A stretch of 56,993 nucleotides of DNA from a virus. Positions 1 to 56,993 of this stretch are shown one piece after another (position 1 is the first letter of the stretch; each line of letters starts with the position of its first letter). The notes beneath the pieces were generated by a model. It was not told the DNA's origin. It searched no databases and saw only the letters and a list, made by a program, of their open reading frames with translations. The DNA lies in the IMG/VR virus record IMGVR_UViG_3300036846_001227, positions 1-56,993 of that record; one strand, 5' to 3'. The translations under genes were made by a program, and so were the position numbers.

Positions 1-97
1 GGTTGCGGTCAAGAACCGGCTCAACATGCCCGACGAGAGGAACGGCTTCGATGAGTTCCGAGAACAGCTTTCCGGAGGAGCCGCGCCGGCTGGAAGT
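1..97. repeat. 97-bp direct terminal repeat, left copy
   Basis: Bases 1-97 are identical to bases 56897-56993. An exact overlap at the two ends of a contig is what an assembler leaves when it walks round a circular or circularly permuted molecule. A gene reads in frame through the join, so this is unlikely to be a physical terminal repeat of the virion DNA, although a short direct terminal repeat cannot be excluded without read-end data. Confidence 0.9.
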
Positions 98-229
98 GGT
101 GAGCGAGAGGATAGCGCCGGACCGGCGGAGGCCGCGCTCATCAAGAGACCCCAGCGAAGACGGCCTGTCGGGGCCGCCCCCCACGACCGGCCCGGCGTCT
201 CCTCCACCTCAAGCAGGCCCACGCACTAG
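2..229 (+). CDS. Hypothetical protein, C-terminal part (gene crosses the contig join)
   Basis: This frame is open from the window edge and is the continuation of the gene that starts at 56766. Removing the duplicated 97 bases gives one 119-residue protein. The N-terminal part (read at the right end) is charged and helical; the C-terminal part here is rich in Pro, Ala, Ser and Arg and looks disordered. It follows the giant internal virion protein by two bases and precedes the putative holin, so it belongs to the late operon. No family recognised; a small virion or assembly factor is possible but not shown. Confidence 0.7.
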   Translation, partial: VAVKNRLNMPDERNGFDEFREQLSGGAAPAGSGEREDSAGPAEAALIKRPQRRRPVGAAPHDRPGVSSTSSRPTH

Positions 230-233
230 GGAG

Positions 234-425
234 GTGCAGGTTGCGGTCATCTTCGAGGTGATCAGCCGGATATTGGCCGTTCGGTTCTTTATGATGCTGG
301 CGGTGGTGGGGGCCTTCGCGTTGGGCTGGAAGGTAGAAGATGTGTGGAGCGCGGGTGTCTTCGGCGTGTTCTCGGTGGGCGTGGTCCTGCCCATGATCCT
401 CTTAGAATATAGGCTCCGGCCATGA
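234..425 (+). CDS. Small two-helix membrane protein, holin candidate
   Basis: About 63 residues. Two hydrophobic stretches can be seen, one around residues 14-31 (ILAVRFFMMLAVVGAFALGW) and one around 40-57 (AGVFGVFSVGVVLPMILLEY), separated by a short charged turn (KVEDVW), with a basic C-terminus (YRLRP). That is the layout of a class II holin. It sits between the virion genes and the tail spike, and its stop overlaps the tail-spike start (ATGA at 422-425), so the two are translationally coupled. The start is uncertain: GTG at 234 lies directly against a GGGAG; GTG 258 and ATG 291 are alternatives. Holin function is inferred from size, topology and position only. Confidence 0.6.
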   Translation: MQVAVIFEVISRILAVRFFMMLAVVGAFALGWKVEDVWSAGVFGVFSVGVVLPMILLEYRLRP

Positions 426-2566
426 GCTTCGCTCGCAATGTTGGATGGCTGGGTTTGCTTGCCTACCTGGTTGCCGGAGCTGGCGGCGAAGCCGCCGGCC
501 AAGTCTTTCAGCAAGGCGGCGTGATCCCCCAGCATCTCACCATGTGGTCTACTAATAACACGGTGATGGATGCGGGTACGGCGGCTGACCGGCCGCAGGG
601 ATTGCTGCCGCACGAGCTTGGGCTTCAAGCGCCGCCCAACAAGAGTGGCAACCCGTTCCCGGCGACGGCGACCGGGACTGGCCCAGGCGGCGAGCTTGCT
701 TGCCTGTGGGACAGCCCGATAGGGACGCCGGGGCACTACTTCTGCATGTCTCCCAACGTGGGAGCCGGGCTGGCCTCGATCAGCGTGGGATCGTCGAGCG
801 GCGGCACCCCCTCCAGCTTGCAGATAGTCTTGAATGGCACGGCGTATCCGTTCCCGGGGCCGCCGGGCGGCGTGCTGGGGCCGTCGACCACGGTTGTCGG
901 GGATGCCGCCAGCTGGAACAACACCAGCGGCACCTTGCTGGCCGACAGTGGGGTGAGCCTGAACGGCCTGGGGATACCTGGAGCCAAGGGCGACGGGGTC
1001 ACCGACAACTGCGCCGCGATCAATGCGGCGATCAGCGCGGCGGGGCCAGGCAACCCGGTGTCACTGTCGTTTGGTCCCGGCACCTATGTGTCGAGCTGCG
1101 CCATTACTTCCACTGGCCGCAGCGTTACCGTAAGGGGGGCGGGCAAGTCGACATCGAGTATGAAGTTCACTGGGGCGACCGACGGCTTCACTCTCAACAC
1201 TTCGCTGTCCTACAGTGTCGATATCACCGACATCACAATATACACCACCTCGACCAACACTGGCAGTGGCGTCTCGATCAACTACACGACCAACGGCTAC
1301 TTCAACCGCGAAAACAAGCGGGCCAATCTGCGGGATGTCCGGTTCATCGGCTTTACTCCGGCCAACCAGTCGTGGACCCAGTGTGTCACCTTCACCAATG
1401 TTAACTTCGTCAACGTGACCAATGTCGACTGCACCGGGTCCAACGGAACGGCTGGCACCTCGGGCAACGTGCAGGCCGATAATACTAATACGCCCTTTGG
1501 CTTTGTCATCGCCAACAACGACAGTATTCATCCGACGGATTACAAGTTCACCAACGTTGGTATTACTTCGGTTAACGTTGGTATCTATGCGGATAACGTC
1601 AACCTGGAGGGGTTGCAGATCATCACGTCCAGCATCGTGGGCGTCGGCACCGGCGTGCATTGGTACACCGGGGCAGCGAACCAGGGCCGCCCGCAGATAA
1701 CGGTCATCGGCAACAATACGAGTACTTATGGGGATGCCTTCGACATCAAGGGGATCAGCGAGGGCAACATCAGCGGCAACCTCATCTATCACAACGAGAG
1801 TTCGACGACTGCAGCGAACATGATCAACCTCGCCGGCATCGGGGGGATGAGTGTCACCTACAACCAGATCGAAAGCTTTGTGCAGAACAGTGTCGCGCCG
1901 ACGACCGGCATCATGATCCAGTCGGCCGCCGGCTATCCGGTCCCGGCCTCGTACGGGGTCACGGTGCGCGGCAACATCATAGGGGCGCAGGCGGCAGCGG
2001 GCACGTATGCGGTGGGCATCAACTTTGCGCCGGGTGCCGCACAGGCGACGTTGGGTGGCAACTATTGCGGCCCAAGTGTTACGGTATGCGTTGAGGACAC
2101 CAGCGGCACGGCGATAGGGCAGCAGCTTGCACCGGGCCGGCGCTACATCACGGCCAAGCTTGGTGCCGGTACGAGCATCCCCGACACCACAAGCGTCGCG
2201 ATCCCCTGGGATGTCATTGGGCCGGCGACTGTCGGCTGGGGCACGACACCTAGCGCCAATGTCACGGTCGGGGCGAACTCGCCTTTCATCTTTGTCCGTT
2301 GCACCGGGCAAGCCGAGTTCGCCGCCAATGCCACGGGGAGCCGGACAGCCGAGATTTTGAAGAACGGCATTCTTGTCGGCGGGGCAAGCCCCGCGCTGTC
2401 CGTGACGGCATCGACTGGTGGCCTGGCGACCGACCTCAATCTCGTTACGGGCATTATCCCCGTCACAGGCGGGGATGCCTTAACTTTTGTTGTCAGTCAG
2501 AATAGTGGCGGCGCATTGGGCCTCGATCCCCAGCTGACCTGGATGCAGTGCGAGGCGGTCGAATAA
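422..2566 (+). CDS. Tail spike with pectate-lyase-like beta-helix domain
   Basis: 714 residues. The first 25 or so residues are hydrophobic (GWLGLLAYLVAGAGG) and resemble a signal peptide or membrane anchor, unusual for a tail spike. Residues 30-60 hold a phage tail-fibre N-terminal motif (QQGGVIPQHLTMWSTNN then VMDAG), which probably docks on the tail. From about residue 185 the run GAKGDGVTDNCAAINAAIS is the classic start of a pectate-lyase-superfamily (Pectate_lyase_3) right-handed beta-helix, followed by a long Asn/Thr/Ile-rich region with regular beta-helix spacing to about residue 560. The last 140 residues look like a beta-sandwich receptor-binding or trimerisation tip. The likely role is binding, and perhaps cleaving, host surface polysaccharide. 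Last large virion gene before the lysis-type genes. Confidence 0.85.
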   Translation: MSFARNVGWLGLLAYLVAGAGGEAAGQVFQQGGVIPQHLTMWSTNNTVMDAGTAADRPQGLLPHELGLQAPPNKSGNPFPATATGTGPGGELACLWDSPIGTPGHYFCMSPNVGAGLASISVGSSSGGTPSSLQIVLNGTAYPFPGPPGGVLGPSTTVVGDAASWNNTSGTLLADSGVSLNGLGIPGAKGDGVTDNCAAINAAISAAGPGNPVSLSFGPGTYVSSCAITSTGRSVTVRGAGKSTSSMKFTGATDGFTLNTSLSYSVDITDITIYTTSTNTGSGVSINYTTNGYFNRENKRANLRDVRFIGFTPANQSWTQCVTFTNVNFVNVTNVDCTGSNGTAGTSGNVQADNTNTPFGFVIANNDSIHPTDYKFTNVGITSVNVGIYADNVNLEGLQIITSSIVGVGTGVHWYTGAANQGRPQITVIGNNTSTYGDAFDIKGISEGNISGNLIYHNESSTTAANMINLAGIGGMSVTYNQIESFVQNSVAPTTGIMIQSAAGYPVPASYGVTVRGNIIGAQAAAGTYAVGINFAPGAAQATLGGNYCGPSVTVCVEDTSGTAIGQQLAPGRRYITAKLGAGTSIPDTTSVAIPWDVIGPATVGWGTTPSANVTVGANSPFIFVRCTGQAEFAANATGSRTAEILKNGILVGGASPALSVTASTGGLATDLNLVTGIIPVTGGDALTFVVSQNSGGALGLDPQLTWMQCEAVE

Positions 2567-2603
2567 GTTGGAGTAACGAGGGAGCCTCGTGTAAAGAGGT
2601 GGC

Positions 2604-2759
2604 ATGGAAAAGGTCAGTTCCAGTGTCGAAAAGATCATCCAGCGTAGCGACCTCGCGCGCCTGTTGCCGGGGCGGGCCAAGCTGTTGACCCCAAGGGAGG
2701 ACCCCGATGCCGAGCGACGACAGCCTGAACGACGCCGCGATCCGGCTCTGGCAGATTGA
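2604..2759 (+). CDS. Small ORF, 51 residues, uncertain
   Basis: ATG at 2604 follows AGAGG with normal spacing. The first 30 residues (for example MEKVSSSVEKIIQRSDLARL) are helical and plausible as protein; the C-terminal third is Arg/Pro-rich and overlaps the next gene by 53 bases. It fills the gap after the tail spike, which is the only other support. No family recognised. Confidence 0.35.
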   Translation: MEKVSSSVEKIIQRSDLARLLPGRAKLLTPREDPDAERRQPERRRDPALAD

Positions 2760-2919
2760 GATGGCGATGATCCACATGAGGCAGAATGCCGCAGCTCTCG
2801 GCTACGGGGCCAACATTGTAGGCGAGAGCCTCCGAGAAGAGCGCGACGCTCTCGTGTCCAACATAAGGAGCCGGGGAGATGCTTTGGTGGAAGGTCCTAA
2901 GAAGCCTCGCGCCGCCTAG
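2707..2919 (+). CDS. Hypothetical protein, 70 residues
   Basis: ATG preceded by GGGAGG. Predicted all-helical, soluble and charged, with no membrane segment and a Lys/Arg-rich tail (GPKKPRAA). It overlaps the following lipoprotein gene by 41 bases in another frame, an arrangement seen for spanin pairs, but the lack of a membrane segment argues against an i-spanin. No family recognised. Confidence 0.6.
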   Translation: MPSDDSLNDAAIRLWQIEMAMIHMRQNAAALGYGANIVGESLREERDALVSNIRSRGDALVEGPKKPRAA

Positions 2920-3187
2920 CCTGCTCGCTTTGGCGGCCTGTGCCCCGACATCTCCTGCTCCGGTCGAAGCCCCTCCACCCCCGGTGATCGCGCCGGTGGG
3001 GTCCTATGCGCCGCCGGCCCCGGCGGAGTATGTGGAGCCGCCGGCCTACCACCGGCACAGGGCGCACCACTACAGGTCCCGCCACTACTACTATCGCCAT
3101 CCGGTTAGCCTGCGGCGGCATGTGACGCGGCACCATTCCGGGGAAGTGCCGGCGTCCTCGCCCCCAAATAGCCCGCTGCCACGCTGA
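2879..3187 (+). CDS. Small His/Pro-rich lipoprotein, o-spanin-like candidate
   Basis: 102 residues, ATG after GGGGAG. The N-terminus is a lipoprotein signal peptide with lipobox SLLALAAC (Cys near residue 21). The mature part is first proline-rich (PVEAPPPPVIAP) and then unusually rich in His, Tyr and Arg (HRHRAHHYRSRHYYYRHP). A short Pro-rich outer-membrane lipoprotein encoded just after the tail spike and embedded in an upstream gene resembles Rz1-type o-spanins. The His cluster is atypical and could bind metal or the outer-membrane surface. No partner i-spanin is evident, so the call is tentative. Confidence 0.55.
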   Translation: MLWWKVLRSLAPPSLLALAACAPTSPAPVEAPPPPVIAPVGSYAPPAPAEYVEPPAYHRHRAHHYRSRHYYYRHPVSLRRHVTRHHSGEVPASSPPNSPLPR

Positions 3188-3408
3188 TGTTCCAGTTGAC
3201 CGAGGAGATGCGCGCCCAGGTGCGGGAGGACGTAAAGTCCATCATGTCAGGGGAGAAGGTAAGTCTTCCCCTTGTCCACCCGTTGGCGGAGGTCGCCACG
3301 CCCGATGGCGGCATCCAGGATACGGTTCGCGGTGGCGCTATCCACCGTGCGGGCCACGGCCGCAAAGGCAGTCGTTCGCGGGATCATGTTACCTGGCGAC
3401 GCCACTAG
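3187..3408 (+). CDS. Possible short ORF at the convergent junction
   Basis: Its ATG overlaps the stop of the lipoprotein gene (TGATG at 3185-3189), and the first 24 residues (MFQLTEEMRAQVREDVKSIM onward) read as a good charged helix. Beyond base 3247 the frame runs antisense through the C-terminal coding region of the leftward DUF3987 gene and becomes Arg/Gly-rich. It may be a real short gene with a shadow tail or a truncated gene. Confidence 0.3.
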   Translation: MFQLTEEMRAQVREDVKSIMSGEKVSLPLVHPLAEVATPDGGIQDTVRGGAIHRAGHGRKGSRSRDHVTWRRH

Positions 3409-4488
3409 CAGCTTGATGATCTTCTCCAGGGCATCGTGTTCGAGCAGGGCCAAGGCCGTCGGCTCTGGCGCATGCTTGAAGATGTAAGGGACCTCCACCT
3501 CCACCGCATCGACATGGGTCATGGCATCGACGTAGTCGATCTTCTCGATGACGAGGGTGTCGCGCCGGGAGAGGCTGAGGACCATCGCCAGCTTGTGGAT
3601 GTGCGCTTGCTTGCGGGCGAAGAAGTAGCCCAGCCACGGATCGGCATCGGGCAAGTCGGCGTGCGCAGCCATCTTTCTGGAGTGCGCTTCGTACCACGAT
3701 GTGACGAGGGCGTCGGCGGCCGGAGAGAAGGTGATTGGGCCTTCCAAGTTGGAGATGTGGCGGAGGTCTTCCACTAACCGTTGGCTCAGACGCTCGAACT
3801 CGCCGGTGGACCATAACCTAGATGGGCGGGCCACGAACTTGGTCTTCTTGCTCTCATAGACAAAGATGATCCGGGACGAGAGGCCCCAGCCGCCTAGCTG
3901 GCTCTTGATCTTGTCCTTGATCCACTTGGTGGTGGTCCCCGCTATGAGGTTGAAGAAGGGGTGTTCGAGGACATCCGTGCCACCATACTTAGTATCCTTG
4001 ATGATGAGGGGCCGGCAGTCCCAGAGGTCGGTGAGGCCGTTGACCATCTCCTCGTCCTCCGGCTTGAAGAAGGTGCCGAGTTCGGAGATGCCGGCCGTTA
4101 CGGCGCATTGCTTGATCCACTGGTCGTCCTCTACATCGTCACCCAGGGTGGTGCGCAGCTCGACATAGCGCTGAGAGAGGTCCTTGATGAAAGCGGGGTA
4201 AGTGGTGTTGTCGGCGGCGAGGAAGACATGGTCGAGTTCGCGGAGGATGTTGATGCCGAAGCTGATGGTGGTGGACTTGGTCAGGGCACCGGGTGGAGCG
4301 ACGAACACTATGTAGAAGTTGGGGTAGAGCTTGAAGATCACCTCGTCGATGTAGGCACGCCGGGTGACCGCCCCACCAATTGTGGCGACGGCGGTCCAGA
4401 ACAGGAGCCGGGCCGGCGCTTCGGTCTTCGCATCAAAGGTGTTGACGAAGGCCTTGATCCAATCGGAGAAGTGTCGTTTGGCCATCAT
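3247..4488 (-). CDS. DUF3987-like P-loop ATPase, primase/helicase-associated
   Basis: 413 residues, last gene of the leftward replication block. Its two tandem ATGs overlap the stop of the helicase gene. The P-loop reads VAPPGALTKSTT (near residue 64), which has Lys-Ser-Thr but lacks the Gly normally before Lys. The following ISFG helix, the acidic GISELGTFF and the WDCRP segment fit the DUF3987/YfjI-like ATPase family found beside phage replication genes. A winged-helix-like C-terminus is plausible (ASPGNMIPRTTAFAAVARTV). Likely a replicative helicase/primase-type motor or loader; this is inferred from family and context, as no separate primase is recognisable. Confidence 0.65.
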   Translation of the reverse strand: MMAKRHFSDWIKAFVNTFDAKTEAPARLLFWTAVATIGGAVTRRAYIDEVIFKLYPNFYIVFVAPPGALTKSTTISFGINILRELDHVFLAADNTTYPAFIKDLSQRYVELRTTLGDDVEDDQWIKQCAVTAGISELGTFFKPEDEEMVNGLTDLWDCRPLIIKDTKYGGTDVLEHPFFNLIAGTTTKWIKDKIKSQLGGWGLSSRIIFVYESKKTKFVARPSRLWSTGEFERLSQRLVEDLRHISNLEGPITFSPAADALVTSWYEAHSRKMAAHADLPDADPWLGYFFARKQAHIHKLAMVLSLSRRDTLVIEKIDYVDAMTHVDAVEVEVPYIFKHAPEPTALALLEHDALEKIIKLLVASPGNMIPRTTAFAAVARTVDSATANRILDAAIGRGDLRQRVDKGKTYLLP

Positions 4489-5729
4489 GATCCGGTCTGC
4501 AAGATGGTTAGCCTTTCAGAGGAGCGGGTGACGGCGGTGTAGAGCCAGCGCCGGCGGAAGTCCCGGTCGTAGGCCATGAGCCGGTCGTCGATAACGACGA
4601 CACGCGGCCACTCCGATCCCTGGGCCTTGTGCGCGGTGATGGCGTAGGCCCAGTCGAACTCGACCTGGTCCTTGTTCTTCCAGGTCTGGTTAGTCTCCTT
4701 GAGGAGATCGGGATTGAAGTGGCACTCGAAGTGGTAGCGGGCGATCTTGACGCTAGGGTGGACGGTGCCGTCTACCAGCAAGTCGGCGGTGAAGTAGGGT
4801 AGGCCCTGGCGGTCCAGGTGGATGCGCCAGACGTTGACCATCTGGCCGTTGATAAAGCCTTCGCCGTAGTTGTTGCGGCAGCAGATGAGGGGTTCGCCGG
4901 GGCAGGGAGTGTGGCCGACGAAGCCATCCTTGGCCCGGCAGCGGCGGGTCACGGCGAAGCGGCTCTTGTGCCTCCCACATATGACCATGTTGTCGGGGTC
5001 GGTGATGATGTCCCAGACGGCCTCGCCCATGAGCGGCATGACGCGGACCGTGTCGCCGTCGCCCATGTGTGGCCGGATGGGCGAGCCCTGCCGGACCAGC
5101 CAGGCCAGGCGGTCCACGGGCGAGTTCAGGACGGAGCGGTGCGGCTCCGTCAGCCGGAAGTCGGGCTTCCAGTTGAAGAAGCCGGGATCGCCCTTGACCG
5201 GCGGCAGCTGGCCGTCGAGGTCGCCAAGGACGATGGTCGGGACACCCGTAGAAGTGATGTCCTGGACCATGCGGTCGGGCACCATGCTGGACTCGTCGAT
5301 GACCAGGAGGTCCAGGCTTTCGAGGAAGGCCGGCTCGAAGATGCCGGTGAGCTTGCCTTTCTCGTCGTGGCGTGGGTAGTACATCGCAGAGAAGAGGGTG
5401 CGTGCGCCTTCCATCCCCTTCTCCTGCATGACGCGGGCGGCCTTGGCGGTGTAGGCGGCGTAGCAGACTTCGATGGGTTTGGGGTCGAGGGCCTGGACGG
5501 CATGGTAGGCCAGGGTGGTCTTGCCGGTCCCTGCTCCGCCGTCGAGCAGGAAGAACCGGCTCCGCCCCGGCGGGACTGCCGGCTCGTGGCTGTAAGCTAT
5601 GTCCTCAAAGAGGGAGTCGATTTCGTTGAACGGGGTTGGTGGTGTGGTAGGTTGTGGCGGTTGGAGGTCTGCCCACCACTTCTTGATGGCGGCTAGGGCG
5701 GCTTGTTGTTGCTCAGATAATTCGATCAT
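4485..5729 (-). CDS. SF1 DNA helicase, Dda/RecD-like
   Basis: 414 residues from ATG 5729, chosen because it overlaps the polymerase stop (ATGA) and has GGAG nine bases upstream; an in-frame ATG at 5762 is less likely. Walker A is LLDGGAGTGKTT (about residues 61-72), Walker B is LLVIDESSM, motif III is VLGDLDGQLPP (Gln contacting phosphate), and the C-terminal motifs are AITAHKAQGSEWPRVVVID and LYTAVTRSSERL, diagnostic of the UvrD_C_2/Dda/RecD2 group. A 5'-3' helicase working with the polymerase and DUF3987 ATPase at the fork is the expected role. Confidence 0.88.
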   Translation of the reverse strand: MIELSEQQQAALAAIKKWWADLQPPQPTTPPTPFNEIDSLFEDIAYSHEPAVPPGRSRFFLLDGGAGTGKTTLAYHAVQALDPKPIEVCYAAYTAKAARVMQEKGMEGARTLFSAMYYPRHDEKGKLTGIFEPAFLESLDLLVIDESSMVPDRMVQDITSTGVPTIVLGDLDGQLPPVKGDPGFFNWKPDFRLTEPHRSVLNSPVDRLAWLVRQGSPIRPHMGDGDTVRVMPLMGEAVWDIITDPDNMVICGRHKSRFAVTRRCRAKDGFVGHTPCPGEPLICCRNNYGEGFINGQMVNVWRIHLDRQGLPYFTADLLVDGTVHPSVKIARYHFECHFNPDLLKETNQTWKNKDQVEFDWAYAITAHKAQGSEWPRVVVIDDRLMAYDRDFRRRWLYTAVTRSSERLTILQTGS

Positions 5730-6481
5730 GCTGCTTGGCTCCATTTGTGGACCTCGCCCCAACTGCTGGGTGAATACTTCAGGCTCACGGGGATGTAGAG
5801 CGGGTCGTCAAAAGGGATGCGGACCTGCATCGCCTGGATGATCTCGGGGAAGATGCCGGGGCAGAGGTCCTCTCGCACTTCAAGGAGGAGGCTGTCGTGG
5901 ACCTGTAGCTTTAGGCGGACAGAGTCGCGGGGGAACTTGGCCCTCACTTGGAGCATGGCGTGGTTGATGGCGATGGCGACACCCGATTGGCCGAGCCAAG
6001 CAAGGGCTTGCGGTAGCAAGGCCTCGGCGTTGTGGCCGTCGAGCCGCTCAAAGTAGAAGCGGCGGAACCCCCAGACGTTGCGGATGTAATGTTGCAGGCG
6101 CAGGAGGGTGAGGGTGCTCTCGTGCCACCGCCGGATACCGGGGTACTTGCCAAACCAGTAGTGCTGGAAGGCTTCGGCGATGGCGATGGTGGTGCCCAGC
6201 GTGGCCGCCAGGGTGCGGGCCTTGCCGCCGTAGTTGGTGAGGTGGAGGCCGGCCTTGAGCGCCTGGCGAGAGACTACCTTCTTGGCCCAGCCCGATACCA
6301 GGGCGGCGTTCTCGGTGTGAACGTCCAGGCCCTCTTGGAAGATGACCTTGAGGGCCGGCTCGTTGGCGCTCCACGCAACGATCTGGGCGTCTGCGCGATC
6401 GAAGTCCGCGTCTACTAATACCCACCCGGGGTCTGGCTTGATGAGAGAGCGGATGGGGGGGAGGTCAGGCTGGAAGGGCAT
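5726..6481 (-). CDS. DNA polymerase family A, C-terminal (palm/fingers) fragment
   Basis: 251 residues from ATG 6481, preceded by AAGGAAG. It holds all catalytic motifs of family A: motif A VDADFDRADAQIVAW (Asp26), motif B SRQALKAGLHLTNYGGKA (Arg72, Lys76, Tyr84-Gly85) and motif C KLQVHDSLLLEV (His195-Asp196). It begins with MPFQPDLPPIRSLIKPDPGW, the stretch that in intact enzymes directly follows the 'NLQN(I/L)P' strand. That strand ends the separate gene at 6829-8601. Together the pieces make one complete polymerase, so the gene is split, probably giving a two-subunit enzyme. The start overlaps the end of the intervening Cys-rich gene by 17 bases, so it is in the same operon. Confidence 0.88.
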   Translation of the reverse strand: MPFQPDLPPIRSLIKPDPGWVLVDADFDRADAQIVAWSANEPALKVIFQEGLDVHTENAALVSGWAKKVVSRQALKAGLHLTNYGGKARTLAATLGTTIAIAEAFQHYWFGKYPGIRRWHESTLTLLRLQHYIRNVWGFRRFYFERLDGHNAEALLPQALAWLGQSGVAIAINHAMLQVRAKFPRDSVRLKLQVHDSLLLEVREDLCPGIFPEIIQAMQVRIPFDDPLYIPVSLKYSPSSWGEVHKWSQAA

Positions 6482-6737
6482 CGTTCGCTTCCTTGGCCTC
6501 GAAATGTGCGCCGTCGGGGCCGCACAGGTCGATATGGGTGATGCCGGTTTCGCTTTCGTTGCGTTGCAGATAGCACTCGGGCCAGCGCGGCTTGCCGTCG
6601 ACCAGGGACATGACCTGTTGTGGGGAGGTGCATTGCGGCTCCTCGTAAAGCTCTTCATCGATGACGCACCAGCGGCAGTCGGTGCAGATCGGCGGCGCAG
6701 TTGTCAGGGTCACGTTTCGCGGGGATGGGTCGGGCAT
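6465..6737 (-). CDS. Cys-rich small protein between the polymerase halves
   Basis: 90 residues from ATG 6737, which has AGGGAG ten bases upstream; an ATG at 6773 without a clear Shine-Dalgarno would add 12 residues. The pattern C-x2-C-x2-C (CTDCRWC), CTSP, PECYLQR and CGPDGAHFE matches a small family common in phages of proteobacteria and suggests zinc binding. Function unknown. It is neither an intein nor a homing endonuclease, so it does not by itself explain the polymerase split. Confidence 0.7.
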   Translation of the reverse strand: MPDPSPRNVTLTTAPPICTDCRWCVIDEELYEEPQCTSPQQVMSLVDGKPRWPECYLQRNESETGITHIDLCGPDGAHFEAKEANDALPA

Positions 6738-6828
6738 GTCGTTGATACTCCCTACAGTTCCAGGTTTGTTCATGACACCAGTAACAAAGTGAAACTTTCT
6801 ATGCGTTCCCCTTTAGTCCCTTGCAGCT

Positions 6829-8601
6829 TTACTCCTCCATCCGAGGTAAGTTCTGCAAATTCCCAGCCTCCCCAAGGGCGGTGTGGTTCATCGAGAAGCG
6901 GTAGGTTTCGGGGCCGGCGACGTTGATGGCGGGGCGTAGCCGGCCATCGCGGCTGAGGCGCATGTCGAGGAAGTTCTCCTTGTAGACGGCGAGGGAGCGC
7001 ACAGCTTGGATGCGCTCGACCAGGGGCCGCAGGATGGGCCGCACGATCTTGAAGCGTTCAAGGGCGTGGTCGTTGACGGTGGGCTGGCGGGTCTTCCTGT
7101 GTAGGATGGGCTTGAGCCGGAGGTCTTCATAGAAGAGGCGCTGCATCTGTTGCGAGGACTCGACGTTGAGCGGATGCCCCACAGCCTCGTTGATCCAAGC
7201 CTGAGCCTCCTTGATCTGGCGCTCGACATCGGCCCGGTAGGTACGGCGGGCGGTATCGTCGAAGGCGAGGCCGGCGAACATCATCTCGAAGACAGCGGGG
7301 AAGAGGCTCATCAGGAACTCGTACTGCTCCCACAGCTTGTTGCTGTGAAGCATTTGCCGCTGCGCAGCAAATACCTCGTGTGTTCTCACGAGGTCTTCGC
7401 AGTTGTAGTGCCAGTATTGGAGTTCGTCGTGGATTGAGGGGTCCCAGCCTTTGCCGTCGTCCTTCCAGTAACGGTGGTAGTCACAGTAGATCGAGGAGCA
7501 GAATAAGAGGCTGTAGCTGCTGCCGCTCTTGCTTGTGCGGCCGGTGATGGGGTCGATCTTGCCGCCGAGCTGGGCCGGGAAGAGCGTGTGCTGAGCGACC
7601 ATGCTGTCGTGGGTGAAGCGGGGAAGCCAACCCCAGTTGTGGGCTATGACCTGACAGTCGTGGAGGCCGTTGTGGAAGAGGACAGGCCGGCGTCGCAGGT
7701 AATCGCGGAGGAGGAGCACGGCGTCCCGCTCTTCCTCTGGAGAGGCCCACCAATGGGGGTTGTCGCCGGCTCGATGAGCAAAAGGCACACAGCAAGCAGT
7801 GTGAGGATCAACAGCAAGGCCAAGGCAATAAATGCGAGCGTCATGTACACGTTCGGTGGAGTAGTCGTTCTCAACGTCGGCGGTGACGTAGGCGTCTTCG
7901 GGGAGCGTCGCGAAGTTGTCTCCCAGCCAGTCCCGTAGCTCGTGCAGCGAGCTAGGGACCGTGAAGCTCCAGGTGGGCCGTCGCACTTCCGGGTAGCGGG
8001 ACTCGCGAAGGGCTCGCTTGAGGTCATGGATGACGATCCCCTTCCACTGGTATTCACGGAGGACCGAGGCGGTGTGAACAGCGGGGATAAGTTTGATCCC
8101 CTTGCCATCCACTGGGCCGCCCGAAGCCTCCATGATGGAGCCGCGCCAAGACCTTATGCCAGTGTGCCCTGTAAGTGCCCAGAGGGCGGTGTTGCCCATG
8201 GCGATGATCAGGCGGGGCCGGAGGGCGTCGATGTCCTTCTGTAGCTGGACGAGGCCCTCGATCACCGGGCGGCGAGCACACCGGCCCGCGATCACGGTGA
8301 TGTCGGCAGCTAGGCGAGAGGCTGCATTGGCAAGGCTTAGGGTGTCGAGCTTGGGGGCATTCTTGGCCTCGGTCTTGGTGGCGAAGAACTTCTCGATCTC
8401 GTTGCCGGGGGGCCGCTCATGGCAGACGTTGGTGATGAAGAGTTGGGAGCGGAGGAGGCCGGCCGCACTCAACTCCTTGTCCAGCTCCCACCCGCTGATG
8501 CCGGAGAAGGGCCGCCCGGAGCGATCCTCCTCCTGGCCGGGCGCTTCCCCACACAGAAGTATTCCCCCAGGTGTTCGCGGCCCTTCTTGGATCAGACGCA
8601 T
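6829..8601 (-). CDS. Uracil-DNA glycosylase / 3'-5' exonuclease / polymerase A N-terminal half
   Basis: 590 residues from ATG 8601 with GGAAG upstream; it lies six bases past the dNMP kinase stop. Residues 1-200 are a family 4-like uracil-DNA glycosylase: GGILLCGEAPGQEEDRSGRP near the start, TNVCHERPPG, LIIAMGNTALWALTG, and AVHTASVLREYQ in place of the usual His-Pro-Ser motif. Next comes a proofreading domain with exo I VTADVEND, exo II LFHNGLHDCQVI and exo III HYNCEDLVRTHEV. The thumb and start of the palm follow, ending PETYRFSMNHTALGEAGNLQ plus NLPRMEE and a TAA stop. The active-site half is in a separate downstream gene. A glycosylase fused to the polymerase would put uracil recognition at the fork. 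Confidence 0.85.
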   Translation of the reverse strand: MRLIQEGPRTPGGILLCGEAPGQEEDRSGRPFSGISGWELDKELSAAGLLRSQLFITNVCHERPPGNEIEKFFATKTEAKNAPKLDTLSLANAASRLAADITVIAGRCARRPVIEGLVQLQKDIDALRPRLIIAMGNTALWALTGHTGIRSWRGSIMEASGGPVDGKGIKLIPAVHTASVLREYQWKGIVIHDLKRALRESRYPEVRRPTWSFTVPSSLHELRDWLGDNFATLPEDAYVTADVENDYSTERVHDARIYCLGLAVDPHTACCVPFAHRAGDNPHWWASPEEERDAVLLLRDYLRRRPVLFHNGLHDCQVIAHNWGWLPRFTHDSMVAQHTLFPAQLGGKIDPITGRTSKSGSSYSLLFCSSIYCDYHRYWKDDGKGWDPSIHDELQYWHYNCEDLVRTHEVFAAQRQMLHSNKLWEQYEFLMSLFPAVFEMMFAGLAFDDTARRTYRADVERQIKEAQAWINEAVGHPLNVESSQQMQRLFYEDLRLKPILHRKTRQPTVNDHALERFKIVRPILRPLVERIQAVRSLAVYKENFLDMRLSRDGRLRPAINVAGPETYRFSMNHTALGEAGNLQNLPRMEE

Positions 8602-8606
8602 GTCAG

Positions 8607-9230
8607 CTACTTCCGCGATGGCGAGCGAAGCGAGCCAGGGATGTCGAGGGGGAGGGGAACGTCGTGCGGGATAGTGGCCAGGGGGACGATGCCGAGGGCT
8701 GAGAGCTGGTCGAACATCGCGTCCTGCTGGCCCTCGTCGTTGACCAGGACGCCGTCGGGTTCGATCTCCTTCCACTCCTGCTCAGAGATGTGCTTGTCAC
8801 AGGTGCGGAGACCGGGCCGGCTGATGGTGAAGATTTTGCCGCCCGCCGCTCGCACCGCAGCCGCCTCATGGTGGAACCTCATGTCGTCGCAGACGACATT
8901 GCGGGAGCCGAGGAGTTTGAGGCGGGACTGCCAGATGCCGGACCAGAGGGTGCGGTCGATCAGGTCGCGCCACTCGGTGCCGAGGGTCTGCATGACGTGG
9001 CGCGGGGATTGACCCGCGAGGTAGACCGAGGGCGCGTCCTTGCGGCTGCCCAACAGCATAGCCTGGATGCTGTAAGGGGGCACACCTTGATAGTGGAGGA
9101 GGGCGGCGACCATCTCCTTGATCGGGGCCGCGAAGGGCAGCGGGAGGAAGCCGCAGGTGTGGGTGAGGATTGTGGCGGCGGTGGACTTGCCGCAGCCACG
9201 GGGACCGATAAAGGCGATGATCTGGGGCAT
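8607..9230 (-). CDS. Deoxynucleoside monophosphate kinase-like
   Basis: 207 residues, ATG after AGGAGG. Walker A is IAFIGPRGCGKSTAA at the N-terminus. The segments FAAPIKEMVAALL, RHVMQTLGTEWRD, and VVCDDMRFHHEA are typical of the phage dNMP kinase family (T4 gp1-like fold), where the Asp-containing DDMRF strand closes the site. It phosphorylates dNMPs to dNDPs for phage DNA synthesis and fits the replication operon directly upstream of the polymerase. Confidence 0.8.
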   Translation of the reverse strand: MPQIIAFIGPRGCGKSTAATILTHTCGFLPLPFAAPIKEMVAALLHYQGVPPYSIQAMLLGSRKDAPSVYLAGQSPRHVMQTLGTEWRDLIDRTLWSGIWQSRLKLLGSRNVVCDDMRFHHEAAAVRAAGGKIFTISRPGLRTCDKHISEQEWKEIEPDGVLVNDEGQQDAMFDQLSALGIVPLATIPHDVPLPLDIPGSLRSPSRK

Positions 9231-9239
9231 GTGTTCCTC

Positions 9240-9440
9240 CTAGGGTATGGGTGAGTTGCGGCCGACGGGGACCTCTGGCGGGTCTTCCGGTACACATGAC
9301 CAGGGCAAGGGTTGGGCGACTTCGAGGGGCCACTCCTCCTCGATGGAGCTATGCCAGCCGAGCGGTCGCTTGAGCCGGCGGGGCTGGGTCGCAAGGAGGC
9401 AGCGGGGGACGTGGCGACCAGGGGTAAGCTTCTCAAGCAT
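9240..9440 (-). CDS. Hypothetical protein, 66 residues
   Basis: ATG 9440 with AGGAG seven bases upstream, nine bases before the dNMP kinase start. Basic in its first half (PRRLKRPLGW), then acidic and proline-rich (PEDPPEVPVG). No family recognised. Confidence 0.6.
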   Translation of the reverse strand: MLEKLTPGRHVPRCLLATQPRRLKRPLGWHSSIEEEWPLEVAQPLPWSCVPEDPPEVPVGRNSPIP

Positions 9441-9485
9441 CGGTTAGCTCCTGTGTGTGCAGCACCTTTGGCGGTGCTTGCGATT

Positions 9486-9506
9486 GCTACTTGAGGCCGC
9501 TTCGCT
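9486..9506. repeat. Dispersed 21-bp GC-rich element, copy 1
   Basis: The element contains CTTGAGGCCGCTTCGCT. The 21 bases at 9486-9506 recur exactly at 11083-11103, and the core recurs at 25694-25710. It lies in the 227-bp gap between two leftward genes and contains a small dyad around GGCCGCTTCGCTGGCC in the other copies. Role unknown; a transcript hairpin or recombination site are options. Confidence 0.6.
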
Positions 9507-9530
9507 ACCCGTAATCCGAGCGAAGCGAGG

Positions 9531-9559
9531 ATACTGCGATTGCTGCTGGTTTTGTGCAG
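9531..9559 (-). repeat. Dispersed 29-bp repeat, copy 1 (inverted)
   Basis: Reverse complement of the sequence at 19282-19310 and 26951-26979 (core CTGCACAAAACCAGCAGCAA). It is exact over 29 bases, and four more flanking bases match the 26951 copy. It lies in the intergenic gap 9441-9667, which otherwise holds only the GC-rich element at 9486 and GAGCGAAGCGAG at 9518-9529. Confidence 0.8.
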
Positions 9560-9667
9560 CGCAACCTTCTTTCTTGAGCAGCGCCGGGGACCAGCCGGCT
9601 TCAACGAGGAGGATATCGCGAATACCCTAACTCCCCTCCCTGGCTGGTCCCCTCCAGAGCCTGCCTG

Positions 9668-10186
9668 CTAGCGGCGGCCCCGGTTGTTGGTCGCGGGGGC
9701 TGCGCCGGCGTCCTTGCGGTCGCGATAGAAACCAGTCACGCGACTGTAGGGGTGCTCGATGTCCTCGGGGTTGGGATCGTGGGCCACCTTGATAAAGCAG
9801 CTGAGGCCCTCGAACTGGCGCAGCGACCAGGGCTTGCCCTCCGGGATGCGCAGGGCGTACTTGAGCTTGCCCAAGGCGACGTTGGCGTTGGGGTTGTCGT
9901 CCTTGGTCTGGAGCCGCCCGTTCTCCATGTCCAAGAAGATGCTGGCGTTGATGGTCGGCTTGTCCATCTGCATCGCCGCCTTCACGTCCTCGTCCTCGAC
10001 GGTGAAGACCATGCGGCAGAGAGTGACGAGGTTCCCGGCCTTGCTGGTGAAGCGCTCGACCTTGATGCTGTCGGCGTTGATGCGCGCCATCATCTCGCCT
10101 TCGGGCACCGGCTCCATGTAGCGGTTGAGTTCGCCGGTGTACTCCGTCTCGACAAAGCTGGTGTCGAAGGTGTTGTCCTGTGCCAT
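9668..10186 (-). CDS. Putative ssDNA-binding or recombination accessory protein
   Basis: 172 residues, ATG after AAAGGA. A beta-rich acidic core (for example KAGNLVTLCRMVFTVEDEDV and PTINASIFLDMENGRL) is followed by a disordered tail with an Arg end (NNRGRR). Its length and position directly downstream of a Sak4-like ATPase match the small OB-fold-type proteins that phages encode next to annealing ATPases. Sequence alone does not prove DNA binding. Confidence 0.5.
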   Translation of the reverse strand: MAQDNTFDTSFVETEYTGELNRYMEPVPEGEMMARINADSIKVERFTSKAGNLVTLCRMVFTVEDEDVKAAMQMDKPTINASIFLDMENGRLQTKDDNPNANVALGKLKYALRIPEGKPWSLRQFEGLSCFIKVAHDPNPEDIEHPYSRVTGFYRDRKDAGAAPATNNRGRR

Positions 10187-10238
10187 CAGTGGTCCTTTCT
10201 GCCGGCGTTGGTGGTAGCCCTGCCGGCCGGGCCGTGGG

Positions 10239-11051
10239 TTAGTCTGCTAATATCTGGCGGAAGTCGGGGGTGATGCGGTCGCCGAAGGGGAGCCGGCGGG
10301 CCTTGAGGTCCATGTCGGGTTCGCTGGTCGACCACCAGAAGTTGCCCCGGTCGTCGCGCCGGGCGAGGATGATCTCGCTGAAGATGTCCTTGGTCAGGCG
10401 GGGAGCCAGCTTGTTGCCGATGGTGTGCATGGTCAGCTTGGTCTTCTGTGTCTCCTTGTCGGGTTCGCGGTCGACATGGGCAATCAAGATGAAGCTGGCG
10501 TCGATGGAGGCGCACTTGCGGAGGAGGTTCTCGACCTGCTGGCCGGCGGCATCGAACTCGGGCCAGGTCTTGGCGGGCTTGAGGCCGACGGTCGCCGTCA
10601 TACAGTTGCGGGAGAGGCCGGTGAGGCCGTCCATGACCACTGCATGATGCGCGTCGAGCTTGGCGCAGTCGCCAAACTCTTGGCCGCAGCGCTGACAGGT
10701 GTATTTCTTGAGGGCTGAATAGGTGTCGAAGAGCTGGGTGTAGTAGCGCCGGTTGGGGTCGTTGACCTTGGTCACATCGGTCGCAGAGTTGACCAGCTTG
10801 GTGATACCTGCGAGGTCGTCCCACTCGACATCGAGGGGAGGGATGTAGACGAGGTGCATGCCCATGTCGCAGGTGAGGTCGCCGTTGGTGTCCTCCCAGC
10901 CCGGCTCCAGGCTGACGGTGCAGACGATCTTGCCTGCGCCCTTGCATATCTTGCCGGCGATGTCGGGGTACTCGGGGAGGAGGGTACGGGTGCCCCAGGT
11001 CTTGCCGGTTTGGACGGGTCCCATGACGAGGGCGTTGGTGCGGTTGCTCAT
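10239..11051 (-). CDS. RecA-fold ATPase, Sak4-like recombination protein
   Basis: 270 residues, ATG after AAAGGA. Walker A is VMGPVQTGKTWGTR (about residues 9-22) and Walker B is HAVVMDGLTGL (about 136-146), with FILIAHVDRE as the sensor strand: the AAA_24/RecA-like layout of phage Sak4 single-strand annealing ATPases. Just before Walker B is a Cys/His cluster, CQRCGQEFGDCAKLDAHH (residues 119-136), which looks like an inserted zinc knuckle. Neighbours are a small SSB-like protein and a RecB/Cas4-like nuclease, so the three probably form a recombination unit. Confidence 0.75.
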   Translation of the reverse strand: MSNRTNALVMGPVQTGKTWGTRTLLPEYPDIAGKICKGAGKIVCTVSLEPGWEDTNGDLTCDMGMHLVYIPPLDVEWDDLAGITKLVNSATDVTKVNDPNRRYYTQLFDTYSALKKYTCQRCGQEFGDCAKLDAHHAVVMDGLTGLSRNCMTATVGLKPAKTWPEFDAAGQQVENLLRKCASIDASFILIAHVDREPDKETQKTKLTMHTIGNKLAPRLTKDIFSEIILARRDDRGNFWWSTSEPDMDLKARRLPFGDRITPDFRQILAD

Positions 11052-11082
11052 CCTGTGTGTCCTTTTGTGGCTTGCTGCGCTT

Positions 11083-11103
11083 GCTACTTGAGGCCGCTTC
11101 GCT
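11083..11103. repeat. Dispersed 21-bp GC-rich element, copy 2
   Basis: Identical over 21 bases to 9486-9506 and followed by GGCCGCTAG. It occupies most of the 57-bp gap between the nuclease gene and the Sak4-like gene. Confidence 0.6.
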
Positions 11104-11108
11104 GGCCG

Positions 11109-12095
11109 CTAGGGTATGTCGCCCTCGCGCTGGAGGGGGTCCCAATGGCGGACCTCGAAACCGGAGTACCAGGGGATGGGTGAGGGGGCGTTGCACAGGT
11201 CGAGGTAGCCGCAGCCCCCATAGGAGCTACAGGCGCTGTCGAAGGCTTGGTCGAAGGCGAGGTGCGGGTTGTTCAGGGTAGAGGCCATCGTCCACATGTC
11301 GCCGGCACGGGTCACGTCGCGGCGCAGCTGTTCGAGCCACTGGTCGATCTGCCACGGCGGCCTGGTCAGGATGCTCTGCATGTGGGTGATGTCCTGCTTG
11401 AGGATGCCCACGCCCCGGATCACGCAGCCATCCGGCTCTATGCCGTAGGAGCGCATCCCCCACACGTAGCCGGAGAGCTGCCCCCGCAGGGGCCAGTTAG
11501 CTAACCACGTGGTGCCAAGGGAGCTGGCGGTCTTCTCGTCCACAATGAAGAGGCTGCTGCCGCCACGGTGCTGTGCCACCATGTCGCACCGGCCCGCGTA
11601 GACGACGGGCTGGCCGGTGATGGGATGGACGGTGCCTGGTATCGGGAGGGCGAAGCTCTTCTCGATGATGGCCTCGCCGTTGATGACTAGGGGGATCACT
11701 TGGTCATCGGACAGAGGGTATGTCTCAAAGTAGGAGAGGAGGGCGTCGAGACAGGCGCTGAGGTCCTTGACGCCGGCCCGCGACCGGCGCAGCTCGTCGG
11801 TCAGCTCGAAGTCCCCCCAGAACTTGATGAGTGCATGGAAGCCCTGGTTGACGGCATTCACCTCGTCCATGCCGGCGACATAGAAGGATTTGCGGGTGGC
11901 CTCCAGACCATGAGCAAAGGCTCCTCCGAAGTGCAGGTGGATAGAGAAGGCGGACTTGCGCAGACCCAGCAGGTATCCGTAGTACCACTGCCGGGGGCAG
12001 GCTACCCACGCGGACCGAGAGCTGCTGTCCCACACTTCGGGGAAGGGGGGCAGGAGGTCGACGAGGCCGGAGGGATGTTCGATGACCCGGCTCAT
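11109..12095 (-). CDS. PD-(D/E)XK nuclease with Fe-S cysteines, Cas4/RecB-like
   Basis: 328 residues; the start overlaps the upstream stop (ATGA). Nuclease motifs are YAGRCDMV (Asp171), FIVDEKTAS (Glu187-Lys189) and QLSGY (the Q-x3-Y helix, 206-210). Cys33 (ACPRQWYYGY) plus three C-terminal cysteines (289, 295, 301 in SACSSYGGCGYLDLC) form the arrangement that ligates a 4Fe-4S cluster in Cas4/AddB-type enzymes. Expected activity is single-strand DNA exonuclease or end processing for recombination or replication. No cas1 or cas2 is nearby, so this is a phage recombination enzyme, not CRISPR adaptation. Confidence 0.82.
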   Translation of the reverse strand: MSRVIEHPSGLVDLLPPFPEVWDSSSRSAWVACPRQWYYGYLLGLRKSAFSIHLHFGGAFAHGLEATRKSFYVAGMDEVNAVNQGFHALIKFWGDFELTDELRRSRAGVKDLSACLDALLSYFETYPLSDDQVIPLVINGEAIIEKSFALPIPGTVHPITGQPVVYAGRCDMVAQHRGGSSLFIVDEKTASSLGTTWLANWPLRGQLSGYVWGMRSYGIEPDGCVIRGVGILKQDITHMQSILTRPPWQIDQWLEQLRRDVTRAGDMWTMASTLNNPHLAFDQAFDSACSSYGGCGYLDLCNAPSPIPWYSGFEVRHWDPLQREGDIP

Positions 12096-12379
12096 AGCGA
12101 TTGGTCCAGGAGATCGGTGAGGTCTTCCTTGGGGGCGGGTGTCTTCTTCACACGGGCGGGTGCCTTAGCTCTCGGCTCTGCTGTGCGGCGGCCCTCGCGT
12201 ATCTTGTTGACCTCGTAGAGCATCTCCTCGGCGGTGAGGTCCTCGCCATTGAGTACACGTAGGCGCAACATAGAGGAGCGGTCCTCATGTGAGGTCATGG
12301 GCATGTCTCCCGCTGAGAGCCTGACGGCTGCGGAGTGAATAAGCTGGGCACGCAAAGTAGCGTGTGAAAGGGTATCCAT
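12092..12379 (-). CDS. Hypothetical protein, 95 residues, first gene of the replication operon
   Basis: ATG 12379 with GAGG eight bases upstream. Helical N-terminus, a central acidic helix (NGEDLTAEEMLYEVNKIREG) and a Lys/Ala/Pro-rich linker ending in an acidic tail (EDLTDLLDQSL), a shape common in small adaptor proteins that bind replication enzymes. It sits about 50 bases downstream of the best promoter in the window. No family recognised. Confidence 0.65.
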   Translation of the reverse strand: MDTLSHATLRAQLIHSAAVRLSAGDMPMTSHEDRSSMLRLRVLNGEDLTAEEMLYEVNKIREGRRTAEPRAKAPARVKKTPAPKEDLTDLLDQSL

Positions 12380-12435
12380 GTTGAGCGCCTCGGCTAGTTA
12401 ACCGATGCCGGCTTATGCCGGTGTTTGAACCTTGG

Positions 12436-12463
12436 ATCATACAACTTTGATTTCGAGTGTCAA
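12436..12463 (-). promoter_or_regulatory. Sigma70-like promoter for the leftward replication operon
   Basis: On the minus strand TTGACA (12458-12463), a 16-base spacer and TATGAT (12436-12441). This is a near-consensus sigma70 promoter, placed about 55 bases before the first start codon at 12379. It implies early transcription by the host polymerase. Confidence 0.75.
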
Positions 12464-12697
12464 GGGATTTGTTTGGGAGTTGTCGAAGATTATCAAGAGG
12501 ATGCTAACATCGAAAGGTTGGCGGGAGATGTTGGAGAGGCCTGGCCGACGGCCGGAGACACGAAGTCCTTCCATTGAACGGTGGTTGGGAAGTTGGCACA
12601 CGGGCCTATATGTGGATCAGGTCCATGGTTAGGATCAAGATATGGTGGGGTGGCTGGAGGCCCTTAGAACCGTTCTAAAACGGGAGGCAGATATGGA

Positions 12698-12729
12698 AAG
12701 GCCCGCCATCGGGGGTGATGGCGGGCCTT
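12698..12729 (-). terminator. Hairpin terminator after the 12807-13370 gene
   Basis: AAGGCCCGCCATC (12698-12710) pairs perfectly with GATGGCGGGCCTT (12717-12729) around a 6-base loop. Read leftward, the stem ends in CCTTT followed by CCATAT, a short T-run, consistent with an intrinsic terminator for the gene ending at 12807. Confidence 0.6.
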
Positions 12730-12806
12730 GGGCACCCGGGGGTTTAAGGGGGGATTGGGTGCCGTACTACCGTGGCTTTGCTGTGCTTATGTGGCCTTCT
12801 TCTTGG

Positions 12807-13370
12807 TCAGATCAAGGACTCGACGGTGGTGCCCTTGACCCGGTCGGAGGCGGCCTTGGCGCGGGCGGCCTCGATGTGAGCGACACGCGCGGCGATGTCG
12901 GGGTGCGCGCGCAGGCGGCGGCGGGCCACGGAGACATTGGTGAGGGCGTGGCGGGCCTGGTAGGCAGGGATGAACTCCTCCAGCACCTTCTCGGGGGAGT
13001 AGGGTTTCTTTGTTTCGTGGGCAAGGTGCTCGGCGATGGCCTGGACCAACGGGTCCATGGGAGGCTCGCCACGCGGCGGACCCGGCCGCCAGTCACCTGA
13101 CATCATCCGGTCAATGGCGGAGGTAGCGGCGGCCACGGGGTCCTCGGCTGCCGAGTAGGCCGTCTGGATGACGGAGGCGGCACCCTGCGCGGCGAGGAGC
13201 GCGCGCGTGTTGTCGCCGGTCTTGGCCGTATCGATGGTGAGCTTGGCACCGCCGTAGAGATCGGAGAACTGGATCTCGACATGGGAGCCATTGATGGTCG
13301 CGTTGGCGATCTTGCGCTTGCCGGAGGGGGCCGGAGCGGTCGGGAGGTCTACTACTTGCGCGTCGGTCAT
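12807..13370 (-). CDS. Hypothetical protein, 187 residues
   Basis: ATG with AGAGGAG upstream. The N-terminal third is beta-rich (KIANATINGSHVEIQFSDLY), the middle is Ala-rich, and the C-terminal half is helical and basic (VSVARRRLRAHPDIAARVAH, ARAKAASDRVKG) and could bind nucleic acid. It is transcribed alone, with a promoter candidate (13501-13529) and a leader hairpin upstream and a terminator downstream, which suggests an individually controlled, perhaps abundant product. No family recognised. Confidence 0.7.
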   Translation of the reverse strand: MTDAQVVDLPTAPAPSGKRKIANATINGSHVEIQFSDLYGGAKLTIDTAKTGDNTRALLAAQGAASVIQTAYSAAEDPVAAATSAIDRMMSGDWRPGPPRGEPPMDPLVQAIAEHLAHETKKPYSPEKVLEEFIPAYQARHALTNVSVARRRLRAHPDIAARVAHIEAARAKAASDRVKGTTVESLI

Positions 13371-13406
13371 CTAGGGGATGCTCCTCTTACTTGGTTGGAA
13401 AAGGGA

Positions 13407-13429
13407 GGGACCTCCACGAGGGAGGTCCC
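13407..13429 (-). terminator. Leader hairpin with T-run, terminator or attenuator
   Basis: GGGACCTCC (13407-13415) pairs with GGAGGTCCC (13421-13429) over a 5-base loop. Leftward it is followed by TCCCTTTTCC. It either ends the transcript of the 13531-13887 gene or, because a promoter candidate lies between that gene and the hairpin, acts as an attenuator in front of 12807-13370. Confidence 0.55.
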
Positions 13430-13500
13430 CCTAAGTTTACACAGGTAGCCAGGTCATCGCCGCGCTCTACATGGAAGAAAGGCGAAAACCCAACATCGAT

Positions 13501-13529
13501 ATTGTAGTGAATATGTTGGATAATTTCAA
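13501..13529 (-). promoter_or_regulatory. Promoter candidate, leftward
   Basis: On the minus strand TTGAAA (13524-13529), a 17-base spacer and TACAAT (13501-13506), in a locally AT-rich stretch directly after the stop of the gene at 13531. It would transcribe the 12807-13370 gene through the hairpin at 13407-13429. Confidence 0.5.
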
Positions 13530-13530
13530 G

Positions 13531-13887
13531 TCAAACTTGAGGCTCCTCCGTGTCAACAAGTGGCTCGTAGGCCTCGAAGGTAAGGAGCTTCCTGGTGATA
13601 ATATGTCGGTTATACCTCACCTGGTAGGAGCCAGGGGTGAGGGGGTGGATGGTAAGGCTCATGTCCTTTAGGGTGGCGTGGAGTTCCTGGAGGATGGACG
13701 ACTCGTCCCCTCGCTCTATGGCGTCGGCGACAGCGCGGCGGAAGCGATGGAACTCATTGCGTATGCTGTAAGCGTCGGACTTGGACAGGTTGTTGCTGGC
13801 GAGGCGGCCCGAGGGAGTGTCCTCGAACTTCTGGATTAGCTCTATGAGGGATACTGGGAACTCAGTCCAGCGCCGCTTGGTTGTCAT
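13531..13887 (-). CDS. Hypothetical protein, 118 residues (paralog of 15546-15938)
   Basis: ATG after AAAGGAG. Motifs RRWTEFPVSLIELIQ, LSKSDAYSIRNEFHRFRRAV and LHATLKDMSLTI are paralleled in the 130-residue protein at 15546-15938 (RRDWREFPIAY, MSWNDARFAQRELRYFFRAL, SLSQRLRISC). Helical N-terminal two thirds with a beta C-terminus. It flanks the nested-dyad region and is the first gene read leftward from it, so a regulator or origin-binding protein is conceivable; not shown. Confidence 0.65.
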   Translation of the reverse strand: MTTKRRWTEFPVSLIELIQKFEDTPSGRLASNNLSKSDAYSIRNEFHRFRRAVADAIERGDESSILQELHATLKDMSLTIHPLTPGSYQVRYNRHIITRKLLTFEAYEPLVDTEEPQV

Positions 13888-14235
13888 GGGGTGCTCCTTT
13901 TTGCTTGGTTTGCGACTTTGAAGTCGGCTGTCGCTTTTGTCAAGCAGCTTGTTGGATTGACTTGGTTTCCTGTATTCGAGTGTTTGTTTGACCTAGTGGT
14001 TATTCCTGCGGCAGGCGAAGGAACAGATGAAAGAAAGTTGTTGACTTGTTAGAAATGATGTTTAGTGTATATGTGTAATATTAATATATCACATAGAACC
14101 ACACATATACACACAAACTATACACTCCCTATCGTCGTCACGCGCAGCAAATACCACTAGGGGGAAGAAACACTCGAATGTAGGAAACCAAGTCAACCCT
14201 ACTTTGTGTTTGTCAAAACAAGAGGAGCGATTGGA
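13888..14235. other. 348-bp AT-rich intergenic region between divergent genes
   Basis: Noncoding on both strands, strikingly AT-rich from about 14025 to 14130, and flanked by a leftward gene (13887) and a rightward gene (14236). It contains the nested inverted repeats described separately and TTGACT at 14043 and 13957. Confidence 0.75.
13957..14196. other. Nested dyad: 29-bp outer and 12-bp inner inverted repeats
   Basis: The 29 bases at 13957-13985 (TTGACTTGGTTTCCT, two variable bases, ATTCGAGTGTTT) match the reverse complement of 14168-14196 at 27 of 29 positions. Inside them GTGTATATGTGT (14065-14076) is the exact inverse of ACACATATACAC (14101-14112), around an AT core (AATATTAATATATC). 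Symmetric protein sites around an easily melted centre between divergent genes suggest a replication origin or a two-way transcription switch. Confidence 0.7.
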
Positions 14236-14490
14236 ATGGAAGAGGGTGCTACTCGGATTGTCAACGGCTTCGAGCTTACGGTGGAGCCGGTAACCATCAC
14301 GATAGGAGGGCGGGGGAAGCCCTTTAAGTGGCCCTTCGCGGCCATGGAGGTGAGCGAGACTGCTTATGTGACCAACAGGGAGACGTTCCCGGCGGCCCGC
14401 TCGGCCCTCGCCTACCTACACAGGAAGACCGGCAAGCGGTTCCGGGCACTGCGTTGCGGCATCGGGCTGCGGGTTCAGCGTGTCGCATGA
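14236..14490 (+). CDS. Small conserved phage protein A (paralog of the next gene)
   Basis: 84 residues; ATG 14236 chosen for the AGAGGAG nine bases upstream, not the in-frame TTG at 14206. Core pattern: KWPFAAMEVSETAYV, then ARSALAYLHRKTGKRFRALR and GLRVQRV. This basic beta-alpha-beta pattern is seen in small phage proteins of unknown function with a possible nucleic-acid-binding fold. First gene rightward from the nested dyad. Confidence 0.65.
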   Translation: MEEGATRIVNGFELTVEPVTITIGGRGKPFKWPFAAMEVSETAYVTNRETFPAARSALAYLHRKTGKRFRALRCGIGLRVQRVA

Positions 14491-14687
14491 TAGAAGAACA
14501 GACCAAGAGGCCGTACTATCACTGGGGCTATAGCGAGATGGAAGTCGGCGACACCAGGACCGTCTATGAGCCGGAGCTATTCGACAAGGCGCTGGCGAAC
14601 TTGAGACTCACGCGTCGCAGGTACAAGGACCGGCTATATCGGTTCGGTGTAGTGTCCGGGTTCTTCCAAGTGAGGCGCACGAAGTAG
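14487..14687 (+). CDS. Small conserved phage protein B (paralog of the previous gene)
   Basis: 66 residues, start overlapping the previous stop (ATGA). Same layout as its neighbour: YYHWGYSEMEVGDTRTV, then KALANLRLTRRRYKDRLYRF and SGFFQVRRTK. Pairs of this kind usually come from tandem duplication. Function unknown; strongly basic. Confidence 0.65.
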   Translation: MIEEQTKRPYYHWGYSEMEVGDTRTVYEPELFDKALANLRLTRRRYKDRLYRFGVVSGFFQVRRTK

Positions 14688-14696
14688 GGAGGCAGC

Positions 14697-14906
14697 ATGC
14701 CCGACGGGAATGGCGGGACGGTGGCCCGGATCGGCACGTCGCTGATCAGTGCCCTGCCGCCCGCCTTCCTCATCCTGGCGCTTCTCAACATAGGGTTTAT
14801 CGCGGTGATGGTGTGGTTCCTCAAGGACCAGTTGCAGCAGCGCGACATGATGGCCGAGAAGCTCTTCAACAGGTGCCTGGAGGTTGCCCTCCACGATGTA
14901 CCGTGA
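14697..14906 (+). CDS. Single-pass membrane protein, 69 residues
   Basis: ATG after AGGGAGG. One membrane helix (AFLILALLNIGFIAVMVWFL, about residues 22-41) followed by a short charged helix (KDQLQQRDMMAEKLFNRCLE). The Nout/Cin or reverse layout and the charged helix resemble small phage membrane proteins of the holin/i-spanin size class, but its place in an early region makes a lysis role uncertain. Confidence 0.65.
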   Translation: MPDGNGGTVARIGTSLISALPPAFLILALLNIGFIAVMVWFLKDQLQQRDMMAEKLFNRCLEVALHDVP

Positions 14907-14995
14907 CGGCGGGCCAGCGCATGTTGTTGATGCTGGCGCTGGCTCTTCTGGCATGGCTGCTTGTCGCGGAGACGTGGCGGTGGCTTGTCTGGTGA
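14903..14995 (+). CDS. 30-residue membrane micro-protein
   Basis: GTG 14903 overlaps the preceding stop (GTGA). Almost the whole peptide is one hydrophobic helix (MLLMLALALLAWLLVAETWR) ending in Trp-rich residues. The stop at 14995 abuts the stop of the next, leftward, gene. Plausible micro-protein; the only support is coupling and clean topology. Confidence 0.45.
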   Translation: MTAGQRMLLMLALALLAWLLVAETWRWLVW

Positions 14996-15202
14996 TCAGG
15001 TGAGGGACTCCATGCGGACCATGAGTTCTTCGGGGCCAAGAGCGAGCCACGCGGGATCCTGGAGGGCATGGGCTGTGAAAGCGGCACGGGCCTGGGCGAC
15101 GCTGCGGGCCTGCTCCTTGAGGGCCGGCCACAGGATGTCGAGGTCGGCCTGGCGGCGGGGGGCGTGAAGGAGCCGGTCGGTGATGCGGGCGAGGGTCTTC
15201 AT
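14996..15202 (-). CDS. Hypothetical protein, 68 residues
   Basis: Start overlaps the upstream stop (ATGA). Fully helical, basic and Ala-rich (RRQADLDILWPALKEQARS). Last gene of the long leftward early block. No family recognised. Confidence 0.6.
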   Translation of the reverse strand: MKTLARITDRLLHAPRRQADLDILWPALKEQARSVAQARAAFTAHALQDPAWLALGPEELMVRMESLT

Positions 15203-15549
15203 CTGGGACCTCTCCGTTCGAGGAAGTCGGCGATGCGCCGCGCCACGTCCATGCCCTCGTGGATGGGAAGGAACAGGTGCATATTGTTCCGCAGCATCTT
15301 CACATCCGCTGCGTGCTGCTCGGCCTTGGCCTCGGCGCAGACGGTGGCGACGAACTCTCGCAAGACGGGCTCAAGTTCCTCGGCCGTCCACTGTCCATCA
15401 CGCCCGCTGAGGAGAGGGTATGCGAAGGTTTCGGCTAGTTTGCGAATTTGCGTTGTCAGATCACTCGCTGGCCGCTTGTTTTCGACGTAGTTATGGAAAG
15501 CTTCACGAGTAAAATCCTTGGCACTCGCTGACATGGGGCGCTCCGTCAT
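15199..15549 (-). CDS. Hypothetical protein, 116 residues
   Basis: Start at ATG 15549 overlaps the upstream stop; an in-frame ATG at 15534 is the alternative. Helical, charged protein (KRPASDLTTQIRKLAETFAY, then EELEPVLREFVATVCAEAKA) with an Arg-rich end (FLERRGPR). No motif recognised. Confidence 0.6.
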   Translation of the reverse strand: MTERPMSASAKDFTREAFHNYVENKRPASDLTTQIRKLAETFAYPLLSGRDGQWTAEELEPVLREFVATVCAEAKAEQHAADVKMLRNNMHLFLPIHEGMDVARRIADFLERRGPR

Positions 15550-15938
15550 GGGGTGAGGGGGTTGAGCTTGAGGACCACCCAGTGCTGGGTGGGGTTGCCG
15601 TCCACCCGTGGGCAGGAGATGCGCAGGCGTTGTGATAACGAGTAGAGGACGCTTGCCTCGGGGTCGTGGCGGCGGGCGGCGAGGGCGCGGAAGAAGTAGC
15701 GCAGCTCGCGTTGGGCAAAGCGGGCATCGTTCCACGACATGGGGCCGAGCTGGAGGGGCAGCGTGCGCTGTGTCTCGCGGAGGTGGTCGGCGTAGGCGAT
15801 GGGGAACTCACGCCAGTCACGGCGCACGGGCGTGGTCGGGCGGCCCCGTGGCCGGGGTATCGTGACCGTGTCGGGGCCGGTCCACTTGGTCTTGTTGAGC
15901 AGCATGGGGCCTACAGTGAGGGGCTTAGAAGTCTGCAT
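15546..15938 (-). CDS. Hypothetical protein, 130 residues (paralog of 13531-13887)
   Basis: ATG 15938 with GAGGAG upstream; the longer open frame to 16049 overlaps another gene and lacks a ribosome site. The central region aligns by eye with the 118-residue protein near the nested dyad: W-x-E-F-P, then LPLQLGPMSWNDARFAQREL and YFFRALAARRHDPEASVLYS. Basic N-terminus (PRPRGRPTTPVRRD). Function unknown. Confidence 0.6.
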   Translation of the reverse strand: MQTSKPLTVGPMLLNKTKWTGPDTVTIPRPRGRPTTPVRRDWREFPIAYADHLRETQRTLPLQLGPMSWNDARFAQRELRYFFRALAARRHDPEASVLYSLSQRLRISCPRVDGNPTQHWVVLKLNPLTP

Positions 15939-16146
15939 CGAGGGACTCCTCGCTAAAGTTAGCTGGGGAAAAGATGAGTTCGAGCCTGTGGTGAACATCG
16001 CACCAGTGGGCGTGGTAACAGGCACCGGCGATCTCGCATTCGCCGGCATCGTCCTGGGGGCCGTGGAGGACCATGACCACCATCGTGTCGCCGTGCCGCA
16101 GGGGCCAGATGACCGGATCGCCGATGACCGAGCAAAGCGAGGTCAT
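15925..16146 (-). CDS. Hypothetical protein, 73 residues
   Basis: Start overlaps the upstream stop (ATGA); the end overlaps the next start by 14 bases. Contains four Cys and several His residues (GECEIAGACYHAHWCDVHHR), suggesting a metal-binding knuckle. Acidic C-terminus. Confidence 0.55.
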   Translation of the reverse strand: MTSLCSVIGDPVIWPLRHGDTMVVMVLHGPQDDAGECEIAGACYHAHWCDVHHRLELIFSPANFSEESLDADF

Positions 16147-17042
16147 GCCTTCTCCTCTTGGTAGAGGATGTCGGCCATCGCCTTGGCGAAGAGGTCGCGG
16201 GCGGCGATGAAGGGCGCGGTCCCGGTCTTGTATGGCTGGGTGACGACTATCTGGTTGCTACGGGGGAGGACCGTGCGGCCCAGGTAGCAGCGGTCGAGGG
16301 TAGGGTTGCCCTTGCGGGGGAAGTGGAGCCGGGCGCAGTACCAGACTTCGGTGTTCACCTCCGGGTCCACGAGGTAGAGGTTGCCGGCCAAGAGCGAGTG
16401 CTGGCCGGCGAAGTGCTTGTTGAGCCGGCAGATGTCGCGGCTGGCGATCACATGGAAGGCTTCGCCTTCCAACTCCCAGCAGGCGTCGTCGGGGTGGAGG
16501 CCGGCGACGAACTCAGGGTCGCGGACATGTGCATTGGGGCGGGGGGTGATGCGGGCGCGGAAGGCCCGCAGGAACTTGTGCCGCTCCTCTTGCACACGCT
16601 CGGCGGGGCTGCCCTCCGGTAGGAGGACGGGGTCGCCCCGGTCGAGGTACTTGGGCAGATGGGGTGTGGGTGAGGCGGCGTAGCGGCTGCGCCACGGCCG
16701 CTGCATAGGCTGGGCCTCCAGGATCTTGTCCGTGGGAAGCTCGTCGATGTTGCCGACAAAGCCCATGTCCCGCAGCTTGACGGGGGTCGTGGTGCGGTCG
16801 GCCTTGCGGGCAAGCTTCCTGACCAGGCGCTCCTGGTCCTGCGGCCGCAGGTCTGTCCACAAGCGGTGGCGGCGGGGCGACCTGGGGGCGAGGAAGAACG
16901 CCAGCTTGGCGAACATCTCATCGATGTGCTCGCGGCGCTTGGTGGCAAAGGTGGGGATGTCCCGCCGGCTCGATGTCAGCATGTTGTGGAGGCGGACGAT
17001 TTCGTTGAGGATGGCTACCCGTTTGGTGTGGTTGAGTTTCAT
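16143..17042 (-). CDS. Hypothetical protein, 299 residues
   Basis: ATG 17042 shares a base with the upstream stop (TAATG). Basic throughout, with a helical N-terminus (AILNEIVRLHNMLTSSRRDI), a Pro/Arg-rich middle, and a more globular beta-containing C-terminal half (ELEGEAFHVIASRDICRLNK, VWYCARLHFPRKGNPTLDRC). No catalytic motif recognised. Largest unknown gene of this block. Confidence 0.65.
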   Translation of the reverse strand: MKLNHTKRVAILNEIVRLHNMLTSSRRDIPTFATKRREHIDEMFAKLAFFLAPRSPRRHRLWTDLRPQDQERLVRKLARKADRTTTPVKLRDMGFVGNIDELPTDKILEAQPMQRPWRSRYAASPTPHLPKYLDRGDPVLLPEGSPAERVQEERHKFLRAFRARITPRPNAHVRDPEFVAGLHPDDACWELEGEAFHVIASRDICRLNKHFAGQHSLLAGNLYLVDPEVNTEVWYCARLHFPRKGNPTLDRCYLGRTVLPRSNQIVVTQPYKTGTAPFIAARDLFAKAMADILYQEEKA

Positions 17043-17143
17043 TAGTGTATCCAATGATAGAAGAGGAAGTTGACGGCGGCGACAGTGATGCCGGCGGCGA
17101 TCAAGGAGAAGACGAGGCCGGCGGCCCAGAGGTAATCCTTCAT
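17042..17143 (-). CDS. 33-residue membrane micro-protein
   Basis: ATG 17143 overlaps the upstream stop. One hydrophobic helix covers most of the peptide (LWAAGLVFSLIAAGITVAAV). Tight coupling on both sides supports it. Confidence 0.5.
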   Translation of the reverse strand: MKDYLWAAGLVFSLIAAGITVAAVNFLFYHWIH

Positions 17144-17811
17144 TGGGATGCCTTGATGGCGGCAAGGGTCTTCTCGGCTTCGACGATGGCGGAGCCTACT
17201 TTGATGAAGGCCTCCTTGTAGTTCTTGTCGATGCGGTCGAGATCGGTCTTGAGGTTGATGAGATCGCGTTCGAGGCGGTCGATGCGAGGGTCGGCCCGAA
17301 GAGGTCCGTAGGCGGCCTCGCGCATGGCGGCGACAGTGGCCCATGGGATGTTGAGTTCCTGGCCGATGCGCTGGTCGGTGTAGCCCTCGATGTAGCGGCC
17401 CGCCTCATCATCAAACTGTGTGTCGAGGAGCCGCCGGACACCGGCTTTCTCGGCTGTAGTGAGCGGTCGGGGGGTTGTTGTTGTTGTCATGAGGGGGGTG
17501 ATGGTTGCCATTGGCTTCTCCTCCACGGTTGTGACGCTGGCTACCTGTGTAGTGGGCTTCTTCTTACATTCGGGGCAGATGCAGGAGCGGGGCTTGTAGG
17601 GGTCGAAGTCCCAGCCGAGGTCGTGGAAGTGGTGGGCGATCTTGCCGGGGTGTTCTTCCTTGGGGCAGGTGAAGTGACTGTCCTTGCCGCACTTGCTGCA
17701 CTGGGTGTCGATGAAGTGGTGGTATGCGCCATCCTTGAAGACGCGCTCGATGGTGTAGGACGAGGGGCGGCGGCGTGGGGTAGAGGCGTTGCGTCCGGGG
17801 CTGCCTTTCAT
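17140..17811 (-). CDS. Zinc-ribbon and coiled-coil protein, putative DNA-binding
   Basis: 223 residues, start overlapping the upstream stop. Residues 37-55 CSKCGKDSHFTCPK and 76-84 CICPECKKK give a C-x2-C ... C-x2-C zinc site. A Thr-rich linker (TPLMTTTTTPRPLTT) follows, then a helix-turn-helix-like stretch (YTDQRIGQELNIPWATVAAM) and a C-terminal heptad coiled coil (RIDRLERDLINLKTDLDRID). The whole looks like a DNA-binding oligomer, perhaps a phage regulator. Confidence 0.6.
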   Translation of the reverse strand: MKGSPGRNASTPRRRPSSYTIERVFKDGAYHHFIDTQCSKCGKDSHFTCPKEEHPGKIAHHFHDLGWDFDPYKPRSCICPECKKKPTTQVASVTTVEEKPMATITPLMTTTTTPRPLTTAEKAGVRRLLDTQFDDEAGRYIEGYTDQRIGQELNIPWATVAAMREAAYGPLRADPRIDRLERDLINLKTDLDRIDKNYKEAFIKVGSAIVEAEKTLAAIKASQ

Positions 17812-18044
17812 CTCTTGCCTCCACTGTTGAGACGGAGGTAGGCGCGGCCTGCTGTGGTAGGCTTATACATCCCGTAGCCGGGTGCCCTGCCGCCGTCGCT
17901 GCCAAAGCCGGTGTTCTCGATGAGGCCGGCCTTGTGCAGGGCGATGAACTCCGACGAGTGGGGGTAGTCCCACCGGATCGCCCGGTGGGGACTGCTTCCC
18001 CACAGCATCAAGAAGAGGTCGACAGCAGCATTGGGGAGGTCCAT
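17808..18044 (-). CDS. Hypothetical protein, 78 residues, winged-helix-like
   Basis: ATG 18044 with AGGAG upstream. The pattern EFIALHKAGLIENTGFG then YKPTTAGRAYL has the look of a small winged-helix (recognition helix, beta-wing, 'TxxGxxYL' end) common in phage regulators. Weak evidence; function unknown. Confidence 0.55.
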   Translation of the reverse strand: MDLPNAAVDLFLMLWGSSPHRAIRWDYPHSSEFIALHKAGLIENTGFGSDGGRAPGYGMYKPTTAGRAYLRLNSGGKR

Positions 18045-18047
18045 GAG

Positions 18048-19268
18048 CTAGTCTCCTAGCTGGACGTTCTCCCCCCACGGGGCTTCGCTGCCGCGCTCGC
18101 CGCTGAGCCAGAGGACTGGATAGGGCTGGGGGTCGCCGAAGTCGGCCCTGCTCATCTCCATGTCGGAGAGGACGATGGCACAGCGCGGCTGGTAGTTGCC
18201 GTCGTGGACCGCTTGCCAGATGGGCCGCATCGAGGTGCCGCCGTAACCACGGACGGGAACTTCCTGGGGCAGCTCGTCGTCGGGGGAGTATTCGGTGACG
18301 TTGTGGACCTTGGTGTCGCACTGGATGAAGATCGTGCGCTCCGGCTTGACCTCCGAGAGGATGAGAGAGAGGAAGCCGAGGAAGCGGGGGACGAGGTCCC
18401 GGCATGAGCCGCTGGTGTCGATGCCGATGACGATCTCACCGATGCCCTGGCTGTGGAGAGAGGGCAGGATGAGGTTGCTGTGGATGCTGCGGCGGTTGGG
18501 CCGGGACCAGCTGTAGTCGTCCTTGCGGCACATGCTGACGTAGTAGCGGATCAGGTCCCACGGGTTGAGGCGGGGCTTGACCGGCCGCACCAGGTGCTCG
18601 TAGGAGCCGGGCAGGTGGCCCTGGCTCTTGGCGATCTCGGCGGCCTGGCGGGCAATGATGGTCCACTTGCGTTCGAGGTCTTCGAGGATGGCGCGCTTCT
18701 CTTGGGGGGTGGCGGCACCCGAAGTGGGGTCGGTCGGGTCGTGGATGTCGCCGTCGAGGCCGCAGGGGGGAAGCTTGGGTGGGTTGGTCTTGTTCTCCTC
18801 GTAGAGTTGCTCTGCGGCCTTGCCCTTGTTTTGAGGGTTATGGAAGATGGCGTTGGCCTCCGGCGAACCGTGGTCAGGAGGCTCGAACCCGTGGAAGATC
18901 AACTCCGGGTCGATCCGTTGGTCGCAGGCGATGTTCCAGCCGAGGGGATCGCGGGAGCCGCGACGCCAGCCGTCGCCCTTGGTGCAGTGCGAGGTTTCGT
19001 GGGCGATGGTGGCGATGAGTTGGCTGTCGCTGACCTGCGCCTTGTCGCAGTAGACCAGCGGGTCGTAGATGATGTAGGTGCCGTCGGTGCCGATGTTGCC
19101 GGCGACCATCTGTGCGAGGTGGGGGACGGGCTTGAGTTGGAGGTGGAGGGCCGCCGTCGCCCAGAAGGCGAAGGTGCATTTCCCGTTGGCGTCGTGGGTG
19201 GTGAGCATGTGGGACCGAGCGCGACGGATGCGGCGGTCGGCGACGGCAATGGCTTCATCGAGGTTCAT
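18048..19268 (-). CDS. VWA domain protein with N-terminal metallopeptidase domain (DUF2201-like)
   Basis: 406 residues from ATG 19268 (GAAGGA upstream). The N-terminal half has a zincin motif AHETSH (His90-Glu91...His94) followed by WNIACDQRID, the signature of the metallopeptidase half of DUF2201 proteins. The C-terminal half is a von Willebrand A fold with an intact metal site: DTSGS (Asp284, Ser286, Ser288), the Thr in YGGTSM, and the Asp in LSDMEM. Such proteins pair with MoxR AAA+ ATPases, and one is encoded at 20998-22032 in the same operon. Role likely chaperone-like remodelling or maturation of a phage or host target. Confidence 0.8.
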   Translation of the reverse strand: MNLDEAIAVADRRIRRARSHMLTTHDANGKCTFAFWATAALHLQLKPVPHLAQMVAGNIGTDGTYIIYDPLVYCDKAQVSDSQLIATIAHETSHCTKGDGWRRGSRDPLGWNIACDQRIDPELIFHGFEPPDHGSPEANAIFHNPQNKGKAAEQLYEENKTNPPKLPPCGLDGDIHDPTDPTSGAATPQEKRAILEDLERKWTIIARQAAEIAKSQGHLPGSYEHLVRPVKPRLNPWDLIRYYVSMCRKDDYSWSRPNRRSIHSNLILPSLHSQGIGEIVIGIDTSGSCRDLVPRFLGFLSLILSEVKPERTIFIQCDTKVHNVTEYSPDDELPQEVPVRGYGGTSMRPIWQAVHDGNYQPRCAIVLSDMEMSRADFGDPQPYPVLWLSGERGSEAPWGENVQLGD

Positions 19269-19281
19269 CGAAGGGTTCCTT

Positions 19282-19310
19282 CTGCACAAAACCAGCAGCA
19301 ATCGCAGTAT
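19282..19310 (+). repeat. Dispersed 29-bp repeat, copy 2
   Basis: Exact 29-base match to 26951-26979 and to the reverse complement of 9531-9559. It lies in the gap upstream of the VWA gene, starting 13 bases before that gene's start codon, so it may sit in its leader. Confidence 0.8.
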
Positions 19311-19364
19311 GTTAGGCCGCGCGGCGAAGGTCGATGTGACACTTTGCCGCGCGGCATTTTGTCG

Positions 19365-19529
19365 CTAGTTGCAGACGGTGGTGTTGCCGACGCGTTGGCA
19401 TGTCTGCCGCTGGCCGGTCATAGCGTCCGTGCAGATCGTCGTGTTACCAACCCGCTGGCAGACCCACGTCGCCTTGGCTGGAGTGGTGTAGACGACGGCG
19501 AGCAGTGCGATCGTGAGGTAGTACTTCAT
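19365..19529 (-). CDS. Secreted 54-residue peptide with duplicated Cys motif
   Basis: ATG 19529 after AGGGAG. A clear signal peptide (MKYYLTIALLAVVYTTPAKA) is followed by a mature peptide of about 34 residues made of two near-identical units, CQRVGNTTICT and CQRVGNTTVCN, joined by DAMTGQRQT. The two Cys pairs could form two disulphides in the periplasm. A tandem mini-domain exported by a phage in an early operon suggests an envelope function such as exclusion or inhibition; this is inference. Confidence 0.6.
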   Translation of the reverse strand: MKYYLTIALLAVVYTTPAKATWVCQRVGNTTICTDAMTGQRQTCQRVGNTTVCN

Positions 19530-19531
19530 GT

Positions 19532-20083
19532 CTAGCGAACTCCCTGTGTCAGCATGGTGTAAAGGGCGAGGGTGGCTTCGAGCGGGAAGGCCGGGCAGGG
19601 ATAAAGGCCCGCCTTCCACTTCTCGTCGAGGAGGTCGTAGGCCTCCGGCCAAGAGGTCTTCAGGGCCTCTACCGTGCGGATGGAGGCAAGGGTGACTGTC
19701 AGCTTGCGGTCCAGTTCCTCCAGGTCGGCGTGGTGCTTCTGGATGACGGCGGTGTGAGACTGGATTTTGTCCAAGAGGCTCTCGCTGACAGGCAGCTTGC
19801 CGTGAACGAGCGAGGGGAGGCGCGTCGGCTCCTTCAAGCGGAGGGTCAGCCAGTAGGGGAGTTCCACGTAGATGTGGCCGATGGTGGGCAGCCAACCATC
19901 GGGGACGGCAGCGAACCGCTCCTGCCAGTCGGAGCCGAAGTTCTCGGCCAGGACGGCACGGGCCAGGGCGTCCTCGGTGTCCATGATGGGGGTCCAGGCT
20001 TCGCGGCGGGCCTTGCCGACAAGTGTTAGGCGGAGGTCCTTACGGGCCGCGCCTGTAAGAGGCGTCTTGCGGGTCTTTTCCAT
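19532..20083 (-). CDS. Nmad5-like protein (tentative)
   Basis: 183 residues. The layout (basic helical N-terminus LTGAARKDLRLTLVGKARRE, then VLAENFG, VPDGWLPTIGHIYVELPYWL, and a long helical region with coiled-coil character) resembles the 'nucleotide modification associated domain 5' family of phages, but no catalytic motif is known for that family. It lies inside the MoxR/VWA operon. The match is from pattern memory, so confidence is limited. Confidence 0.5.
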   Translation of the reverse strand: MEKTRKTPLTGAARKDLRLTLVGKARREAWTPIMDTEDALARAVLAENFGSDWQERFAAVPDGWLPTIGHIYVELPYWLTLRLKEPTRLPSLVHGKLPVSESLLDKIQSHTAVIQKHHADLEELDRKLTVTLASIRTVEALKTSWPEAYDLLDEKWKAGLYPCPAFPLEATLALYTMLTQGVR

Positions 20084-20089
20084 GTCTGG

Positions 20090-20974
20090 CTACTCCTGTG
20101 GGTTGAGGACAGAGCGGAGCTGGTCGAGGAGGTCGACCGCCTCGTCTTTCACTTGCTCGCGAAGGTAGTCGTCCTTCTTGAGGTCGTCGGGCGTGTAGCC
20201 GCAGAGCTTGGTGGAGAGGGCAACACGCATGGCTTCGAGGGCCGGGTCCTTGGTGACGTTTAGACGACTCAGGCGGTCGGTCAGTTCGGAGAGGTTGCCG
20301 ATCAGGCTGTCGTGGATACGGCCCTTGATCACTTTGCCGTCGGCGTCCTTCTCGTACTCCGAGAGGCGGTCGACGATGCGAGTGACGGCATCGGTCATCT
20401 CCTGCCACATGAAGCTCTGCATGCGGAGGATGTCGGCGTTGTTCTGCTCGACGAGGGAGAGGCGGATCGCCTCGGCCTCGTCCTCGGCCACGCCGGCACG
20501 GAAGTCCTCGGCATCGGGCACCGGGAACATCTCCACGTTGACGCTGAAGCGGGCCTGGACCTGTTCGCGGGTCGGGTAGTCGAACTCGCGAGCCAGGTCG
20601 CCCAGGGCGCGCTGGCCGTTGGCGACATGCTGGGACCAACGCAGGGTCAGGGCGTTGACGGCGGCCTCGAACTCCATCCGGCGGATGCGCCAGCCCTCGG
20701 TGAAGGGGAAGAAGTTCTCGACCGGGAGGAGGCCGACGCCATCCCAGCGCCACGGCAGGGTTTCCTGCCGGACAAAGGAACGGAGGCCGTTGGCCACCGT
20801 GTGGATGGGGTCGATGGCCGCCTTGGCGATCAGGTACTTGGTGGTCTTGACCTGATGACGGTCGGCCTTGTGCCGCTCGGCAGTGTCTTTTGACGCGGCC
20901 CGGTCGAGGACCTCACCTCGCCAGACACTGATCGAGGGGCGAACCAACATGGCGCGTTCGGTGAGCAACGACAT
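20090..20974 (-). CDS. Hypothetical protein in the MoxR/VWA operon, 294 residues
   Basis: ATG with AAGGAAGG upstream. Mostly helical and acidic, with long amphipathic helices (RIVDRLSEYEKDADGKVIKG, SLIGNLSELTDRLSRLNVTK). No enzyme motif is visible. It lies immediately downstream of the MoxR ATPase gene and could be its substrate or adaptor. Confidence 0.65.
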   Translation of the reverse strand: MSLLTERAMLVRPSISVWRGEVLDRAASKDTAERHKADRHQVKTTKYLIAKAAIDPIHTVANGLRSFVRQETLPWRWDGVGLLPVENFFPFTEGWRIRRMEFEAAVNALTLRWSQHVANGQRALGDLAREFDYPTREQVQARFSVNVEMFPVPDAEDFRAGVAEDEAEAIRLSLVEQNNADILRMQSFMWQEMTDAVTRIVDRLSEYEKDADGKVIKGRIHDSLIGNLSELTDRLSRLNVTKDPALEAMRVALSTKLCGYTPDDLKKDDYLREQVKDEAVDLLDQLRSVLNPQE

Positions 20975-20997
20975 GGCTACCTTCCTTTCTTCACTGG

Positions 20998-22032
20998 TTA
21001 GGACAGGAGGTCCTGGAACTTGGCGCAGAACCGGATGAAGGCACCGCTCTTCTGGAGCCGCTGGTAGCGGTTCTGTTCGAGGGGCGGCAGGGCCTTGAGA
21101 CGGGCGGCATCGACGGCGAGAGCGGACCTAACCGTGTAGACCGCGAACTCCGGCTCCACCCGGTCCAGGTAGCGGACGATGCGGTCGAAGTTGTTGTTGG
21201 TGGCGGCGGAGGAGAGGGCGGTGGTCACGACGTAGAGCGCGCCGGGGTTGGTGGGGACACGGGCCGTGTCGGGATTGGCGAGGATTTGGGCGACCGAGAC
21301 AAGCTCGGCGGCCATGCTGGCGAAGGCGACGAACTCGGTGGCGGGGCCTTCGCCCACCCATCCCTTGATGGCTTCAAAGGGAGGGATGGCGGGGGCGTAG
21401 GCGTTGCAGACCTTGGACAGTTCGTCCCAGGTGCGGGGGCAGGCAAAGGGGCCGGGAACCTCGGGCTTGAAGTTGACGAAGTTCATCGGAGCGTGCTGCA
21501 TGAAGGCGCGGACCAGGACAGAGCCGCCGGTCGCCGCCATGTGCTGGGTCCAGCCGTCGCGGTCAGGCTCGAACTCCAGCCAGCCCATCTTGGAGACGAG
21601 GGGCTTGGGCATCTGCTGGACGGCGGCCCGGTCCTCGGCGCGGTTGCCGGTGGCGACGATCATCCAGTCGGCACCGATGTTGTCGCGCTCGTAGACCGTG
21701 CGATAGGCCGCCGCCTGCGTTAGGGGCGGGGCGGTGGGCAAGTCATCGAAGAGGATGATGCCCGCGCCGGTCTGGGGTACCAGATCGCTGAAGCTGATGC
21801 GCCGGGCCTCACCGTCAATGATGGCAGGGAGGCCGCCGAAGTCGAGCGGGTCCACCACCGTCATCTGGATGGCGCGGAACTGGAAGTCGTGGATGGTTTC
21901 GCGGATCACGTCGCTAGCGGCCCGGACACAGGCCGACTTGCCGATGCCGGGGGGGCCGGAGAGGTAGGTGGTCTGGCGGAGGCCAGCCATGTAGAGCTTG
22001 GTGATGTGATCGACTACCTGGTTGAAGATCAT
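20998..22032 (-). CDS. MoxR-type AAA+ ATPase
   Basis: 344 residues, ATG after AAGGA. Walker A is YLSGPPGIGKSACVR (about 23-37), Walker B is AGIILFDDLPTAP, sensor 1 is WMIVATGNRAED, and FACPRTWDELSKV follows in the second half. The strand before Walker B (QMTVVDPLDFGGLPAI) is the MoxR 'DxxGxP' loop. First gene of an operon with an unknown helical protein, an Nmad5-like protein and a VWA/metallopeptidase. MoxR-VWA pairs act as chaperones for metal insertion or complex assembly in bacteria; the phage target is not known. Confidence 0.82.
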   Translation of the reverse strand: MIFNQVVDHITKLYMAGLRQTTYLSGPPGIGKSACVRAASDVIRETIHDFQFRAIQMTVVDPLDFGGLPAIIDGEARRISFSDLVPQTGAGIILFDDLPTAPPLTQAAAYRTVYERDNIGADWMIVATGNRAEDRAAVQQMPKPLVSKMGWLEFEPDRDGWTQHMAATGGSVLVRAFMQHAPMNFVNFKPEVPGPFACPRTWDELSKVCNAYAPAIPPFEAIKGWVGEGPATEFVAFASMAAELVSVAQILANPDTARVPTNPGALYVVTTALSSAATNNNFDRIVRYLDRVEPEFAVYTVRSALAVDAARLKALPPLEQNRYQRLQKSGAFIRFCAKFQDLLS

Positions 22033-22090
22033 GGTGTTTTTCCTTCTCTGCGAGTGATTGGTAGTTTACTTGGTTACTTGGGATTTTGAA

Positions 22091-22110
22091 CATGCGGCAA
22101 ATCGTCGCAG
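22091..22110 (-). promoter_or_regulatory. Shared 20-bp upstream motif, copy at the MoxR gene
   Basis: CATGCGGCAAATCGTCGCAG here and GATGCGACAAATCGACGCAG at 23700-23719 agree at 17 of 20 positions. Each lies 60-80 bases upstream of the first gene of a leftward transcript, which suggests a common regulator site. Confidence 0.45.
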
Positions 22111-22203
22111 GCTGAAGTTTTCCGGCTACGGGTGGAGGGGAGCTAGCGGACTAGGCTGAGCGTCCCACATGAGTTAGGGTGGGTAGAACAGGAGGAGGAC
22201 AAC

Positions 22204-22278
22204 ATGGCGCGTCGTCGCAAGGTTCTGGTCCCAGCGTCACGCAAGGCCGCGCGTGCTCGCCGCCGTGGCCGCCGCTAG
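22204..22278 (+). CDS. 24-residue arginine-rich micro-protein
   Basis: ATG follows a very strong ribosome site (ACAGGAGGAGGACAAC). The peptide begins MARRRKVLVPASRKAARARR and ends in RGRR: 12 Arg/Lys in 24 residues. It lies on the plus strand and overlaps the 3' end of the leftward gene at 22237. Similar Arg-rich mini-genes occur at 27144 and 37969. Nucleic-acid neutralisation is the simplest guess. Confidence 0.5.
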   Translation: MARRRKVLVPASRKAARARRRGRR

Positions 22279-22566
22279 CCGGCGAGCATAGCGCAGGGCC
22301 ACGATGTGGCCGCGCTCGGCCTGTTCCCAGGTCGAATAGCGGCGACAGATGAGGTCGTGGGCATCATCGTCGGCGAACACCATCGTCTCGAACAGGAGCG
22401 GCGGCCCCCTGCCCCAACTGTGGTCGAGGCCGAGAAAGACGGTGCTGACGTAGATGGGGCCGACATAATCGCAGGCGACATGCCGGTCCGCCGTCTCAAA
22501 CCAGCGCGCCCATGTCATCAGGTCGGTGGGCACCGGGTTGCGGCCGTCCAACACGTAGTGGCTCAT
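22237..22566 (-). CDS. Conserved small phage protein, 109 residues
   Basis: ATG 22566 after GAGGAG. The pattern YVLDGRNPVPTDLMTWARWF, VSTVFLGLDH, LLFETMVFADD, and RRYSTWEQAERGH is a widespread phage family of unknown function found among small early genes of many proteobacterial phages. The C-terminal Ala/Arg-rich tail is antisense to the micro-gene at 22204. Confidence 0.75.
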   Translation of the reverse strand: MSHYVLDGRNPVPTDLMTWARWFETADRHVACDYVGPIYVSTVFLGLDHSWGRGPPLLFETMVFADDDAHDLICRRYSTWEQAERGHIVALRYARRLAAATAASTRGLA

Positions 22567-22571
22567 CAGGC

Positions 22572-22769
22572 TTAGCTCCTCTTGGTGGTCAGGTGCCATG
22601 CGCCGCACCAGCAACGGTAGGCGTGCTGGAGGGGAGCGTGGAACTTGCGGTGGATGTAGGCAGCGTGCTCCTCCGCCTCTTCGCGGTTGTTGTAGGGCTT
22701 CTTGAGGCAGGCACTGTCTCGGGAGGACAGGTGCTGGCGAAGGCGCTTGAGGGCGTCGTACATGCTCAT
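22572..22769 (-). CDS. Small Cys-containing phage protein, 65 residues
   Basis: Start overlaps the upstream stop (ATGA). Pattern C-x-K-K-x-Y...AEEHAAYIHRK...YRCWCGAWHLT matches a common small phage family with a degenerate zinc ribbon (one Cys near residue 21, a C-x-C pair near 53). Function unknown. Confidence 0.7.
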   Translation of the reverse strand: MSMYDALKRLRQHLSSRDSACLKKPYNNREEAEEHAAYIHRKFHAPLQHAYRCWCGAWHLTTKRS

Positions 22770-22960
22770 GGGTGCCATCCGGGGGCAACATGCGCGACCC
22801 AGCCGAGCACTTGGTCGAAGTAGCGGCCCAGGGCGAAGCCCACGCCCACGCAGGCGAGCATGGCGAGCGCAAGCATGGTCAGGCGCAACCACGAGCGCCG
22901 CAGGCGCGAGTGGGCGAGGGGAGCGATGCTCCCCAAGCCCGGTATGTGGTCTAGACTCAT
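22766..22960 (-). CDS. Single-pass membrane protein, 64 residues
   Basis: ATG 22960 overlaps the upstream stop. One membrane helix (LTMLALAMLACVGVGFALGR). The C-terminus (GWVAHVAP...) is encoded by an isolated copy of the iteron-like repeat (22781-22801), so the gene end may have been rewritten by that element. Confidence 0.6.
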   Translation of the reverse strand: MSLDHIPGLGSIAPLAHSRLRRSWLRLTMLALAMLACVGVGFALGRYFDQVLGWVAHVAPGWHP

Positions 22961-23136
22961 GAGTGGGTGTGGCCGTCGTATTCGATGCCGATCCACATGC
23001 CGCACCACGGGATCATGACGCAGCCCACCATGTGGCTGTAGGCGGCGCGGCGGCGGAAGGCGAGGTAGCTGGCAGCCCCATCGGGGCTGCGCTGGTAGAG
23101 GGCCAGTAGGGCTTGCTGTTGGGCCTTGGTGAACAT
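22957..23136 (-). CDS. Small protein, 59 residues
   Basis: ATG 23136 after AGGAG. Begins MFTKAQQQALLALYQRSPDG, then AASYLAFRRRA and a hydrophobic Trp/Cys/Met-rich end (CVMIPWCGMWIGIEYDG). The family is common among small phage genes. Its stop overlaps the next start (ATGA). Confidence 0.65.
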   Translation of the reverse strand: MFTKAQQQALLALYQRSPDGAASYLAFRRRAAYSHMVGCVMIPWCGMWIGIEYDGHTHS

Positions 23137-23148
23137 GGCTCAGGACTC

Positions 23149-23214
23149 CTATTCGTCGTGATAGCGGAACGTGACCCAACAGGGGATGCGGTCCCTGATG
23201 ATAAATTGCGGCAT
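23149..23214 (-). CDS. 21-residue micro-protein
   Basis: ATG 23214 shares a base with the upstream stop and is preceded by AGGGAGAG. Begins MPQFIIRDRIPCWVTFRYHD. Support is limited to the ribosome site and coupling. Confidence 0.4.
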   Translation of the reverse strand: MPQFIIRDRIPCWVTFRYHDE

Positions 23215-23390
23215 TAGGCTCTCCCTTGCTTGCGTCGTTGCAGACGATACTCCGACATGACCCAGAGGCATGGCGGTACGAGGACGGGCAATCCCCACGA
23301 GGGCCGTAGGCCCGAGTGGAGGATCAGGAGGTTGCCGGTCCGGAGGTAATGGGCGGCGGCGCAGTGGAGTACCCACATGGTGCGTCCCAT
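23214..23390 (-). CDS. Hypothetical protein, 58 residues
   Basis: ATG 23390 lies two bases past the upstream stop. Hydrophobic centre (WGLPVLVPPCLWVMSEYRL) suggests one membrane segment; the end is basic (QRRKQGRA). Not in a recognised family. Confidence 0.5.
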   Translation of the reverse strand: MGRTMWVLHCAAAHYLRTGNLLILHSGLRPSWGLPVLVPPCLWVMSEYRLQRRKQGRA

Positions 23391-23392
23391 GG

Positions 23393-23623
23393 CTAGGCCC
23401 GGGTGCGGATGCGGGAGGCGGGGATGCCGGTGCGGACGAAGTACGTCCAGGTGGCGTAGCGGTCGCCGGCCTTGGCATCGTCGCAGCGCATGACGATGCG
23501 GGCGCGTTGGGCGAGGCTCATCGTGTCGCAGCCCCTGGTGTCGGCGTACAGGTTGCAGAGGTTGTCTATGTCCTCTGAAGCATTGTTCTGGATGTCCTGG
23601 AGTACCTGTGTAGCGATCTTCAT
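23393..23623 (-). CDS. Hypothetical protein, 76 residues, first gene of the leftward block
   Basis: ATG 23623 after AGGAAG. Helical (KIATQVLQDIQNNASEDIDN) with three Cys; ends in a basic tail (ASRIRTRA). It is the promoter-proximal gene next to the iteron region, and such genes often encode early host-takeover proteins, but nothing specific can be said. Confidence 0.6.
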   Translation of the reverse strand: MKIATQVLQDIQNNASEDIDNLCNLYADTRGCDTMSLAQRARIVMRCDDAKAGDRYATWTYFVRTGIPASRIRTRA

Positions 23624-23699
23624 GGCCTGACTTCCTGTGTGGTAGGTTGTTACTTGGTAGGCGAACGCCAATATTGGGCGCTTTGCCTGGAAACTTGTC

Positions 23700-23719
23700 G
23701 ATGCGACAAATCGACGCAG
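23700..23719 (-). promoter_or_regulatory. Shared 20-bp upstream motif, copy at the 23623 gene
   Basis: GATGCGACAAATCGACGCAG, matching 22091-22110 at 17 of 20 positions. Here it overlaps a GTCGAT-7-ATCGAC dyad (23697-23715), which would suit a dimeric repressor. Confidence 0.45.
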
Positions 23720-23832
23720 CAAAAGCCCAATGTTTTCAACGGCTTAGCGCTGAATGATACGAAACGGCGGCGTTCCGTTAGCAGGCTCGCCAGCCAACAT
23801 TTGCCGAGGGCCGCCAGGGACTGGACTCAGCC

Positions 23833-24106
23833 GGGGGCAACATGCGCGACCCACCCGTGGCTGGGAGGGCTTGACAGATGGGGATCTGACCAGGTACTCA
23901 CCTCCAGTGAGGTGAGTACCTGGTGGGGGGCAACATGCGCGACCCACCCGTGGCTGGCGGCTGTGGCGAAGTGGGAACGCGGCCGGTTGTGGTCCGGTCA
24001 GGAGCGGGTTCGCCCCACGTGGGGGCAACATGCGCGACCCACCCCCACAGATCAGCGACCGCGAGCGCCCAACACGGGCGCGAGCGGGGGCAACATGCGC
24101 GACCCA
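23833..24106. repeat. Iteron-like array, four direct copies
   Basis: The 20-base core GGGGGCAACATGCGCGACCC (plus A) starts at 23833, 23926, 24021 and 24086. Copies 1 and 2 stay identical for 32 bases and copies 3 and 4 for 28. Start-to-start spacing is 93, 95 and 65 bases. A fifth copy lies at 22781-22801 inside a gene. All five are in the same orientation. Confidence 0.85.
23889..23924. other. Perfect hairpin, 16-bp stem and 4-base loop
   Basis: ACCAGGTACTCACCTC (23889-23904), loop CAGT, GAGGTGAGTACCTGGT (23909-23924). It lies between repeat copies 1 and 2. No T-run follows on either strand, so it is not an intrinsic terminator. Cruciform, protein-binding site or replication-primer structure are possible. 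Confidence 0.8.
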
Positions 24107-24142
24107 CCCCCACCCCACCCATGGGATTGGGGTGGGTCGCGC
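24097..24142. other. 14-bp inverted repeat formed with the last iteron
   Basis: GCGCGACCCACCCC (24097-24110) is the exact inverse of GGGGTGGGTCGCGC (24129-24142), with an 18-base loop. The left arm is the 3' half of the last direct repeat, so the array ends in a dyad. Confidence 0.75.
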
Positions 24143-24346
24143 CCCACATGCGAGGCGAAAACCTGGCTATGTGGCAGGATGTCGCACCTGTCGATTGTCC
24201 AAGCCGTTGAAGTTGCTGGCCGATCTGGCGAATGGAACGCGACGGGAGCGTTTATTCGGGGCGGTTTTTGGCGAGGTTGTGGTTGACTGATTTCGCCAAA
24301 GGGCATTCCGCCCCAAGGCAAACCCCAGAAGGGAACACAGGTCGCC

Positions 24347-24553
24347 ATGATTACCCCGAAATGCGAAGGCAATACCCTCACCCTCGTGGTTGCGCTGAAC
24401 GTCAAGCCGACGGCGAGCCAGTCGGGCAAGTCGCGGATCGTCGCCAAGACCGGGCCGTTCGTGGAGATTTCCACGCCGTTCGGCATGGTCAAGTACAACC
24501 TGAACGTCATCACGACGGACGAGAACTACGGGAAGGCGCCCGCCAAGGCGTAA
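24347..24553 (+). CDS. Hypothetical protein, 68 residues
   Basis: ATG 24347 with AAGGGA thirteen bases upstream. A compact beta-rich protein (EGNTLTLVVALNVKPTASQS, AKTGPFVEISTPFG, KYNLNVITTDE), like a small OB or SH3-type fold. It is a single-gene unit closed by the intrinsic terminator at 24576, and is the first rightward gene after the iteron region, so an abundant early product is likely. No family recognised. Confidence 0.7.
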   Translation: MITPKCEGNTLTLVVALNVKPTASQSGKSRIVAKTGPFVEISTPFGMVKYNLNVITTDENYGKAPAKA

Positions 24554-24575
24554 GACCCCACGATCCCCCAGAACT

Positions 24576-24602
24576 GGCCCGCCGTGTGCGGGCCTTTTCT
24601 TT
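24576..24602 (+). terminator. Intrinsic terminator
   Basis: GGCCCGC, 5-base loop CGTGT, GCGGGCC, then TTTTCTTT: a textbook rho-independent terminator 22 bases after the stop of the 68-residue gene. Confidence 0.85.
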
Positions 24603-24699
24603 GGCCGCAGTGAAACGCTACAGTGGCGTTGCGTTGGGCCGATCGTGGAAAACGGTACGGCCCTGGATACCTACCAAGGCGCTAGGAGGGCTGTCAGAC

Positions 24700-25158
24700 A
24701 TGCGAGAGGGCCAGTTGGCTAGTGCGGGAGCCCAACATAGACCCAAGGCGGTCCCACAGCCGCCGGAAGCGGTTACAGACATGGTCTGCGAGATTGGGGA
24801 TGCTGTGGCAGCTGTGGTTGTAGGGTCGGCAACCCGTCTTATGACCTACCATAAACCTGTTGGTAACCCGGCCATCGGTAACCCACATGGTGCCATTCCC
24901 AAGGGACCGTCACATGGTGCCGCTGGTATCGCTGGGCTGCGTGCTGACATAGGCGACGGTAGCCTATCCATTCGTGACCTAGAGCGCATGACGATACGGC
25001 AGCTACAGGATCGCTATAGGGTCTGCCACAGCTACGCTGTGACCATGCGGCGTCATGTGCTGGCCTATGGTCTAGGGGGACGGTGTAGGCTCCCCGGGGG
25101 GAGACCTCGGGACGTCCCCCTCCCTAGGCTAGGGAAGGTGACTGATCCGCGCGCGTAG
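24700..25158 (+). CDS. Putative helix-turn-helix regulator, 152 residues
   Basis: ATG 24700 with AGGAGG ten bases upstream, downstream of the terminator. The N-terminal half is Ala/Val/Gly-rich. The C-terminal half has SIRDLERMTIRQLQDRYRVC and SYAVTMRRHVLAYGL, which fit two helices of a homeodomain-like or HTH DNA-binding domain with basic residues in the second. It could be the regulator that switches to the late genes starting 220 bases downstream. No specific family assigned. Confidence 0.5.
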   Translation: MREGQLASAGAQHRPKAVPQPPEAVTDMVCEIGDAVAAVVVGSATRLMTYHKPVGNPAIGNPHGAIPKGPSHGAAGIAGLRADIGDGSLSIRDLERMTIRQLQDRYRVCHSYAVTMRRHVLAYGLGGRCRLPGGRPRDVPLPRLGKVTDPRA

Positions 25159-25292
25159 CGCGCTCGCACATGCGTTGGGTCGGTGATGGTGGATGATAAG
25201 TGTCCGCAACCCACCCATTCCCCGGGTGTTTTTTTGCGACCCCCGCTCGCCTCCCCAGCCAACAGTTGTCTCTAGTTGATCGCACTAGGTCG

Positions 25293-25326
25293 TTGACTTC
25301 GGACCTTCTTTTGTCCATGATATGAT
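25293..25326 (+). promoter_or_regulatory. Weak promoter candidate for the late region
   Basis: TTGACT (25293-25298) is followed by TGATAT (25318-25323, 19-base spacer) overlapping TATGAT (25321-25326, 22-base spacer). The hexamers are good but the spacing is long, so an activator may be required. The rest of 25159-25380 shows only a GCGCGCGTAGCGCGC dyad near 25150. Confidence 0.35.
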
Positions 25327-25380
25327 CGCTTTGCTCGATTGGCGAACCTCGTCAATCCCTTGAAGCGAAAGGATCATTTC

Positions 25381-25698
25381 ATGGCTGACGTACCTGGGTG
25401 GCTCCAGTCCATCATCGACCAGGTGACCGCCGCCCCCACCAACGCGAAGGTCGAGACGCTCCTCCAGCTTGTCGACAACGAGATGCAGCACGGCCTCGGA
25501 TTGACTGCTCCGGCCGCAGTGACATCCGGCCTCCTTGTCGCTGCCGCCGCCGTCGCTACTGCCATCGCCGCGACCCCTCCGGCCGGCGGCGCAACAGGCG
25601 CAACTGGAGCGACCGGGGCCACTGGTGGGACGGGAGGCTCGACAGGTTCCACCGGGGCGACCGGCACCACTACCACATCCTCTCGCTCCACTTCTTGA
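25381..25698 (+). CDS. Small protein with collagen-like tail, 105 residues
   Basis: ATG 25381 preceded by GAAAGGA. The N-terminal half is helical (WLQSIIDQVTAAPTNAKVET), followed by a hydrophobic Ala/Val segment and then Gly-X-Y repeats ([20 protein letters not shown]) and a Thr/Ser end. Short collagen-like proteins are typical virion decorations that trimerise. The stop codon lies inside a copy of the GC-rich dispersed element. Confidence 0.65.
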   Translation: MADVPGWLQSIIDQVTAAPTNAKVETLLQLVDNEMQHGLGLTAPAAVTSGLLVAAAAVATAIAATPPAGGATGATGATGATGGTGGSTGSTGATGTTTTSSRSTS

Positions 25699-25715
25699 GG
25701 CCGCTTCGCTGGCCG
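25694..25715. repeat. Dispersed GC-rich element, copy 3
   Basis: CTTGAGGCCGCTTCGCTGGC (plus CG) repeats the core of 9490-9506 and 11087-11107. Its TGA is the stop codon of the collagen-like gene. Confidence 0.6.
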
Positions 25716-25766
25716 GCGTGTCACCACTCCCGGCCAGCTCCTCTACACTGCTAACAGGAGAGTGCC

Positions 25767-26402
25767 GTGTCGACTGCTTTTCCTGGTATCCGGGGCCAGA
25801 CCCCGCTTGACGACCTCCTAGACTTCAGCGGCACGGTCACTGCCGGCGGCACGGCCCAGCTCCTGTTGCCGCAGCAGCCTCGCCGGCTGTCACTCTCCGT
25901 TAGTGCAGTTGACGCTACCGACACCCTCTACTTGGGGATCGGACCAGCTAAGGGAGTGGCCACCCTCACCTCGGGGACCGTTTCGGCCATCGCAGTTAGC
26001 AACGGCGGCGTCGGCTACACGGTCGCTCCCCAGGTCCGCATACTCGGCGGGGTTGTCCAGGGCGACTACGAAACGGCCCCCGGCTCGACCAACCTCGGCG
26101 GAGCCTCCGTACCCGGCAGGGTTGCAGTCGCCCACGCGACCATCGCGGCCGGCGCAGTCAGCGCCATCACCGTCGACGACCCAGGCGCTGGATACTTGGT
26201 CCCGCCCCTTATTTACTTGGAGAACCCTTGGCCGGCGCTAGGCGGCGGAGCCTACGCGCCGGGTGTCAACAACGGCATCCCGGTCCCGATCAACACCACC
26301 TTCACCTTCAACGGCAGCCTCCTCGTGCCCGGCTCCGCCGTCGCCATCTTCGGGGCCACGACCGGCGACCAGTTCCATGTGAAGGTCGGCGGCCTGGTCT
26401 AG
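25767..26402 (+). CDS. Virion decoration-type beta protein with inserted GYT repeats
   Basis: 211 residues from GTG 25767 (AGGAG upstream). The ends form a small beta-sandwich: DFSGTVTAGGTAQLLLPQ, TLYLGIGPA, and after the insert INTTFTFNGSLLVPGSAVAI and FGATTGDQFHVK, a pattern seen in compact phage decoration proteins. Residues 73-153 interrupt it with two GYT-type units (VSNGGVGYTVAPQVRI and VDDPGAGYLVPPLIYL). The same module is in three other virion genes downstream. A surface role is likely. Confidence 0.6.
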   Translation: MSTAFPGIRGQTPLDDLLDFSGTVTAGGTAQLLLPQQPRRLSLSVSAVDATDTLYLGIGPAKGVATLTSGTVSAIAVSNGGVGYTVAPQVRILGGVVQGDYETAPGSTNLGGASVPGRVAVAHATIAAGAVSAITVDDPGAGYLVPPLIYLENPWPALGGGAYAPGVNNGIPVPINTTFTFNGSLLVPGSAVAIFGATTGDQFHVKVGGLV

Positions 26403-26581
26403 TGACCACCTTCGGCCTAAGGTATTGGAATGGCTACTTCCACTTCCATGTGATGTGGACGAGCCTGACACCACCTTACGGGTGGAACTCGTCTCGCATG
26501 CGCAACCGTTACCGTGATCTGGACAAAGCTCTTCGTCACCTCGACACTAAAGACACTGTCGTCATGATCTTCCCGGTGTAG
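26402..26581 (+). CDS. Hypothetical protein, 59 residues
   Basis: GTG 26402 shares a base with the preceding stop (TAGTG). Aromatic-rich N-terminus (FGLRYWNGYFHFHVMWTS) and a basic helix (SSRMRNRYRDLDKALRHLD). No family recognised. Confidence 0.55.
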   Translation: MTTFGLRYWNGYFHFHVMWTSLTPPYGWNSSRMRNRYRDLDKALRHLDTKDTVVMIFPV

Positions 26582-26589
26582 GAGGCTAG

Positions 26590-26796
26590 ATGTTCACTCA
26601 GTACCGCCGCACCCAGATCGCCGAAATGACCCCCTGGGCCGCCGGTCGCGATATGTCGGGCGTCTCCGTCTCGGCCGTCGACCTGAACAATGGCTCCCCC
26701 AAGGAAGGCGACATGATCGCCAGAAACCCAGCCAACCATGCCGACCAGTGGTTGGTTTCTGCCGCTTACTTCGCTGCCAACTTCGAGCCGCTGTAA
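26590..26796 (+). CDS. Small conserved phage protein, 68 residues
   Basis: ATG after TAGGAGG. The pattern QYRRTQIAEMTPW, VSVSAVDLNNGSPKEGDMIA, and WLVSAAYFAANFEPL is a familiar small phage protein usually found near packaging genes. Function unknown. Confidence 0.7.
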   Translation: MFTQYRRTQIAEMTPWAAGRDMSGVSVSAVDLNNGSPKEGDMIARNPANHADQWLVSAAYFAANFEPL

Positions 26797-27143
26797 GGCT
26801 CCAACAATGGGAGGTCTAGCCATCTTGACGTTACTTGCATCTGGTCCGGCGGCCGTACTGAATGAGGCCGGCTGTCTCCCTTCGGGGTCTGGGTGCTTGC
26901 GCCGACGGATGGGGCCTCGCGCCCCGGCACATCGAAATGCTGGGGATGCGCTGCACAAAACCAGCAGCAATCGCAGTATCAGCAAGCTGGAAGAAGCACA
27001 GGCAAAGTCAGCAGTGCACACGCGCGGTGTACACACACAGCCGTCGCATCGCCGGTATCCCCTCCCGACCAAGATTGGTATAAGCTGGACTCGCCTAGTC
27101 GCGAGCGAAGCGAGCGACTGATCGAAGTTGGGAGGGGTGATAC
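26797..27143. other. 347-bp intergenic region
   Basis: No frame has both a ribosome site and a protein-like sequence. It holds the third 29-bp repeat (26951-26979) and a GCGAGCGAAGCGAGC element (27101-27115) with AGTC/GACT flanks. No clear promoter or terminator seen. Confidence 0.55.
26951..26979 (+). repeat. Dispersed 29-bp repeat, copy 3
   Basis: Core CTGCACAAAACCAGCAGCAA, identical to 19282-19310 and the inverse of 9531-9559; with 9531 the identity continues four bases further (TGCG before the core). Confidence 0.8.
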
Positions 27144-27323
27144 ATGCCTATGATCCGTCGAGCAGCCCCGATTGCCCCACCAGTTGCCAGTGGCCGGGGA
27201 CTTCGCAATGCCAAGGTCACGGCCCCCGTTGTCAAGGCGGTCATGGATGCCGCCGCCCGCGCCCCGACCCGAGGCCGCCGCAAGGGCCGCCGGTCCCGCC
27301 GGGCCGGCCGCAAGAGTTACTAA
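27144..27323 (+). CDS. Basic small protein, 59 residues
   Basis: ATG after GGGAGGGG. Alanine/valine-rich first half and a strongly basic end (PTRGRRKGRRSRRAGRKSY). Resembles protamine-like or DNA-condensing tails. It is followed without gap by another basic protein and then by the terminase genes, so a packaging-related nucleic-acid-binding role is possible. Confidence 0.6.
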   Translation: MPMIRRAAPIAPPVASGRGLRNAKVTAPVVKAVMDAAARAPTRGRRKGRRSRRAGRKSY

Positions 27324-27524
27324 GTGCCTATCTTCTTAGAGGACCGCCTCAAGCGCCAAGCCTCCAAGCGAGGCCTGAAAGGCCGGGACGCCGCCCGCTA
27401 TGTCTACGGGACTATGAATAACCGGGGCTATATGCGCGGCAACAAAGTAACCGCCAAGGGCCGCGAAGCAGAGCGCAAGCACCGCTCCCACCAGCGGTCG
27501 AGGCGGCGCACTAGGAGGTCCTGA
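27324..27524 (+). CDS. Basic small protein, 66 residues
   Basis: GTG 27324 directly follows the preceding stop. Lys/Arg-rich over its whole length (EDRLKRQASKRGLKGRDAAR, EAERKHRSHQRSRRRTRRS). The stop overlaps the next start (TGATG). Likely nucleic-acid-binding; no family recognised. Confidence 0.6.
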   Translation: MPIFLEDRLKRQASKRGLKGRDAARYVYGTMNNRGYMRGNKVTAKGREAERKHRSHQRSRRRTRRS

Positions 27525-27820
27525 TGTCTCTTGCGCATGACGACACCCCCGTCGCGCAGACTTACTTGACCCGCGAGGAAGCCGCCGCTTACTTGTCCGA
27601 GCGCTTGCGCGGCCAGTTCAACGCCAAGCAAATCTCCAAGTGGGGCGACAAAGGTCCGCGCTACCGGCTCTTCCGGGGCAACAAGGCTGCCCGAGGCGGC
27701 GGCTGGGGCCGGTGGGCACTCTACACCGCCGAGGACCTCGAAGCCTGGATCGAAACCCAACTCGTGGAGCCGTTCCCCAATGGAAGACCTGACGAGCATT
27801 CTGCCGGCGAAGCGGGTTAA
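27524..27820 (+). CDS. Winged-helix/excisionase-like protein, small terminase candidate
   Basis: 98 residues. YLTREEAAAYLSERLRGQFN then AKQISKWGDKGPRYRLFRG and YTAEDLEAWIETQLVE is the AlpA/excisionase-type helix-turn-helix layout. It overlaps the large terminase start by 41 bases. Small terminase subunits often have such DNA-binding domains and lie just upstream of terL, so it is the best TerS candidate, although somewhat short and without an obvious oligomerisation core. Confidence 0.55.
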   Translation: MSLAHDDTPVAQTYLTREEAAAYLSERLRGQFNAKQISKWGDKGPRYRLFRGNKAARGGGWGRWALYTAEDLEAWIETQLVEPFPNGRPDEHSAGEAG

Positions 27821-30539
27821 CCGGCGACGGAGTAAACCAACCCTCGAACTGCCAGTCTCCGAGCAACTTGTTGCTGGGACGACCCCGCAATGGAGATCCC
27901 TCTTTCAGGTCTTCCTCGACCATCTCACTATCGAGAGCCGGGAGACGGGCACCACCACTCTTGGCAAGCACCTCTGGGGTTCGCAGACCCGCGTCCTCGA
28001 CTTCTTGGCCGCCGGCATGGACGAGGGCATCCGCGACTTCACCATCCTCAAGTCGCGGCAGCTGGGGGAGTGCCTTGACCCCGATACTCGCATCCTGACC
28101 GCCGACCTGCGTTGGGTCGCGATCCGCGACATCAGAGAGGGAGAGGAAGTCGTCGCTGTCGATGAGGAGCCAACAGGTGGAGGACGTGGCCAAGGCCAAA
28201 GGAAGATGCGGCGGGCTACAGTCCAGGCTAAGGTCTACAAGGAACTTGACGCCTACAAGCTACACTTCTCCGATGGGCGTACCATCATTTGCACCGGCAA
28301 GCACCCGTGGCTGGCGAAGCCAACGGCAGGATATAAGCAGCCGACGTGGTGTTCTCTAGAAAGCCCGGCAGGCAATACACGTTTGCGGATCGGCTCACTC
28401 GTCCGTTGGGTAACGGAGCCATGGGGGGCTTCCACCATGGAGGATGGGTGGTTTGGTGGGATGCTTGATGGCGAAGGCTCGTCGCACTGGCCACGCGCCG
28501 GTGGAGGGAACGTAAACGTATCGCAGCGTCGAGGTCCTGTGTGGGACCGCCTGGTCCGCTACGCTGAGCAGGAGGGCTATCACTACAACATCGAGAATGA
28601 TGAACGTCCTCGCCTAACCAAGTACGGTAAGGTCCCTGTACCAAAGCTCGTCTTTTCCCGGGCTAACGAGATCATGCAACTTCTGGGACAGACGAAGCCG
28701 ACGCGCTTCAATACCGACTTCTGGGAAGGCCGGGAGCTTCCAGGCAAGAAGAGCAACATCGGTTACAGCGAGCTGGTTGCGATAGACCGTCTTGGTCGAT
28801 GGCAGGTTGTCGATCTTCAGACAACGATGGGCACCTACATTGCCGAAGGCTTTGTATCGCACAACACCACGATCTGCCTGGCCATCGACCTATTCTGGCT
28901 CTTCCTCTATCCTGGCATCAACGGCTGCATCCTCATCGACGACGAGGGCAACCGCGACAAGATACGGGTGATCCTGCGCCAGTTCGCCAACGGTCTGCCG
29001 CCGAAATGGCGGCATCGGATCGTCGACGACAACAAGACCCTCATGAGCTTCAATGTGGGTGGCAAGCTCTCGATGCTGGACTTCCTCTATGCCGGCACCC
29101 GGCGCTCAACCTTGGGGGCCTCGCGCTCCTATCGCTTTGCCCACATGACCGAGGTCGCCAACTATGGGGACCCGGAGGGCCTGGAGAACTTTATCCAAAC
29201 TCTATCCGAAGGGCACCCCGACCGGCTCTTCATCAAGGAGTCGACCGCCAACCACTTCAATCACTTCTACCATATGTGCGAGCAGGCGAAGGAAGACACC
29301 CACACTCAGCGCTTCTGCTTTGTGGGGTGGTGGTCGCGTGACGATCAGCGCATCGCTTCATCGGACCCTCGCTACAACGAGTACATGGAAGAGCCATGGA
29401 CCGACGAAGAACTCGAACTAAAAGACGAGGTACTCCGATTGTATGATGTCACGGTCGATGACGAGCAACTCTGCTGGTATAGGTGGCGCTCGACGGCCCG
29501 TTCCATCGATGAGGGGATGCTGCACCAGACCCAGCCGTGGACTGAGAGCCAGGCCTTCGTCCTGTCGGGGCGCTCCTTCTTCCCTTTAAGGCGCGTTGAG
29601 GCCGACATCAAGGAGATTTACCAGGCCGCGCCGGCCCAGGACTCGCCCTATGACTTCACGGCCTTTCGGTATTACTTGGGCCAGGACCTCCCCTCCACCA
29701 CTATCGAGGAGGTCCACACCATCGAGGAGGCCGACCTAAAGGTCTGGGAGGACCCCGTCCCCTGGGGAAGATATGTCATAGGGGTTGACCCAGCGTATGG
29801 CCGCAGCGACTGGAACGACTCGCACGCCATCACCGTCTGCCGGTGTTATGCCGACAGGCTGGTGACAGTGGCCGAGTACGGCACTCCCGAACCCGAAACC
29901 TTCCAGGTCACCTGGGCACTCGCTCACCTGGCCGCCCTCTATGATGATTGCTACATCAACATCGAGGTCAAGGGACCCGGCGTCGTCATCATGAACGAGC
30001 TGCGCCGGCTCAAGGTCTGGCTCCAGTCCCAGATGATGGCGACCATTGTCCATGACAAGGACTGGCACAACATCACCGACAACGCCAAATGGTACTTGTG
30101 GCACCGCCCCGACTCCCTCGGCAAGGGTTATGCCTACGGTGTCAACACCACCTATGACCTGAAGATAGCCATAATGAACGAGCTGCGGGACAGCTACATC
30201 AACCATGCCCTGTGGATCAAATCCCTGCGCTGTCTCAAGCAGATGCAGTTTGTGGTACAAGAAGGCGCGGACATCGGGCCGGGTGCCAAGGGCCGCAACC
30301 ACGATGACTACGTCTTCAGTCTCGCCTTTGCTCACCGGGCGTGGCAGGACTGGGTCCGGCAGGACCTGATCGACCTCGGCTACACCTGGCAGCGTGCTCA
30401 GCAGGATGACCTCGACAGGAAGACCGGTCGGCCGCCCAATGTCGTCGCCAGCATCGTGTCCAACTTCTTTGCCAACAAGGAGCGCGACCGCACCGAAGGC
30501 CCACCCGAACAGCAGTGGTACCGGGAGCGCGGCCTGTGA
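27780..30539 (+). CDS. terL: Terminase large subunit interrupted by an intein
   Basis: 919-residue precursor; the mature terminase would be about 654 residues. The ATPase has FTILKSRQLGE, then the intein (residues 98-362), then TTICLAIDLFW. Rejoined, SRQLGETT is a deviant Walker A with the Lys at its start (KSRQ), as in some terminase families. Walker B with catalytic Glu is FAHMTEV (Glu458). The RNase H-fold nuclease has IGVDPAYG (Asp670), INIEVKGPG and KGRNHDDYVFSLAF (Asp842-Asp843). It packages DNA through the portal encoded at 36183. Start ATG 27780 lies within the end of the TerS-like gene. Confidence 0.93.
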   Translation: MEDLTSILPAKRVNRRRSKPTLELPVSEQLVAGTTPQWRSLFQVFLDHLTIESRETGTTTLGKHLWGSQTRVLDFLAAGMDEGIRDFTILKSRQLGECLDPDTRILTADLRWVAIRDIREGEEVVAVDEEPTGGGRGQGQRKMRRATVQAKVYKELDAYKLHFSDGRTIICTGKHPWLAKPTAGYKQPTWCSLESPAGNTRLRIGSLVRWVTEPWGASTMEDGWFGGMLDGEGSSHWPRAGGGNVNVSQRRGPVWDRLVRYAEQEGYHYNIENDERPRLTKYGKVPVPKLVFSRANEIMQLLGQTKPTRFNTDFWEGRELPGKKSNIGYSELVAIDRLGRWQVVDLQTTMGTYIAEGFVSHNTTICLAIDLFWLFLYPGINGCILIDDEGNRDKIRVILRQFANGLPPKWRHRIVDDNKTLMSFNVGGKLSMLDFLYAGTRRSTLGASRSYRFAHMTEVANYGDPEGLENFIQTLSEGHPDRLFIKESTANHFNHFYHMCEQAKEDTHTQRFCFVGWWSRDDQRIASSDPRYNEYMEEPWTDEELELKDEVLRLYDVTVDDEQLCWYRWRSTARSIDEGMLHQTQPWTESQAFVLSGRSFFPLRRVEADIKEIYQAAPAQDSPYDFTAFRYYLGQDLPSTTIEEVHTIEEADLKVWEDPVPWGRYVIGVDPAYGRSDWNDSHAITVCRCYADRLVTVAEYGTPEPETFQVTWALAHLAALYDDCYINIEVKGPGVVIMNELRRLKVWLQSQMMATIVHDKDWHNITDNAKWYLWHRPDSLGKGYAYGVNTTYDLKIAIMNELRDSYINHALWIKSLRCLKQMQFVVQEGADIGPGAKGRNHDDYVFSLAFAHRAWQDWVRQDLIDLGYTWQRAQQDDLDRKTGRPPNVVASIVSNFFANKERDRTEGPPEQQWYRERGL
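28071..28865 (+). other. Intein in terL, 265 residues, with LAGLIDADG-like remnant
   Basis: Residues 98-362 of the precursor. Block A is CLDPDTRILTADLRWVAI (Cys nucleophile at 98); block B is GRTIICTGKHPWLA (Thr172-x2-His175); blocks F and G are VVDLQTTMGTYIAEGFVSHN, ending His361-Asn362 with Thr363 as the first C-extein residue. All splicing residues are present. The middle has one homing-type motif, FGGMLDGEGS (225-234), but the linker is short for a full two-motif endonuclease. It interrupts the ATP-binding loop, so the terminase cannot work until the intein is removed. Confidence 0.93.
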
Positions 30540-30892
30540 GTCCGGCCCTCAACAACTTCTACATGCGCCTGCAAGCGTACAAGGAGGAGCATGGCGGGGA
30601 GTCCCCACCTGCAATTTACATGCTGCCGGAAGAGCACGCAGAGATCAAGCACGCGCTCTTCACTTACGACGTAACCTTGGCCGCCGGTCATCTCTTTGGA
30701 GTGAAGGTGGTGGTCGTGCCCTTTAGCAAGGACCCCATCTTCAAGCGGCTCCAGGCCATGGCCCGGTTGGTGGGAGCAAGTATAGAATATCCGCACGAGG
30801 CCGTGGCCGAGTTCTTCAAAGATGGTGCCGGCTGGCGCTTTGTGGCAACAGTGCCCGGGAAGCTCTACCCCATAGATCACACATGGAGTTGA
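30536..30892 (+). CDS. Conserved hypothetical protein, 118 residues
   Basis: GTG 30536 overlaps the terminase stop (GTGA). Alpha/beta pattern: NNFYMRLQAYKEEHGGE, then AIYMLPEEHAEIKHALFTYD, LFGVKVVVVPFS, EYPHEAVAEFFKDGAGWRFV. Likely a small globular protein. No family assigned. Confidence 0.65.
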   Translation: MSPALNNFYMRLQAYKEEHGGESPPAIYMLPEEHAEIKHALFTYDVTLAAGHLFGVKVVVVPFSKDPIFKRLQAMARLVGASIEYPHEAVAEFFKDGAGWRFVATVPGKLYPIDHTWS

Positions 30893-30895
30893 CCC

Positions 30896-31168
30896 ATGTT
30901 CTTCACCTTAGCGATCAAGAACTCCAACCACCCGCTGGTGCCGCCGCTGGTCATTCACACGCATCCGGTCACCGGCGACCGGATGACCCTTGACATAGCC
31001 CGCTACCTGGCCCGGGGCTTTATCGAGGAGTTCATCAAGAACAACAACCTACACGGCTCCGCCGTGTGGAAGGCGCGCAGCGAAGTGGACGACCTCGAAC
31101 CCAACCACTTCGTCTCCCTTGACTCTCTGACCATCGAGCTTCGTACAAAGGTTCTCTACGATGCCTAG
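30896..31168 (+). CDS. Hypothetical protein, 90 residues
   Basis: ATG after GGAG. Beta-rich start (FFTLAIKNSNHPLVPPLVIH), then a helix (IARYLARGFIEEFIKNNNLH). Its 3' end overlaps the next gene by 8 bases. No family recognised. Confidence 0.6.
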   Translation: MFFTLAIKNSNHPLVPPLVIHTHPVTGDRMTLDIARYLARGFIEEFIKNNNLHGSAVWKARSEVDDLEPNHFVSLDSLTIELRTKVLYDA

Positions 31169-31658
31169 GTACATCCGCGTCTATCGCTGTCCGGACTGCG
31201 GCCACAAGTGGAAGACGGAGTCGAAGCTGGGCTTCCTGGAGCCGGACTGCCCGCAGTGCGGCTTCCACCCCGACCCGCTGCCCGACCGGGTCACCATGCC
31301 GGCGATCATCGGCACCCACGCCAAAGCGATTGACGAGGCGTGGAAGGTGGCGTCGGAGGACTTCGGCCTGACTGACATGCGGGACAATACCCAGGAGGGC
31401 GAGACGGCCTTCAAGATGCCGCCGGCCCCACCAAGCAATATAATCCAGCCTAATAACTCGGTGGCGCGGGCGGGTGGCTTCATGTGGGGCAACGCGGGCA
31501 ATGGGACCGTGCCGCAAATCCCTGTGGCCAATGTTCTACAGCAAGCGCAGGCTGCCTCGAAGATGTCTGACGTGGAAGGTTCCAATCCCATGCGGAAGTT
31601 GCACCAGGCGAGGCCGACGATGACCGCGCACTCGCTGGGCAACTTCAACCGGAGATGA
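31161..31658 (+). CDS. Zinc-ribbon protein, 165 residues
   Basis: N-terminal zinc ribbon YRCPDCGHKWK ... PDCPQCGFHP (two C-x2-C pairs). The rest is low-complexity with Pro/Asn (APPSNIIQPNNSV) and a C-terminal helix (NPMRKLHQARPTM). Similar proteins occur near phage structural genes; a role as a packaging or assembly cofactor is speculative. Confidence 0.65.
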   Translation: MPRYIRVYRCPDCGHKWKTESKLGFLEPDCPQCGFHPDPLPDRVTMPAIIGTHAKAIDEAWKVASEDFGLTDMRDNTQEGETAFKMPPAPPSNIIQPNNSVARAGGFMWGNAGNGTVPQIPVANVLQQAQAASKMSDVEGSNPMRKLHQARPTMTAHSLGNFNRR

Positions 31659-31948
31659 CGATGGTCACCTGTGACACCTGCAAGTTCTTCCTCGCCCAGC
31701 AGCCGGGGGAGCCGCGCGAGTGTCACCGCTTTCCGCCGGCGGTCCAGCTTTACATCGACATGGTCTTGCACCCGGAGAGTGGTCAACCGGAGACCCGCGT
31801 CACCAAGTATGTCGCCTATCCCGCACCCCAACCGGACTGGCTCGCATGCGGAGAATACAGGGTGGGCATCATCGAGGCCCGCACCGTCGACCCCCACGCC
31901 TTGATTGGGCACCCTCGCCCATCACCGAGGCCGAGGAACGGGAGCTAA
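31655..31948 (+). CDS. Small Cys-containing protein, 97 residues
   Basis: ATG overlaps the preceding stop (ATGA). CDTCKFFLAQQPGEPRECHR then WLACGEYR gives four Cys in a C-x2-C ... C ... C pattern typical of a small phage zinc-binding family. C-terminal Pro/Arg tail. Confidence 0.65.
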   Translation: MTMVTCDTCKFFLAQQPGEPRECHRFPPAVQLYIDMVLHPESGQPETRVTKYVAYPAPQPDWLACGEYRVGIIEARTVDPHALIGHPRPSPRPRNGS

Positions 31949-31977
31949 GCGAGAAAGCCAAGACCCTAGGGAGGCTC

Positions 31978-32145
31978 ATGGCCCAGGTCGACTCCCTGCC
32001 GCCGTTCGCCCGGGAGGTCCTCCAGGGCTTACCCAACCCGGTCGATCTTAATCTGGCCCTAGCCGAGGGTTGTCGCACGCAAGCCGATGCCGAAGAGTGG
32101 GTGCGGGCTAACTATGGACGGTCCGCCGTCGAACGACTAGCCTGA
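31978..32145 (+). CDS. Hypothetical protein, 55 residues
   Basis: ATG 31978 with AGGGAGG unusually close (3 bases). The coding-like sequence (ITEAEERELSEKAKTLGRLM) begins upstream of this ATG, so an unrecognised start inside the previous gene is possible. Helical; ends NYGRSAVERLA. Confidence 0.45.
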   Translation: MAQVDSLPPFAREVLQGLPNPVDLNLALAEGCRTQADAEEWVRANYGRSAVERLA

Positions 32146-32176
32146 CGGCTTCCACCAATGGCGAGCGTAGCGAGCC

Positions 32177-32521
32177 ATGAGCACACCTGGACCCTACAAC
32201 CTCGTCATCTACCGGGGTGACACCGGCACCTGGGAGTTCGTGTTGTGGGCCGACGCCGCCAAGACGGTGCCCTTTGACCTGAGTGGGGCGACGGCTAAGG
32301 CCGAGATACGCAACCGGCCCGGTGGCGTCTTGCTGGCCACCCTGAGCGTGTCCATCAACCTGCCGCAGACCATCGTAGTCACCTTGAGCGAGGCCGAGAG
32401 CCTGGCTCTCAATGGTGGCGTCTATGCGTGGGACTTGCCGGTGACCATGCCCGGCGGCGGCGTGCAAACCATGATGGCGGGGCCGGTGACAGTGACGGAG
32501 GACGTGACAGGGAGCGCGTGA
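32177..32521 (+). CDS. BppU-like Ig-fold virion protein, 114 residues
   Basis: Pattern [60 protein letters not shown] and [12 protein letters not shown] is the beta-sandwich seen in the N-terminal domain of phage baseplate/fibre upper proteins. Its stop overlaps the start of the collagen-like fibre, which suggests a docking partner. No good Shine-Dalgarno; the upstream sequence is a GCGAGCGTAGCGAGCC element. Confidence 0.65.
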
Positions 32522-33672
32522 TGGCCTTCACCGATGTTGCCGTCGTCGATGTCATTCCGCCGCCGCCCATCGTGGTCGATGTGGTGGTGCCGCCGGGTGT
32601 GCAGGTGGTGGAGGTGATTGCCGGCACCCAGGGGCCGGCGGGGCCGCAGGGTCCCCCTGGCAACAATGGTGCGGTAGGTCCCATCGGTCCACCTGGCACG
32701 CCGGGCACTCCCGGTGGTCCACCTGGGCCAACCGGGCCGCCGGGTCCGACAGGTGCAACCGGAGCCAGTGGTCCCGCCGGCCCGACAGGTGGAACAGGTC
32801 CCGCCGGCCCGACAGGGGCAACGGGGGCGACCGGCGCAACAGGTGCCACCGGGCCAGCGGGGCCTACGGGTCCCACTGGCCCTGGCACTGTCACCAGCAT
32901 CACCGCCGGCACCGGCCTCAGCGGCGGCACCATCACCACCACCGGCACCATCGCCCTGGACGCAACTTATGTTAACGCACACTGGTTGCCGCTGACGGGT
33001 GGCACCCTGAGTGGGCCTGGCAACCTGATCATCGGCGGCACCACCCTGTTCCAGGGATCGCCCTACATCAACGGCCAGATTATCCACCTCTCAGGGGCCG
33101 TCGGCTCCGGCACCGGGAATATCTCTGGCGACGCCAACAACATCCTGGTGCAGTTGCCGACGGGCAACGGCTCGCTGTTCCTGTACAACAGTGCGGGCCA
33201 GAACATGCTGACGCTGGGTGGAGCAACCCAGTCGGCAATCTTTGGCGGGGCGGCAAGCTTTGCCGGCGGCCTCGTCGGCGTCACCACCAACAGCAATGCC
33301 GCCGCCGGCAATGTCGGCGAAGCGATCGCGGCGGTCGCTTCTTCATCGGTCACCTTGCCGGCGTCGACCCAGACCAACGTAACCAGTGTCAGCCTGACGC
33401 CAGGTGACTGGGATGTCGCCGGCGAGATGTGGACTACCGTGGCAGGAGCCGTCGACATCGAGGTCGGCATCAGCACGGTCAGCGCCACGCTCCCCGGGGC
33501 CGTCGCCGTCGGCTCGTCGCGCATCAAAATAACCGCCACCAGCACCAACCCGATCTTGGGTATCGGGCCTACTCGCGTGTCCCTTGCCTCCACCACCACC
33601 GTCTTTCTGGTCGGCTTCAGCAATGTCGCCGGCAGCGCCACCGGCAAGCTGGAAGCCCGCAGGATGCGGTGA
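32521..33672 (+). CDS. Collagen-like fibre or decoration protein, 383 residues
   Basis: ATG 32521 overlaps the previous stop. After a short beta N-terminus ([20 protein letters not shown]) comes a long collagen-type Gly-X-Y region ([20 protein letters not shown], about residues 36-122), which should form a trimeric rod. Then [20 protein letters not shown] and [19 protein letters not shown], typical of phage tail-fibre shafts, and a C-terminal beta-sandwich head ([20 protein letters not shown] to [16 protein letters not shown]). Likely receptor-binding or capsid-surface fibre. Confidence 0.8.
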
Positions 33673-33771
33673 CTAGGCCGCCTCCTCGGGCTCGGGTTCG
33701 CCTTCACCCTCGGAGCCTTCTTCGGCTTCGCCGGGTTCCTCGGGCGGCGGATCGGGTGTAAACATTGTCAT
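33673..33771 (-). CDS. Acidic 32-residue micro-protein on the minus strand
   Basis: ATG 33771 preceded by a strong AAGGAGG. Begins MTMFTPDPPPEEPGEAEEGS and stays acidic and Pro/Glu-rich to EEAA. It fits exactly between two rightward genes: its stop abuts the fibre stop and its start overlaps the next start by two bases. The ribosome site also encodes the next protein's first residues, so chance cannot be ruled out. Confidence 0.4.
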   Translation of the reverse strand: MTMFTPDPPPEEPGEAEEGSEGEGEPEPEEAA

Positions 33772-34834
33772 GGCCTCCTTGCTGGACGACCCCTCCTTAG
33801 AGCTTGGCGGCGCACTCGACAAGGTGTCCCCGCAAACCCCTGTGTCCGGGCGGGTGATCCGGCCCCCAAGGAGTATCCTGGACGTGGTCACCGGGGCCGG
33901 CGAGGCTATCGGCCAAGATGTGGGTGGGATGCTCCAGGGCTTAGCTAACTACATCAAGACCCCGGGCATGGTGGCCAGCGGGGAGATATCCATGGCGGAT
34001 GTGGCCGGCGCGGCCCAAGGCTTCGCGGCCAACACCGCCCTCCTGGGTGCTGGCCTCCCAGCCCCGGCTGGCGCGCTCCGCACCCTGGGAGGGATCAACA
34101 AGGCCGCCGCCCTGGACACCAATGCCTTGAGGACGGCCCAAGCCATGGCCGCCGCCGGTAAGGACCCCTATGCGATCTGGCAGCAGACCGGCTTCTATCG
34201 GGACACCCCAGTCAACTGGCGCTTCGAGATGCCTGATCAAGCTGCCCGTGTCGTCAACCCCGTGGTCGGTGTCAGGCCGGCCAGCGAGGCCTTCGATCAC
34301 CCCGAACTCTTTAGGCAGTATCCACAGCTGGCTGATCTTCCTGTCCGCTTCATGGACCTAGGGGCAGGGAACGCGGGGGTGCTCTACAAAAACGATGCGA
34401 CGAGGCAGCCGGCGTTCATGCAGATCAATTCCATGGACCCGGTGGCGGAGCAGCTGAAGACCTTCCTGCACGAGGGGCAGCACGGCATCCAGATGCTTGA
34501 GGACCTGCCAGGAGGGGCGCAAGTGAGCGACTTCCTGGCCGACGATTACCCGGCCAGGCGGGCTGAGCTTGAGCGAAGGGCCAATGCAGGAGAAGATGTG
34601 ACTAAGCCGTGGACTGAGATGGACAAGGAGTATCTGGAGGCCTGGGAGAAGTATCAGAAGGTGCCCGGCGAAGTAGAGGCGAGGAACGTGGAGGACCGCC
34701 ACGACATGACGGCGGAGATGGCCAAGCAGATCATGCCGAGCGGCGCGCAAGGGGCCAGCATCCCGGCCCCTGTCCAGTGGACCTGGCCTAATATACTGTC
34801 TGCCCTCGCCGGCCTCCAACCGGAGCAGCAGTGA
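33770..34834 (+). CDS. Virion-region protein with HExxH metallopeptidase-like domain
   Basis: 354 residues. The N-terminal third is helical and Gly/Ala-rich (VTGAGEAIGQDVGGMLQGLA), like internal virion proteins. The C-terminal half has KTFLHEGQHGIQMLE (His234-Glu235...His238) and GEVEARNVEDRHDMT (Glu301/Glu303), the zinc-binding pattern of the large-polyvalent-protein-associated peptidase-like domains of phages. A role in processing capsid or host protein is possible. No ribosome site stands out. Confidence 0.65.
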   Translation: MASLLDDPSLELGGALDKVSPQTPVSGRVIRPPRSILDVVTGAGEAIGQDVGGMLQGLANYIKTPGMVASGEISMADVAGAAQGFAANTALLGAGLPAPAGALRTLGGINKAAALDTNALRTAQAMAAAGKDPYAIWQQTGFYRDTPVNWRFEMPDQAARVVNPVVGVRPASEAFDHPELFRQYPQLADLPVRFMDLGAGNAGVLYKNDATRQPAFMQINSMDPVAEQLKTFLHEGQHGIQMLEDLPGGAQVSDFLADDYPARRAELERRANAGEDVTKPWTEMDKEYLEAWEKYQKVPGEVEARNVEDRHDMTAEMAKQIMPSGAQGASIPAPVQWTWPNILSALAGLQPEQQ

Positions 34835-36186
34835 TGGCTGACGACACGGGTAGGGCGCAGCCCGGCCTCAAGCAGGACTCCCCCCAGCTAACCCTGCCTG
34901 ATGTCTACGCGGGGAAGCCTGCGCCGCCGCCGGCCGATTACTCTGCTGACATCTCGCCCTCGCTGCGGTCGGCCTACAAGTCGATGGTCGAGAATGGGGT
35001 GTCGCCGTGGAATGCTCGCGAGGCGCTGTTGCCGCCGCCTGATCAGGTGGTGCGATCGCCGAGTACTTTCACACAAGGGCAGGATCTCGGGTTCTACGGC
35101 CAGCGTGGTCTACCAAGTGTTCCACGACAGACCGGCGACCCGGTGATTGGCGGCCCGCCGCAGTTCGCCCCCTCCATGGGGAACTATGCGACGCCGCCGT
35201 ATATGCTCCCTCACCCTGGGTTCCAGAGAGCGGCAGACCAGCAGCCGGAGCTTGAAGACCAACGGTTCTGGGGGGCGAACCTCCAGCGCAACCGGGCCTT
35301 CCTGAACCCTGGTGCGACGGCTCCTTACAACACGGCCCTGCCGCCCCAGCAGGAAGCCCAGTTTAGGGCCTGGCTGACCGAGAACAAGGTCCCCTTCAAT
35401 CCCGGCCTGCCTGTCTCCGACTATGACATGCGCGGCTACTGGTCAGCATTGCAGGCTGGCGACCCCCACGCCAAGCAGGAGGTTGACCCCAGCGACAACC
35501 GGCCACACTTCCCCGACTACTGGAAGACGCCGCTCTCGGCCACCTTCTCCAACGAGAGTCAGTGGGCCAACCCCGAGGTGGCTCCCAGATGGGAGAACGA
35601 CAACCTCCAGCTGCCCAACGGCCAAGTGTTGTGGGATGACAAGGCGCAGAAGTGGATCGGACCTAACCCGCCATGGAGTGGGCAGCAACCGCAACAACAA
35701 CCGCAGGCCCCGCTGCCACGGATGGGCGGGGTGCCGACGGCCAACTCCCTGCTCCAGCAGATCGGCGATGTCCACCAGATCAGGCCGGAGATACCCCCGC
35801 TGCCGACAGTAAAGCCGTTTGAACCGGACTGGCGAGGGGAACCGTGGAACATGGAGTACCAAAACCCGGCCCGCCGATCGATGCAGCTTCCTACGGGTGT
35901 GATGCCGATGCGCCCGGCCAATGAAGCGCAGTTGCAGGCGGCCCCCCTCCTTCAGCAGGCGGCCCTCCTGCGGATGCTGCTGCCGGGTGGGATGGTGGGG
36001 CCGGGTGGCTACAAGCCGATGCCGGGGACCCAGGACAACCCGCTGTTGCAGGAGGGCGAGGAGGGTGCGGTCGTGGGATCGAGGCCGGTGCCGGGGAGTC
36101 GGGACCGCAATCGGTTCTTCAACCCCAATAGGCCGGCCCCTTATAATGCACCCGGCGTCCCAGACGACCGTAGTCAGGAGACTTGA
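34834..36186 (+). CDS. Structural-region protein, 450 residues
   Basis: ATG 34834 overlaps the previous stop (TGATG); GTG 34831 is an alternative. Pro/Gln-rich, mostly disordered. Residues near 165-250 hold a recurrent phage domain: PYNTALPPQQEAQFRAWLTE, VSDYDMRGYWSAL, and HFPDYWKTPLSATFSNESQW. Further Pro-rich linkers follow. This domain recurs in virion-associated phage proteins; its function is unknown. Confidence 0.65.
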   Translation: MADDTGRAQPGLKQDSPQLTLPDVYAGKPAPPPADYSADISPSLRSAYKSMVENGVSPWNAREALLPPPDQVVRSPSTFTQGQDLGFYGQRGLPSVPRQTGDPVIGGPPQFAPSMGNYATPPYMLPHPGFQRAADQQPELEDQRFWGANLQRNRAFLNPGATAPYNTALPPQQEAQFRAWLTENKVPFNPGLPVSDYDMRGYWSALQAGDPHAKQEVDPSDNRPHFPDYWKTPLSATFSNESQWANPEVAPRWENDNLQLPNGQVLWDDKAQKWIGPNPPWSGQQPQQQPQAPLPRMGGVPTANSLLQQIGDVHQIRPEIPPLPTVKPFEPDWRGEPWNMEYQNPARRSMQLPTGVMPMRPANEAQLQAAPLLQQAALLRMLLPGGMVGPGGYKPMPGTQDNPLLQEGEEGAVVGSRPVPGSRDRNRFFNPNRPAPYNAPGVPDDRSQET

Positions 36187-37892
36187 TGGCGCGAAGAAGT
36201 CAGACACCCAGTCATGCTGCCAACCTTGGCCGGATACCCCGGCGGGATGTCGGGGCGTGGTGCCAGGAGATAATAGCTAAGTGTACGGTGAGCCGAGACG
36301 ACCGAGTCCGCCAGGCGCAGGTCTATCGGAACTTCTATTATACCGGGACGGATGACGGGCAGGGGGCCGTCGACAATGAGATTTACCCGGCGGTGGATCA
36401 TCTGGCCTCGTCGCTCTTCAGCCCCGTCAACCCAAGATTTGTCTTTAGCTTTGACCATAGCGATACGCTGGAGGAGCGGGCCAAGGGACACAAGGCCGCT
36501 GAGCACCTCAGCAAGGAGTTCTCCCGACGGGGCGTCGACAATGCCTTTGCCGCCGCCGTCAACTGGGGCCTCATCGACAGCTCCTGCTTCGTCAAGCTGT
36601 TATGGGGCCGGAAGGGCCTCGACCCCTATGTGATCGCCCAGGGCTTTATGGGTGTCTACTACGAGGGCCTCCAGGGACTGGACCGGCAGGATGCCTTTGT
36701 CCACACCAGCTTCATGACGCTGGGGGCCTTCGAGCGAAGTATCGCCGACCACCCTGAAGAGCGGGCGATCAAGAACTATGTCAGGAGAAGGGCCAGGGCC
36801 GATCCCACCATCATGGGCCAGCAGCACGATGTGAGGACATTGTTGATTGGGGGCACGATCCCGGTCAACCTGACCCCGCCCCAATCGAGTATTCCTGGGG
36901 GCTGGGTCAACTGGGTCAAGGGACCGAGGCCGCAGGTGGACGCTCAGACCCTCACCGAGCTTGTCCAGATCGACGAGCTGTGGGTGATCGACAACGACCG
37001 GGAAGATTATACGACCTTCCAACTGGTCGACGAGCTGGTTATCGAGGGCAAGCTTCAGCGGCGCAACTTGTTGGGCATTAGTGGGCACCAACCTTTTGTG
37101 CAGGTGGTTCCCAACCCTGTGCTCGACTACTTCTGGGGGAGGTCCGAGGCGGCCCAGCTGATGATGGCCCAACAGGCGGTGACGGCCCAGGTCAACGGCA
37201 TCTCGCGGACCATGCGGATGCAGGAGGACCCGCCGATGACCTTCAACGGGATGACCGGCAACATCGACGAGAAGCGCTCCACGCTGATGAAGCCCGGCGG
37301 CCGGCTGGCCGAGAACAACCCCCAGTTCAAGGCGGAGAACATGGCCCCCAAGCTGGCCGAGCAGGCCCTGCCCTTCCTGGGTGATCTAAGGGAGAACTTT
37401 CACCGGCAGAGTGGTTTCGAGGCACCTGTCAGCCGGGGCATGGGCGAGCAGGGCGTGAGAAGCGGCGTGCATGGGGAGACGATGGTGCGGATGGCCAGTC
37501 CAAGGTTGCGGGACCGGGCACTCGACATCGAGAAGACCTACGGCGAGTTGGGCGACCTCGGGTTCCAGATGTTGCAGGACAAGGTGCCCGACATGTTTAC
37601 CGTCCATGTCGAGGGTCAAGCCAAGCCAGTAGAGTTTATCCTGGACCAACTGGCGGATGACTACGATCTGTCGGTAGACAGTCATAGTGCAAGTCCGGCC
37701 TTCTCGGAGGAAGCAAGGTCACTTGCCTTTGACTTGGCGAGGACCAAAGCCATTGATGACAAGGGGCTAATCCGCTTGACACACCCTCCCCAGGAGGACA
37801 CTCTTCTCGCCGACATCGATGAGCGCCGGAAGAAGCAGGCAGAGATGCTTGCATCTCACCCGGAGATGCTGCGGTCCCAGGGTCGCCGTTAG
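36183..37892 (+). CDS. Portal protein
   Basis: 569 residues, start overlapping the previous stop. Podovirus-type portal features: RDDRVRQAQVYRNFYYTGTD, IYPAVDHLASSLFSPVNPRF near the N-terminus, a wing region around VPNPVLDYFWGRSEAAQLMM, then AVTAQVNGISRTMRMQEDPP, and the FHRQSGFEAPVSRGMG segment before a long helical C-terminus. It forms the dodecameric ring at the vertex where the terminase docks. Size and position (before scaffold and capsid) fit. Confidence 0.85.
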   Translation: MMARRSQTPSHAANLGRIPRRDVGAWCQEIIAKCTVSRDDRVRQAQVYRNFYYTGTDDGQGAVDNEIYPAVDHLASSLFSPVNPRFVFSFDHSDTLEERAKGHKAAEHLSKEFSRRGVDNAFAAAVNWGLIDSSCFVKLLWGRKGLDPYVIAQGFMGVYYEGLQGLDRQDAFVHTSFMTLGAFERSIADHPEERAIKNYVRRRARADPTIMGQQHDVRTLLIGGTIPVNLTPPQSSIPGGWVNWVKGPRPQVDAQTLTELVQIDELWVIDNDREDYTTFQLVDELVIEGKLQRRNLLGISGHQPFVQVVPNPVLDYFWGRSEAAQLMMAQQAVTAQVNGISRTMRMQEDPPMTFNGMTGNIDEKRSTLMKPGGRLAENNPQFKAENMAPKLAEQALPFLGDLRENFHRQSGFEAPVSRGMGEQGVRSGVHGETMVRMASPRLRDRALDIEKTYGELGDLGFQMLQDKVPDMFTVHVEGQAKPVEFILDQLADDYDLSVDSHSASPAFSEEARSLAFDLARTKAIDDKGLIRLTHPPQEDTLLADIDERRKKQAEMLASHPEMLRSQGRR

Positions 37893-37968
37893 CCTGGGTG
37901 TAGTCGGGAGCGGACCTTGTCCCTGGGTAGGGAGTCTCCCCGGGACGCTCAAGAGGAGGAGGCCCACC

Positions 37969-38016
37969 ATGGCACGTCGCATGGGTCGTCGGCACCGTCG
38001 AGGCCGTCGGAAGTAA
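37969..38016 (+). CDS. 15-residue arginine-rich micro-protein
   Basis: ATG preceded by a very strong AAGAGGAGGAG. The whole peptide is MARRMGRRHRRGRRK, 9 Arg and 1 Lys in 15. It sits in the short gap between portal and the next gene. It starts like the 24-residue peptide at 22204 (MARRRK). A protamine-like DNA neutraliser or a translated leader are both possible. Confidence 0.5.
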   Translation: MARRMGRRHRRGRRK

Positions 38017-38040
38017 CCAAGGGTTGGAGGGGGATTTAGG

Positions 38041-38469
38041 ATGCCGCCGCCGCCGTTAGGTGCCCTTGGACCGCAGCCTCCCTTCGGCTCCGCGCCCATC
38101 ATGCGTCCTAGCGCCAGTCTTGGTTCGGCCGCAAATGGCTCCGCCATGGTTGGTCAAGCGGTGAACATGCTGGAGAAAGCACTTTCCGAAATCCCTCCCC
38201 AACACCCTCTTCACAAGGCAGTTCTCACAGCGATCAGCTCGTTGACCAAGGCCGCCCCTCCAAGTGCGCAATCGCCGGGTGTCGGGCTGGAAGCCATGAA
38301 ACAGATGTTGGCAGGTTCACAGCAGCAATCCCCGTTGGCTGCCCTGCTGGCTGGTCGCGGGGGAGGCGGCGGCGGGATGCCTGGGGTTATGCCACCGCCT
38401 GCTATGGGGGCTGGCGGAGCACCTCCTGGCCCCGGCGCACCCCCCGGCGGTCCACCACCCCCCATGTAG
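38041..38469 (+). CDS. Conserved virion-region protein, 142 residues
   Basis: ATG after GGAGGGGG with a long spacer. The middle has the recurring phage pattern MLEKALSEIPPQHPLHKAVL and AISSLTKAAPPS; both ends are Pro/Gly-rich and flexible (GAPPGGPPPP). It lies between portal and scaffold in the head gene order. Possibly a head-assembly or small capsid protein. Confidence 0.65.
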   Translation: MPPPPLGALGPQPPFGSAPIMRPSASLGSAANGSAMVGQAVNMLEKALSEIPPQHPLHKAVLTAISSLTKAAPPSAQSPGVGLEAMKQMLAGSQQQSPLAALLAGRGGGGGGMPGVMPPPAMGAGGAPPGPGAPPGGPPPPM

Positions 38470-38478
38470 GAGACAGAG

Positions 38479-38667
38479 ATGGCTGACCGCAAGTTCCCCC
38501 GCGCCTACCGTGACTCGGTGCCGCAGGACCTCGACAACCCGGACCCGATGGTGGTCAGGGTGCCGTTCAACAACACCGACATCGGGGCGCGCAAGAGCGT
38601 CACGCGCTCGATCAAGGACGTGAACAACATGAACATCAGTCACGTCCCCGACGCCAACTCACACTAG
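38479..38667 (+). CDS. Small head-region protein, 62 residues
   Basis: ATG after TAGGAG. Conserved-looking small protein (FPRAYRDSVPQDLDNPDPMV, IGARKSVTRSIKDVNNMN) directly before the scaffold. No family name recognised. Confidence 0.6.
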   Translation: MADRKFPRAYRDSVPQDLDNPDPMVVRVPFNNTDIGARKSVTRSIKDVNNMNISHVPDANSH

Positions 38668-38676
38668 GAGCGGGCC

Positions 38677-39291
38677 GTGACAGTCGAGATCGATGACTCC
38701 GACGCCCAGTTGTTGGCGACGGTCAAGCGGCTGGGGGGGATGCCGGCGCTTGACCAGATGTACCGGGCACATACGCTCCATACGACCCTTCATGGGGACC
38801 CCAATGTGCGGACCCACTATGAAAGGTTGATCAAGCACAAGTATCCGCAGGCCCAGACGACGGATGACATCGCCGCCCCCTACGTCAGGGAAATCCAGTC
38901 GACGCAGGAGCGGGTCAAGGCGCTGGAAGAGGAGCGGGTCAAAGAGCGGGATGCCGTCTTGATGGAGCGGCGGCAGAGCAGCTTCAACGAGGCTTGGTCA
39001 CAGGCCGTCAAGGACCACGACATGACGGCGGAGGGCGAAGAGGCTCTCGGCAAGTTCATGGAGAAGGAGAAGCTGCACGATCCCGAGAGTGCAGCTTTGC
39101 TGTACTTCAAGCGCAATCCTAAGCCAGCCTCTCCGCAGGAGAGTGGTGGGCTTGCCCCCAAGACGTGGGGGGTGGGGCCGCTGCCTGGCGAGGACCCCGA
39201 GAGCAGCAAGCTGCTCTTGGAGAACCCGGAGCGCTGGGCCGACAACGAGGCGTATTCGGTGCTCAACGAGATGCGGTCGGCGAGTCGATGA
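38677..39291 (+). CDS. Scaffolding protein (putative)
   Basis: 204 residues from GTG 38677 (TAGGAG upstream). Charged, strongly helical with a coiled coil (EIQSTQERVKALEEERVKER) and an acidic, flexible C-terminus, which is the usual scaffold composition, and it lies immediately before the major capsid gene. Direct homology is not evident. Confidence 0.65.
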   Translation: MTVEIDDSDAQLLATVKRLGGMPALDQMYRAHTLHTTLHGDPNVRTHYERLIKHKYPQAQTTDDIAAPYVREIQSTQERVKALEEERVKERDAVLMERRQSSFNEAWSQAVKDHDMTAEGEEALGKFMEKEKLHDPESAALLYFKRNPKPASPQESGGLAPKTWGVGPLPGEDPESSKLLLENPERWADNEAYSVLNEMRSASR

Positions 39292-39346
39292 CATTGGTTG
39301 CAGGCCAGAGTTGAGGTACTGCAACTCCTGAGAGAAGGGCGGCTAG

Positions 39347-40357
39347 ATGCCACAATTTGGAAGCGGCATAATTCCCTCCGGGCCAGTCGGCCTTGAGCTT
39401 GCTGCAATCACACGTAGAGCATTCATACCCGCTCTAGTTGTCCAGATTTACAAGGCCCACCCGGTCTTGAGCCTGCTGCTGGGGAATGCACAGAGGGCCG
39501 CTGGCGGTGTCTCCTCGGTCACGGTGCCGACGCAAGGCGCGAGCTTTGTCCAGTACAGCTGGGCTGGGTTTGATGGTGCCTTCCCGCAGCCGACGGACCT
39601 TACGGCAGTACAAAACGCTGAATTTAATCTGAAGCTTGGCGTAGTTCCAATACCTTTCCTGGGTATGGAAGCATTAGTGCAGGCAACCGAAGTAGTCATA
39701 CCGAGGTTGAGAGCAGTGATGGCGGATGCCAAAGCAGTGGCAACGCAGTCTATTGCGTCAGCACTCTACCAGAACAACCAGAATGCTCCGCTCCAAGTCG
39801 ACAGTTTCTCACAGGCCTATGATAATGGGGCCAACGTCCCTACCTACGGCGGCATCAACCGGAATGCCAACCCGTTCTGGAAGTCGAACCTGATCGCGGT
39901 GAATACGAATATTTCGACCCGGATTGGCATTGCTTCCAGGATTGCCCAGCTGACCTTCTTGAATGGTGGGGAGGCACCGGACTTTGGGGTGATGAGCTTT
40001 GGCGACTGGACGACTCTCATGCAGGATTTCATGGGAGCGGAACAGTTCCGCACAAGCCCGGGGTCCGTCTACGGGATGGACGACAGCGTCAATGCGGGCT
40101 TCCGGTGTTTGACGGTGTTGAATGTGCCGATCTTTCCTGACCCGTTCTTGCAGCAAGGGACGATGTACCTGTTCAACACCAAGTATATTGCCATGTATAT
40201 TAGCGAGGATGCTCCGTTTCTCTTCTCTGGCTTTGAAAGTACTATACCTAACTTCCAAATCGCAAATATAGGAGTAATGATCGTAGCTTTCAACGTGGTA
40301 TGCACAAAACCATCGACAGGCATGCAGCTCACTGGTATGACAGGAAATGCCTTCTAG
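39347..40357 (+). CDS. Major capsid protein
   Basis: 336 residues, ATG after AGAAGGG. Pattern: GLELAAITRRAFIPALVVQI, FVQYSWAGFDGAFPQPTD, FLGMEALVQATEVVIPRLRA (the long helix), FGVMSFGDWTTLMQDFMG, and FLFSGFESTIPNFQIANIGV, consistent with an HK97-fold capsid of podovirus-like phages. It follows scaffold directly. Base composition is odd: parts of the gene are clearly more AT-rich than neighbours (51 of 120 bases G/C at 40201-40320), suggesting different ancestry or gene conversion. Its stop overlaps the stop of the convergent HNH gene. Confidence 0.85.
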   Translation: MPQFGSGIIPSGPVGLELAAITRRAFIPALVVQIYKAHPVLSLLLGNAQRAAGGVSSVTVPTQGASFVQYSWAGFDGAFPQPTDLTAVQNAEFNLKLGVVPIPFLGMEALVQATEVVIPRLRAVMADAKAVATQSIASALYQNNQNAPLQVDSFSQAYDNGANVPTYGGINRNANPFWKSNLIAVNTNISTRIGIASRIAQLTFLNGGEAPDFGVMSFGDWTTLMQDFMGAEQFRTSPGSVYGMDDSVNAGFRCLTVLNVPIFPDPFLQQGTMYLFNTKYIAMYISEDAPFLFSGFESTIPNFQIANIGVMIVAFNVVCTKPSTGMQLTGMTGNAF

Positions 40358-41103
40358 GTCAAGGACTTAGCAATCGACAAAGCCACAGACAGGATTTTTG
40401 AAGTGTCACCGGAGCCTTTCATCGCATTAATCGCCCACAGTACAAAGCGGCTGTTGTCTGTGGTGTACCCCTTTGTCGAGTCGATCCTGTCGATGCTGGG
40501 GGAGAATGGACGCCCGCCGGGTTTGCCTGGAAGTGCCAGATCGAACGGTATGCCGGTTATCTCGCATTTGCCGGTCCAACGTGCGGAGGCCCAATCCACA
40601 GTTAGGTCGCACTCCAGGCCCTTCTGGGCGGCTCTGCGCTTTGCTCCCCTTATCAACTTTGCCCAAGGATAGAGTTCCCGTGCCCGCTGCTCTCTCTTCC
40701 TTGCTTCCTCCGCCAGCTTCTCTGGCTGCTCCTCCGCCAGCCGCTTGTACCGGGCGCGCATGTTTGCCCGCGTCTGCTCTCCGTTCTCGGCATACCAGCG
40801 AGCACGTCCTGCTTTCACTTCGGCTGGATGGGCGGCATGCCAGCGTCTTACATTCTCGCGCTCTTCCTCTAGATGCTCCAGCCGACGGAGACGGCGGCGT
40901 TCGTTGGCCTCTGCCCGATGCGTCTCGTGCCAGGCGCGGGACTGCGCATTTACTTTCTCTTTGTTGGCAGCGTATTGAAGAGCTGATCTGTGGCGGCCGG
41001 CGCAAGTTTGAGAGCAGTATCTCTTGGGTTGGGCGTACCGCCGGGTTACACAGAAAGTTTTGCCGCATGCGGGGTTCTCGCACACTAGTAAGATTGGTTC
41101 CAT
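40354..41103 (-). CDS. HNH homing endonuclease, antisense to the head operon
   Basis: 249 residues; ATG 41103 chosen for GGAGGAAG directly upstream. The N-terminus has a zinc-binding set (CENPACGKTFC ... YCSQTC), the middle is a long charged helix (ERRRLRRLEHLEEERENVRR), and the C-terminus is an HNH domain: WTGKCEITGIPF, SPSIDRIDSTKGYTTDNSRF, LWAINAMKGSG. It is wedged between capsid and the next head gene on the opposite strand, overlapping the capsid stop by 4 bases. A free-standing homing nuclease that spreads this spot between phages is the likely role. Confidence 0.85.
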   Translation of the reverse strand: MEPILLVCENPACGKTFCVTRRYAQPKRYCSQTCAGRHRSALQYAANKEKVNAQSRAWHETHRAEANERRRLRRLEHLEEERENVRRWHAAHPAEVKAGRARWYAENGEQTRANMRARYKRLAEEQPEKLAEEARKREQRARELYPWAKLIRGAKRRAAQKGLECDLTVDWASARWTGKCEITGIPFDLALPGKPGGRPFSPSIDRIDSTKGYTTDNSRFVLWAINAMKGSGDTSKILSVALSIAKSLT

Positions 41104-41173
41104 CTTCTTCCTCCGAAACGCCGATGTATGTGTTTCTACGCAATACGCCGGCGCTTGTCTAGGAGAACGTTGT

Positions 41174-42319
41174 ATGCCTACTATTCGCGGGACAGGCCTC
41201 CCTCTCACTTTGGGCAAGGCGACCACCAACATCGAGAGCCTTGCTCCTGGTGCATCGCGCGTTGTCCCGGCGGGCGCCAACGCCATCCATCTGGGCCAGT
41301 ACAGCTTTGTCCAGTATTTCGACCCGGTGTGGAATGTGAACACCGCGTCGAATGCTGGGCCGACGGGCGAGTGGAAGACCTGCCCTCGGCCCTGGAACGG
41401 CTGGATTTACGTCGAGAGCGACGGCGTCAACTTGCGGGTCGCCAACCTGTCGGGGTGCGTGCTGGGTGCAGTGCTGACGGCGTCCGGCTCCGGTTACACC
41501 AGTCCTCCGCTGGTGACGGCGAGTGCCGGCGGCGCTCAGTTCAGCGCCATCGTTGGTGGGTTGGTTAACACCTCACAGAGTTTGCCGGCCAACCCAGGCT
41601 CCGGCTACACCATTCCGCCGAGGTTGTTGGTCAGTGCTCCGCCGCCTGGTGGAGTGCAAGCGACTGCCCACACAACGTTGTCGGGAGGCGTGGTCAATAC
41701 GATTGTGGTGGACAACCAGGGTGCCGGCTACACCAGCCCGCCACTTGCCACCTTTGTGACCGATCCCAACGACACGGGCACCGCCATCAATGGGGCAGGG
41801 GCGAGTGTCCAGAACACGCCCAACTCGATGACGTTGAGCCTGACCGGGGCTGGGACGATTGCGGCGGTCGTCATGACCAACCCGGGCCTGCCCCAGACAG
41901 CGGTGCCGACGCTGGCGTTTGCCGGTGGTGGCGGCACGGCGGCGGCGGCCACGGCGGTGATGAACTTCTCGGTGACGGGCTACACCGTATCGTCTGGCGG
42001 CACCGGCGTCCCGGCGGGCACTGCCCTTATCTCCACGGGCGGCATCGTGGCTGTCACGCCGATCCATGTGAACCCGAGTATAGAGCAGGGTCTGATCCTG
42101 CCCCGACAAGCCAAGATCGTGCCGGCGCTGTCGGGTGGTGCCATCGTGCCAAGCGGCACGACGCCGCCGCTCGCCGTCGAGGATTGGGGCATCGGCTTCT
42201 CGGCCATCCCCAACCTGGCGATCCTGTCGGGGTCCGGCACGGAGACGACCGGCGCGACTGTCGCGGCGACCGTCGGCGGCAACCTCGATATTATCTATAT
42301 CCAGTCGTTGACGGGTTGA
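41174..42319 (+). CDS. Virion protein with GYT repeat module, 381 residues
   Basis: ATG 41174 after AGGAGA. The N-terminal 90 residues form a compact beta domain (GLPLTLGKATTNIESLAPGA to ESDGVNLRVANLSG). Residues 96-262 hold Gly-rich repeats with GSGYTSPPLVT, GSGYTIPPRLL, GAGYTSPPLAT and a weaker fourth, and the rest is another beta region ending in VGGNLDIIYIQSLTG. Position right after capsid suggests a head decoration protein. Confidence 0.65.
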   Translation: MPTIRGTGLPLTLGKATTNIESLAPGASRVVPAGANAIHLGQYSFVQYFDPVWNVNTASNAGPTGEWKTCPRPWNGWIYVESDGVNLRVANLSGCVLGAVLTASGSGYTSPPLVTASAGGAQFSAIVGGLVNTSQSLPANPGSGYTIPPRLLVSAPPPGGVQATAHTTLSGGVVNTIVVDNQGAGYTSPPLATFVTDPNDTGTAINGAGASVQNTPNSMTLSLTGAGTIAAVVMTNPGLPQTAVPTLAFAGGGGTAAAATAVMNFSVTGYTVSSGGTGVPAGTALISTGGIVAVTPIHVNPSIEQGLILPRQAKIVPALSGGAIVPSGTTPPLAVEDWGIGFSAIPNLAILSGSGTETTGATVAATVGGNLDIIYIQSLTG

Positions 42320-42323
42320 TCCG

Positions 42324-42794
42324 ATGAGAACGCCTGGCATCAGTGGATCGCTGGCTTTTACGGAGGGGGTCTTCACCGGCCCCTTCTTCGGGCCGTTCGC
42401 CGAGGTCGGCGTCAACAGCACGGTGGGCAACATTGCAGGGTCGCCCCAGGACCTCACCGGGGTGCCGACGGGTGGAGCGAGCCATGTAACCCTACTGTTG
42501 AACGGTGCTCAAGTCGGCGGCGTCAACTACACGCTGCCAACGGTGGCCGCCATCGTCGCGGCGCAAGGGGCACCCTTTGCCCAGCAGGACATCGTCGGCT
42601 GGTGGTACCGGCTGCGGATCGTGAATGTCGGTTCCGGGCAGATCATTACGGTGGTGCTGCCGGCGGGTGGCGGCTGGACCTTTACCGGCAGCTTGCTCAC
42701 CATAGCCAACAACACGTTCCGGGACTTCGTCGTGCAGATCATCTCGCCGGCGACAGCGAACCTGATCAGCACCGGCGTGGGCACCTACTCGTGA
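42324..42794 (+). CDS. Decoration-type beta protein, 156 residues
   Basis: The pattern NYTLPTVAAIVAAQGAPFAQ, WWYRLRIVNVGSGQIITVVL, GGGWTFTGSLLTIANNTFRD and ISPATANLISTGVGTYS is the jelly-roll/beta-domain recurrent in phage capsid decoration and fibre-tip proteins. It lies 4 bases after the preceding gene and is probably co-assembled on the head surface. Confidence 0.65.
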   Translation: MRTPGISGSLAFTEGVFTGPFFGPFAEVGVNSTVGNIAGSPQDLTGVPTGGASHVTLLLNGAQVGGVNYTLPTVAAIVAAQGAPFAQQDIVGWWYRLRIVNVGSGQIITVVLPAGGGWTFTGSLLTIANNTFRDFVVQIISPATANLISTGVGTYS

Positions 42795-42800
42795 GCAGCG

Positions 42801-43619
42801 ATGGCCTTGAATGCCTACCTTAATGCGCTGCAAATACTCCTGCACGATCAGGCTGGACTTGCGTACCCGCAGTCGGTCCTGACCGGCTTCATCAACGAGG
42901 CCAGGCAACAGGCCGCCCTGGAGAGCGAGAGCATCCGGGGGCTTGGCACCATCGACACGGTCCCCAACCAGGAAGCCTATCGGAACGATGGCGTGGCGGC
43001 CCCGACCTTTCCGGCGGGCATCGCCAACCTGATCACGCCGAGGTCCATACAGTATGATCCGCAGTTGGTGTTGACGAGTGGGAGGACTCCCCTGGTCACG
43101 CTGATCAAGAGGAACTGGGACTGGTTTAACTTCTACGAGCTGGGGATGGCGGCAAGGCCGCCGGGGCCGCCGAGGGTCTGGGCACCATTTGTCATGGGGA
43201 CGCCGACGCTGCCGCAGGGCGGCATATCGTCGGGGCCGGTGGCGAGCGGGACCTTCTACATCAACCAGCCCAACATGGTCTACACGCTTCAGGTGGATGG
43301 TACCTGGGGGCCGTTGGACCTGGAGACGGACGACGACCCGGAGGCGCTGCCGGGTCCCTTCAATGATGCCGTTCCCCTCTACGGGTTGTACCTGGGCTTT
43401 ATGGATGCCCGGTTGAATGAGCTGGCCCAGCAAGCCCTTCAAGTTTACGAGCTGTTCATGACCCGGGCACGCGGCATCGTCACGCCGCTACCGGAGCAGA
43501 ATGCCTTCCCTGGTGGCCTGAGTGCGCGTCGCCTGCCAGGGATGGCCCCGCCTCAGAGGGGTGCTGGGGCGGGGCCGCCGCCTGCCCAGGGACAAGGTGG
43601 GCAAGGTGGTGGCGGATGA
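42801..43619 (+). CDS. Head-tail adaptor-like protein 1, 272 residues
   Basis: N-terminus ALNAYLNALQILLHDQAGLA then LTGFINEARQQAALESESIR parallels the next gene (LSEYLQRLQRVLTDQTFQRF, DLVQYVNEARVFVALEGECC), showing a paralogous pair. The C-terminal third has a helix LAQQALQVYELFMTRARGI and ends in a Gly/Pro/Gln-rich tail. Position between capsid and tail genes supports a connector role in the podovirus neck. Confidence 0.6.
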   Translation: MALNAYLNALQILLHDQAGLAYPQSVLTGFINEARQQAALESESIRGLGTIDTVPNQEAYRNDGVAAPTFPAGIANLITPRSIQYDPQLVLTSGRTPLVTLIKRNWDWFNFYELGMAARPPGPPRVWAPFVMGTPTLPQGGISSGPVASGTFYINQPNMVYTLQVDGTWGPLDLETDDDPEALPGPFNDAVPLYGLYLGFMDARLNELAQQALQVYELFMTRARGIVTPLPEQNAFPGGLSARRLPGMAPPQRGAGAGPPPAQGQGGQGGGG

Positions 43620-44560
43620 AGTTGAGCGAGTACCTTCAAAGGCTCCAGAGGGTGCTGACTGACCAGACCTTTCAGCGCTTCAACATCGACGATCTGGTCC
43701 AGTATGTCAACGAGGCGCGGGTGTTTGTCGCCCTCGAAGGCGAGTGCTGTAGGGGGTTGGTGCCGTCGACGGTGGGCATCGGAAGTATAGACATGGTGAA
43801 TGGGGGGTCTGGCTACACAAGTGTACCGCAGGTTGTGATCTCGCCTCCACAACTGGGCACGGCCGCCACCGCCCAGGCATTCCTGGCTGGGAGTCAAGTC
43901 GGCTTTGTGCAACTGTTGACGCCGGGCGACGGCTACTCGACCTTCTCGACGCCGGCCATCAACTTTGTGGGGGGCGGCGGAACCGGGGCGCAGGCGACCT
44001 TTACGCTGATGCCCTTTGCCCAGGCCATCTTTGGCCAGGAGGTTTACACACACCAGAGCCTTAATCCGATACTTAGGGGGAGCACGGCCAGTCCGGGACT
44101 GGACGAGATCGTCAACATCAGGAACTGCGCCGTATCGTGGGGATCGATGAAGCCGATGATGAGGTACATGGCATGGGGCGACTTCCAGGCTTACTTGAGA
44201 TCGTACAACGTCGCTGCGCAGGGCTTCCCCCGTGTGTGGTCGCCCTACCAGCTGGGCACGAACGGGAGCTTCTACCTGTGGCCGATACCGGCGCAGAATG
44301 CCCAGATGGACCTCGACTGCACCTGCACACCCATCTACCTGGACATGGCCAACGACGAGTTGTACGACGCGATACCGAGGCCCTTCGACCTGGCGGTAGC
44401 GTACAAGGCGGCCGAGATCGCCTGTCTCAGTGATCCTGATATTGCGGGTCGAGCGCCGCAGATGGACGCCCAGTACAACATGCGGATGAGGTTCGCCTCG
44501 ATGACGGCCTCCGGAAGAACGATTATACCCGACTACTATAATTCGGCTGGCATGGCCTGA
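43616..44560 (+). CDS. Head-tail adaptor-like protein 2 with inserted GYT module
   Basis: 314 residues, start overlapping the previous stop (ATGA). N-terminal adaptor helices are followed at residues 58-132 by an inserted Gly-rich module (DMVNGGSGYTSVPQVVISPP ... INFVGGGGTGAQATFTL), after which the adaptor continues (IVNIRNCAVSWGSMKPMMRY, FPRVWSPYQLGTNGSFYLWP, AVAYKAAEIACLSDPDIAGR). The flanks match the neighbour's family, so the module is a clean insertion. Confidence 0.65.
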   Translation: MKLSEYLQRLQRVLTDQTFQRFNIDDLVQYVNEARVFVALEGECCRGLVPSTVGIGSIDMVNGGSGYTSVPQVVISPPQLGTAATAQAFLAGSQVGFVQLLTPGDGYSTFSTPAINFVGGGGTGAQATFTLMPFAQAIFGQEVYTHQSLNPILRGSTASPGLDEIVNIRNCAVSWGSMKPMMRYMAWGDFQAYLRSYNVAAQGFPRVWSPYQLGTNGSFYLWPIPAQNAQMDLDCTCTPIYLDMANDELYDAIPRPFDLAVAYKAAEIACLSDPDIAGRAPQMDAQYNMRMRFASMTASGRTIIPDYYNSAGMA

Positions 44561-46848
44561 TGGCGCAGGGGCAGCAAGCTGCCCGGGGCGCTGGGCTGGC
44601 GACGGGGCTGCCGGGCGAGCTTGAGCTGTTCAGCCCGTTCCCATTCAAGGGGATGGAAGTCAAGGGGTCGCCGACGGCGATTGATGACGCCGACTTCGCG
44701 TGGCTTGAGAACGTCATGTGGATCGGCAACGGGCAGATGGCCTACCTGGCCAGCTCCGCAAGCACCCCGCTTTATACCAGTGGGCCGCTCAACATTGCCG
44801 CCTACCAGTTCTTCGTTCTCGGTCCCCCCATTTTCAGTAGCGGCACCGAACTGTTCTGCGTGTTTCTTAGTGATGGCTCAGCCGTCGAGGTGCAGATACC
44901 CGGCGGCACGCTGCAACCTATTGCGCCGGCAGGGACCTTCAACCTGAACCCGACGCTGCCGGTCACTGCCACTTACGGGGCCAAGTACCTGTGTATCGGG
45001 AGCGCCGACAGCTACCACATCTGGGACGGGCTTGTCTTGTATGGGCCGGGGACCTTAGCACCACAAGTAACGGTGACCTCGGCGGGGCAGAATTATACGT
45101 CTCCGCCAACAGTCACCATCGTGGGAGGCAGCGGCACCGGGGCGACGGCCACCTCGGAGATCGTCAACGGCGCAGTAACACAGATCACTCTGACTAATCC
45201 GGGGACCGGGTATGGACCCTATGATGGCGGCCGGGTGCAGGTGCTGATAACCGGCGGCGGTAATGCCGACCGGCTCGCGACAGGCACAGCCACCATTGGC
45301 GGCGGCGGTGTGATCAGCGTTCAAGTTGTGGATGGTGGGACGGGGTATACCAATCAGCCGACGGTGACCTTCGCGGGTGGTGGCGGCAGCGGGGCGACAG
45401 CTGTGGCCGCCGGCACTGCCAACAGCATCACCCAGATCAGTGTGGTGACGCCGGGTGTTGGTTACACCAGTGCGCCCACAGTGACGATTGGTGCTCCGGC
45501 CGGCGGCGGCAACACGGCGACCGGCATCGCCATCGTCAGCCTCAACGGGATCAACACGGTGACGGTGACCGACGGTGGGGCCGGCTACACCAGCACACCC
45601 ACGGTAAGCATCACCGATCCTTTCGGCTTTGGCTTTGGTGCGGTGGCGACGGCCAACATGGGGGCCGGCGTCGTCACCAGCGTGACTGTCATTAATCCGG
45701 GGCAGGACTACCACGATGCGGTGGTGACCTTTGTCGGCGGCAACCCCAACGTAGCCACGGCCACCGTCGAGCTGATGCCGCAGGGTGGGCAGAACCCGGT
45801 CAGCGGAGCGGCCATCCAGGTCTTCAAGAACCGGGTGTGGATGGTCAACAACACGTTCCGGTACACGACGGCCGGCGGCAGCGTGTCCGACTTCTCGGCG
45901 GCGGCTGGCGGCATCATCTCTCAGAACAACGACAACTTCCTGATCTACCATTTGTTGGGGCTGGCGCAGTCGTCGGGCTTCCTCTACGAGTTTGGTGATA
46001 GTTCTGTCAATGCTATCAGCAACCCGACGACGACGACCGTGGGGGCGACGAGCACCTCGCCGGGGGTGACCAGCACCAGTTTCACGGTGACTAATGTGGA
46101 CCCGCAGGTAGGCTGCATTTGGCCGCAGACCATCCAGAACTTTGGCGAGGCGATCATCTTCGCCAACCCCACCGGCATCTACGGGCTGTACGGGTCCTCT
46201 GTAAGAAAGATCAGCACCGACATCGACGACCTGTTTAATAACCTGCCCGATCAGTCCGGCATTCTGCCGACGGCCTGCACGGTCCACCTGTTTGGTATCA
46301 AGTGTTATTGTATATCGCTGCAAGTAGTTGATCCCTACCAGAACCTGGTGCGGAACCTGCTGCTGCTGTGGGACGGATTTAAATGGTTTAGTGCTACGCA
46401 GGAACAACTGATGCTCTACCTGGCCACTGTTGGCGTGGGGGGTCAGTTCATTGGTTACGGGGCCGACCACCAACATATCTGGCAGATGTTCTCCAGACCT
46501 AGTGTCACGCTGACCAAGACCATGATCAGCAAGTTCTACGGAGCTACGTCGGCCCTGAAAGCCAAGCGGGCCATGCGCTTCTACCTGACCGCCGAGCAGA
46601 GCATGAACTACGCGGTGACGATCCACTCAGAGTTTGGCGATGTCCCGCTGGGTACGCTGAGCTATCCCAACCCTGGCGTCATTATGCCCGCACCACCAGG
46701 CGCGTATGGGAGAAGCTTCGCGGTCCAGTATCAGGATGCCCAGGGCGTCTGGGGCCACTATCTGGGGTGGACATTGACCTCGACGGTGGCGGCGAATAAT
46801 ATCAATTACATGGCTCTAGCATGGCTGCCCGATGCCCCGGCCTTCTAG
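44560..46848 (+). CDS. Nozzle/stabilisation-like tail protein with GYT repeats, 762 residues
   Basis: ATG 44560 shares a base with the previous stop (TGATG). Residues 1-165 (ELFSPFPFKGMEVKGSPTAI, GQMAYLASSASTPLYTSGPL, GAKYLCIGSADSYHIWDGLV) and 405-762 (AIQVFKNRVWMVNNTFRYTT, VGCIWPQTIQNFGEAIIFAN, LLLWDGFKWFSATQEQLMLY) make the beta-propeller-like body of podovirus tail-nozzle/DNA-stabilisation proteins. Between them, residues 167-402 are six GYT-type units (e.g. QNYTSPPTVTI, GGTGYTNQPTVTF, PGVGYTSAPTVTI, GGAGYTSTPTVSI). Confidence 0.65.
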   Translation: MAQGQQAARGAGLATGLPGELELFSPFPFKGMEVKGSPTAIDDADFAWLENVMWIGNGQMAYLASSASTPLYTSGPLNIAAYQFFVLGPPIFSSGTELFCVFLSDGSAVEVQIPGGTLQPIAPAGTFNLNPTLPVTATYGAKYLCIGSADSYHIWDGLVLYGPGTLAPQVTVTSAGQNYTSPPTVTIVGGSGTGATATSEIVNGAVTQITLTNPGTGYGPYDGGRVQVLITGGGNADRLATGTATIGGGGVISVQVVDGGTGYTNQPTVTFAGGGGSGATAVAAGTANSITQISVVTPGVGYTSAPTVTIGAPAGGGNTATGIAIVSLNGINTVTVTDGGAGYTSTPTVSITDPFGFGFGAVATANMGAGVVTSVTVINPGQDYHDAVVTFVGGNPNVATATVELMPQGGQNPVSGAAIQVFKNRVWMVNNTFRYTTAGGSVSDFSAAAGGIISQNNDNFLIYHLLGLAQSSGFLYEFGDSSVNAISNPTTTTVGATSTSPGVTSTSFTVTNVDPQVGCIWPQTIQNFGEAIIFANPTGIYGLYGSSVRKISTDIDDLFNNLPDQSGILPTACTVHLFGIKCYCISLQVVDPYQNLVRNLLLLWDGFKWFSATQEQLMLYLATVGVGGQFIGYGADHQHIWQMFSRPSVTLTKTMISKFYGATSALKAKRAMRFYLTAEQSMNYAVTIHSEFGDVPLGTLSYPNPGVIMPAPPGAYGRSFAVQYQDAQGVWGHYLGWTLTSTVAANNINYMALAWLPDAPAF

Positions 46849-47017
46849 CGACGACGAGATGCACGAGTTCTCCGGCGAAATCCTCGCCGAGACAGAGCTT
46901 GCCTGGAAGTTCGCCGACGGCCGCAGAGCAGTGTGGCTGCCCAAGAGCCAGTGCGAATGGGACGAGCCGACCATGCTGGTCCCCGAGTGGCTAGCCATCA
47001 AGACGGGACTGGCCTGA
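46832..47017 (+). CDS. Hypothetical protein, 61 residues
   Basis: Starts inside the end of the nozzle gene (17-base overlap) and ends with TGATG overlap to the next. Acidic, beta-rich (EFSGEILAETELAWKFADGR, AVWLPKSQCEW). Common type of small tail-region protein; function unknown. Confidence 0.6.
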   Translation: MPRPSSDDEMHEFSGEILAETELAWKFADGRRAVWLPKSQCEWDEPTMLVPEWLAIKTGLA

Positions 47018-47244
47018 TGGCTGTCCAAGTCTACGATCCCGATCATATCACCCCCATCGAACTGGGCTGGAAGCTGCGTGAGGCCGGCTACGACCCCGAC
47101 AAGCTGGCCGAGCTAGGTCAGATCATGGGGATCGACCTGCTGGAGATACTAGCCGGCTGGGCACCTGTCCTGGTCAAGGTCCTCAGCCCCCAGCGGATGA
47201 CCTGGTGGGAGTGGTTGAAGAGCTGGTTCAAGAGGAGGAAGTGA
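47017..47244 (+). CDS. Hypothetical protein, 75 residues
   Basis: Coupled start (TGATG). Acidic helical N-terminus and an amphipathic, Trp/Lys-rich C-terminus (MTWWEWLKSWFKRRK), which could bind membranes. No family recognised. Confidence 0.6.
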   Translation: MAVQVYDPDHITPIELGWKLREAGYDPDKLAELGQIMGIDLLEILAGWAPVLVKVLSPQRMTWWEWLKSWFKRRK

Positions 47245-47465
47245 TGCCGAGATGGAACAAGCCCGACGAGGCGGACTGGCCACAGGGCCATGTGTGCAAC
47301 GTGACGCCCAATGGGAAGACCTACGAGCAAGGGTCGCAGTCTCCTTTCGCGAATGGCTTTCTCGGAAGAGGTTGCATGGACACCACACAAGTGGGGACCA
47401 AGACCATCGAGCGGCCGGCGGCCAACACCAACCGTTCGGGCGAGAGCCGGGGAGGAGGCTTCTGA
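47244..47465 (+). CDS. Hypothetical protein, 73 residues
   Basis: Coupled start with AGAGGAGG upstream. No strong secondary structure; contains VCNVTPNGKTYEQGSQSPFA and GRGCMDTTQVG. Two Cys. Unknown. Confidence 0.6.
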   Translation: MPRWNKPDEADWPQGHVCNVTPNGKTYEQGSQSPFANGFLGRGCMDTTQVGTKTIERPAANTNRSGESRGGGF

Positions 47466-47671
47466 TGGGAGAGTGTGAAGCAAACGGGGTGGCCCAACTC
47501 CAGCAGACGGCTGTGCCCGAAGCAGAGATGCACCGCTTCCATATCGAGCAGTGGACGCGGGTGTTGATCGAGGCCGCCGGCATCCGGGAGGACCCGGAGA
47601 AGATGGCAGCGATCCGGGCCTACATCAGGGAGCGGCGCGACGAACTTGCCAACTTGCTCGACAAGCTGTGA
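47465..47671 (+). CDS. Hypothetical protein, 68 residues
   Basis: Coupled start (TGATG) and coupled stop. Helical with MHRFHIEQWTRVLIEAAGI and AAIRAYIRERRDELANLLDK. Unknown. Confidence 0.6.
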   Translation: MGECEANGVAQLQQTAVPEAEMHRFHIEQWTRVLIEAAGIREDPEKMAAIRAYIRERRDELANLLDKL

Positions 47672-48027
47672 TGACTTTGGTGGGGATACTTTCGGCAGGC
47701 AACACGCCGCAGCAACTGTCGGCGTGGAGCTTTGCGCATGCTCGCGACCATGACGACATCGATGCCGCTTTGCTGGCCGCCGGTTTCCCGCAGCCGATGA
47801 TCCCGCTTGATCCTTTGCCAAGTCTCGACAACGCCTTCTTCTGGCTGATCAATCACCAGCAGAAGCACAACGCGATGAACGCCGCCTTTGGCCTGACCGG
47901 CGACGACCTGACCAAGTACGACTTCACCAACAAGGAGAACCTGGACGCCTTTGTCGGCGTCAATTACTCGGAGCACACCAGCGTTTACCAGGTGTTCGCG
48001 GCGCAGGGTGTCCTCGTTGGTGGATGA
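47671..48027 (+). CDS. Conserved tail-region protein, 118 residues
   Basis: Coupled start. Begins MTLVGILSAGNTPQQLSAWS, then FAHARDHDDIDAAL, LDNAFFWLINHQQKHNAMNA and a Val/Tyr-rich end. Similar short proteins occur beside tail genes in many phages. Function unknown. Confidence 0.65.
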   Translation: MTLVGILSAGNTPQQLSAWSFAHARDHDDIDAALLAAGFPQPMIPLDPLPSLDNAFFWLINHQQKHNAMNAAFGLTGDDLTKYDFTNKENLDAFVGVNYSEHTSVYQVFAAQGVLVGG

Positions 48028-48028
48028 G

Positions 48029-48553
48029 ATGCTTGGTTATAACTACGACATTGAGGCGATCCTGGGTGTGCTGCCCAAGCTAGAGGAGGCGTGGCAGGAA
48101 GAGCGGTGGCGGCAGCGGTTGCCTTACACGCCGCACCGGGACAGCGAGACGATCTTCCTGCGGCGGCAACCGGGCGACCGGCCACGGGATGTGCTGCACC
48201 AGCTGGAGGTGGTAGGCACACGACATTGCGAAGGCGTGCTGGCCAAGGCGGTCGCGGCTATTGCGCTGCGGGTTGAGGGCCGGCCGGGCCGGGCGATGTT
48301 GGTGCGTCTGGCTCCCGGCGGCCGAGTGACACCCCATGTTGATATTGGCGTCTATGCCGAGGCGACGGAGCGTTATCACCTGGCACTGGTGACCAACCCT
48401 GGTGCGTGGCTCGCTTGGGGAGAGCGGCGCTGTCATCTGCCGGCGGGTATGATCGGGGCCTTTGACAAGCATATTGAGCACTCGGCGGGCAATGATGGGG
48501 CAGAGGGCCGTGTGCACTTGATCGTCGATGTCTTCCTCGATGATCCGCTGTAG
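48029..48553 (+). CDS. 2-oxoglutarate/Fe(II) hydroxylase-like protein (Asp/Asn hydroxylase type)
   Basis: 174 residues; ATG 48029 taken, GTG 48020 possible. The double-stranded beta-helix core reads RLAPGGRVTPHVDIG (His-x-Asp metal pair), YHLALVTNPGAWLAWGE, GMIGAFDKHIEHSAGND (distal His) and VHLIVDVFLDDP. These match the aspartyl/asparaginyl hydroxylase-like group encoded by several phages. A possible substrate is a virion protein or host protein; this genome also encodes two collagen-like proteins. Its 3' end overlaps the GNAT gene. Confidence 0.7.
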   Translation: MLGYNYDIEAILGVLPKLEEAWQEERWRQRLPYTPHRDSETIFLRRQPGDRPRDVLHQLEVVGTRHCEGVLAKAVAAIALRVEGRPGRAMLVRLAPGGRVTPHVDIGVYAEATERYHLALVTNPGAWLAWGERRCHLPAGMIGAFDKHIEHSAGNDGAEGRVHLIVDVFLDDPL

Positions 48554-49046
48554 GGTCACGACATTCGACGAGGCGCTCCCCGAGATCGAGGGAGTGCTGG
48601 ACGCTCATTGGCAAGAGGTCGGCAGTTACCGCGACCAGTTCACCCGATGTATACATTATGAAGAGTACCGGATGCTCGCCGCAGCGGGCCGCCTGTTGAC
48701 GGTGATGGCGAGTAATGAAGCAGGGGGATTTGCAGGATATTTCATAGGTGTTCTTGGGCGGGACTTGCACCGCAATAGTCTGACGAAACCGGAAGAGCGG
48801 GTCGTCACCCTTGGTGCACTTGTTTATTACATGCGACCCGAGTATCGTGGACATGCACGGACGCTGATCCGTTTTGTCGAGCGATACGCTGTAGAGCGGT
48901 ATGGCGCGCAGATCATCAACATCCGGGTGAAGACGGAAGCCAATGCAGCGGATGCCTTCCTCACGCTTTTGGGCTATAGAATTACCGAGGTCAACTACAC
49001 TCGCTTGATAGGGGAAGCCTCGGATGAAAAGCTTTCCGTGGACTGA
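48528..49046 (+). CDS. GNAT-family N-acetyltransferase
   Basis: 172 residues; ATG 48528 (or 48540) inside the end of the hydroxylase gene. VTLGALVYYMRPEYRGHART carries the acetyl-CoA loop (R-x-x-R-G-x-A), followed by LIRFVERYAVERYGAQIINI and NAADAFLTLLGYRITEVNYT, the typical GNAT strand and helix order. It may modify a phage or host protein. Pairing with the hydroxylase suggests the two act on related targets. Confidence 0.75.
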   Translation: MSSSMIRCRVTTFDEALPEIEGVLDAHWQEVGSYRDQFTRCIHYEEYRMLAAAGRLLTVMASNEAGGFAGYFIGVLGRDLHRNSLTKPEERVVTLGALVYYMRPEYRGHARTLIRFVERYAVERYGAQIINIRVKTEANAADAFLTLLGYRITEVNYTRLIGEASDEKLSVD

Positions 49047-51069
49047 TCCCGACGCACATTTTCGGTGCTACATCTTCTCGGCTGCCATCCTGCCGGAGAT
49101 TGTCCTGCCGGAGGTGGCTGTCAGCGCGGTGGCACCCGAGGTCCTCGGAGCGACTGTCGGGCTGGGAGACATCCTTGGCGGCGTAGGAGCGGGAGCGTTG
49201 GCGCTTGGCGGAGCCATACCGAGCGCCATTGGTGCCTTTGGTGGTGTTGAAGGTGGTGTGGGGGGCGCGGCAGGCTTGGGACCCGATGCCAGCTTTGAGT
49301 TCAGCCCGGAGCAGATTGCCAATCAAATCCAGCCGAACCTGAGCAGGGCCGCCACCCTGTTGCAAGAGCCGGGCGGGGCAGGGGAGCTGGGTCAGACACA
49401 GGCGTTAGGTGAGGTACTTGGATCGGGGCAACTAGGAGCCGAGACGGCGGCGGTAGGGGAGCAGTTCGCGCCGCAACTGATAGGCGAGGCGTTCGCATCG
49501 GGCAGCTTTGCTACTCCGGCCGAGGCGGCACAATTCCTCCAGGCCTTTGGTTACCTGCCGGCGACAGACGCAACGGCGACAGGTATCGCTTTGCCGGATG
49601 TCAATGTCGCAGCGGCGGCCCCCGAGGCAGCGGCGGCTCCTTCTGCGGCGGCGGGGCCGAGCCTCTTTGGCATCCCATTGCCGTCGCCGAGCAGTGTGCT
49701 TGGTGCGATCAATCCCATCGGCACGGCGATGGCGCAGGACATGCCGGCGCTGGTAGGTCTGCCTGCGCCTAGTGGGGTCGGCGGCGCAGCGGGGGGACAG
49801 CCCACTGTGTTGACAGACCAGAACCTGGGTGGGCCAACGGGAACCTTGCCGTCGGGGATACGAGCGCCTGGTCTTCCTCAGAGTGCGCCGGCCGGCGGCA
49901 GCAGTTCGCTAGTGACGGGTGGGGCGGCAGCGGGTCCGCCTGCGCCGGGTGCCGCTCCCATCGAGCTTCAAACCCCCAGCATTGGTGGGCTGGACACCAC
50001 CACTGATGTGTCGGGATCGACAGCCGCGACCACCGCTGCTCCGTCGCCGACGACCCCACCCGCTACGACAACGACGACGGGGCCTGTCAACACAGCAGCG
50101 GTCACGCCACCAACGACCACGCCAACGACGACGCCGACCACGACGCCTGCGAGTGGTGGGGAGTTCTTCCCTGGGGCAACCAAGGGAACTGTGAGCGGGA
50201 CGGACCTGTCGAGCAGTGTGACAGCGGATGAGGCAGGGGCGGACAAGGGGTGGTTCGGCAACCTCAAGGCTTGGGCCAACGAGAACCAGGGGCTGTTGAG
50301 CCTGGCGGGGCTTGTTGGTGGGCTGGGGATGAACTTCCTCAACAAGCCGACGGTGCCGGGTCAGGCGACCAATGCGCCGACGCAAGCCGGGGCCAATGCC
50401 TTCCAGGCGCAGGGTCCGGCCAACCAGAGCTTCCAGACGGCGGCCCAGCAACTTATACCGGCGGCTCAAGGGGGGCTGGCGACGGCGATCCAGAGTGCGT
50501 CGCCGATCATCGCCCAACAGAGTGATTTGTCGGCGCGGTTGGGTGCAGCCTCTACACCCCTGTTGGCTGCCGAGACGACCGGCCAGTTGCCTCCAGGAAT
50601 AAGCGACTCCATCAGGTCAGCACTGGCGGCGAGCCGGGGGGCGATCACCAACAGAAACGCTAACCTTGGATTGTCGGGGTCCTCGACCGAGGCGTTGGAT
50701 ATTGGGGCCGGGGCCGGCAACATCATCGCGCAGATACCGGGCATCCTCTCCAGCCTGGTGAGCCAGGGCATTCAGGAGGCGCAGGGGTCCGGCACGGCAA
50801 GCGGCAATGCCTTGGCAGGGGTGACCTCTATCTTGAATGGCATCCAGGGCCTCAACCAGGCAGTGAGCACCGAGACTGGGGCGGCCGGCGGCGTGACCAA
50901 TGCGGCCAACGCGGTCACCAATGCCGCGCAGACGATCAGTCAGGCGGACCTGGGTGTAGCCAAGTTGCAACTGGAGGCCGACAACGAGTTGAACACGGCG
51001 CTGGCCAATCTGAGCAAGAACCTGGCGCTGTCGCAGATCAGCCCCTCCACGGTTAACGTGACGGCCTAG
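49024..51069 (+). CDS. Internal virion protein, 681 residues (putative)
   Basis: Starts inside the GNAT gene end. A short structured N-terminus, a Gly/Ala-rich hydrophobic region (VLGATVGLGDILGGVGAGAL), a Pro/Ala/Thr-rich linker (ATTAAPSPTTPPATTTTTGP, and TTTPTTTPTTTPAS), then helical Gln/Asn/Ala-rich sequence ending in a coiled coil (DLGVAKLQLEADNELNTALA). Composition and position match ejected internal core proteins of podoviruses. Confidence 0.6.
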   Translation: MKSFPWTDPDAHFRCYIFSAAILPEIVLPEVAVSAVAPEVLGATVGLGDILGGVGAGALALGGAIPSAIGAFGGVEGGVGGAAGLGPDASFEFSPEQIANQIQPNLSRAATLLQEPGGAGELGQTQALGEVLGSGQLGAETAAVGEQFAPQLIGEAFASGSFATPAEAAQFLQAFGYLPATDATATGIALPDVNVAAAAPEAAAAPSAAAGPSLFGIPLPSPSSVLGAINPIGTAMAQDMPALVGLPAPSGVGGAAGGQPTVLTDQNLGGPTGTLPSGIRAPGLPQSAPAGGSSSLVTGGAAAGPPAPGAAPIELQTPSIGGLDTTTDVSGSTAATTAAPSPTTPPATTTTTGPVNTAAVTPPTTTPTTTPTTTPASGGEFFPGATKGTVSGTDLSSSVTADEAGADKGWFGNLKAWANENQGLLSLAGLVGGLGMNFLNKPTVPGQATNAPTQAGANAFQAQGPANQSFQTAAQQLIPAAQGGLATAIQSASPIIAQQSDLSARLGAASTPLLAAETTGQLPPGISDSIRSALAASRGAITNRNANLGLSGSSTEALDIGAGAGNIIAQIPGILSSLVSQGIQEAQGSGTASGNALAGVTSILNGIQGLNQAVSTETGAAGGVTNAANAVTNAAQTISQADLGVAKLQLEADNELNTALANLSKNLALSQISPSTVNVTA

Positions 51070-51072
51070 GCT

Positions 51073-53253
51073 ATGACCGGGTACGCCGATCCGTTGGGTG
51101 CCATCCCCGGCATGTTTGGCTTTAACACGCCGGCGGTCAAGTCGAGCGGGCTGTTGTCGGGGCTACCTGCGGTCAAGTCGGCGAAGGAGTTCTCGGACTA
51201 TAAGCCTATCGTGCCGGTCAAGCCGGTCCCCCCTCCAGAAGCCGAGGGCAAGGAGGTGGAGCGGCCCGACCCCGAAGGAAAGACCCCGGCCAACAAGGAC
51301 GATGTCAGCAACCTGCGGCCCCACGAGCAAGCGCCGGCCACCTTCTCGACCGACGCGCCCGGGGTCCGGCCGCCGGTATCATCGCTCTACCCGAGCGCGC
51401 AGCCGCCGACGGGAGGGGCCTGGCCGGGGGCGGTCACGTCCGATCTGGTGGTGAGGTCCGGCTTCCCTAAGGAGACGGCCGCCGACTGGGCCTCCCTGGC
51501 CAATTACATCACCAAGGGTGAGCACAAGAGCCAGGGCACTGGTGCTTTCACCGAGCTTTACAATGGCAAGCCATGGGAGGGGGCCAACACCAATCATCCT
51601 AAGGCGCTGGGCTGGCCGGGGGATGTGGGGCCAGATGGCAGGCCGACCTCGGCCTATGGTTACTTCCAGGACGAGTACGACACCTGGGTAAACACGATTG
51701 CCCCGAAGTTCTTGAATGGCGACACGCGGATGACGCCGGAGAACCAGATCAAGGGCAACCTGATGATGGCCGCCCAAGCCTACAAGGCCCATACGGGGCG
51801 GGACCTCCTGGCCGATTTCAAGGCCGGGCAGTACGCGAGCATCGACAATGTCCTGCACAGCCTGTGGCCGTCGTTGGGGCAGGGGAGCGCCGGCCAGGCG
51901 CGGTCCGACGAGGCCTTCGCCAACATGCAGCGGACCAATCAAGAGGCGATTGATGCGGGCCGCGTCAGGATGACTGAACTGGAGAAGATCATCCGGGCCA
52001 GTGACCCGGCATCGGAGGAGATGCACAAGCGTCTCCATGAGGCGATGGACGAGTCCGATAGGTTGGCCAAGCAGTATCAGCAGTTGTCCACCAAGATGCC
52101 CACGTCGCGGACGCCGATGGAGGCCGCCAGCGGGATCACGCCCCTTCTTACATTCCTGGTAGCGATGGGCGGCTTTGCGACGAGAAGGCCGGGCCTTGGG
52201 GCGATCAACGCGATGTCGGGTGCCCTCCAGGGGTTGAAGGAGGGCAATGATGCCCAGTTCGCCAACAATGTCGACCTGTGGAAGACGCAGACCAACATGG
52301 CCCACACGGCCTTCGAGATGCAGAACCAGGGCATCCGGAACATCGTGAGCGACCTGACGCTGACGGAGGCCGAGAAGCAACACAAGCTGACGGATTACTT
52401 CCGGCTGTGGCAGATGGACCAGGACCTGAGACTGGCCCAGAGCAACCAGTGGAAGGAAGTGTACGAGAGGATCGAGAAGAACGACCTCACCCAACTAAGA
52501 CGGGAGCAGCTGCGGCTGAAGTACCAGGCCGACATGGATGCGTTTGTCGAGGAGGCCGCCGACAAGAAGGACGGCTCCTATGGGCTGACCGGCAACACCA
52601 AGGTCTACTACAAGGATTTGGTGCGACAGCTGGGCCATGCCCCCAGCCCCGCCGAGATAGCCGATCTGCATCTGAAGGCGGCGGCGGTAGGAAGGACCGG
52701 CACCAAGGGGTTGACAGCGTCGCAGCTAGAGGAGAACGCCCAGATCGATGCGGCCCGCAAGGCCTTCGGGGCCGACGATTGGCCGGCGACCTTTGAGCAG
52801 GATGTGCTCGACGGTCAGACGCATCCTGAGGCACCCTTGACAGATAAGGAGTTGGCGGATCGTGGGTACAACAAGAGATCAGCCGACGAGTACAAGAACC
52901 TGATCAAGTCGAGCATGGACCCCAACCGGAGCACGCCGCTCTACAAGAGGTTTGAGAAGGCGATCAAGCCGAAGTTTGTGGCCCCCACGTACACTTTGCC
53001 GGATGGGACGACGACAACGGGTCCGGTGCGGCCAGAGGAAGACGCGGCTAAGGCGGAACTGGATAGAGGTGTCCAGCAGTCCAGGGCGGCCGGCGCTGAT
53101 CGTGAGCAGTCCAAGGCGCTGTATATAGAGCTTGGTGGGGCGGCGGAGGACTTTGATGCCCTGTGGCCGCCGACTGTAGAGACGCCGACGGGAGCTGTTG
53201 GCGGGCAGTCCCTGCCGGATGCCATCGGCCTCGCTCCACAGTATGGGTTATAA
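51073..53253 (+). CDS. Internal virion protein with lysozyme-like transglycosylase domain
   Basis: 726 residues. After a Pro-rich N-terminus, residues 120-270 form a muramidase related to lambda-type transglycosylases: ASLANYITKGEHKSQGTGAF (catalytic-type Glu), LYNGKPWEG, TSAYGYFQDEYDTWVNTIAP, and SIDNVLHSLWPSLGQGSAG. The rest is mostly helical and hydrophilic. Such virion lysozymes open the peptidoglycan during DNA entry. No separate endolysin was found, so it may also matter for release. Confidence 0.75.
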   Translation: MTGYADPLGAIPGMFGFNTPAVKSSGLLSGLPAVKSAKEFSDYKPIVPVKPVPPPEAEGKEVERPDPEGKTPANKDDVSNLRPHEQAPATFSTDAPGVRPPVSSLYPSAQPPTGGAWPGAVTSDLVVRSGFPKETAADWASLANYITKGEHKSQGTGAFTELYNGKPWEGANTNHPKALGWPGDVGPDGRPTSAYGYFQDEYDTWVNTIAPKFLNGDTRMTPENQIKGNLMMAAQAYKAHTGRDLLADFKAGQYASIDNVLHSLWPSLGQGSAGQARSDEAFANMQRTNQEAIDAGRVRMTELEKIIRASDPASEEMHKRLHEAMDESDRLAKQYQQLSTKMPTSRTPMEAASGITPLLTFLVAMGGFATRRPGLGAINAMSGALQGLKEGNDAQFANNVDLWKTQTNMAHTAFEMQNQGIRNIVSDLTLTEAEKQHKLTDYFRLWQMDQDLRLAQSNQWKEVYERIEKNDLTQLRREQLRLKYQADMDAFVEEAADKKDGSYGLTGNTKVYYKDLVRQLGHAPSPAEIADLHLKAAAVGRTGTKGLTASQLEENAQIDAARKAFGADDWPATFEQDVLDGQTHPEAPLTDKELADRGYNKRSADEYKNLIKSSMDPNRSTPLYKRFEKAIKPKFVAPTYTLPDGTTTTGPVRPEEDAAKAELDRGVQQSRAAGADREQSKALYIELGGAAEDFDALWPPTVETPTGAVGGQSLPDAIGLAPQYGL

Positions 53254-53256
53254 AAG

Positions 53257-56200
53257 ATGCCGACGCTCGAAGAGCTTGCCGAGCAACGTCGTCAGAGAAG
53301 GCAAGACGCTGCACCTGGTCCGGCAGCTCCAGCGGATGTTTCCCGGCAACCAACACAGGGTTTGACGCTTCAGCAGCTTGGTGCTCGACGGCGGGGCGAA
53401 GGCGTTGGACCCGAGGCCCGGCCGGCGGAGGAACCGAGGCGCTTCCCACAGACGTTTGGTGAGGAGCTTGCCGAGTTTCCGAGGCTAGAACGCCAACACG
53501 CCACCGAGCACTTCGACAGCATGACGCAGGCGGCCAAGGACTTCTGGAAGCACGACACGGTGTTGGGGCATGCGTGGAACGCTTTGAAGACGGTGGGCGA
53601 GGGGGCCGCCTATGTGATGTCGCCAGTCGAGGCCGGCATCGAAATGGCCGCCGAGCCGTTCGAGACATACGGGGGGAAGGCGGCCCAGGCGGCGGGGTTG
53701 AAAGCTAACCCGGTGCGGGGGCTGGCCTCCAGTCTGGGATCGGCGGGCAGCATCGCCACCCAGTTTGCGATGGACCCGTTGATGGCGGTGGGGCCGCTGA
53801 CCGGATTGGGCAAGGCCGCCACTGCGCTGAGGGAGGGGCCTGTCGGCCAGTTCGCGGAGAAGACCTTCTCGGCGACGACGCGGACCGAGAAGATACCGAG
53901 GCTGGTCACGGACCCGGCGACCGGCGCGCAGATACCTCTGCGCGGCAAGGTTGACAGGTTCGGGAATATAGGGCCGGGCAAGGTGGACCCGGCGACAGGG
54001 TTGCCACCGATCATTACACAGCGGGTGGGGCGGGCCGCCGAGACAGGGCGGATCATTTCAAGGAACCTGACGCTGCGGGGGCTGGAAGGCTTCCGGCAAA
54101 GGGAGGCGCTGGAGAAGTTCCAGAAGGTTGTTGGCGGCCTGAGCCACGATGACCGGATGAACTTCAACTACCACATGGATGCCGACCCTGCAGCGGCCCC
54201 GCTGCCGACGGGATTGCAGCCCCTGGTCCAGGAGTTGAGGCGGCTGATCGATGACGCCGAGGGACGGCTGACCAGCATCGGGGCCTTGAGAAGCGCCAGC
54301 GGCACCTATTGGCCACGCATGTTCCGGGACCCGGATGTAGCCGAGAAGGAGGTCAACGCCTTCCAGGCGGCCCAGGCCGCCGCTACGTCCAGGAGGCCCC
54401 TCCAGGGGTCGAAGGGGGCCGCCGGCCTCTTGAAGAGGACTGTGCCGACGATGCGGGAGAGCATCGACAAGGGCATGGAACTGGTCACCGACAACCCCAT
54501 CGAGATGGCCCTCCTCCGTATGCAGGGGATGGACCACTACTATTATGGGACCCTTATAGGAAGAGAGCTGAAGAAGCTGCCCTACCTGAGGTTTGCCCGG
54601 TGGGGTGGGCAGGAAGCGTTTGCCAGGAGGGAGGGGTTGGTCCCCCTTGACGACAAGTTCTTCGAGGCCCGGTTGCCGCCGGCGGAGGTCAACAAGACCT
54701 TCACGCTGGAGGCGACTCACCGTGAGGGCTTTGATGTCGGGCTAAGACAGGGCGTCGAGGACGTAGCCAAGTACCTAGGCATCAAGCCCGAGCGCCTGTT
54801 TGCCCATGAAGACCCGGTGTTGAACCCGGCCAACCCGGCGGGCGGTGCCTTCGGCTACACCAACCGTTATAGCAAGAAGCTGGTCACTCGGTATGGACAT
54901 GGTGACCTCGTGTTGTTGCACGAGATCGGCCACCACATGAACTACAACTTCCGCATCAGCGACCTGATGAAGAACCAGAACCCGGCGGCCTGGGACCAGC
55001 TGAAAGATTTGGGGCTGGCGCGGGAGGCGATGCCGGCTGCTGTGCTACAGGCGAAGTATCCACAGCACTATGCGTATCTGATCAACGACGAGGAGCGGAT
55101 CGCCAACTTCTTCCACGCCTATTGGCATGCGCCCCACTTGTTGAGGCAGATCGCGCCCGACGCCGAGAAGTTTGTGAAGGACTGGCTGAACCTGCCCACC
55201 AATAGGGGCCTCAAGGGCGTCATCGATAGTGTCAAACCAAGCGTGCGTATCTCCGAGACGCAGCGGGTGGAGAAGCTGGAGGAGCAGTTCCACAAGTTCT
55301 TCCCCGGCGTGAGGTATCTGGGGCGATGGTATGCGCCGGAGCCGGTGGCCCGGGTGTTCAACAACTACGTGTCGCCGGGGCTAGTCCCAAGCAAGCTGGG
55401 GGACATCCTGAGACATGTGGGCAACACGCTCAACATGGCGCAGCTGTCGTTGAGTGCCTTCCATCTGGCGATGGTCAGCATGGATAGTGGGGTGTCGGCG
55501 CTGGCACAGGTGCCACGGGCGGTGGGGAGAGGGGAGTTCGGGCGGGCGGCCACCTTGTTGTCCGCGTCCCTGCCGGTGGTGGGGCCGTTGTCATCGGGGG
55601 TCAGGCAGCTTATCAGGGGGAAGCGGCTGGAAGCGGCCCTGCTTGATCCCAATAAGGCGACGCCTGAGATAGCTCAGATGATCCGGGCCTTCGAGGCCAG
55701 CGGCGGCCGGGTCACCATGGACATGATGTATCGGTCCAACGGAATGGGGGGTTTCTTCCGGGCGATCAAGGGAGGGTATCTGGGGGCGAGCATCAATGAC
55801 ACGCTGAAGTCGGTGGGGGTGAAGACGCCGGTGGCAAGGCAGGTTGTGCAGGGCTTCAAGCTGGCCGGGCGGACCCTGGAGACGACCATCGAGCCGTTGA
55901 TGGTGGCGTTCGTGCCACGGGTGAAGATGGGCGTCTTCCAGGACATGGCGAGTGAATTTATTAAGACACATCCTCATGGCACCCAAGAGGAGTTTGTCGC
56001 GGGGATGCAAAAGGCCTGGGACAGTGTCGATAACCGCCTGGGCGAGATGGTCTACGATAATCTCTTTTGGTCGAAGACCGTGAAGGACCTGAGCTTTCTG
56101 ATGGTGCGGGCGGTGGGGTGGAACCTGGGCACGCAGCGGGAGTTGGGCGGCGGCCTGCTTGATGCGATCAAGGCCACGCATAATGTGGTGACGGGGACTG

Positions 56201-56763
56201 CGCCGGCCGAGATCACCGAGAGGATGAGGTACAGTGCGGCCCTGCCGATCTATGTGGCCTTGCAGGGAGCGGTGTGGAACTACTTGTATACAGGCAAGGG
56301 GCCGACGGAACTGCTGGACTACTTCTACCCGAAGACTGGCAGGAACACGCCCGACGGGTTGCCCGAGAGAGTCTCGTTGCCGACGTATGTCAAGGATGTG
56401 TTTGCCTACAACTATGATCCGGCGAGCACGGTCCTCAATAAGTTGCATCCTCTGTGGTCGAGCGCGAACGAGGTCTTCTGGAAGAACGCTGACTACTGGG
56501 GAAGGCCAATAAGGGACCCGTTGAGGACGACGCCGCAGCCTGTGCAGCTGGCGGAGTATGCGCTGAACCAGTTCATGCCCTTTGGCTTCAGGGGCATACA
56601 GCGGCAGATCAAGGAGGGGGCCGACGTGTTTGCCGTGATCATGAACGAGTTCGGCTTTGTCCCGGCCCCGACGAGCATCACCAATCCGTCAAAGCTGCAA
56701 CGGTATCAGACGTTGCAGGACATCAAAGCGCACCGCCGGGGTGTACGATTGCAGGATAGATAA
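53257..56763 (+). CDS. Giant internal virion protein with HExGHH metallopeptidase motif
   Basis: 1168 residues. N-terminal Arg/Pro-rich region, then Gly/Ala-rich hydrophobic helices (SLGSAGSIATQFAMDPLMAV), typical of ejected channel-forming proteins. In the middle, DLVLLHEIGHHMNYNF (His555, Glu556, His559, His560) with INDEERIANFFHAYWHAP (Glu612-Glu613) about 52 residues later forms a zincin site. The C-terminal half is helical with several amphipathic segments (LSLSAFHLAMVSMDSGVSAL). Probably ejected into the host, where the peptidase could cut host or phage proteins. Confidence 0.7.
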   Translation: MPTLEELAEQRRQRRQDAAPGPAAPADVSRQPTQGLTLQQLGARRRGEGVGPEARPAEEPRRFPQTFGEELAEFPRLERQHATEHFDSMTQAAKDFWKHDTVLGHAWNALKTVGEGAAYVMSPVEAGIEMAAEPFETYGGKAAQAAGLKANPVRGLASSLGSAGSIATQFAMDPLMAVGPLTGLGKAATALREGPVGQFAEKTFSATTRTEKIPRLVTDPATGAQIPLRGKVDRFGNIGPGKVDPATGLPPIITQRVGRAAETGRIISRNLTLRGLEGFRQREALEKFQKVVGGLSHDDRMNFNYHMDADPAAAPLPTGLQPLVQELRRLIDDAEGRLTSIGALRSASGTYWPRMFRDPDVAEKEVNAFQAAQAAATSRRPLQGSKGAAGLLKRTVPTMRESIDKGMELVTDNPIEMALLRMQGMDHYYYGTLIGRELKKLPYLRFARWGGQEAFARREGLVPLDDKFFEARLPPAEVNKTFTLEATHREGFDVGLRQGVEDVAKYLGIKPERLFAHEDPVLNPANPAGGAFGYTNRYSKKLVTRYGHGDLVLLHEIGHHMNYNFRISDLMKNQNPAAWDQLKDLGLAREAMPAAVLQAKYPQHYAYLINDEERIANFFHAYWHAPHLLRQIAPDAEKFVKDWLNLPTNRGLKGVIDSVKPSVRISETQRVEKLEEQFHKFFPGVRYLGRWYAPEPVARVFNNYVSPGLVPSKLGDILRHVGNTLNMAQLSLSAFHLAMVSMDSGVSALAQVPRAVGRGEFGRAATLLSASLPVVGPLSSGVRQLIRGKRLEAALLDPNKATPEIAQMIRAFEASGGRVTMDMMYRSNGMGGFFRAIKGGYLGASINDTLKSVGVKTPVARQVVQGFKLAGRTLETTIEPLMVAFVPRVKMGVFQDMASEFIKTHPHGTQEEFVAGMQKAWDSVDNRLGEMVYDNLFWSKTVKDLSFLMVRAVGWNLGTQRELGGGLLDAIKATHNVVTGTAPAEITERMRYSAALPIYVALQGAVWNYLYTGKGPTELLDYFYPKTGRNTPDGLPERVSLPTYVKDVFAYNYDPASTVLNKLHPLWSSANEVFWKNADYWGRPIRDPLRTTPQPVQLAEYALNQFMPFGFRGIQRQIKEGADVFAVIMNEFGFVPAPTSITNPSKLQRYQTLQDIKAHRRGVRLQDR

Positions 56764-56765
56764 GC

Positions 56766-56993
56766 ATGGCCAATAGCTTGGGGCAGCGCAGCGATGTCGT
56801 TAACTCCGCCGACGAAATGATGCGGAGCATCATCGAGGAGGCGGAGAAGCTGCCGCTTGATAAGAGATTGGCGGTCATGCAGGCTGCGACGCGGTGGGTT
56901 GCGGTCAAGAACCGGCTCAACATGCCCGACGAGAGGAACGGCTTCGATGAGTTCCGAGAACAGCTTTCCGGAGGAGCCGCGCCGGCTGGAAGT
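56766..56993 (+). CDS. Hypothetical protein, N-terminal part (continues at position 2)
   Basis: Begins MANSLGQRSDVVNSADEMMR two bases after the giant virion gene, with a helical charged region (IIEEAEKLPLDKRLAVMQAA). It runs off the window in frame into the duplicated end and completes at 229, for 119 residues in all. See the entry at 2-229. Confidence 0.7.
   Translation, partial: MANSLGQRSDVVNSADEMMRSIIEEAEKLPLDKRLAVMQAATRWVAVKNRLNMPDERNGFDEFREQLSGGAAPAGS
56897..56993. repeat. 97-bp direct terminal repeat, right copy
   Basis: Identical to bases 1-97; the assembly overlap that closes the circle. Confidence 0.9.

Follow-up and report, generated by a model that had tools for sequence, protein, structure and literature searches.

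A probable two-chain family-A DNA polymerase in a phage of the UDG-PolA family, broken at a recurrent seam in the palm

Gene layout and parts of the polymerase

The window, a stretch of viral DNA of 56,993 nucleotides, carries on its minus strand two genes that together encode a family-A DNA polymerase, with a small Cys-rich gene between them. The N-half gene (6829..8601) encodes a chain of 590 aa comprising uracil-DNA glycosylase (UDG), 3'-5' exonuclease, thumb and the first part of the palm, and ending in ...GNLQNLPRMEE*. The UDG superfamily domain at its N terminus, which the earlier note had overlooked, covers residues 13-185 (8047..8565; PF03167, E=2.9e-18). The first third of the family-A polymerase domain lies at residues 454-586 (6844..7242), and the last conserved element of the chain is the NLQNLP motif (6844..6861), equivalent by residue numbering to positions 675-680 of E. 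coli Pol I. The seam, which we define as the stretch from the last conserved residue of the N-half to the start of the C-half (6482..6843), corresponds to the 681-688 loop of the E. coli enzyme. A Shine-Dalgarno-like GGAGGAG (6832..6838) falls within the final N-half codons and is followed by the Cys-rich gene (102 aa, 6465..6773), which overlaps the start of the C-half by 17 nt, while a second such sequence, AAGGA (6490..6494), is found 8 nt 5' of the C-half ATG. The C-half (251 aa, 5726..6481) supplies the remaining palm and the fingers. Its N terminus, MPFQPDLPPIRSLIKPDPGW, stands immediately ahead of motif A (DADFDRADAQ, 6383..6412), in which D26 is equivalent to D705 and D31 occupies position 710; motif B (6230..6268; R72, K76, H80 at the 762 position, Y84) and motif C (QVHDS, 5891..5905; H195, D196) follow. 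The coordinates, lengths and order of the three genes in the earlier note were confirmed, as were the end of the N-half at NLQNLP and the start of the C-half just before motif A, and their placement in one operon is supported.

In a Pfam domain search, positions 6-132 of PF00476 matched the N-half and positions 141-371 the C-half, so that essentially the whole family-A domain is present. Chain N carries the exonuclease residues D355, E357, D424, Y497 and D501 together with polymerase residues R668 and Q677, and chain C carries D705, R754, K758, Y766, Q849, H881 and D882 (E. coli numbering). The earlier note's view that no catalytic part is missing is supported. The domain, motifs A, B and C and the equivalents of D705, R754, K758, Y766, H881 and D882 identify the enzyme as a family-A member, although the usual Glu710, Phe/Tyr/Leu762 and Glu883 are replaced by Asp, His and Ser. 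Those three residues are common in studied family-A polymerases, but are not strictly defining. Asp710 and His762 occur in 114/114 aligned rows and Ser883 in 112/114; they are family-specific variants in an enzyme that has the defining domain, fold and catalytic aspartates. The N-terminal UDG domain followed by exonuclease and polymerase gives the window the UDG-PolA architecture.

The predicted structures are Pol I-like. For a fused relative, the model (mean pLDDT 94.2) matched Klenow and Bst in Foldseek, and its seam block was predicted as coil with a pLDDT of 75, the lowest-confidence block of the model. The C-half modelled alone (pLDDT 94.0) matched the palm and fingers of Pol I and Taq.

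Recurrence of the break among relatives

We assembled 127 distinct related sequences, the window included, of which 61 are split and 66 fused. All splits fall at a single seam, the loop between P680 and I689 of E. coli Pol I, where the fused relatives have a linker of 0-62 aa. The split relatives include the cultured Vibrio phage vB_VspS_VS-ABTNL-3 and three sequences, L001-L003, whose C-halves are 90-95% identical to that of the window. The earlier note had called a two-chain polymerase broken in the palm unusual and proposed a search of related phages; the same break is present in about half of those sampled, and the arrangement is not a rare one-off. Across the genomes of the window and L001-L003, dN/dS was 0.06-0.10 for the N-half, 0.08-0.17 for the C-half and 0.23-0.47 for the gap gene. 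Both halves are thus under strong purifying selection (dN/dS 0.06-0.17) and jointly cover the enzyme, as expected of a gene in pieces; decay of the halves can be rejected. The shared break in L001-L003 and the selection on both halves argue that the break is neither chance nor a sequencing indel. All 55 split rows keep R668, Q677, D705, K758, H881 and D882, and each of these residues occurs in 57-59 of the 59 fused rows; the catalytic residues are equally conserved in the two states. The UDG domain, found in the window, is also retained in 47/47 fused and 44/47 split relatives.

In 49 of the 61 splits the C-half start overlaps the preceding stop or lies within 15 nt of it, and L017, L044, L049, L111 and L138 have a bare stop/start overlap free of any insert. 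Shine-Dalgarno pairing in the N-half tail had a median of -8.4 kcal/mol in split genes and a weaker -5.65 kcal/mol in fused ones (p=4e-6) when relatedness was ignored. With relatedness taken into account (5 independent pairs), the difference was not significant. A programmed frameshift or bypass is untenable as a general mechanism, since the gaps reach 2.8 kb and contain whole genes.

The gap is empty in 18 of the 61 splits and otherwise holds unrelated cargo, namely HNH endonucleases, dUTPase, ribonucleotide reductase, ThyX or the Cys-rich gene of the window. Pfam identified HNH_3 genes within the seam of L019, L058 and L087. In each of the sister pairs L044/L051 and L111/L109, one member has a gap gene at the stop/start seam and the other does not; the gap gene of L051, whose sister L044 has none, looks HNH-like by eye, without a Pfam match. 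The Cys-rich gene probably has its start homologous to those of its relatives at 6737 (MPDPSPRN). Its product had no match in Pfam, PHROG or phage records (tblastn), and Pfam revealed no endonuclease gene between the halves of the window. Outside L001-L003 the gene did not turn up in the seams of relatives, L011, L161 and L012 among them, which makes an obligate clasp role for the protein unlikely. A Zn-finger-like fragment 3' of the Cys-rich gene in L003 resembled HNH by eye and was set aside, as Pfam did not support the likeness.

The split and fused states are interspersed on the tree. Supported branches of the joint tree force at least 7 split/fused changes and parsimony gives 15, at least 5 are required by the N-half and C-half trees separately, and a single clade of split genes was rejected (p-AU 3e-57). 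The N-half and C-half trees disagree in places, so recombination blurs these counts. The fused gene of L171 is nested in a split clade, and reversion from split to fused seems to have occurred in places. The earlier note would have taken fused relatives as a refutation; they were found but do not refute the break, the state having switched repeatedly. Distances in the N- and C-halves correlated in split phages (r=0.67, shuffled maximum 0.16), but possibly through shared descent only, as fused genes correlated about as well (r=0.60). Pairs more than 20 points apart across the seam made up 11% of split-split and 5% of fused-fused comparisons; this is a weak hint that the seam might be a recombination hotspot shuffling halves, since the most extreme pairs involve L049, whose N-half bears an intein.

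A two-chain enzyme and the origin of the break

The break is real and recurrent, and very probably functional. We infer, with a probability of roughly 0.86, that the phage encodes a genuine two-chain family-A DNA polymerase made from coupled cistrons and assembled non-covalently. The earlier note had likewise raised a two-chain polymerase, and our results support it. We observed the break itself, its recurrence at one site, a complete and conserved set of catalytic residues, purifying selection on both halves and cistron overlaps; co-assembly, activity and translational coupling are inferred. Chain N, with UDG, proofreading exonuclease, thumb and the start of the palm including R668 and NLQN, would be made from one cistron, and chain C, with the motif A strand, fingers, motifs B and C and both catalytic aspartates, from a coupled cistron of the same operon. 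The chains would associate through the palm and build a single active site from both, with the break in a surface loop (E. coli 681-688) that tolerates changes in length. In the UDG-PolA family polA has alternated between the fused and the split state more than once, each time at precisely this loop. The seam acts as an ordinary operon junction where other genes are gained and lost, and here it carries the Cys-rich gene.

A free-standing homing endonuclease that entered the NLQN region and was later lost or replaced, as in nrdA of Aeh1, is a plausible trigger, which we place somewhat short of even odds; it concerns the origin of the split and is compatible with a two-chain enzyme. The HNH_3 genes in three seams suggest it, as do known insertion sites at 674 and 676, 4-6 codons upstream of the break (PMC3428280), the frequent position of IPA-HNH genes next to DNA polymerase genes (PMC10448857) and the by-eye HNH-like gene of L051. 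However, most gaps contain no HNH gene, several splits lack any insert, which argues against a sole cause, and the gene that separates L051 from L044 may have entered a site already split, as Edgell et al. likewise state for gp43 of phage 25/44RR (PMC2988022). The past homing-nuclease event raised in the earlier note is therefore plausible but unproven. More doubtfully, the loop after NLQNIP could be an evolutionary switch point of a large phage replicase family. Here polA would open and close over and over, since a ribosome binding site arises easily from the tail codons (Lys-Gly-Asp/Glu) and chain ends are tolerated in the loop; the split form might then persist for the sake of its nucleotide-metabolism cargo, or because splitting removes the site at which homing endonucleases attack, the conserved NLQN codons.

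It is improbable that the halves no longer form one polymerase, with chain N acting in repair through its UDG and exonuclease and chain C having another role or none. UDG and exonuclease could work alone, and chain C is predicted to fold compactly by itself; against this, R668 and Q677 in chain N and D705, K758, H881 and D882 in chain C are invariant in split genes, the halves remain ordered within one operon, and the state seems to revert, as in L171. Still less credible is a self-splicing intron or intein in the seam that would leave a single-chain polymerase. Group I introns that encode HNH enzymes do interrupt phage DNA polymerase genes at sites 674 and 676 (PMC3428280), and introns have been suggested or named for the split polymerases of MEP401 (PMC10580990) and Mic1 (PMC7156551). 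Yet Rfam searches of the window and 15 relatives gave no match and nothing there qualified as a group I intron, in many splits the reading frames simply overlap and leave nothing to be spliced out, and the C-half has its own start and Shine-Dalgarno sequence. Intein splicing motifs were not found at the chain ends, and the only Hint or intein match was that of L049, which lies inside the N-half between exonuclease and thumb. These Rfam and Pfam searches bear out the absence of intron and intein signatures noted earlier for the window. A sequencing or assembly error in an intact polA, conceivable for a metagenomic contig, is practically negligible, because L001-L003 and a cultured phage share the break, as do 61 of the 127 family members overall, with starts and stops at equivalent places, gap genes that differ or are absent and halves under purifying selection.

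Significance and comparison with known systems

As a two-chain enzyme, the window's polymerase would belong to a natural series of replicative polymerases whose palm is either a single chain or two, with the difference always at the same loop and repeated many times. Such a series makes directly testable how two proteins assemble an active site, whether splitting carries any cost and whether mobile endonucleases cause gene fission, and it bears on split polymerase annotations earlier ascribed to introns. It also has consequences for gene calling, and for virome surveys in which full-length PolA serves as the marker, as halves and enzymes with His762 would be filtered out; one survey retained only Phe, Leu or Tyr at 762 (PMC9069017).

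Split phage polymerases are already known. According to the account in PMC2988022, the gp43 halves 43A and 43B of Aeromonas phages 25 and 44RR co-purify and are active (Petrov, Ratnayaka, Karam 2010). There too a replicative phage polymerase is encoded in two genes, separated by either a homing endonuclease or an untranslated spacer, but gp43 belongs to family B and its split has been described for single lineages, whereas the family-A seam recurs family-wide with diverse cargo. The same source describes nrdA of Aeh1 as split by mobE and still functional (Friedrich et al. 2007); this is likewise an essential phage enzyme in pieces, with an endonuclease gene inserted, but a different enzyme, and the insert of the window is no recognisable endonuclease while its relatives are often insert-free. 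The Methylophilales phages MEP401 and MEP402 (PMC10580990) and the cultured Alcaligenes phage QDWS535 have a family-A polymerase in two ORFs, with a small ORF between the halves in MEP401 but not in QDWS535. Their break lies about 15 residues later, past the IKTLF/ILEMF strand and directly 5' of motif A, and their chain N begins with the exonuclease, without UDG, in a different PolA clade. In cyanophage Mic1, the DNA polymerase gamma ORF86/ORF85 is also a family-A enzyme broken beside motif A, the two parts being reported to hold its N- and C-terminal moieties, but it is of the gamma type and the 298 bp between its ORFs was named an intron by the authors (PMC7156551). Microcystis phage Mel-JY34 and phage ctMlz233 (MW202489) share the domain order and family of the window (C-half 37-39% identical), but their polymerase is one fused polypeptide in which a linker spans the seam. 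A seam that recurs and carries cargo across the whole UDG-PolA family appears to be undescribed so far.

Two polymerase chains in one operon

The polymerase genes lie on the minus strand of the window. Transcription runs from a deoxynucleotide-monophosphate-kinase gene (8607-9230) into the 590-aa polymerase N-half (6829-8601), the 102-aa Cys-rich gene (6465-6773) and the 251-aa polymerase C-half (5726-6481). These are followed by a UvrD_C_2/AAA helicase extending down to 4485, whose start codon overlaps the stop of the C-half (ATGA), and then by a DUF3987 gene. In Pfam, residues 13-185 of the N-half match a uracil-DNA glycosylase (UDG) domain, and DNA_pol_A is divided between the products, with positions 6-132 (its first third) in the N-half and 141-371 in the C-half. 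Residues were numbered by mapping onto the fetched E. coli Pol I sequence. Chain N holds the exonuclease residues D355, E357, D424, Y497 and D501, together with R668 and NLQNLP (675-680), and chain C holds D705, R754, K758, Y766, Q849, H881 and D882. The break (seam) falls between P680 and I689, equivalent to P585 and I594 of Taq by counting back along the alignment from D610. The earlier note had claimed that no catalytic part is missing, and indeed the active site, incomplete in either chain alone, is complete in the two together.

The same break, looked for in related phages, was present in about half of the wider family and in three contigs (L001-L003) that have their own versions of this Cys-rich gene and C-halves 90-95% identical. 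Among these four genomes, dN/dS was 0.06-0.10 for the N-half, 0.08-0.17 for the C-half and 0.23-0.47 for the gap gene, so both polymerase halves are selected as proteins. The shared break and these values rule out an artefact as the source of the split. L001-L003 lack ~95 nt that in the window (6738-6828) separate the N-half stop from the conserved start of the Cys-rich gene and place that gene further from the N-half Shine-Dalgarno sequence.

Sequence, selection and gene order are best read as a two-chain polymerase, in which N and C would be made by coupled initiation on one message and would join through the palm into a single, active site. Assembly is likely by analogy, since split gp43 of Aeromonas phage 25, whose halves co-purify and are active, and the active split NrdA of Aeh1 provide precedents, according to the account in PMC2988022.

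A family that changes state at one seam

Alignment-based scans of IMG/VR and bacterial genomes, requiring both halves to be readable, gave 127 distinct members of this UDG-PolA family including the window, 61 split and 66 fused into one gene. The split position is identical in 61/61: N ends NLQN(I/L)PKGDE* or similar, and C begins M..LPN(I/V)RK. Cultured Vibrio phage vB_VspS_VS-ABTNL-3 is split at this seam around an unrelated 184-aa gene; in Microcystis phage Mel-JY34 and phage MW202489 the polymerase is a single fused gene. UDG was present in all 47 fused genes tested and in 44 of 47 split ones, and each of the 55 split sequences in the tree set retains R668, Q677, D705, K758, H881 and D882. 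Position 710 is Asp and position 762 His (H80 of the window C-half) in all 114 aligned relatives, and 112 have Ser at 883. A published virome survey retained Phe/Leu/Tyr762 enzymes only (PMC9069017), and would therefore have excluded this His762 clade. In Caulobacter phage Kuura (L239, 2471-5875) a polymerase of the same UDG-PolA family is split elsewhere, towards the end of the exonuclease domain and ahead of the thumb; two small genes separate the parts, and the N-part is annotated as a hypothetical protein. The split N-half of L049 (2054-4492) additionally contains an intein (PF14890, residues 416-622), located between its exonuclease and thumb.

In a maximum-likelihood tree built from 114 joined N+C sequences without the linker, parsimony gives 15 changes of the split/fused label, and supported branches at least seven, with 13 changes on the N-only and 17 on the C-only tree (at least five each); exact counts are soft, as these are quick trees whose N and C topologies conflict in places. 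Despite this, a single origin of all splits is untenable: forcing split genes into one clade cost 1102 log-likelihood units (p-AU 3e-57). L081, split without a gap gene, is nested within fused L022/L036/L039/L159. Fused L171, nested in the split clade of VS-ABTNL-3, is most simply a re-fusion, although the tree in general gives no direction of change.

Structure, translation and cargo at the seam

Fused relatives carry linkers of 0 to 62 residues at the seam, which corresponds to the 681-688 loop of E. coli Pol I. The AlphaFold2 model of fused L079 (mean pLDDT 94.2) resembles Klenow and Bst; its linker (residues ~529-544) is coil and contains the lowest ten-residue block (531-540, pLDDT 75). 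Modelled alone, the window C-half is predicted to form a compact palm-fingers module (pLDDT 94.0) with Pol I/Taq matches.

In 49 of the 61 splits, the C-half start overlaps the previous stop or lies at most 15 nt from it, and the final N-half codons form a Shine-Dalgarno sequence, e.g., AAAGGAGAT in L044. This signal tends to be stronger where the gene is split (median -8.4 versus -5.65 kcal/mol for fused genes, p=4e-6). The tail glycine codon ends in a purine in 38/43 split and 19/29 fused genes, and in 368/879 of the background. Only five pairs are phylogenetically independent, so these differences amount to a trend.

In 18 of the 61 splits, the seam lacks any gene of at least 45 aa. Others contain dUTPase (4), ribonucleotide reductase (3; ~575 aa, in L121, L156 and L237), ThyX, a DnaQ-like exonuclease, methyltransferases, HNH endonucleases (L019, L058, L087), Lon-like domains (stand-alone Lon_C/ChlI in L213 and L236) or a di-haem oxidoreductase. 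The last (L011:2992-4488, 499 aa) is odd for a phage replication operon and is possibly an auxiliary gene or a misassembly. L044 and L051 are closely related, as are L111 and L109; the first of each pair has no gap gene, and the second carries one at the stop/start. In the window, as in L001, L002 and L051, the gap gene and the C-half share 17 nt. Because the Cys-rich gene was not seen in relatives' seams beyond the nearest ones, it is best read as cargo.

The earlier note suggested a past intein or homing-nuclease event. No intein was found at the seam, and an Rfam intron search of the window and 15 relatives gave no match. A homing endonuclease is a plausible trigger, given the HNH genes in some seams and the HNH-encoding group I introns known from phage polymerase genes at E. 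coli-numbered sites 674 (SPO1, SP82, Bastille, Pf-WMP3) and 676 (phiL7) (PMC3428280). These sites fall at P674 to L676, within the NLQN motif and four to six codons away from the seam. The bare splits and the L044/L051 pair, however, allow gene entry into an already open seam.

Comparison with known split polymerases

The open-access literature searched yielded no account of the UDG/His762 family, of recurrent split/fused change at one seam or of a polymerase seam as a cargo site, and in these respects the system appears undescribed. Split family-A polymerases themselves are already known, in MEP401/402 (PMC10580990) and Mic1 (PMC7156551); an intron was suggested by the MEP401 authors and named by those of Mic1. 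Unlike the window's seam, the break in MEP401/402 lies ~15 residues further on, as does that of Alcaligenes phage QDWS535.

Follow-up and report, generated by a model that had tools for sequence, protein, structure and literature searches.

An array of near-invariant asymmetric repeats with a pairing-conserved hairpin, possibly regulatory, between the divergent gene arms of a podovirus-like phage genus

The stretch of DNA analysed here, referred to as the window, comprises an entire virus record (IMG/VR record IMGVR_UViG_3300036846_001227; 56,993 nucleotides). The 97 bases at its start recur unchanged at its end, so that it can be closed into a circle of 56,896 bp. Judged by gene content, the phage is podovirus-like, with an SU10-like portal and adaptor, a terminase, PolA, and a UDG domain. 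Its replication and recombination genes encode a Dda-like helicase, a DUF3987 primase, a Sak4-like protein, a PD-(D/E)XK exonuclease, and a dNMP kinase. The PolA polymerase domain is split across two open reading frames (5726-6481 and 6829-8601), the N-terminal one being fused to the uracil-DNA glycosylase domain, and the same break is present in contig G006 of the sister genus described below. The large terminase gene contains an in-frame insertion of about 265 codons (28070-28865), not found in the relatives, which starts with Cys, ends with HN ahead of Thr, and is probably an intein. Leftward genes prevail from 23,624 down to about 3.2 kb and rightward genes from 24,347 on.

The isolated-phage collection contained no near relative of the window. 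The window is close to contigs of one metagenome, from which all three relatives carrying the repeat array (L006, L007, and L010) originate; these and the window constitute the four genomes compared throughout. Two further contigs of the genus, L013 and L014, do not cover the intergenic region; L014 and L010 overlap end to end and may be parts of one genome. A sister genus, hereafter genus B, is represented by contig G006 (59 kb; L122-L124) and L133. The gene order around the gap is common to the window and genus B on both flanks, with 59-62% identity for the ATPase and 47% for the first rightward gene.

Between the two gene arms of the window lie four direct copies of a 21-bp box, GGGGGCAACATGCGCGACCCA, with a perfect hairpin and a closing dyad, and a fifth copy is located inside a small leftward gene (Table 1). 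All five boxes are exact 21-bp matches on the plus strand, and the array copies are spaced by 93, 95, and 65 bp. The identity extends beyond the 21-mer to 32 nt between copies 1 and 2 and to 28 nt between copies 3 and 4, and the wider tail ACC is common to the four array boxes. Such repeats arose in none of 100 shuffles, and the window holds no further copy at up to three mismatches. The initial annotation had described the repeats with these spacings and flank lengths, the copy inside the gene, and the gap between divergent arms, all of which were recovered, the gap being borne out by the gene starts. It had also taken the array as noncoding, in agreement with the differing contexts of the boxes and the changes in spacer length and sequence, by which we rejected a coding role.

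Table 1. Positions of the features discussed (window coordinates unless a contig is named).
Feature	Position	Strand	Remarks
Intergenic region	23624-24346		723 bp between divergent gene arms; gene starts 23623 (-) and 24347 (+)
Box 1	23833-23853	+	GGGGGCAACATGCGCGACCCA; conserved core runs about 2 bp further right (ACC)
Box 2	23926-23946	+	adjoins the hairpin
Box 3	24021-24041	+	missing from L007
Box 4	24086-24106	+
Fifth box	22781-22801	+	last codons (WVAHVAP) of the small leftward gene
Perfect hairpin/palindrome	23889-23924		16-bp stem, 4-nt loop, 1 bp ahead of box 2
Closing dyad	24097-24142		arms 24097-24110 and 24129-24142 around CCCATGGG
Candidate promoter	23872-23901	+	TTGACA (23872-23877), 18 bp, TACTCA (23896-23901) in the left hairpin arm
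Small leftward gene with fifth box	22766-22960	-	64 aa, hydrophobic stretch
First gene of rightward arm	24347-24553	+	68 aa, conserved in both genera
HTH-like neighbour	24700-25158	+	152 aa; small four-helix C-terminal region (low-confidence model)
A+T-cored near-palindrome (220-290 bp)	13935-14218; L014:8466-8754; L013:8340-8624; L124:14983-15204

The four genomes contain 18 boxes altogether, with only three substitutions in the 21-mer overall, while the coding DNA that flanks them, in the first rightward gene, shows differences of 5-13% among these genomes. The conserved core of 21-23 bp is sharply bounded, as the information content drops from 2 bits to near zero within a single base at the left edge and within a few at the right one. 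Every copy has the same orientation, and the positions are fixed in all four genomes, with boxes in the gap and in one leftward gene, where they occupy the same codons. The initial annotation had concluded from the gene-internal copy that the unit moves, a conclusion not supported by its identical place, the last codons of the 64-aa gene, in each genome. Synonymous positions of this copy are conserved at 6/6 versus 18/31 (p=0.058), a marginal difference that is suggestive only when taken alone. In L010 the gene-internal box is a tandem duplicate, and a GIY-YIG-like gene (named by eye; L010:1-320 with L014:1-300) stands in place of the genes beside the fifth box.

Copy number in the gap varies (4, 4, 2, and 3), as do the spacings (93/95/65, 124/81/65, 88, and 88/34), so that helical phasing of the boxes was dropped; the pattern in L007 resembles a deletion between boxes 2 and 4. 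What all four genomes keep is box 1, a spacer of about 34 bp (longer in L006), the hairpin, box 2, and a conserved tail with CCCATGGG. Searching for the repeat in related phages, as proposed with the initial annotation, thus gave three relatives with boxes at the same places, and a wider search of viral contigs found arrays in these three only, with one chance-like match each in L008, L009, and L011. A flank-pattern scan added no members to the family, and no phage record matched the array at the DNA level. A search of 84,980 bacterial and archaeal genomes, one per species, found no exact copy of a 20-mer of the box, which indicates that the box is phage-specific as far as searched and speaks against a host-derived repeat.

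The hairpin has the longest perfect stem in the genome, and 20 shuffles never gave a stem above 11 bp, in line with the stem-loop that had been noted initially. In all four genomes it ends 0-1 bp from box 2, forming an inverted repeat directly upstream of one box, and it is perfect in each, with 16 bp around the loop CAGT or 15 bp around the loops ACG, TAT, and ACA. Positions 1, 4, 6, and 11 of the 15 pairs vary between the genomes, always on both sides and without any G-T pair; this count excludes the extra base pair of the window, itself two-sided. Because the variable positions remain complementary, the pairing itself is kept in the four sequences, which may reflect either template switching as the DNA replicates or selection acting on a folded strand. 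As a single DNA strand, the hairpin region is far more stable than shuffled sequences (z -4.9 to -7.2). The closing dyad, also described at the outset, is exact over 14 bp, with 21-nt arms matching at 90%. The left arm of the dyad is part of box 4 with its flank, and the right one repeats the 3' portion of the box with its flank in inverted form; the dyad is exact in the window only and imperfect in the relatives. An intrinsic terminator was rejected, in accordance with the initial annotation, as there is no T run on either side of the stem and a terminator scan called none. The region gave no Rfam match above the gathering score and no tRNA, and a rolling-circle origin was discarded because the loop sequence is not conserved and no Rep was found among the proteins searched.

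Between boxes 1 and 2, the elements TTGAC and TACT are kept in all four genomes at a spacing of 17-18 bp despite the divergence of the spacer. The aligned pattern (TTGACR, 17-18 bp, TACTnM) points rightward and might be a promoter with a weak -10 element, although a consensus promoter scan did not report 23872-23901 and found no convincing match. We rejected a sigma-54 promoter because the GG-to-GC spacing is 11-12 instead of 10, and a single-subunit RNA polymerase promoter because no such polymerase was recognised among the proteins searched and the box has no A+T-rich part. A GYGGCGTTNCGTT motif flanks the array (23767-23779 and 24623-24635), possibly by chance (12/100 shuffles), and similar AACGC/GCGTT repeats occur near the gap in genus B.

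The asymmetric, conserved boxes, which lie in one orientation both at the control region between divergent genes and within an operon, are consistent with sequence-specific sites of the operator or stoperator type for a predicted phage-encoded DNA-binding protein. By analogy with known phages, we favour this interpretation tentatively, rating its chances a little short of even. The protein would bind boxes flanking a promoter region and regulate outward transcription, and the fifth box, about 1 kb into the leftward operon, would serve as an auxiliary site. The hairpin by box 2 might be a structural element, an extruded DNA cruciform or a stem-loop of the transcript, selected for base pairing and not for sequence. 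A possible DNA-binding protein is the HTH-like product of 24700-25158, modelled with a mean pLDDT of 49.5. However, this neighbour is also found in genus B, which has no box, and a perfect palindrome with changing sequence is not something that operators need; both count against operators. No cognate binding protein or repressor for the box was found, and we therefore do not claim membership in a known family.

Several groups of phage repeats resemble the array in part. Cluster K mycobacteriophages contain 13-bp asymmetric repeats (SAS), with a 17-bp inverted repeat just upstream in ESAS (PMC3203893). The boxes share with them a short, asymmetric, strongly conserved sequence, a subset directly preceded by an inverted repeat across a variable spacer, positions kept between related phages, and absence from host genomes (PMC3203893). 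In contrast, SAS are found in 11-19 copies per genome just upstream of start codons, whereas the boxes are longer (21-23 bp), number five, four of them in one gap, and lie about 200-240 bp from the nearest starts; the ESAS arms are imperfect with a common consensus, whereas the hairpin arms here are perfect and change in sequence (PMC3203893). The stoperators of cluster A, each bound by a monomer, are asymmetric sites that occur in promoters and in short spaces between genes (PMC9283540). They are likewise phage-specific, in one orientation, and present both at a promoter region and within an operon, but they are 13 bp long, exceed 20 genome-wide, and are bound by a known repressor, which we did not find here (PMC9283540). 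In contrast to cluster A, no integrase was seen among the window proteins searched. The 17-bp repeats and A+T-rich elements of cluster O are similarly genus-specific and invariant, lie in gaps and genes, and undergo deletions via recombination, but the cluster O repeat is palindromic, unlike the box, and has 34 copies in Corndog (PMC4351075). The repeats of the halovirus HF2 are also intergenic with positions kept across the genus; however, they are A+T-rich promoters, and the box is G+C-rich (PMC8707807). The present genus, without close isolated relatives, adds to the few groups with their own invariant noncoding repeats, here combined with a hairpin whose arms change together.

This hairpin could suggest that box 2 and the adjoining stem act as a single composite signal that depends on structure: the DNA would extrude as a hairpin in which pairing and not sequence matters, to be read together with the fixed 21-bp box. 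We consider this improbable; if true, it would represent a new type of initiation signal for transcription, replication, or packaging in this genus. The boxes might instead be neutral or selfish repeats acting as recombination points, spreading and contracting without any regulatory role while template switching keeps the hairpin. The copy number of 2-4 and patterns fitting deletion between boxes are as expected for such repeats, as are the exclusively two-sided Watson-Crick changes of the hairpin without G-T pairs. In L010, homology to the other genomes restarts exactly at the left edge of the tandemly duplicated 20-bp box, next to the GIY-YIG-like gene that replaced the neighbours. Yet the fixed positions in four genomes, the near-invariant sharp-edged core in one orientation, and the retention of box 1, hairpin, and box 2 in all of them make a purely neutral origin rather unlikely.

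The comparison with genus B bears on the operator-or-origin proposal of the initial annotation, of which the operator part gained from the sharply bounded, near-invariant sites at the control region and in the leftward operon, whereas the iteron-origin part was weakened. The gaps of genus B contain no box at up to five mismatches and no comparable hairpin, implying that the array is lineage-specific and not an essential origin of the whole family. Iteron plasmid origins consist of direct, near-identical repeats of 18-22 bp, accompanied by a partial copy in inverted orientation and by another copy lying apart. The array is alike in having identical 21-bp direct repeats in one orientation (about 17-22 bp is typical), an inverted partial copy (24129-24142), and the outlying fifth copy. 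At such an origin, an initiator would bind the direct repeats, the hairpin would extrude, and the DNA would open beside the array, next to which a flank of lower G+C content (47-50% at 23600-23760) is found. Unlike iteron origins, the array is accompanied by no recognised Rep gene, no DnaA box (0 exact matches to TTWTNCACA in the window), and no A+T-rich unwinding element; the array windows are 62-73% G+C, and the best duplex-instability window of the gap reaches only the weakest 4% of the genome. No initiator family was recognised among the proteins searched, many small proteins having no match or not being searched, and box spacing is not helically phased across the relatives.

The detrended cumulative GC skew of the window turns at 24,025, inside the array, as an origin there might predict. 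However, by the usual convention a skew of the sign seen at 24 kb marks a terminus, and gene orientation together with the C-rich third positions on both coding strands explains much of the turn. G006 has its gap at 6.0-6.6 kb, and although no array is present there, its skew peaks no more than about 1 kb away, at 7,371. As the turn is found close to the gap whether or not an array is present, the skew check suggested by the initial annotation lends no support to an origin, and we dropped this evidence. We regard an iteron-type origin at the divergent gap of the window as unlikely.

A packaging start was also considered, in which the small terminase would bind the boxes next to a cut site located 3.4 kb before the terminase genes. 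Downstream of the gap, a small wHTH-like gene (27524-27820) overlaps with the gene of the large terminase, and genome ends are commonly located ahead of terminase genes. The array also resembles the R sites of lambda cosB, which are multiple, irregularly spaced direct repeats bound by the small terminase. This possibility seems improbable to us, since genus B retained the terminase pair but not the boxes, and packaging accounts for neither the hairpin nor the gene-internal box 1 kb away.

The weakest duplex of the window is found far from the array, which further disfavours an origin there. The least stable 60-bp stretch (14,049; 5.6 sd) is the centre of a 284-bp near-palindrome with an A+T core between divergent genes, conserved and syntenic in both genera (Table 1). 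The counterpart in G006 (54,983-55,204) is also A+T-cored, and no other DNA in that genome is less stable (6.4 sd). It occupies the matching place in the gene order, beside a gene resembling (by eye) the product of 13531-13887 in the window. Folded as single strands, the palindromes of the window and G006 are far more stable than shuffled sequences (z -9.9 and -7.6, respectively). Comparing the genera thus redirects the search for an origin to this dyad, at the same place in both, which appears to be a better candidate than the array, although a symmetric divergent promoter is another possibility for it.

The box is not the only invariant repeat of this genus. A 29-mer, CTGCACAAAACCAGCAGCAATCGCAGTAT, occurs in the window at 9531-9559 (-), 19282-19310 (+), and 26951-26979 (+), and the genus has 11 identical copies of it across six records, all between genes at fixed sites and with flanks that have diverged. 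This second family at fixed sites suggests a general use of such motifs in the genus. A third family, around CTTGAGGCCGCTTCGCT, is located at 9479-9511, 11076-11108, and 25683-25715 of the window, in intergenic or gene-end positions.

Follow-up and report, generated by a model that had tools for sequence, protein, structure and literature searches.

A predicted class 1 intein with a single LAGLIDADG motif interrupts the ATP-binding loop of a phage terminase large subunit

Introduction

Inteins in or beside the P-loop of mycobacteriophage terminases have already been described, among them one at a GK^T site whose Thr acts as the nucleophile (Kelley et al. 2016, PMC5050341). Five terminase inteins spliced in a reporter in that study, two whose nucleases have a double motif cleaved their empty sites, and a dependence of packaging on splicing was argued for these inteins as it is here (PMC5050341). 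LAGLIDADG enzymes of the single-domain kind act as homodimers (PMC11270868).

The intein described here lies, like TerL1-a and TerL1-b of mycobacteriophages, inside the Walker A motif of a phage terminase large subunit (TerL), and shares with TerL1-a a position directly before a nucleophilic Thr (PMC5050341). TerL1-a, compared here by its published description, follows the invariant Lys (GK^T), whereas in the present protein Glu97 precedes ^TT and the Lys comes first in the motif. The tested nucleases of TerL1-b and TerL1-c carry a pair of LAGLIDADG motifs (blocks C and E; PMC5050341), in contrast to the one motif found here. The one-motif layout is shared by a Pham3880-type intein in a terminase-like protein of a cluster C1 mycobacteriophage (LinStu gp250), which is homologous over the full length at 29% identity, but which sits at YLASSPY^SKIG, outside the P-loop. 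Pham3880-g, of the same group, spliced experimentally (PMC5050341), and cluster and position suggest that LinStu gp250 is the assayed Pham3880-g. The best whole-intein profile is that of the Rv2578c-family radical SAM protein intein (NCBIfam NF038136), matched by 57 of 60 family members, although its host, unlike ours, is not a terminase. I-CreI, I-MsoI and I-ShaI also have one LAGLIDADG motif per chain, but they are free proteins from introns or rRNA inserts, whereas here the unit is part of an intein and is presumed to dimerise. No description of single-motif LAGLIDADG inteins as a family, or of the Rv2578c intein, was found in a literature search that covered few subscription journals.

Results

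The precursor gene and its terminase

The window is the whole of a virus contig of 56,993 bases. A search with the intein N-terminal profile TIGR01445 covered its full length and matched once only, at the N-terminal splicing region listed in Table 1. The boundaries, reading frame and splicing residues that the earlier note had proposed for an intein in this DNA were all exact in the 919-aa ORF. The class 1 residues present are Cys98 (Cys1 of the intein), T172-G-K-H175 (T75-G-K-H78), H361-N362 (His264-Asn265) and, as the first residue of the C-extein, T363 (Thr+1). Thr had been named as the C-extein nucleophile, and a Thr at +1 is normal for this site, being found in TerL1-a (PMC5050341), while same-site relatives have Thr or Ser, L036 excepted.

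Table 1. Features of the interrupted terminase gene (positions in the window; residue numbers in the intein rows are those of the intein)
Feature	Position	Strand	Evidence
Precursor ORF, terminase large subunit with in-frame intein, 919 aa	27780..30539	+	PHROG 2, E 4.4e-11
N-extein, 97 aa; C-terminal end FTILKSRQLGE, first part of Walker A/P-loop	27780..28070	+	Runs into the C-extein in L001, L002, L003, L004, L005
Predicted intein, 265 aa, class 1 (Cys1, TGKH, His264-Asn265)	28071..28865	+	TIGR01445; NF038136; empty site in 98% identical orthologues; AlphaFold model
N-terminal splicing region, block A (CLDPDTRILTADL) to block B (GRTIICTGKHPWL)	28071..28307	+	TIGR01445, E 6.6e-10
Predicted single LAGLIDADG homing-endonuclease unit, residues 116-226, helix-strand-strand-helix-strand-strand-helix	28416..28748	+	Model; domain-only fold matches; Pfam LAGLIDADG_3 in the family
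LAGLIDADG motif FGGMLDGEGS, residues 128-137, metal-binding acid E135	28452..28481	+	E135 in 83/83 family members
C-terminal splicing region, blocks F/G: VVDLQTTMGTYIAEGFVSHN	28806..28865	+	G260 and N265 in 83/83; H264 in 75/83
C-extein, 557 aa, from TTICLAI: remaining P-loop, Walker B-type FAHMTE, coupling motif KESTA, nuclease domain (GVDPAYGRSDWND, EVKGPG, NHDD)	28866..30536	+	Alignment of the terminase family

The exteins were identified as a terminase large subunit by PHROG 2, which matched the precursor and, with an E value of 1e-15, the intein-free orthologue; Pfam gave no match on the host terminase. Both the ATPase motifs (Walker A, Walker B, coupling) and the RNase H-like nuclease motifs are present, and the residues invariant in the terminase alignment are K91, E193, E222-S-T-A, D405, E464 and D577-578 in the numbering of L001. 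Walker A in this terminase family has the form K-x-R-Q-x-G-x-T-T, with Lys at the motif start and a variable residue (I, V, M, S or E) preceding TT. The intein splits that residue, Glu97, from the first P-loop Thr (K-S-R-Q-L-G-E^T-T).

Splicing domain and fold

TIGR01445 aligned exactly with residues 98-176, scoring 31.6 bits in the precursor and 33.5 with the intein alone against a curated cut-off of 24.5. NF038136 aligned along all 265 aa of the intein (E 3.3e-12), with a score far below its whole-protein cut-off because the exteins differ. A profile check of the 265 residues, as suggested beforehand, was thus positive with TIGR01445, while the Pfam intein model gave a sub-threshold match only. 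A single-sequence search of the PDB with this intein returned nothing significant; the family profile and the fold did match. An AlphaFold model built from 60 family members had a mean pLDDT of 94.1 and a pTM of 0.90, and its best PDB matches were inteins (PhoVMA, GyrA, DnaB, gp41-1, RecA and PI-SceI), with TMt up to 0.80 for DnaB, gp41-1, GyrA and RecA. Together with the exact empty site described below, these profile and fold matches bear out the identification of the insert as an intein. As far as can be predicted from its residues, the insert is an intact class 1 intein that should be active in splicing.

Intein-free relatives and the empty site

The same terminase without the insert is present in three contigs, L001, L002 and L004, at 98% amino acid and about 89-90% nucleotide identity. 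In all three KSRQLGE|TTICLAI is read uninterrupted, and KSRQLGETTICLAI spans the junction in these and in L003. The orthologues are 654 aa long (919 - 265), the same length as the predicted ligated product. Because orthologues of 98% identity read straight across the junction in 654 aa, a chance explanation of the insert was dismissed. Alignment across residues 97/363, on which the earlier note had set its claim to be judged, is continuous in the intein-free relatives, including the more distant L003 (about 74-76% identical) and L005 (36%). The proposed split of KSRQLGE from TTICLAI in the ATP-binding loop is therefore seen directly against intein-free orthologues, and since the insert severs a Walker A motif that is continuous in them, an intact P-loop is predicted to depend on splicing, as had been claimed. 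A pattern scan found the P-loop uninterrupted in 76 of the 80 best viral-contig relatives of this terminase; the remaining four comprise one with masked residues at the motif and three in which the pattern did not find it. In the closer family as sampled, only this record and L025, whose extein is 35% identical, carry an intein.

The single-motif nuclease unit

Only one LAGLIDADG-like motif, FGGMLDGEGS, had been noticed between the splicing regions, and it was confirmed as the only one. In the model the unit contains helices at 123-135, 156-168 and 198-208 and strands at 136-139, 147-151, 173-177 and 190-195. Folded alone, the nuclease domain reached a pLDDT of 87.5, and its domain-only matches in the PDB (Foldseek) were I-AniI, bI3, I-OnuI, PI-SceI, I-DmoI and also WhiA, with probabilities of about 0.9-1.0 and weak E values of 0.008-0.06. 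Pfam found no match on the nuclease domain of this copy alone, LAGLIDADG_3 matched 30 of 55 family members, and the family profile touched I-MsoI (E 0.0013). Judged from the model, the linker is one complete LAGLIDADG unit and not a broken pair.

E135, Q152 and R212 are all kept in this copy. In the 83 inteins aligned, E135 is conserved throughout (a count partly ascertained by the search pattern), Gln at 152 in 82 and Arg at 212 in 80. Pairwise dN/dS was 0.08-0.16 in the nuclease segment versus 0.03-0.13 in the splicing segment for close pairs with estimable dS, but these values are rough since dS is near saturation. In such pairs the nuclease would, roughly, be about as constrained as the splicing domain, which suggests purifying selection on both.

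The single motif had been taken to mean either a decaying homing function or a dimerising nuclease. Loss of a second motif was ruled out as the cause of the one-motif layout, as the whole family has one motif. Decay is disfavoured and the single-motif dimerising nuclease favoured because the one-motif layout is family-wide, the catalytic-type residues are conserved, purifying selection is indicated and the unit is complete in the model. Since single-domain LAGLIDADG enzymes act as homodimers, the unit probably works as a homodimer too. In a scan of the insertion site for two-fold symmetry over centres -8 to +9, the best centre, +7, exceeded a simple shuffle, a null that ignores codon conservation and relatedness; a convincing symmetric target did not emerge.

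The intein family

A profile search with five inteins added 80 loci from viruses and 18 from bacterial genomes to the phage records found earlier; most of the bacterial loci match in the splicing part only. C1 is conserved in 81 of the 83 inteins, the two without it being truncated contigs, and H78 in all 83; the C-terminal residues are given in Table 1. Each chain has one LAGLIDADG motif except L097, the only one of the 83 sequences with a second; a few members, such as L057, L068 and L074, deviate from the scanned motif pattern but keep the acid in the alignment. Complete members are 241-288 aa long, L097 excepted, and no nuclease-less or degraded member was found among the 80 best family matches. 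The closest relative found for the present intein is only about 56% identical.

The outlier L097 (L097:41-1060), from a planctomycete MAG (Isosphaera sp.), is 340 aa long and has two LAGLIDADG-like motifs; it may be related to the single-motif lineage as a two-unit form. More distant single-motif inteins are L056, L059, L060, L064, L066, L071 and L082. By our own reading of the sequences, the hosts of distant members include metallophosphoesterase-like, HD-type, glycosyltransferase-like and methyltransferase-like proteins, and others are in proteins annotated as portal proteins. In two portal-like hosts, L059 and L060, the intein is at different positions.

One site in distant terminases

An intein lies at the P-loop position K[A/G/S/Y]xQxGx^, or in L036 one residue from it, in 38 loci, this one included; the 37 others are viral or MAG sequences. 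The +1 residue is Thr or Ser at all of them but L036. Maximum-likelihood analysis of 70 inteins placed the distinct P-loop inteins in one clade together with L010 and L037 (support 99/96), and the present intein inside a P-loop subclade of 13 rows (99/99). The inteins are 50-63% identical, while their host terminases are about 21-25% identical or without detectable similarity; between L015 and this record, for instance, the inteins are 56% identical and the exteins have no detectable match. As the inteins at one site are far more alike than their terminases, the comparison points to horizontal spread with site fidelity among distant terminases, as expected of homing.

Related inteins also occur at neighbouring positions. 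At L036:4001-4783 the insertion lies one residue upstream (P-loop KGRQQG^CTTY, +1 residue Cys). The inteins of L010:3001-3855 and L037:124-972 interrupt a different terminase directly before its KGRQVGITT stretch, 8 residues upstream of where the family usually inserts, again with Cys at +1; from their place in the tree this appears to be a site shift inside the P-loop clade. At L052:4001-4768 the host of a related intein clearly belongs to another terminase family (PHROG 675), and the insertion follows a Lys near the motif (VVRK^CTQVGAS).

Discussion

With the anatomy, exact empty site, fold, family-wide conservation and same-site spread between distant terminases all shown, we consider it very probable that an intact class 1 intein is inserted here, equipped with a single-LAGLIDADG homing nuclease, and that it would excise itself from the P-loop and persist as a selfish element. 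Going by the known chemistry of class 1 splicing, Cys98 would attack the bond to Glu97 (N-S acyl shift), the acyl group would move to Thr363, and Asn362 would cyclise with assistance of His361. Ligation of the exteins would then give a terminase of 654 aa, and only at that point would the ATP site be complete. Packaging ATPase activity should require splicing because the precursor has its ATP loop cut in two, and only exact loss of the insert would be tolerated because it interrupts an essential motif. The nuclease unit, probably as a homodimer, would cut the uninterrupted P-loop DNA of co-infecting phages, and repair of the cut would copy the intein in, so that it persists selfishly.

It is also conceivable, if rather unlikely, that splicing is intact and the homing nuclease of this copy is dead, the intein being inherited vertically and kept only through its essential site. 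Such a history would fit the lack of a co-conversion footprint beside the junction: empty-site orthologues show 10-18 differences per 120 nt there versus about 10% overall, and their identity in bins around the junction (86-95%) is no higher than in the rest of the gene. Since the junction DNA is as diverged as the remainder, there is no sign that the intein homed into this lineage recently. The sparse occurrence in the sampled terminase family, with an intein only here and in L025 and 76 of 80 best relatives uninterrupted, and the distance to the nearest intein found (about 56% identity) agree with it as well. A dead nuclease is, however, at odds with the retention of E135, Q152 and R212 in a unit complete in the model, with the purifying selection indicated across the family for the nuclease segment, and with the lack of a degraded or nuclease-less member among the 80 best. 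GC3 is 0.645 in the intein and 0.78-0.81 in the exteins on either side; the intein value is about 2.9 sd lower than that of other gene windows, with 2 of 80 windows equally low, and this contrast is modest. The intein was likely acquired from elsewhere.

The selfish reading also has to be set against a regulatory one, put forward in the earlier note, in which slow, condition-dependent splicing (redox or temperature) would time DNA packaging. A sensor role has been proposed for inteins that sit in ATPase motifs (PMC5050341), and Cys74 adjoins block B, but a cysteine-based redox trap was rejected: the N-extein has no Cys near the junction, Cys94 is private to this copy in the sampled family and Cys74 is found in only 37 of 83 inteins. 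Moreover, the five terminase inteins assayed spliced readily, with ligated product predominant and precursor readily visible only for Pham3880-g (PMC5050341), and the distribution of the family fits a selfish element. A redox or temperature switch is unsupported, and condition-dependent timing of packaging by splicing is very improbable. We give scarcely any credence to a non-splicing insertion, with the terminase working around a large inserted domain or the gene being dead, as the catalytic splicing residues are all conserved, the insertion breaks the ATP loop, the ORF is intact and orthologues of 98% identity lack the insert exactly.

Taken as a self-excising homing element, this intein is a real and fairly ordinary addition to a widespread phage intein lineage with an unusually small nuclease. 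Whether that lineage, little described so far, has an obligately dimeric single-motif nuclease and tracks one codon position, K-x-R-Q-x-G-x^[T/S]-[T/S], across barely alignable terminases, having shifted at least once by 8 residues (L010/L037), is in our estimate about evenly balanced; the tracking would follow from the P-loop itself being the conserved homing target. The broad single-motif lineage may deserve a description of its own. P-loop terminase inteins reach well beyond mycobacteriophages. A natural pair of 98% identical terminases with and without the intein, together with a tree-resolved family at one site, makes homing of single-motif inteins directly testable, lets one ask if the nuclease dimerises while fused to the splicing domain, and bears on how such an element can move between protein families without losing its target. 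For the host phage, the anatomy implies that packaging cannot start before splicing.

Other genes were recognised downstream in the record. A collagen-repeat, tail-fibre-like protein is encoded at 32428-33672 (Pfam Collagen, E 6.5e-11) and a portal-like protein, with SU10_portal just below its cut-off, at 36183-37892; between them, at 33770-34834, is a gene with a large polyvalent protein associated domain (LPD23, E 1.1e-13). The major head protein (PHROG 9953) is encoded at 39347-40357, and GC3 of its gene is as low as that of the intein.
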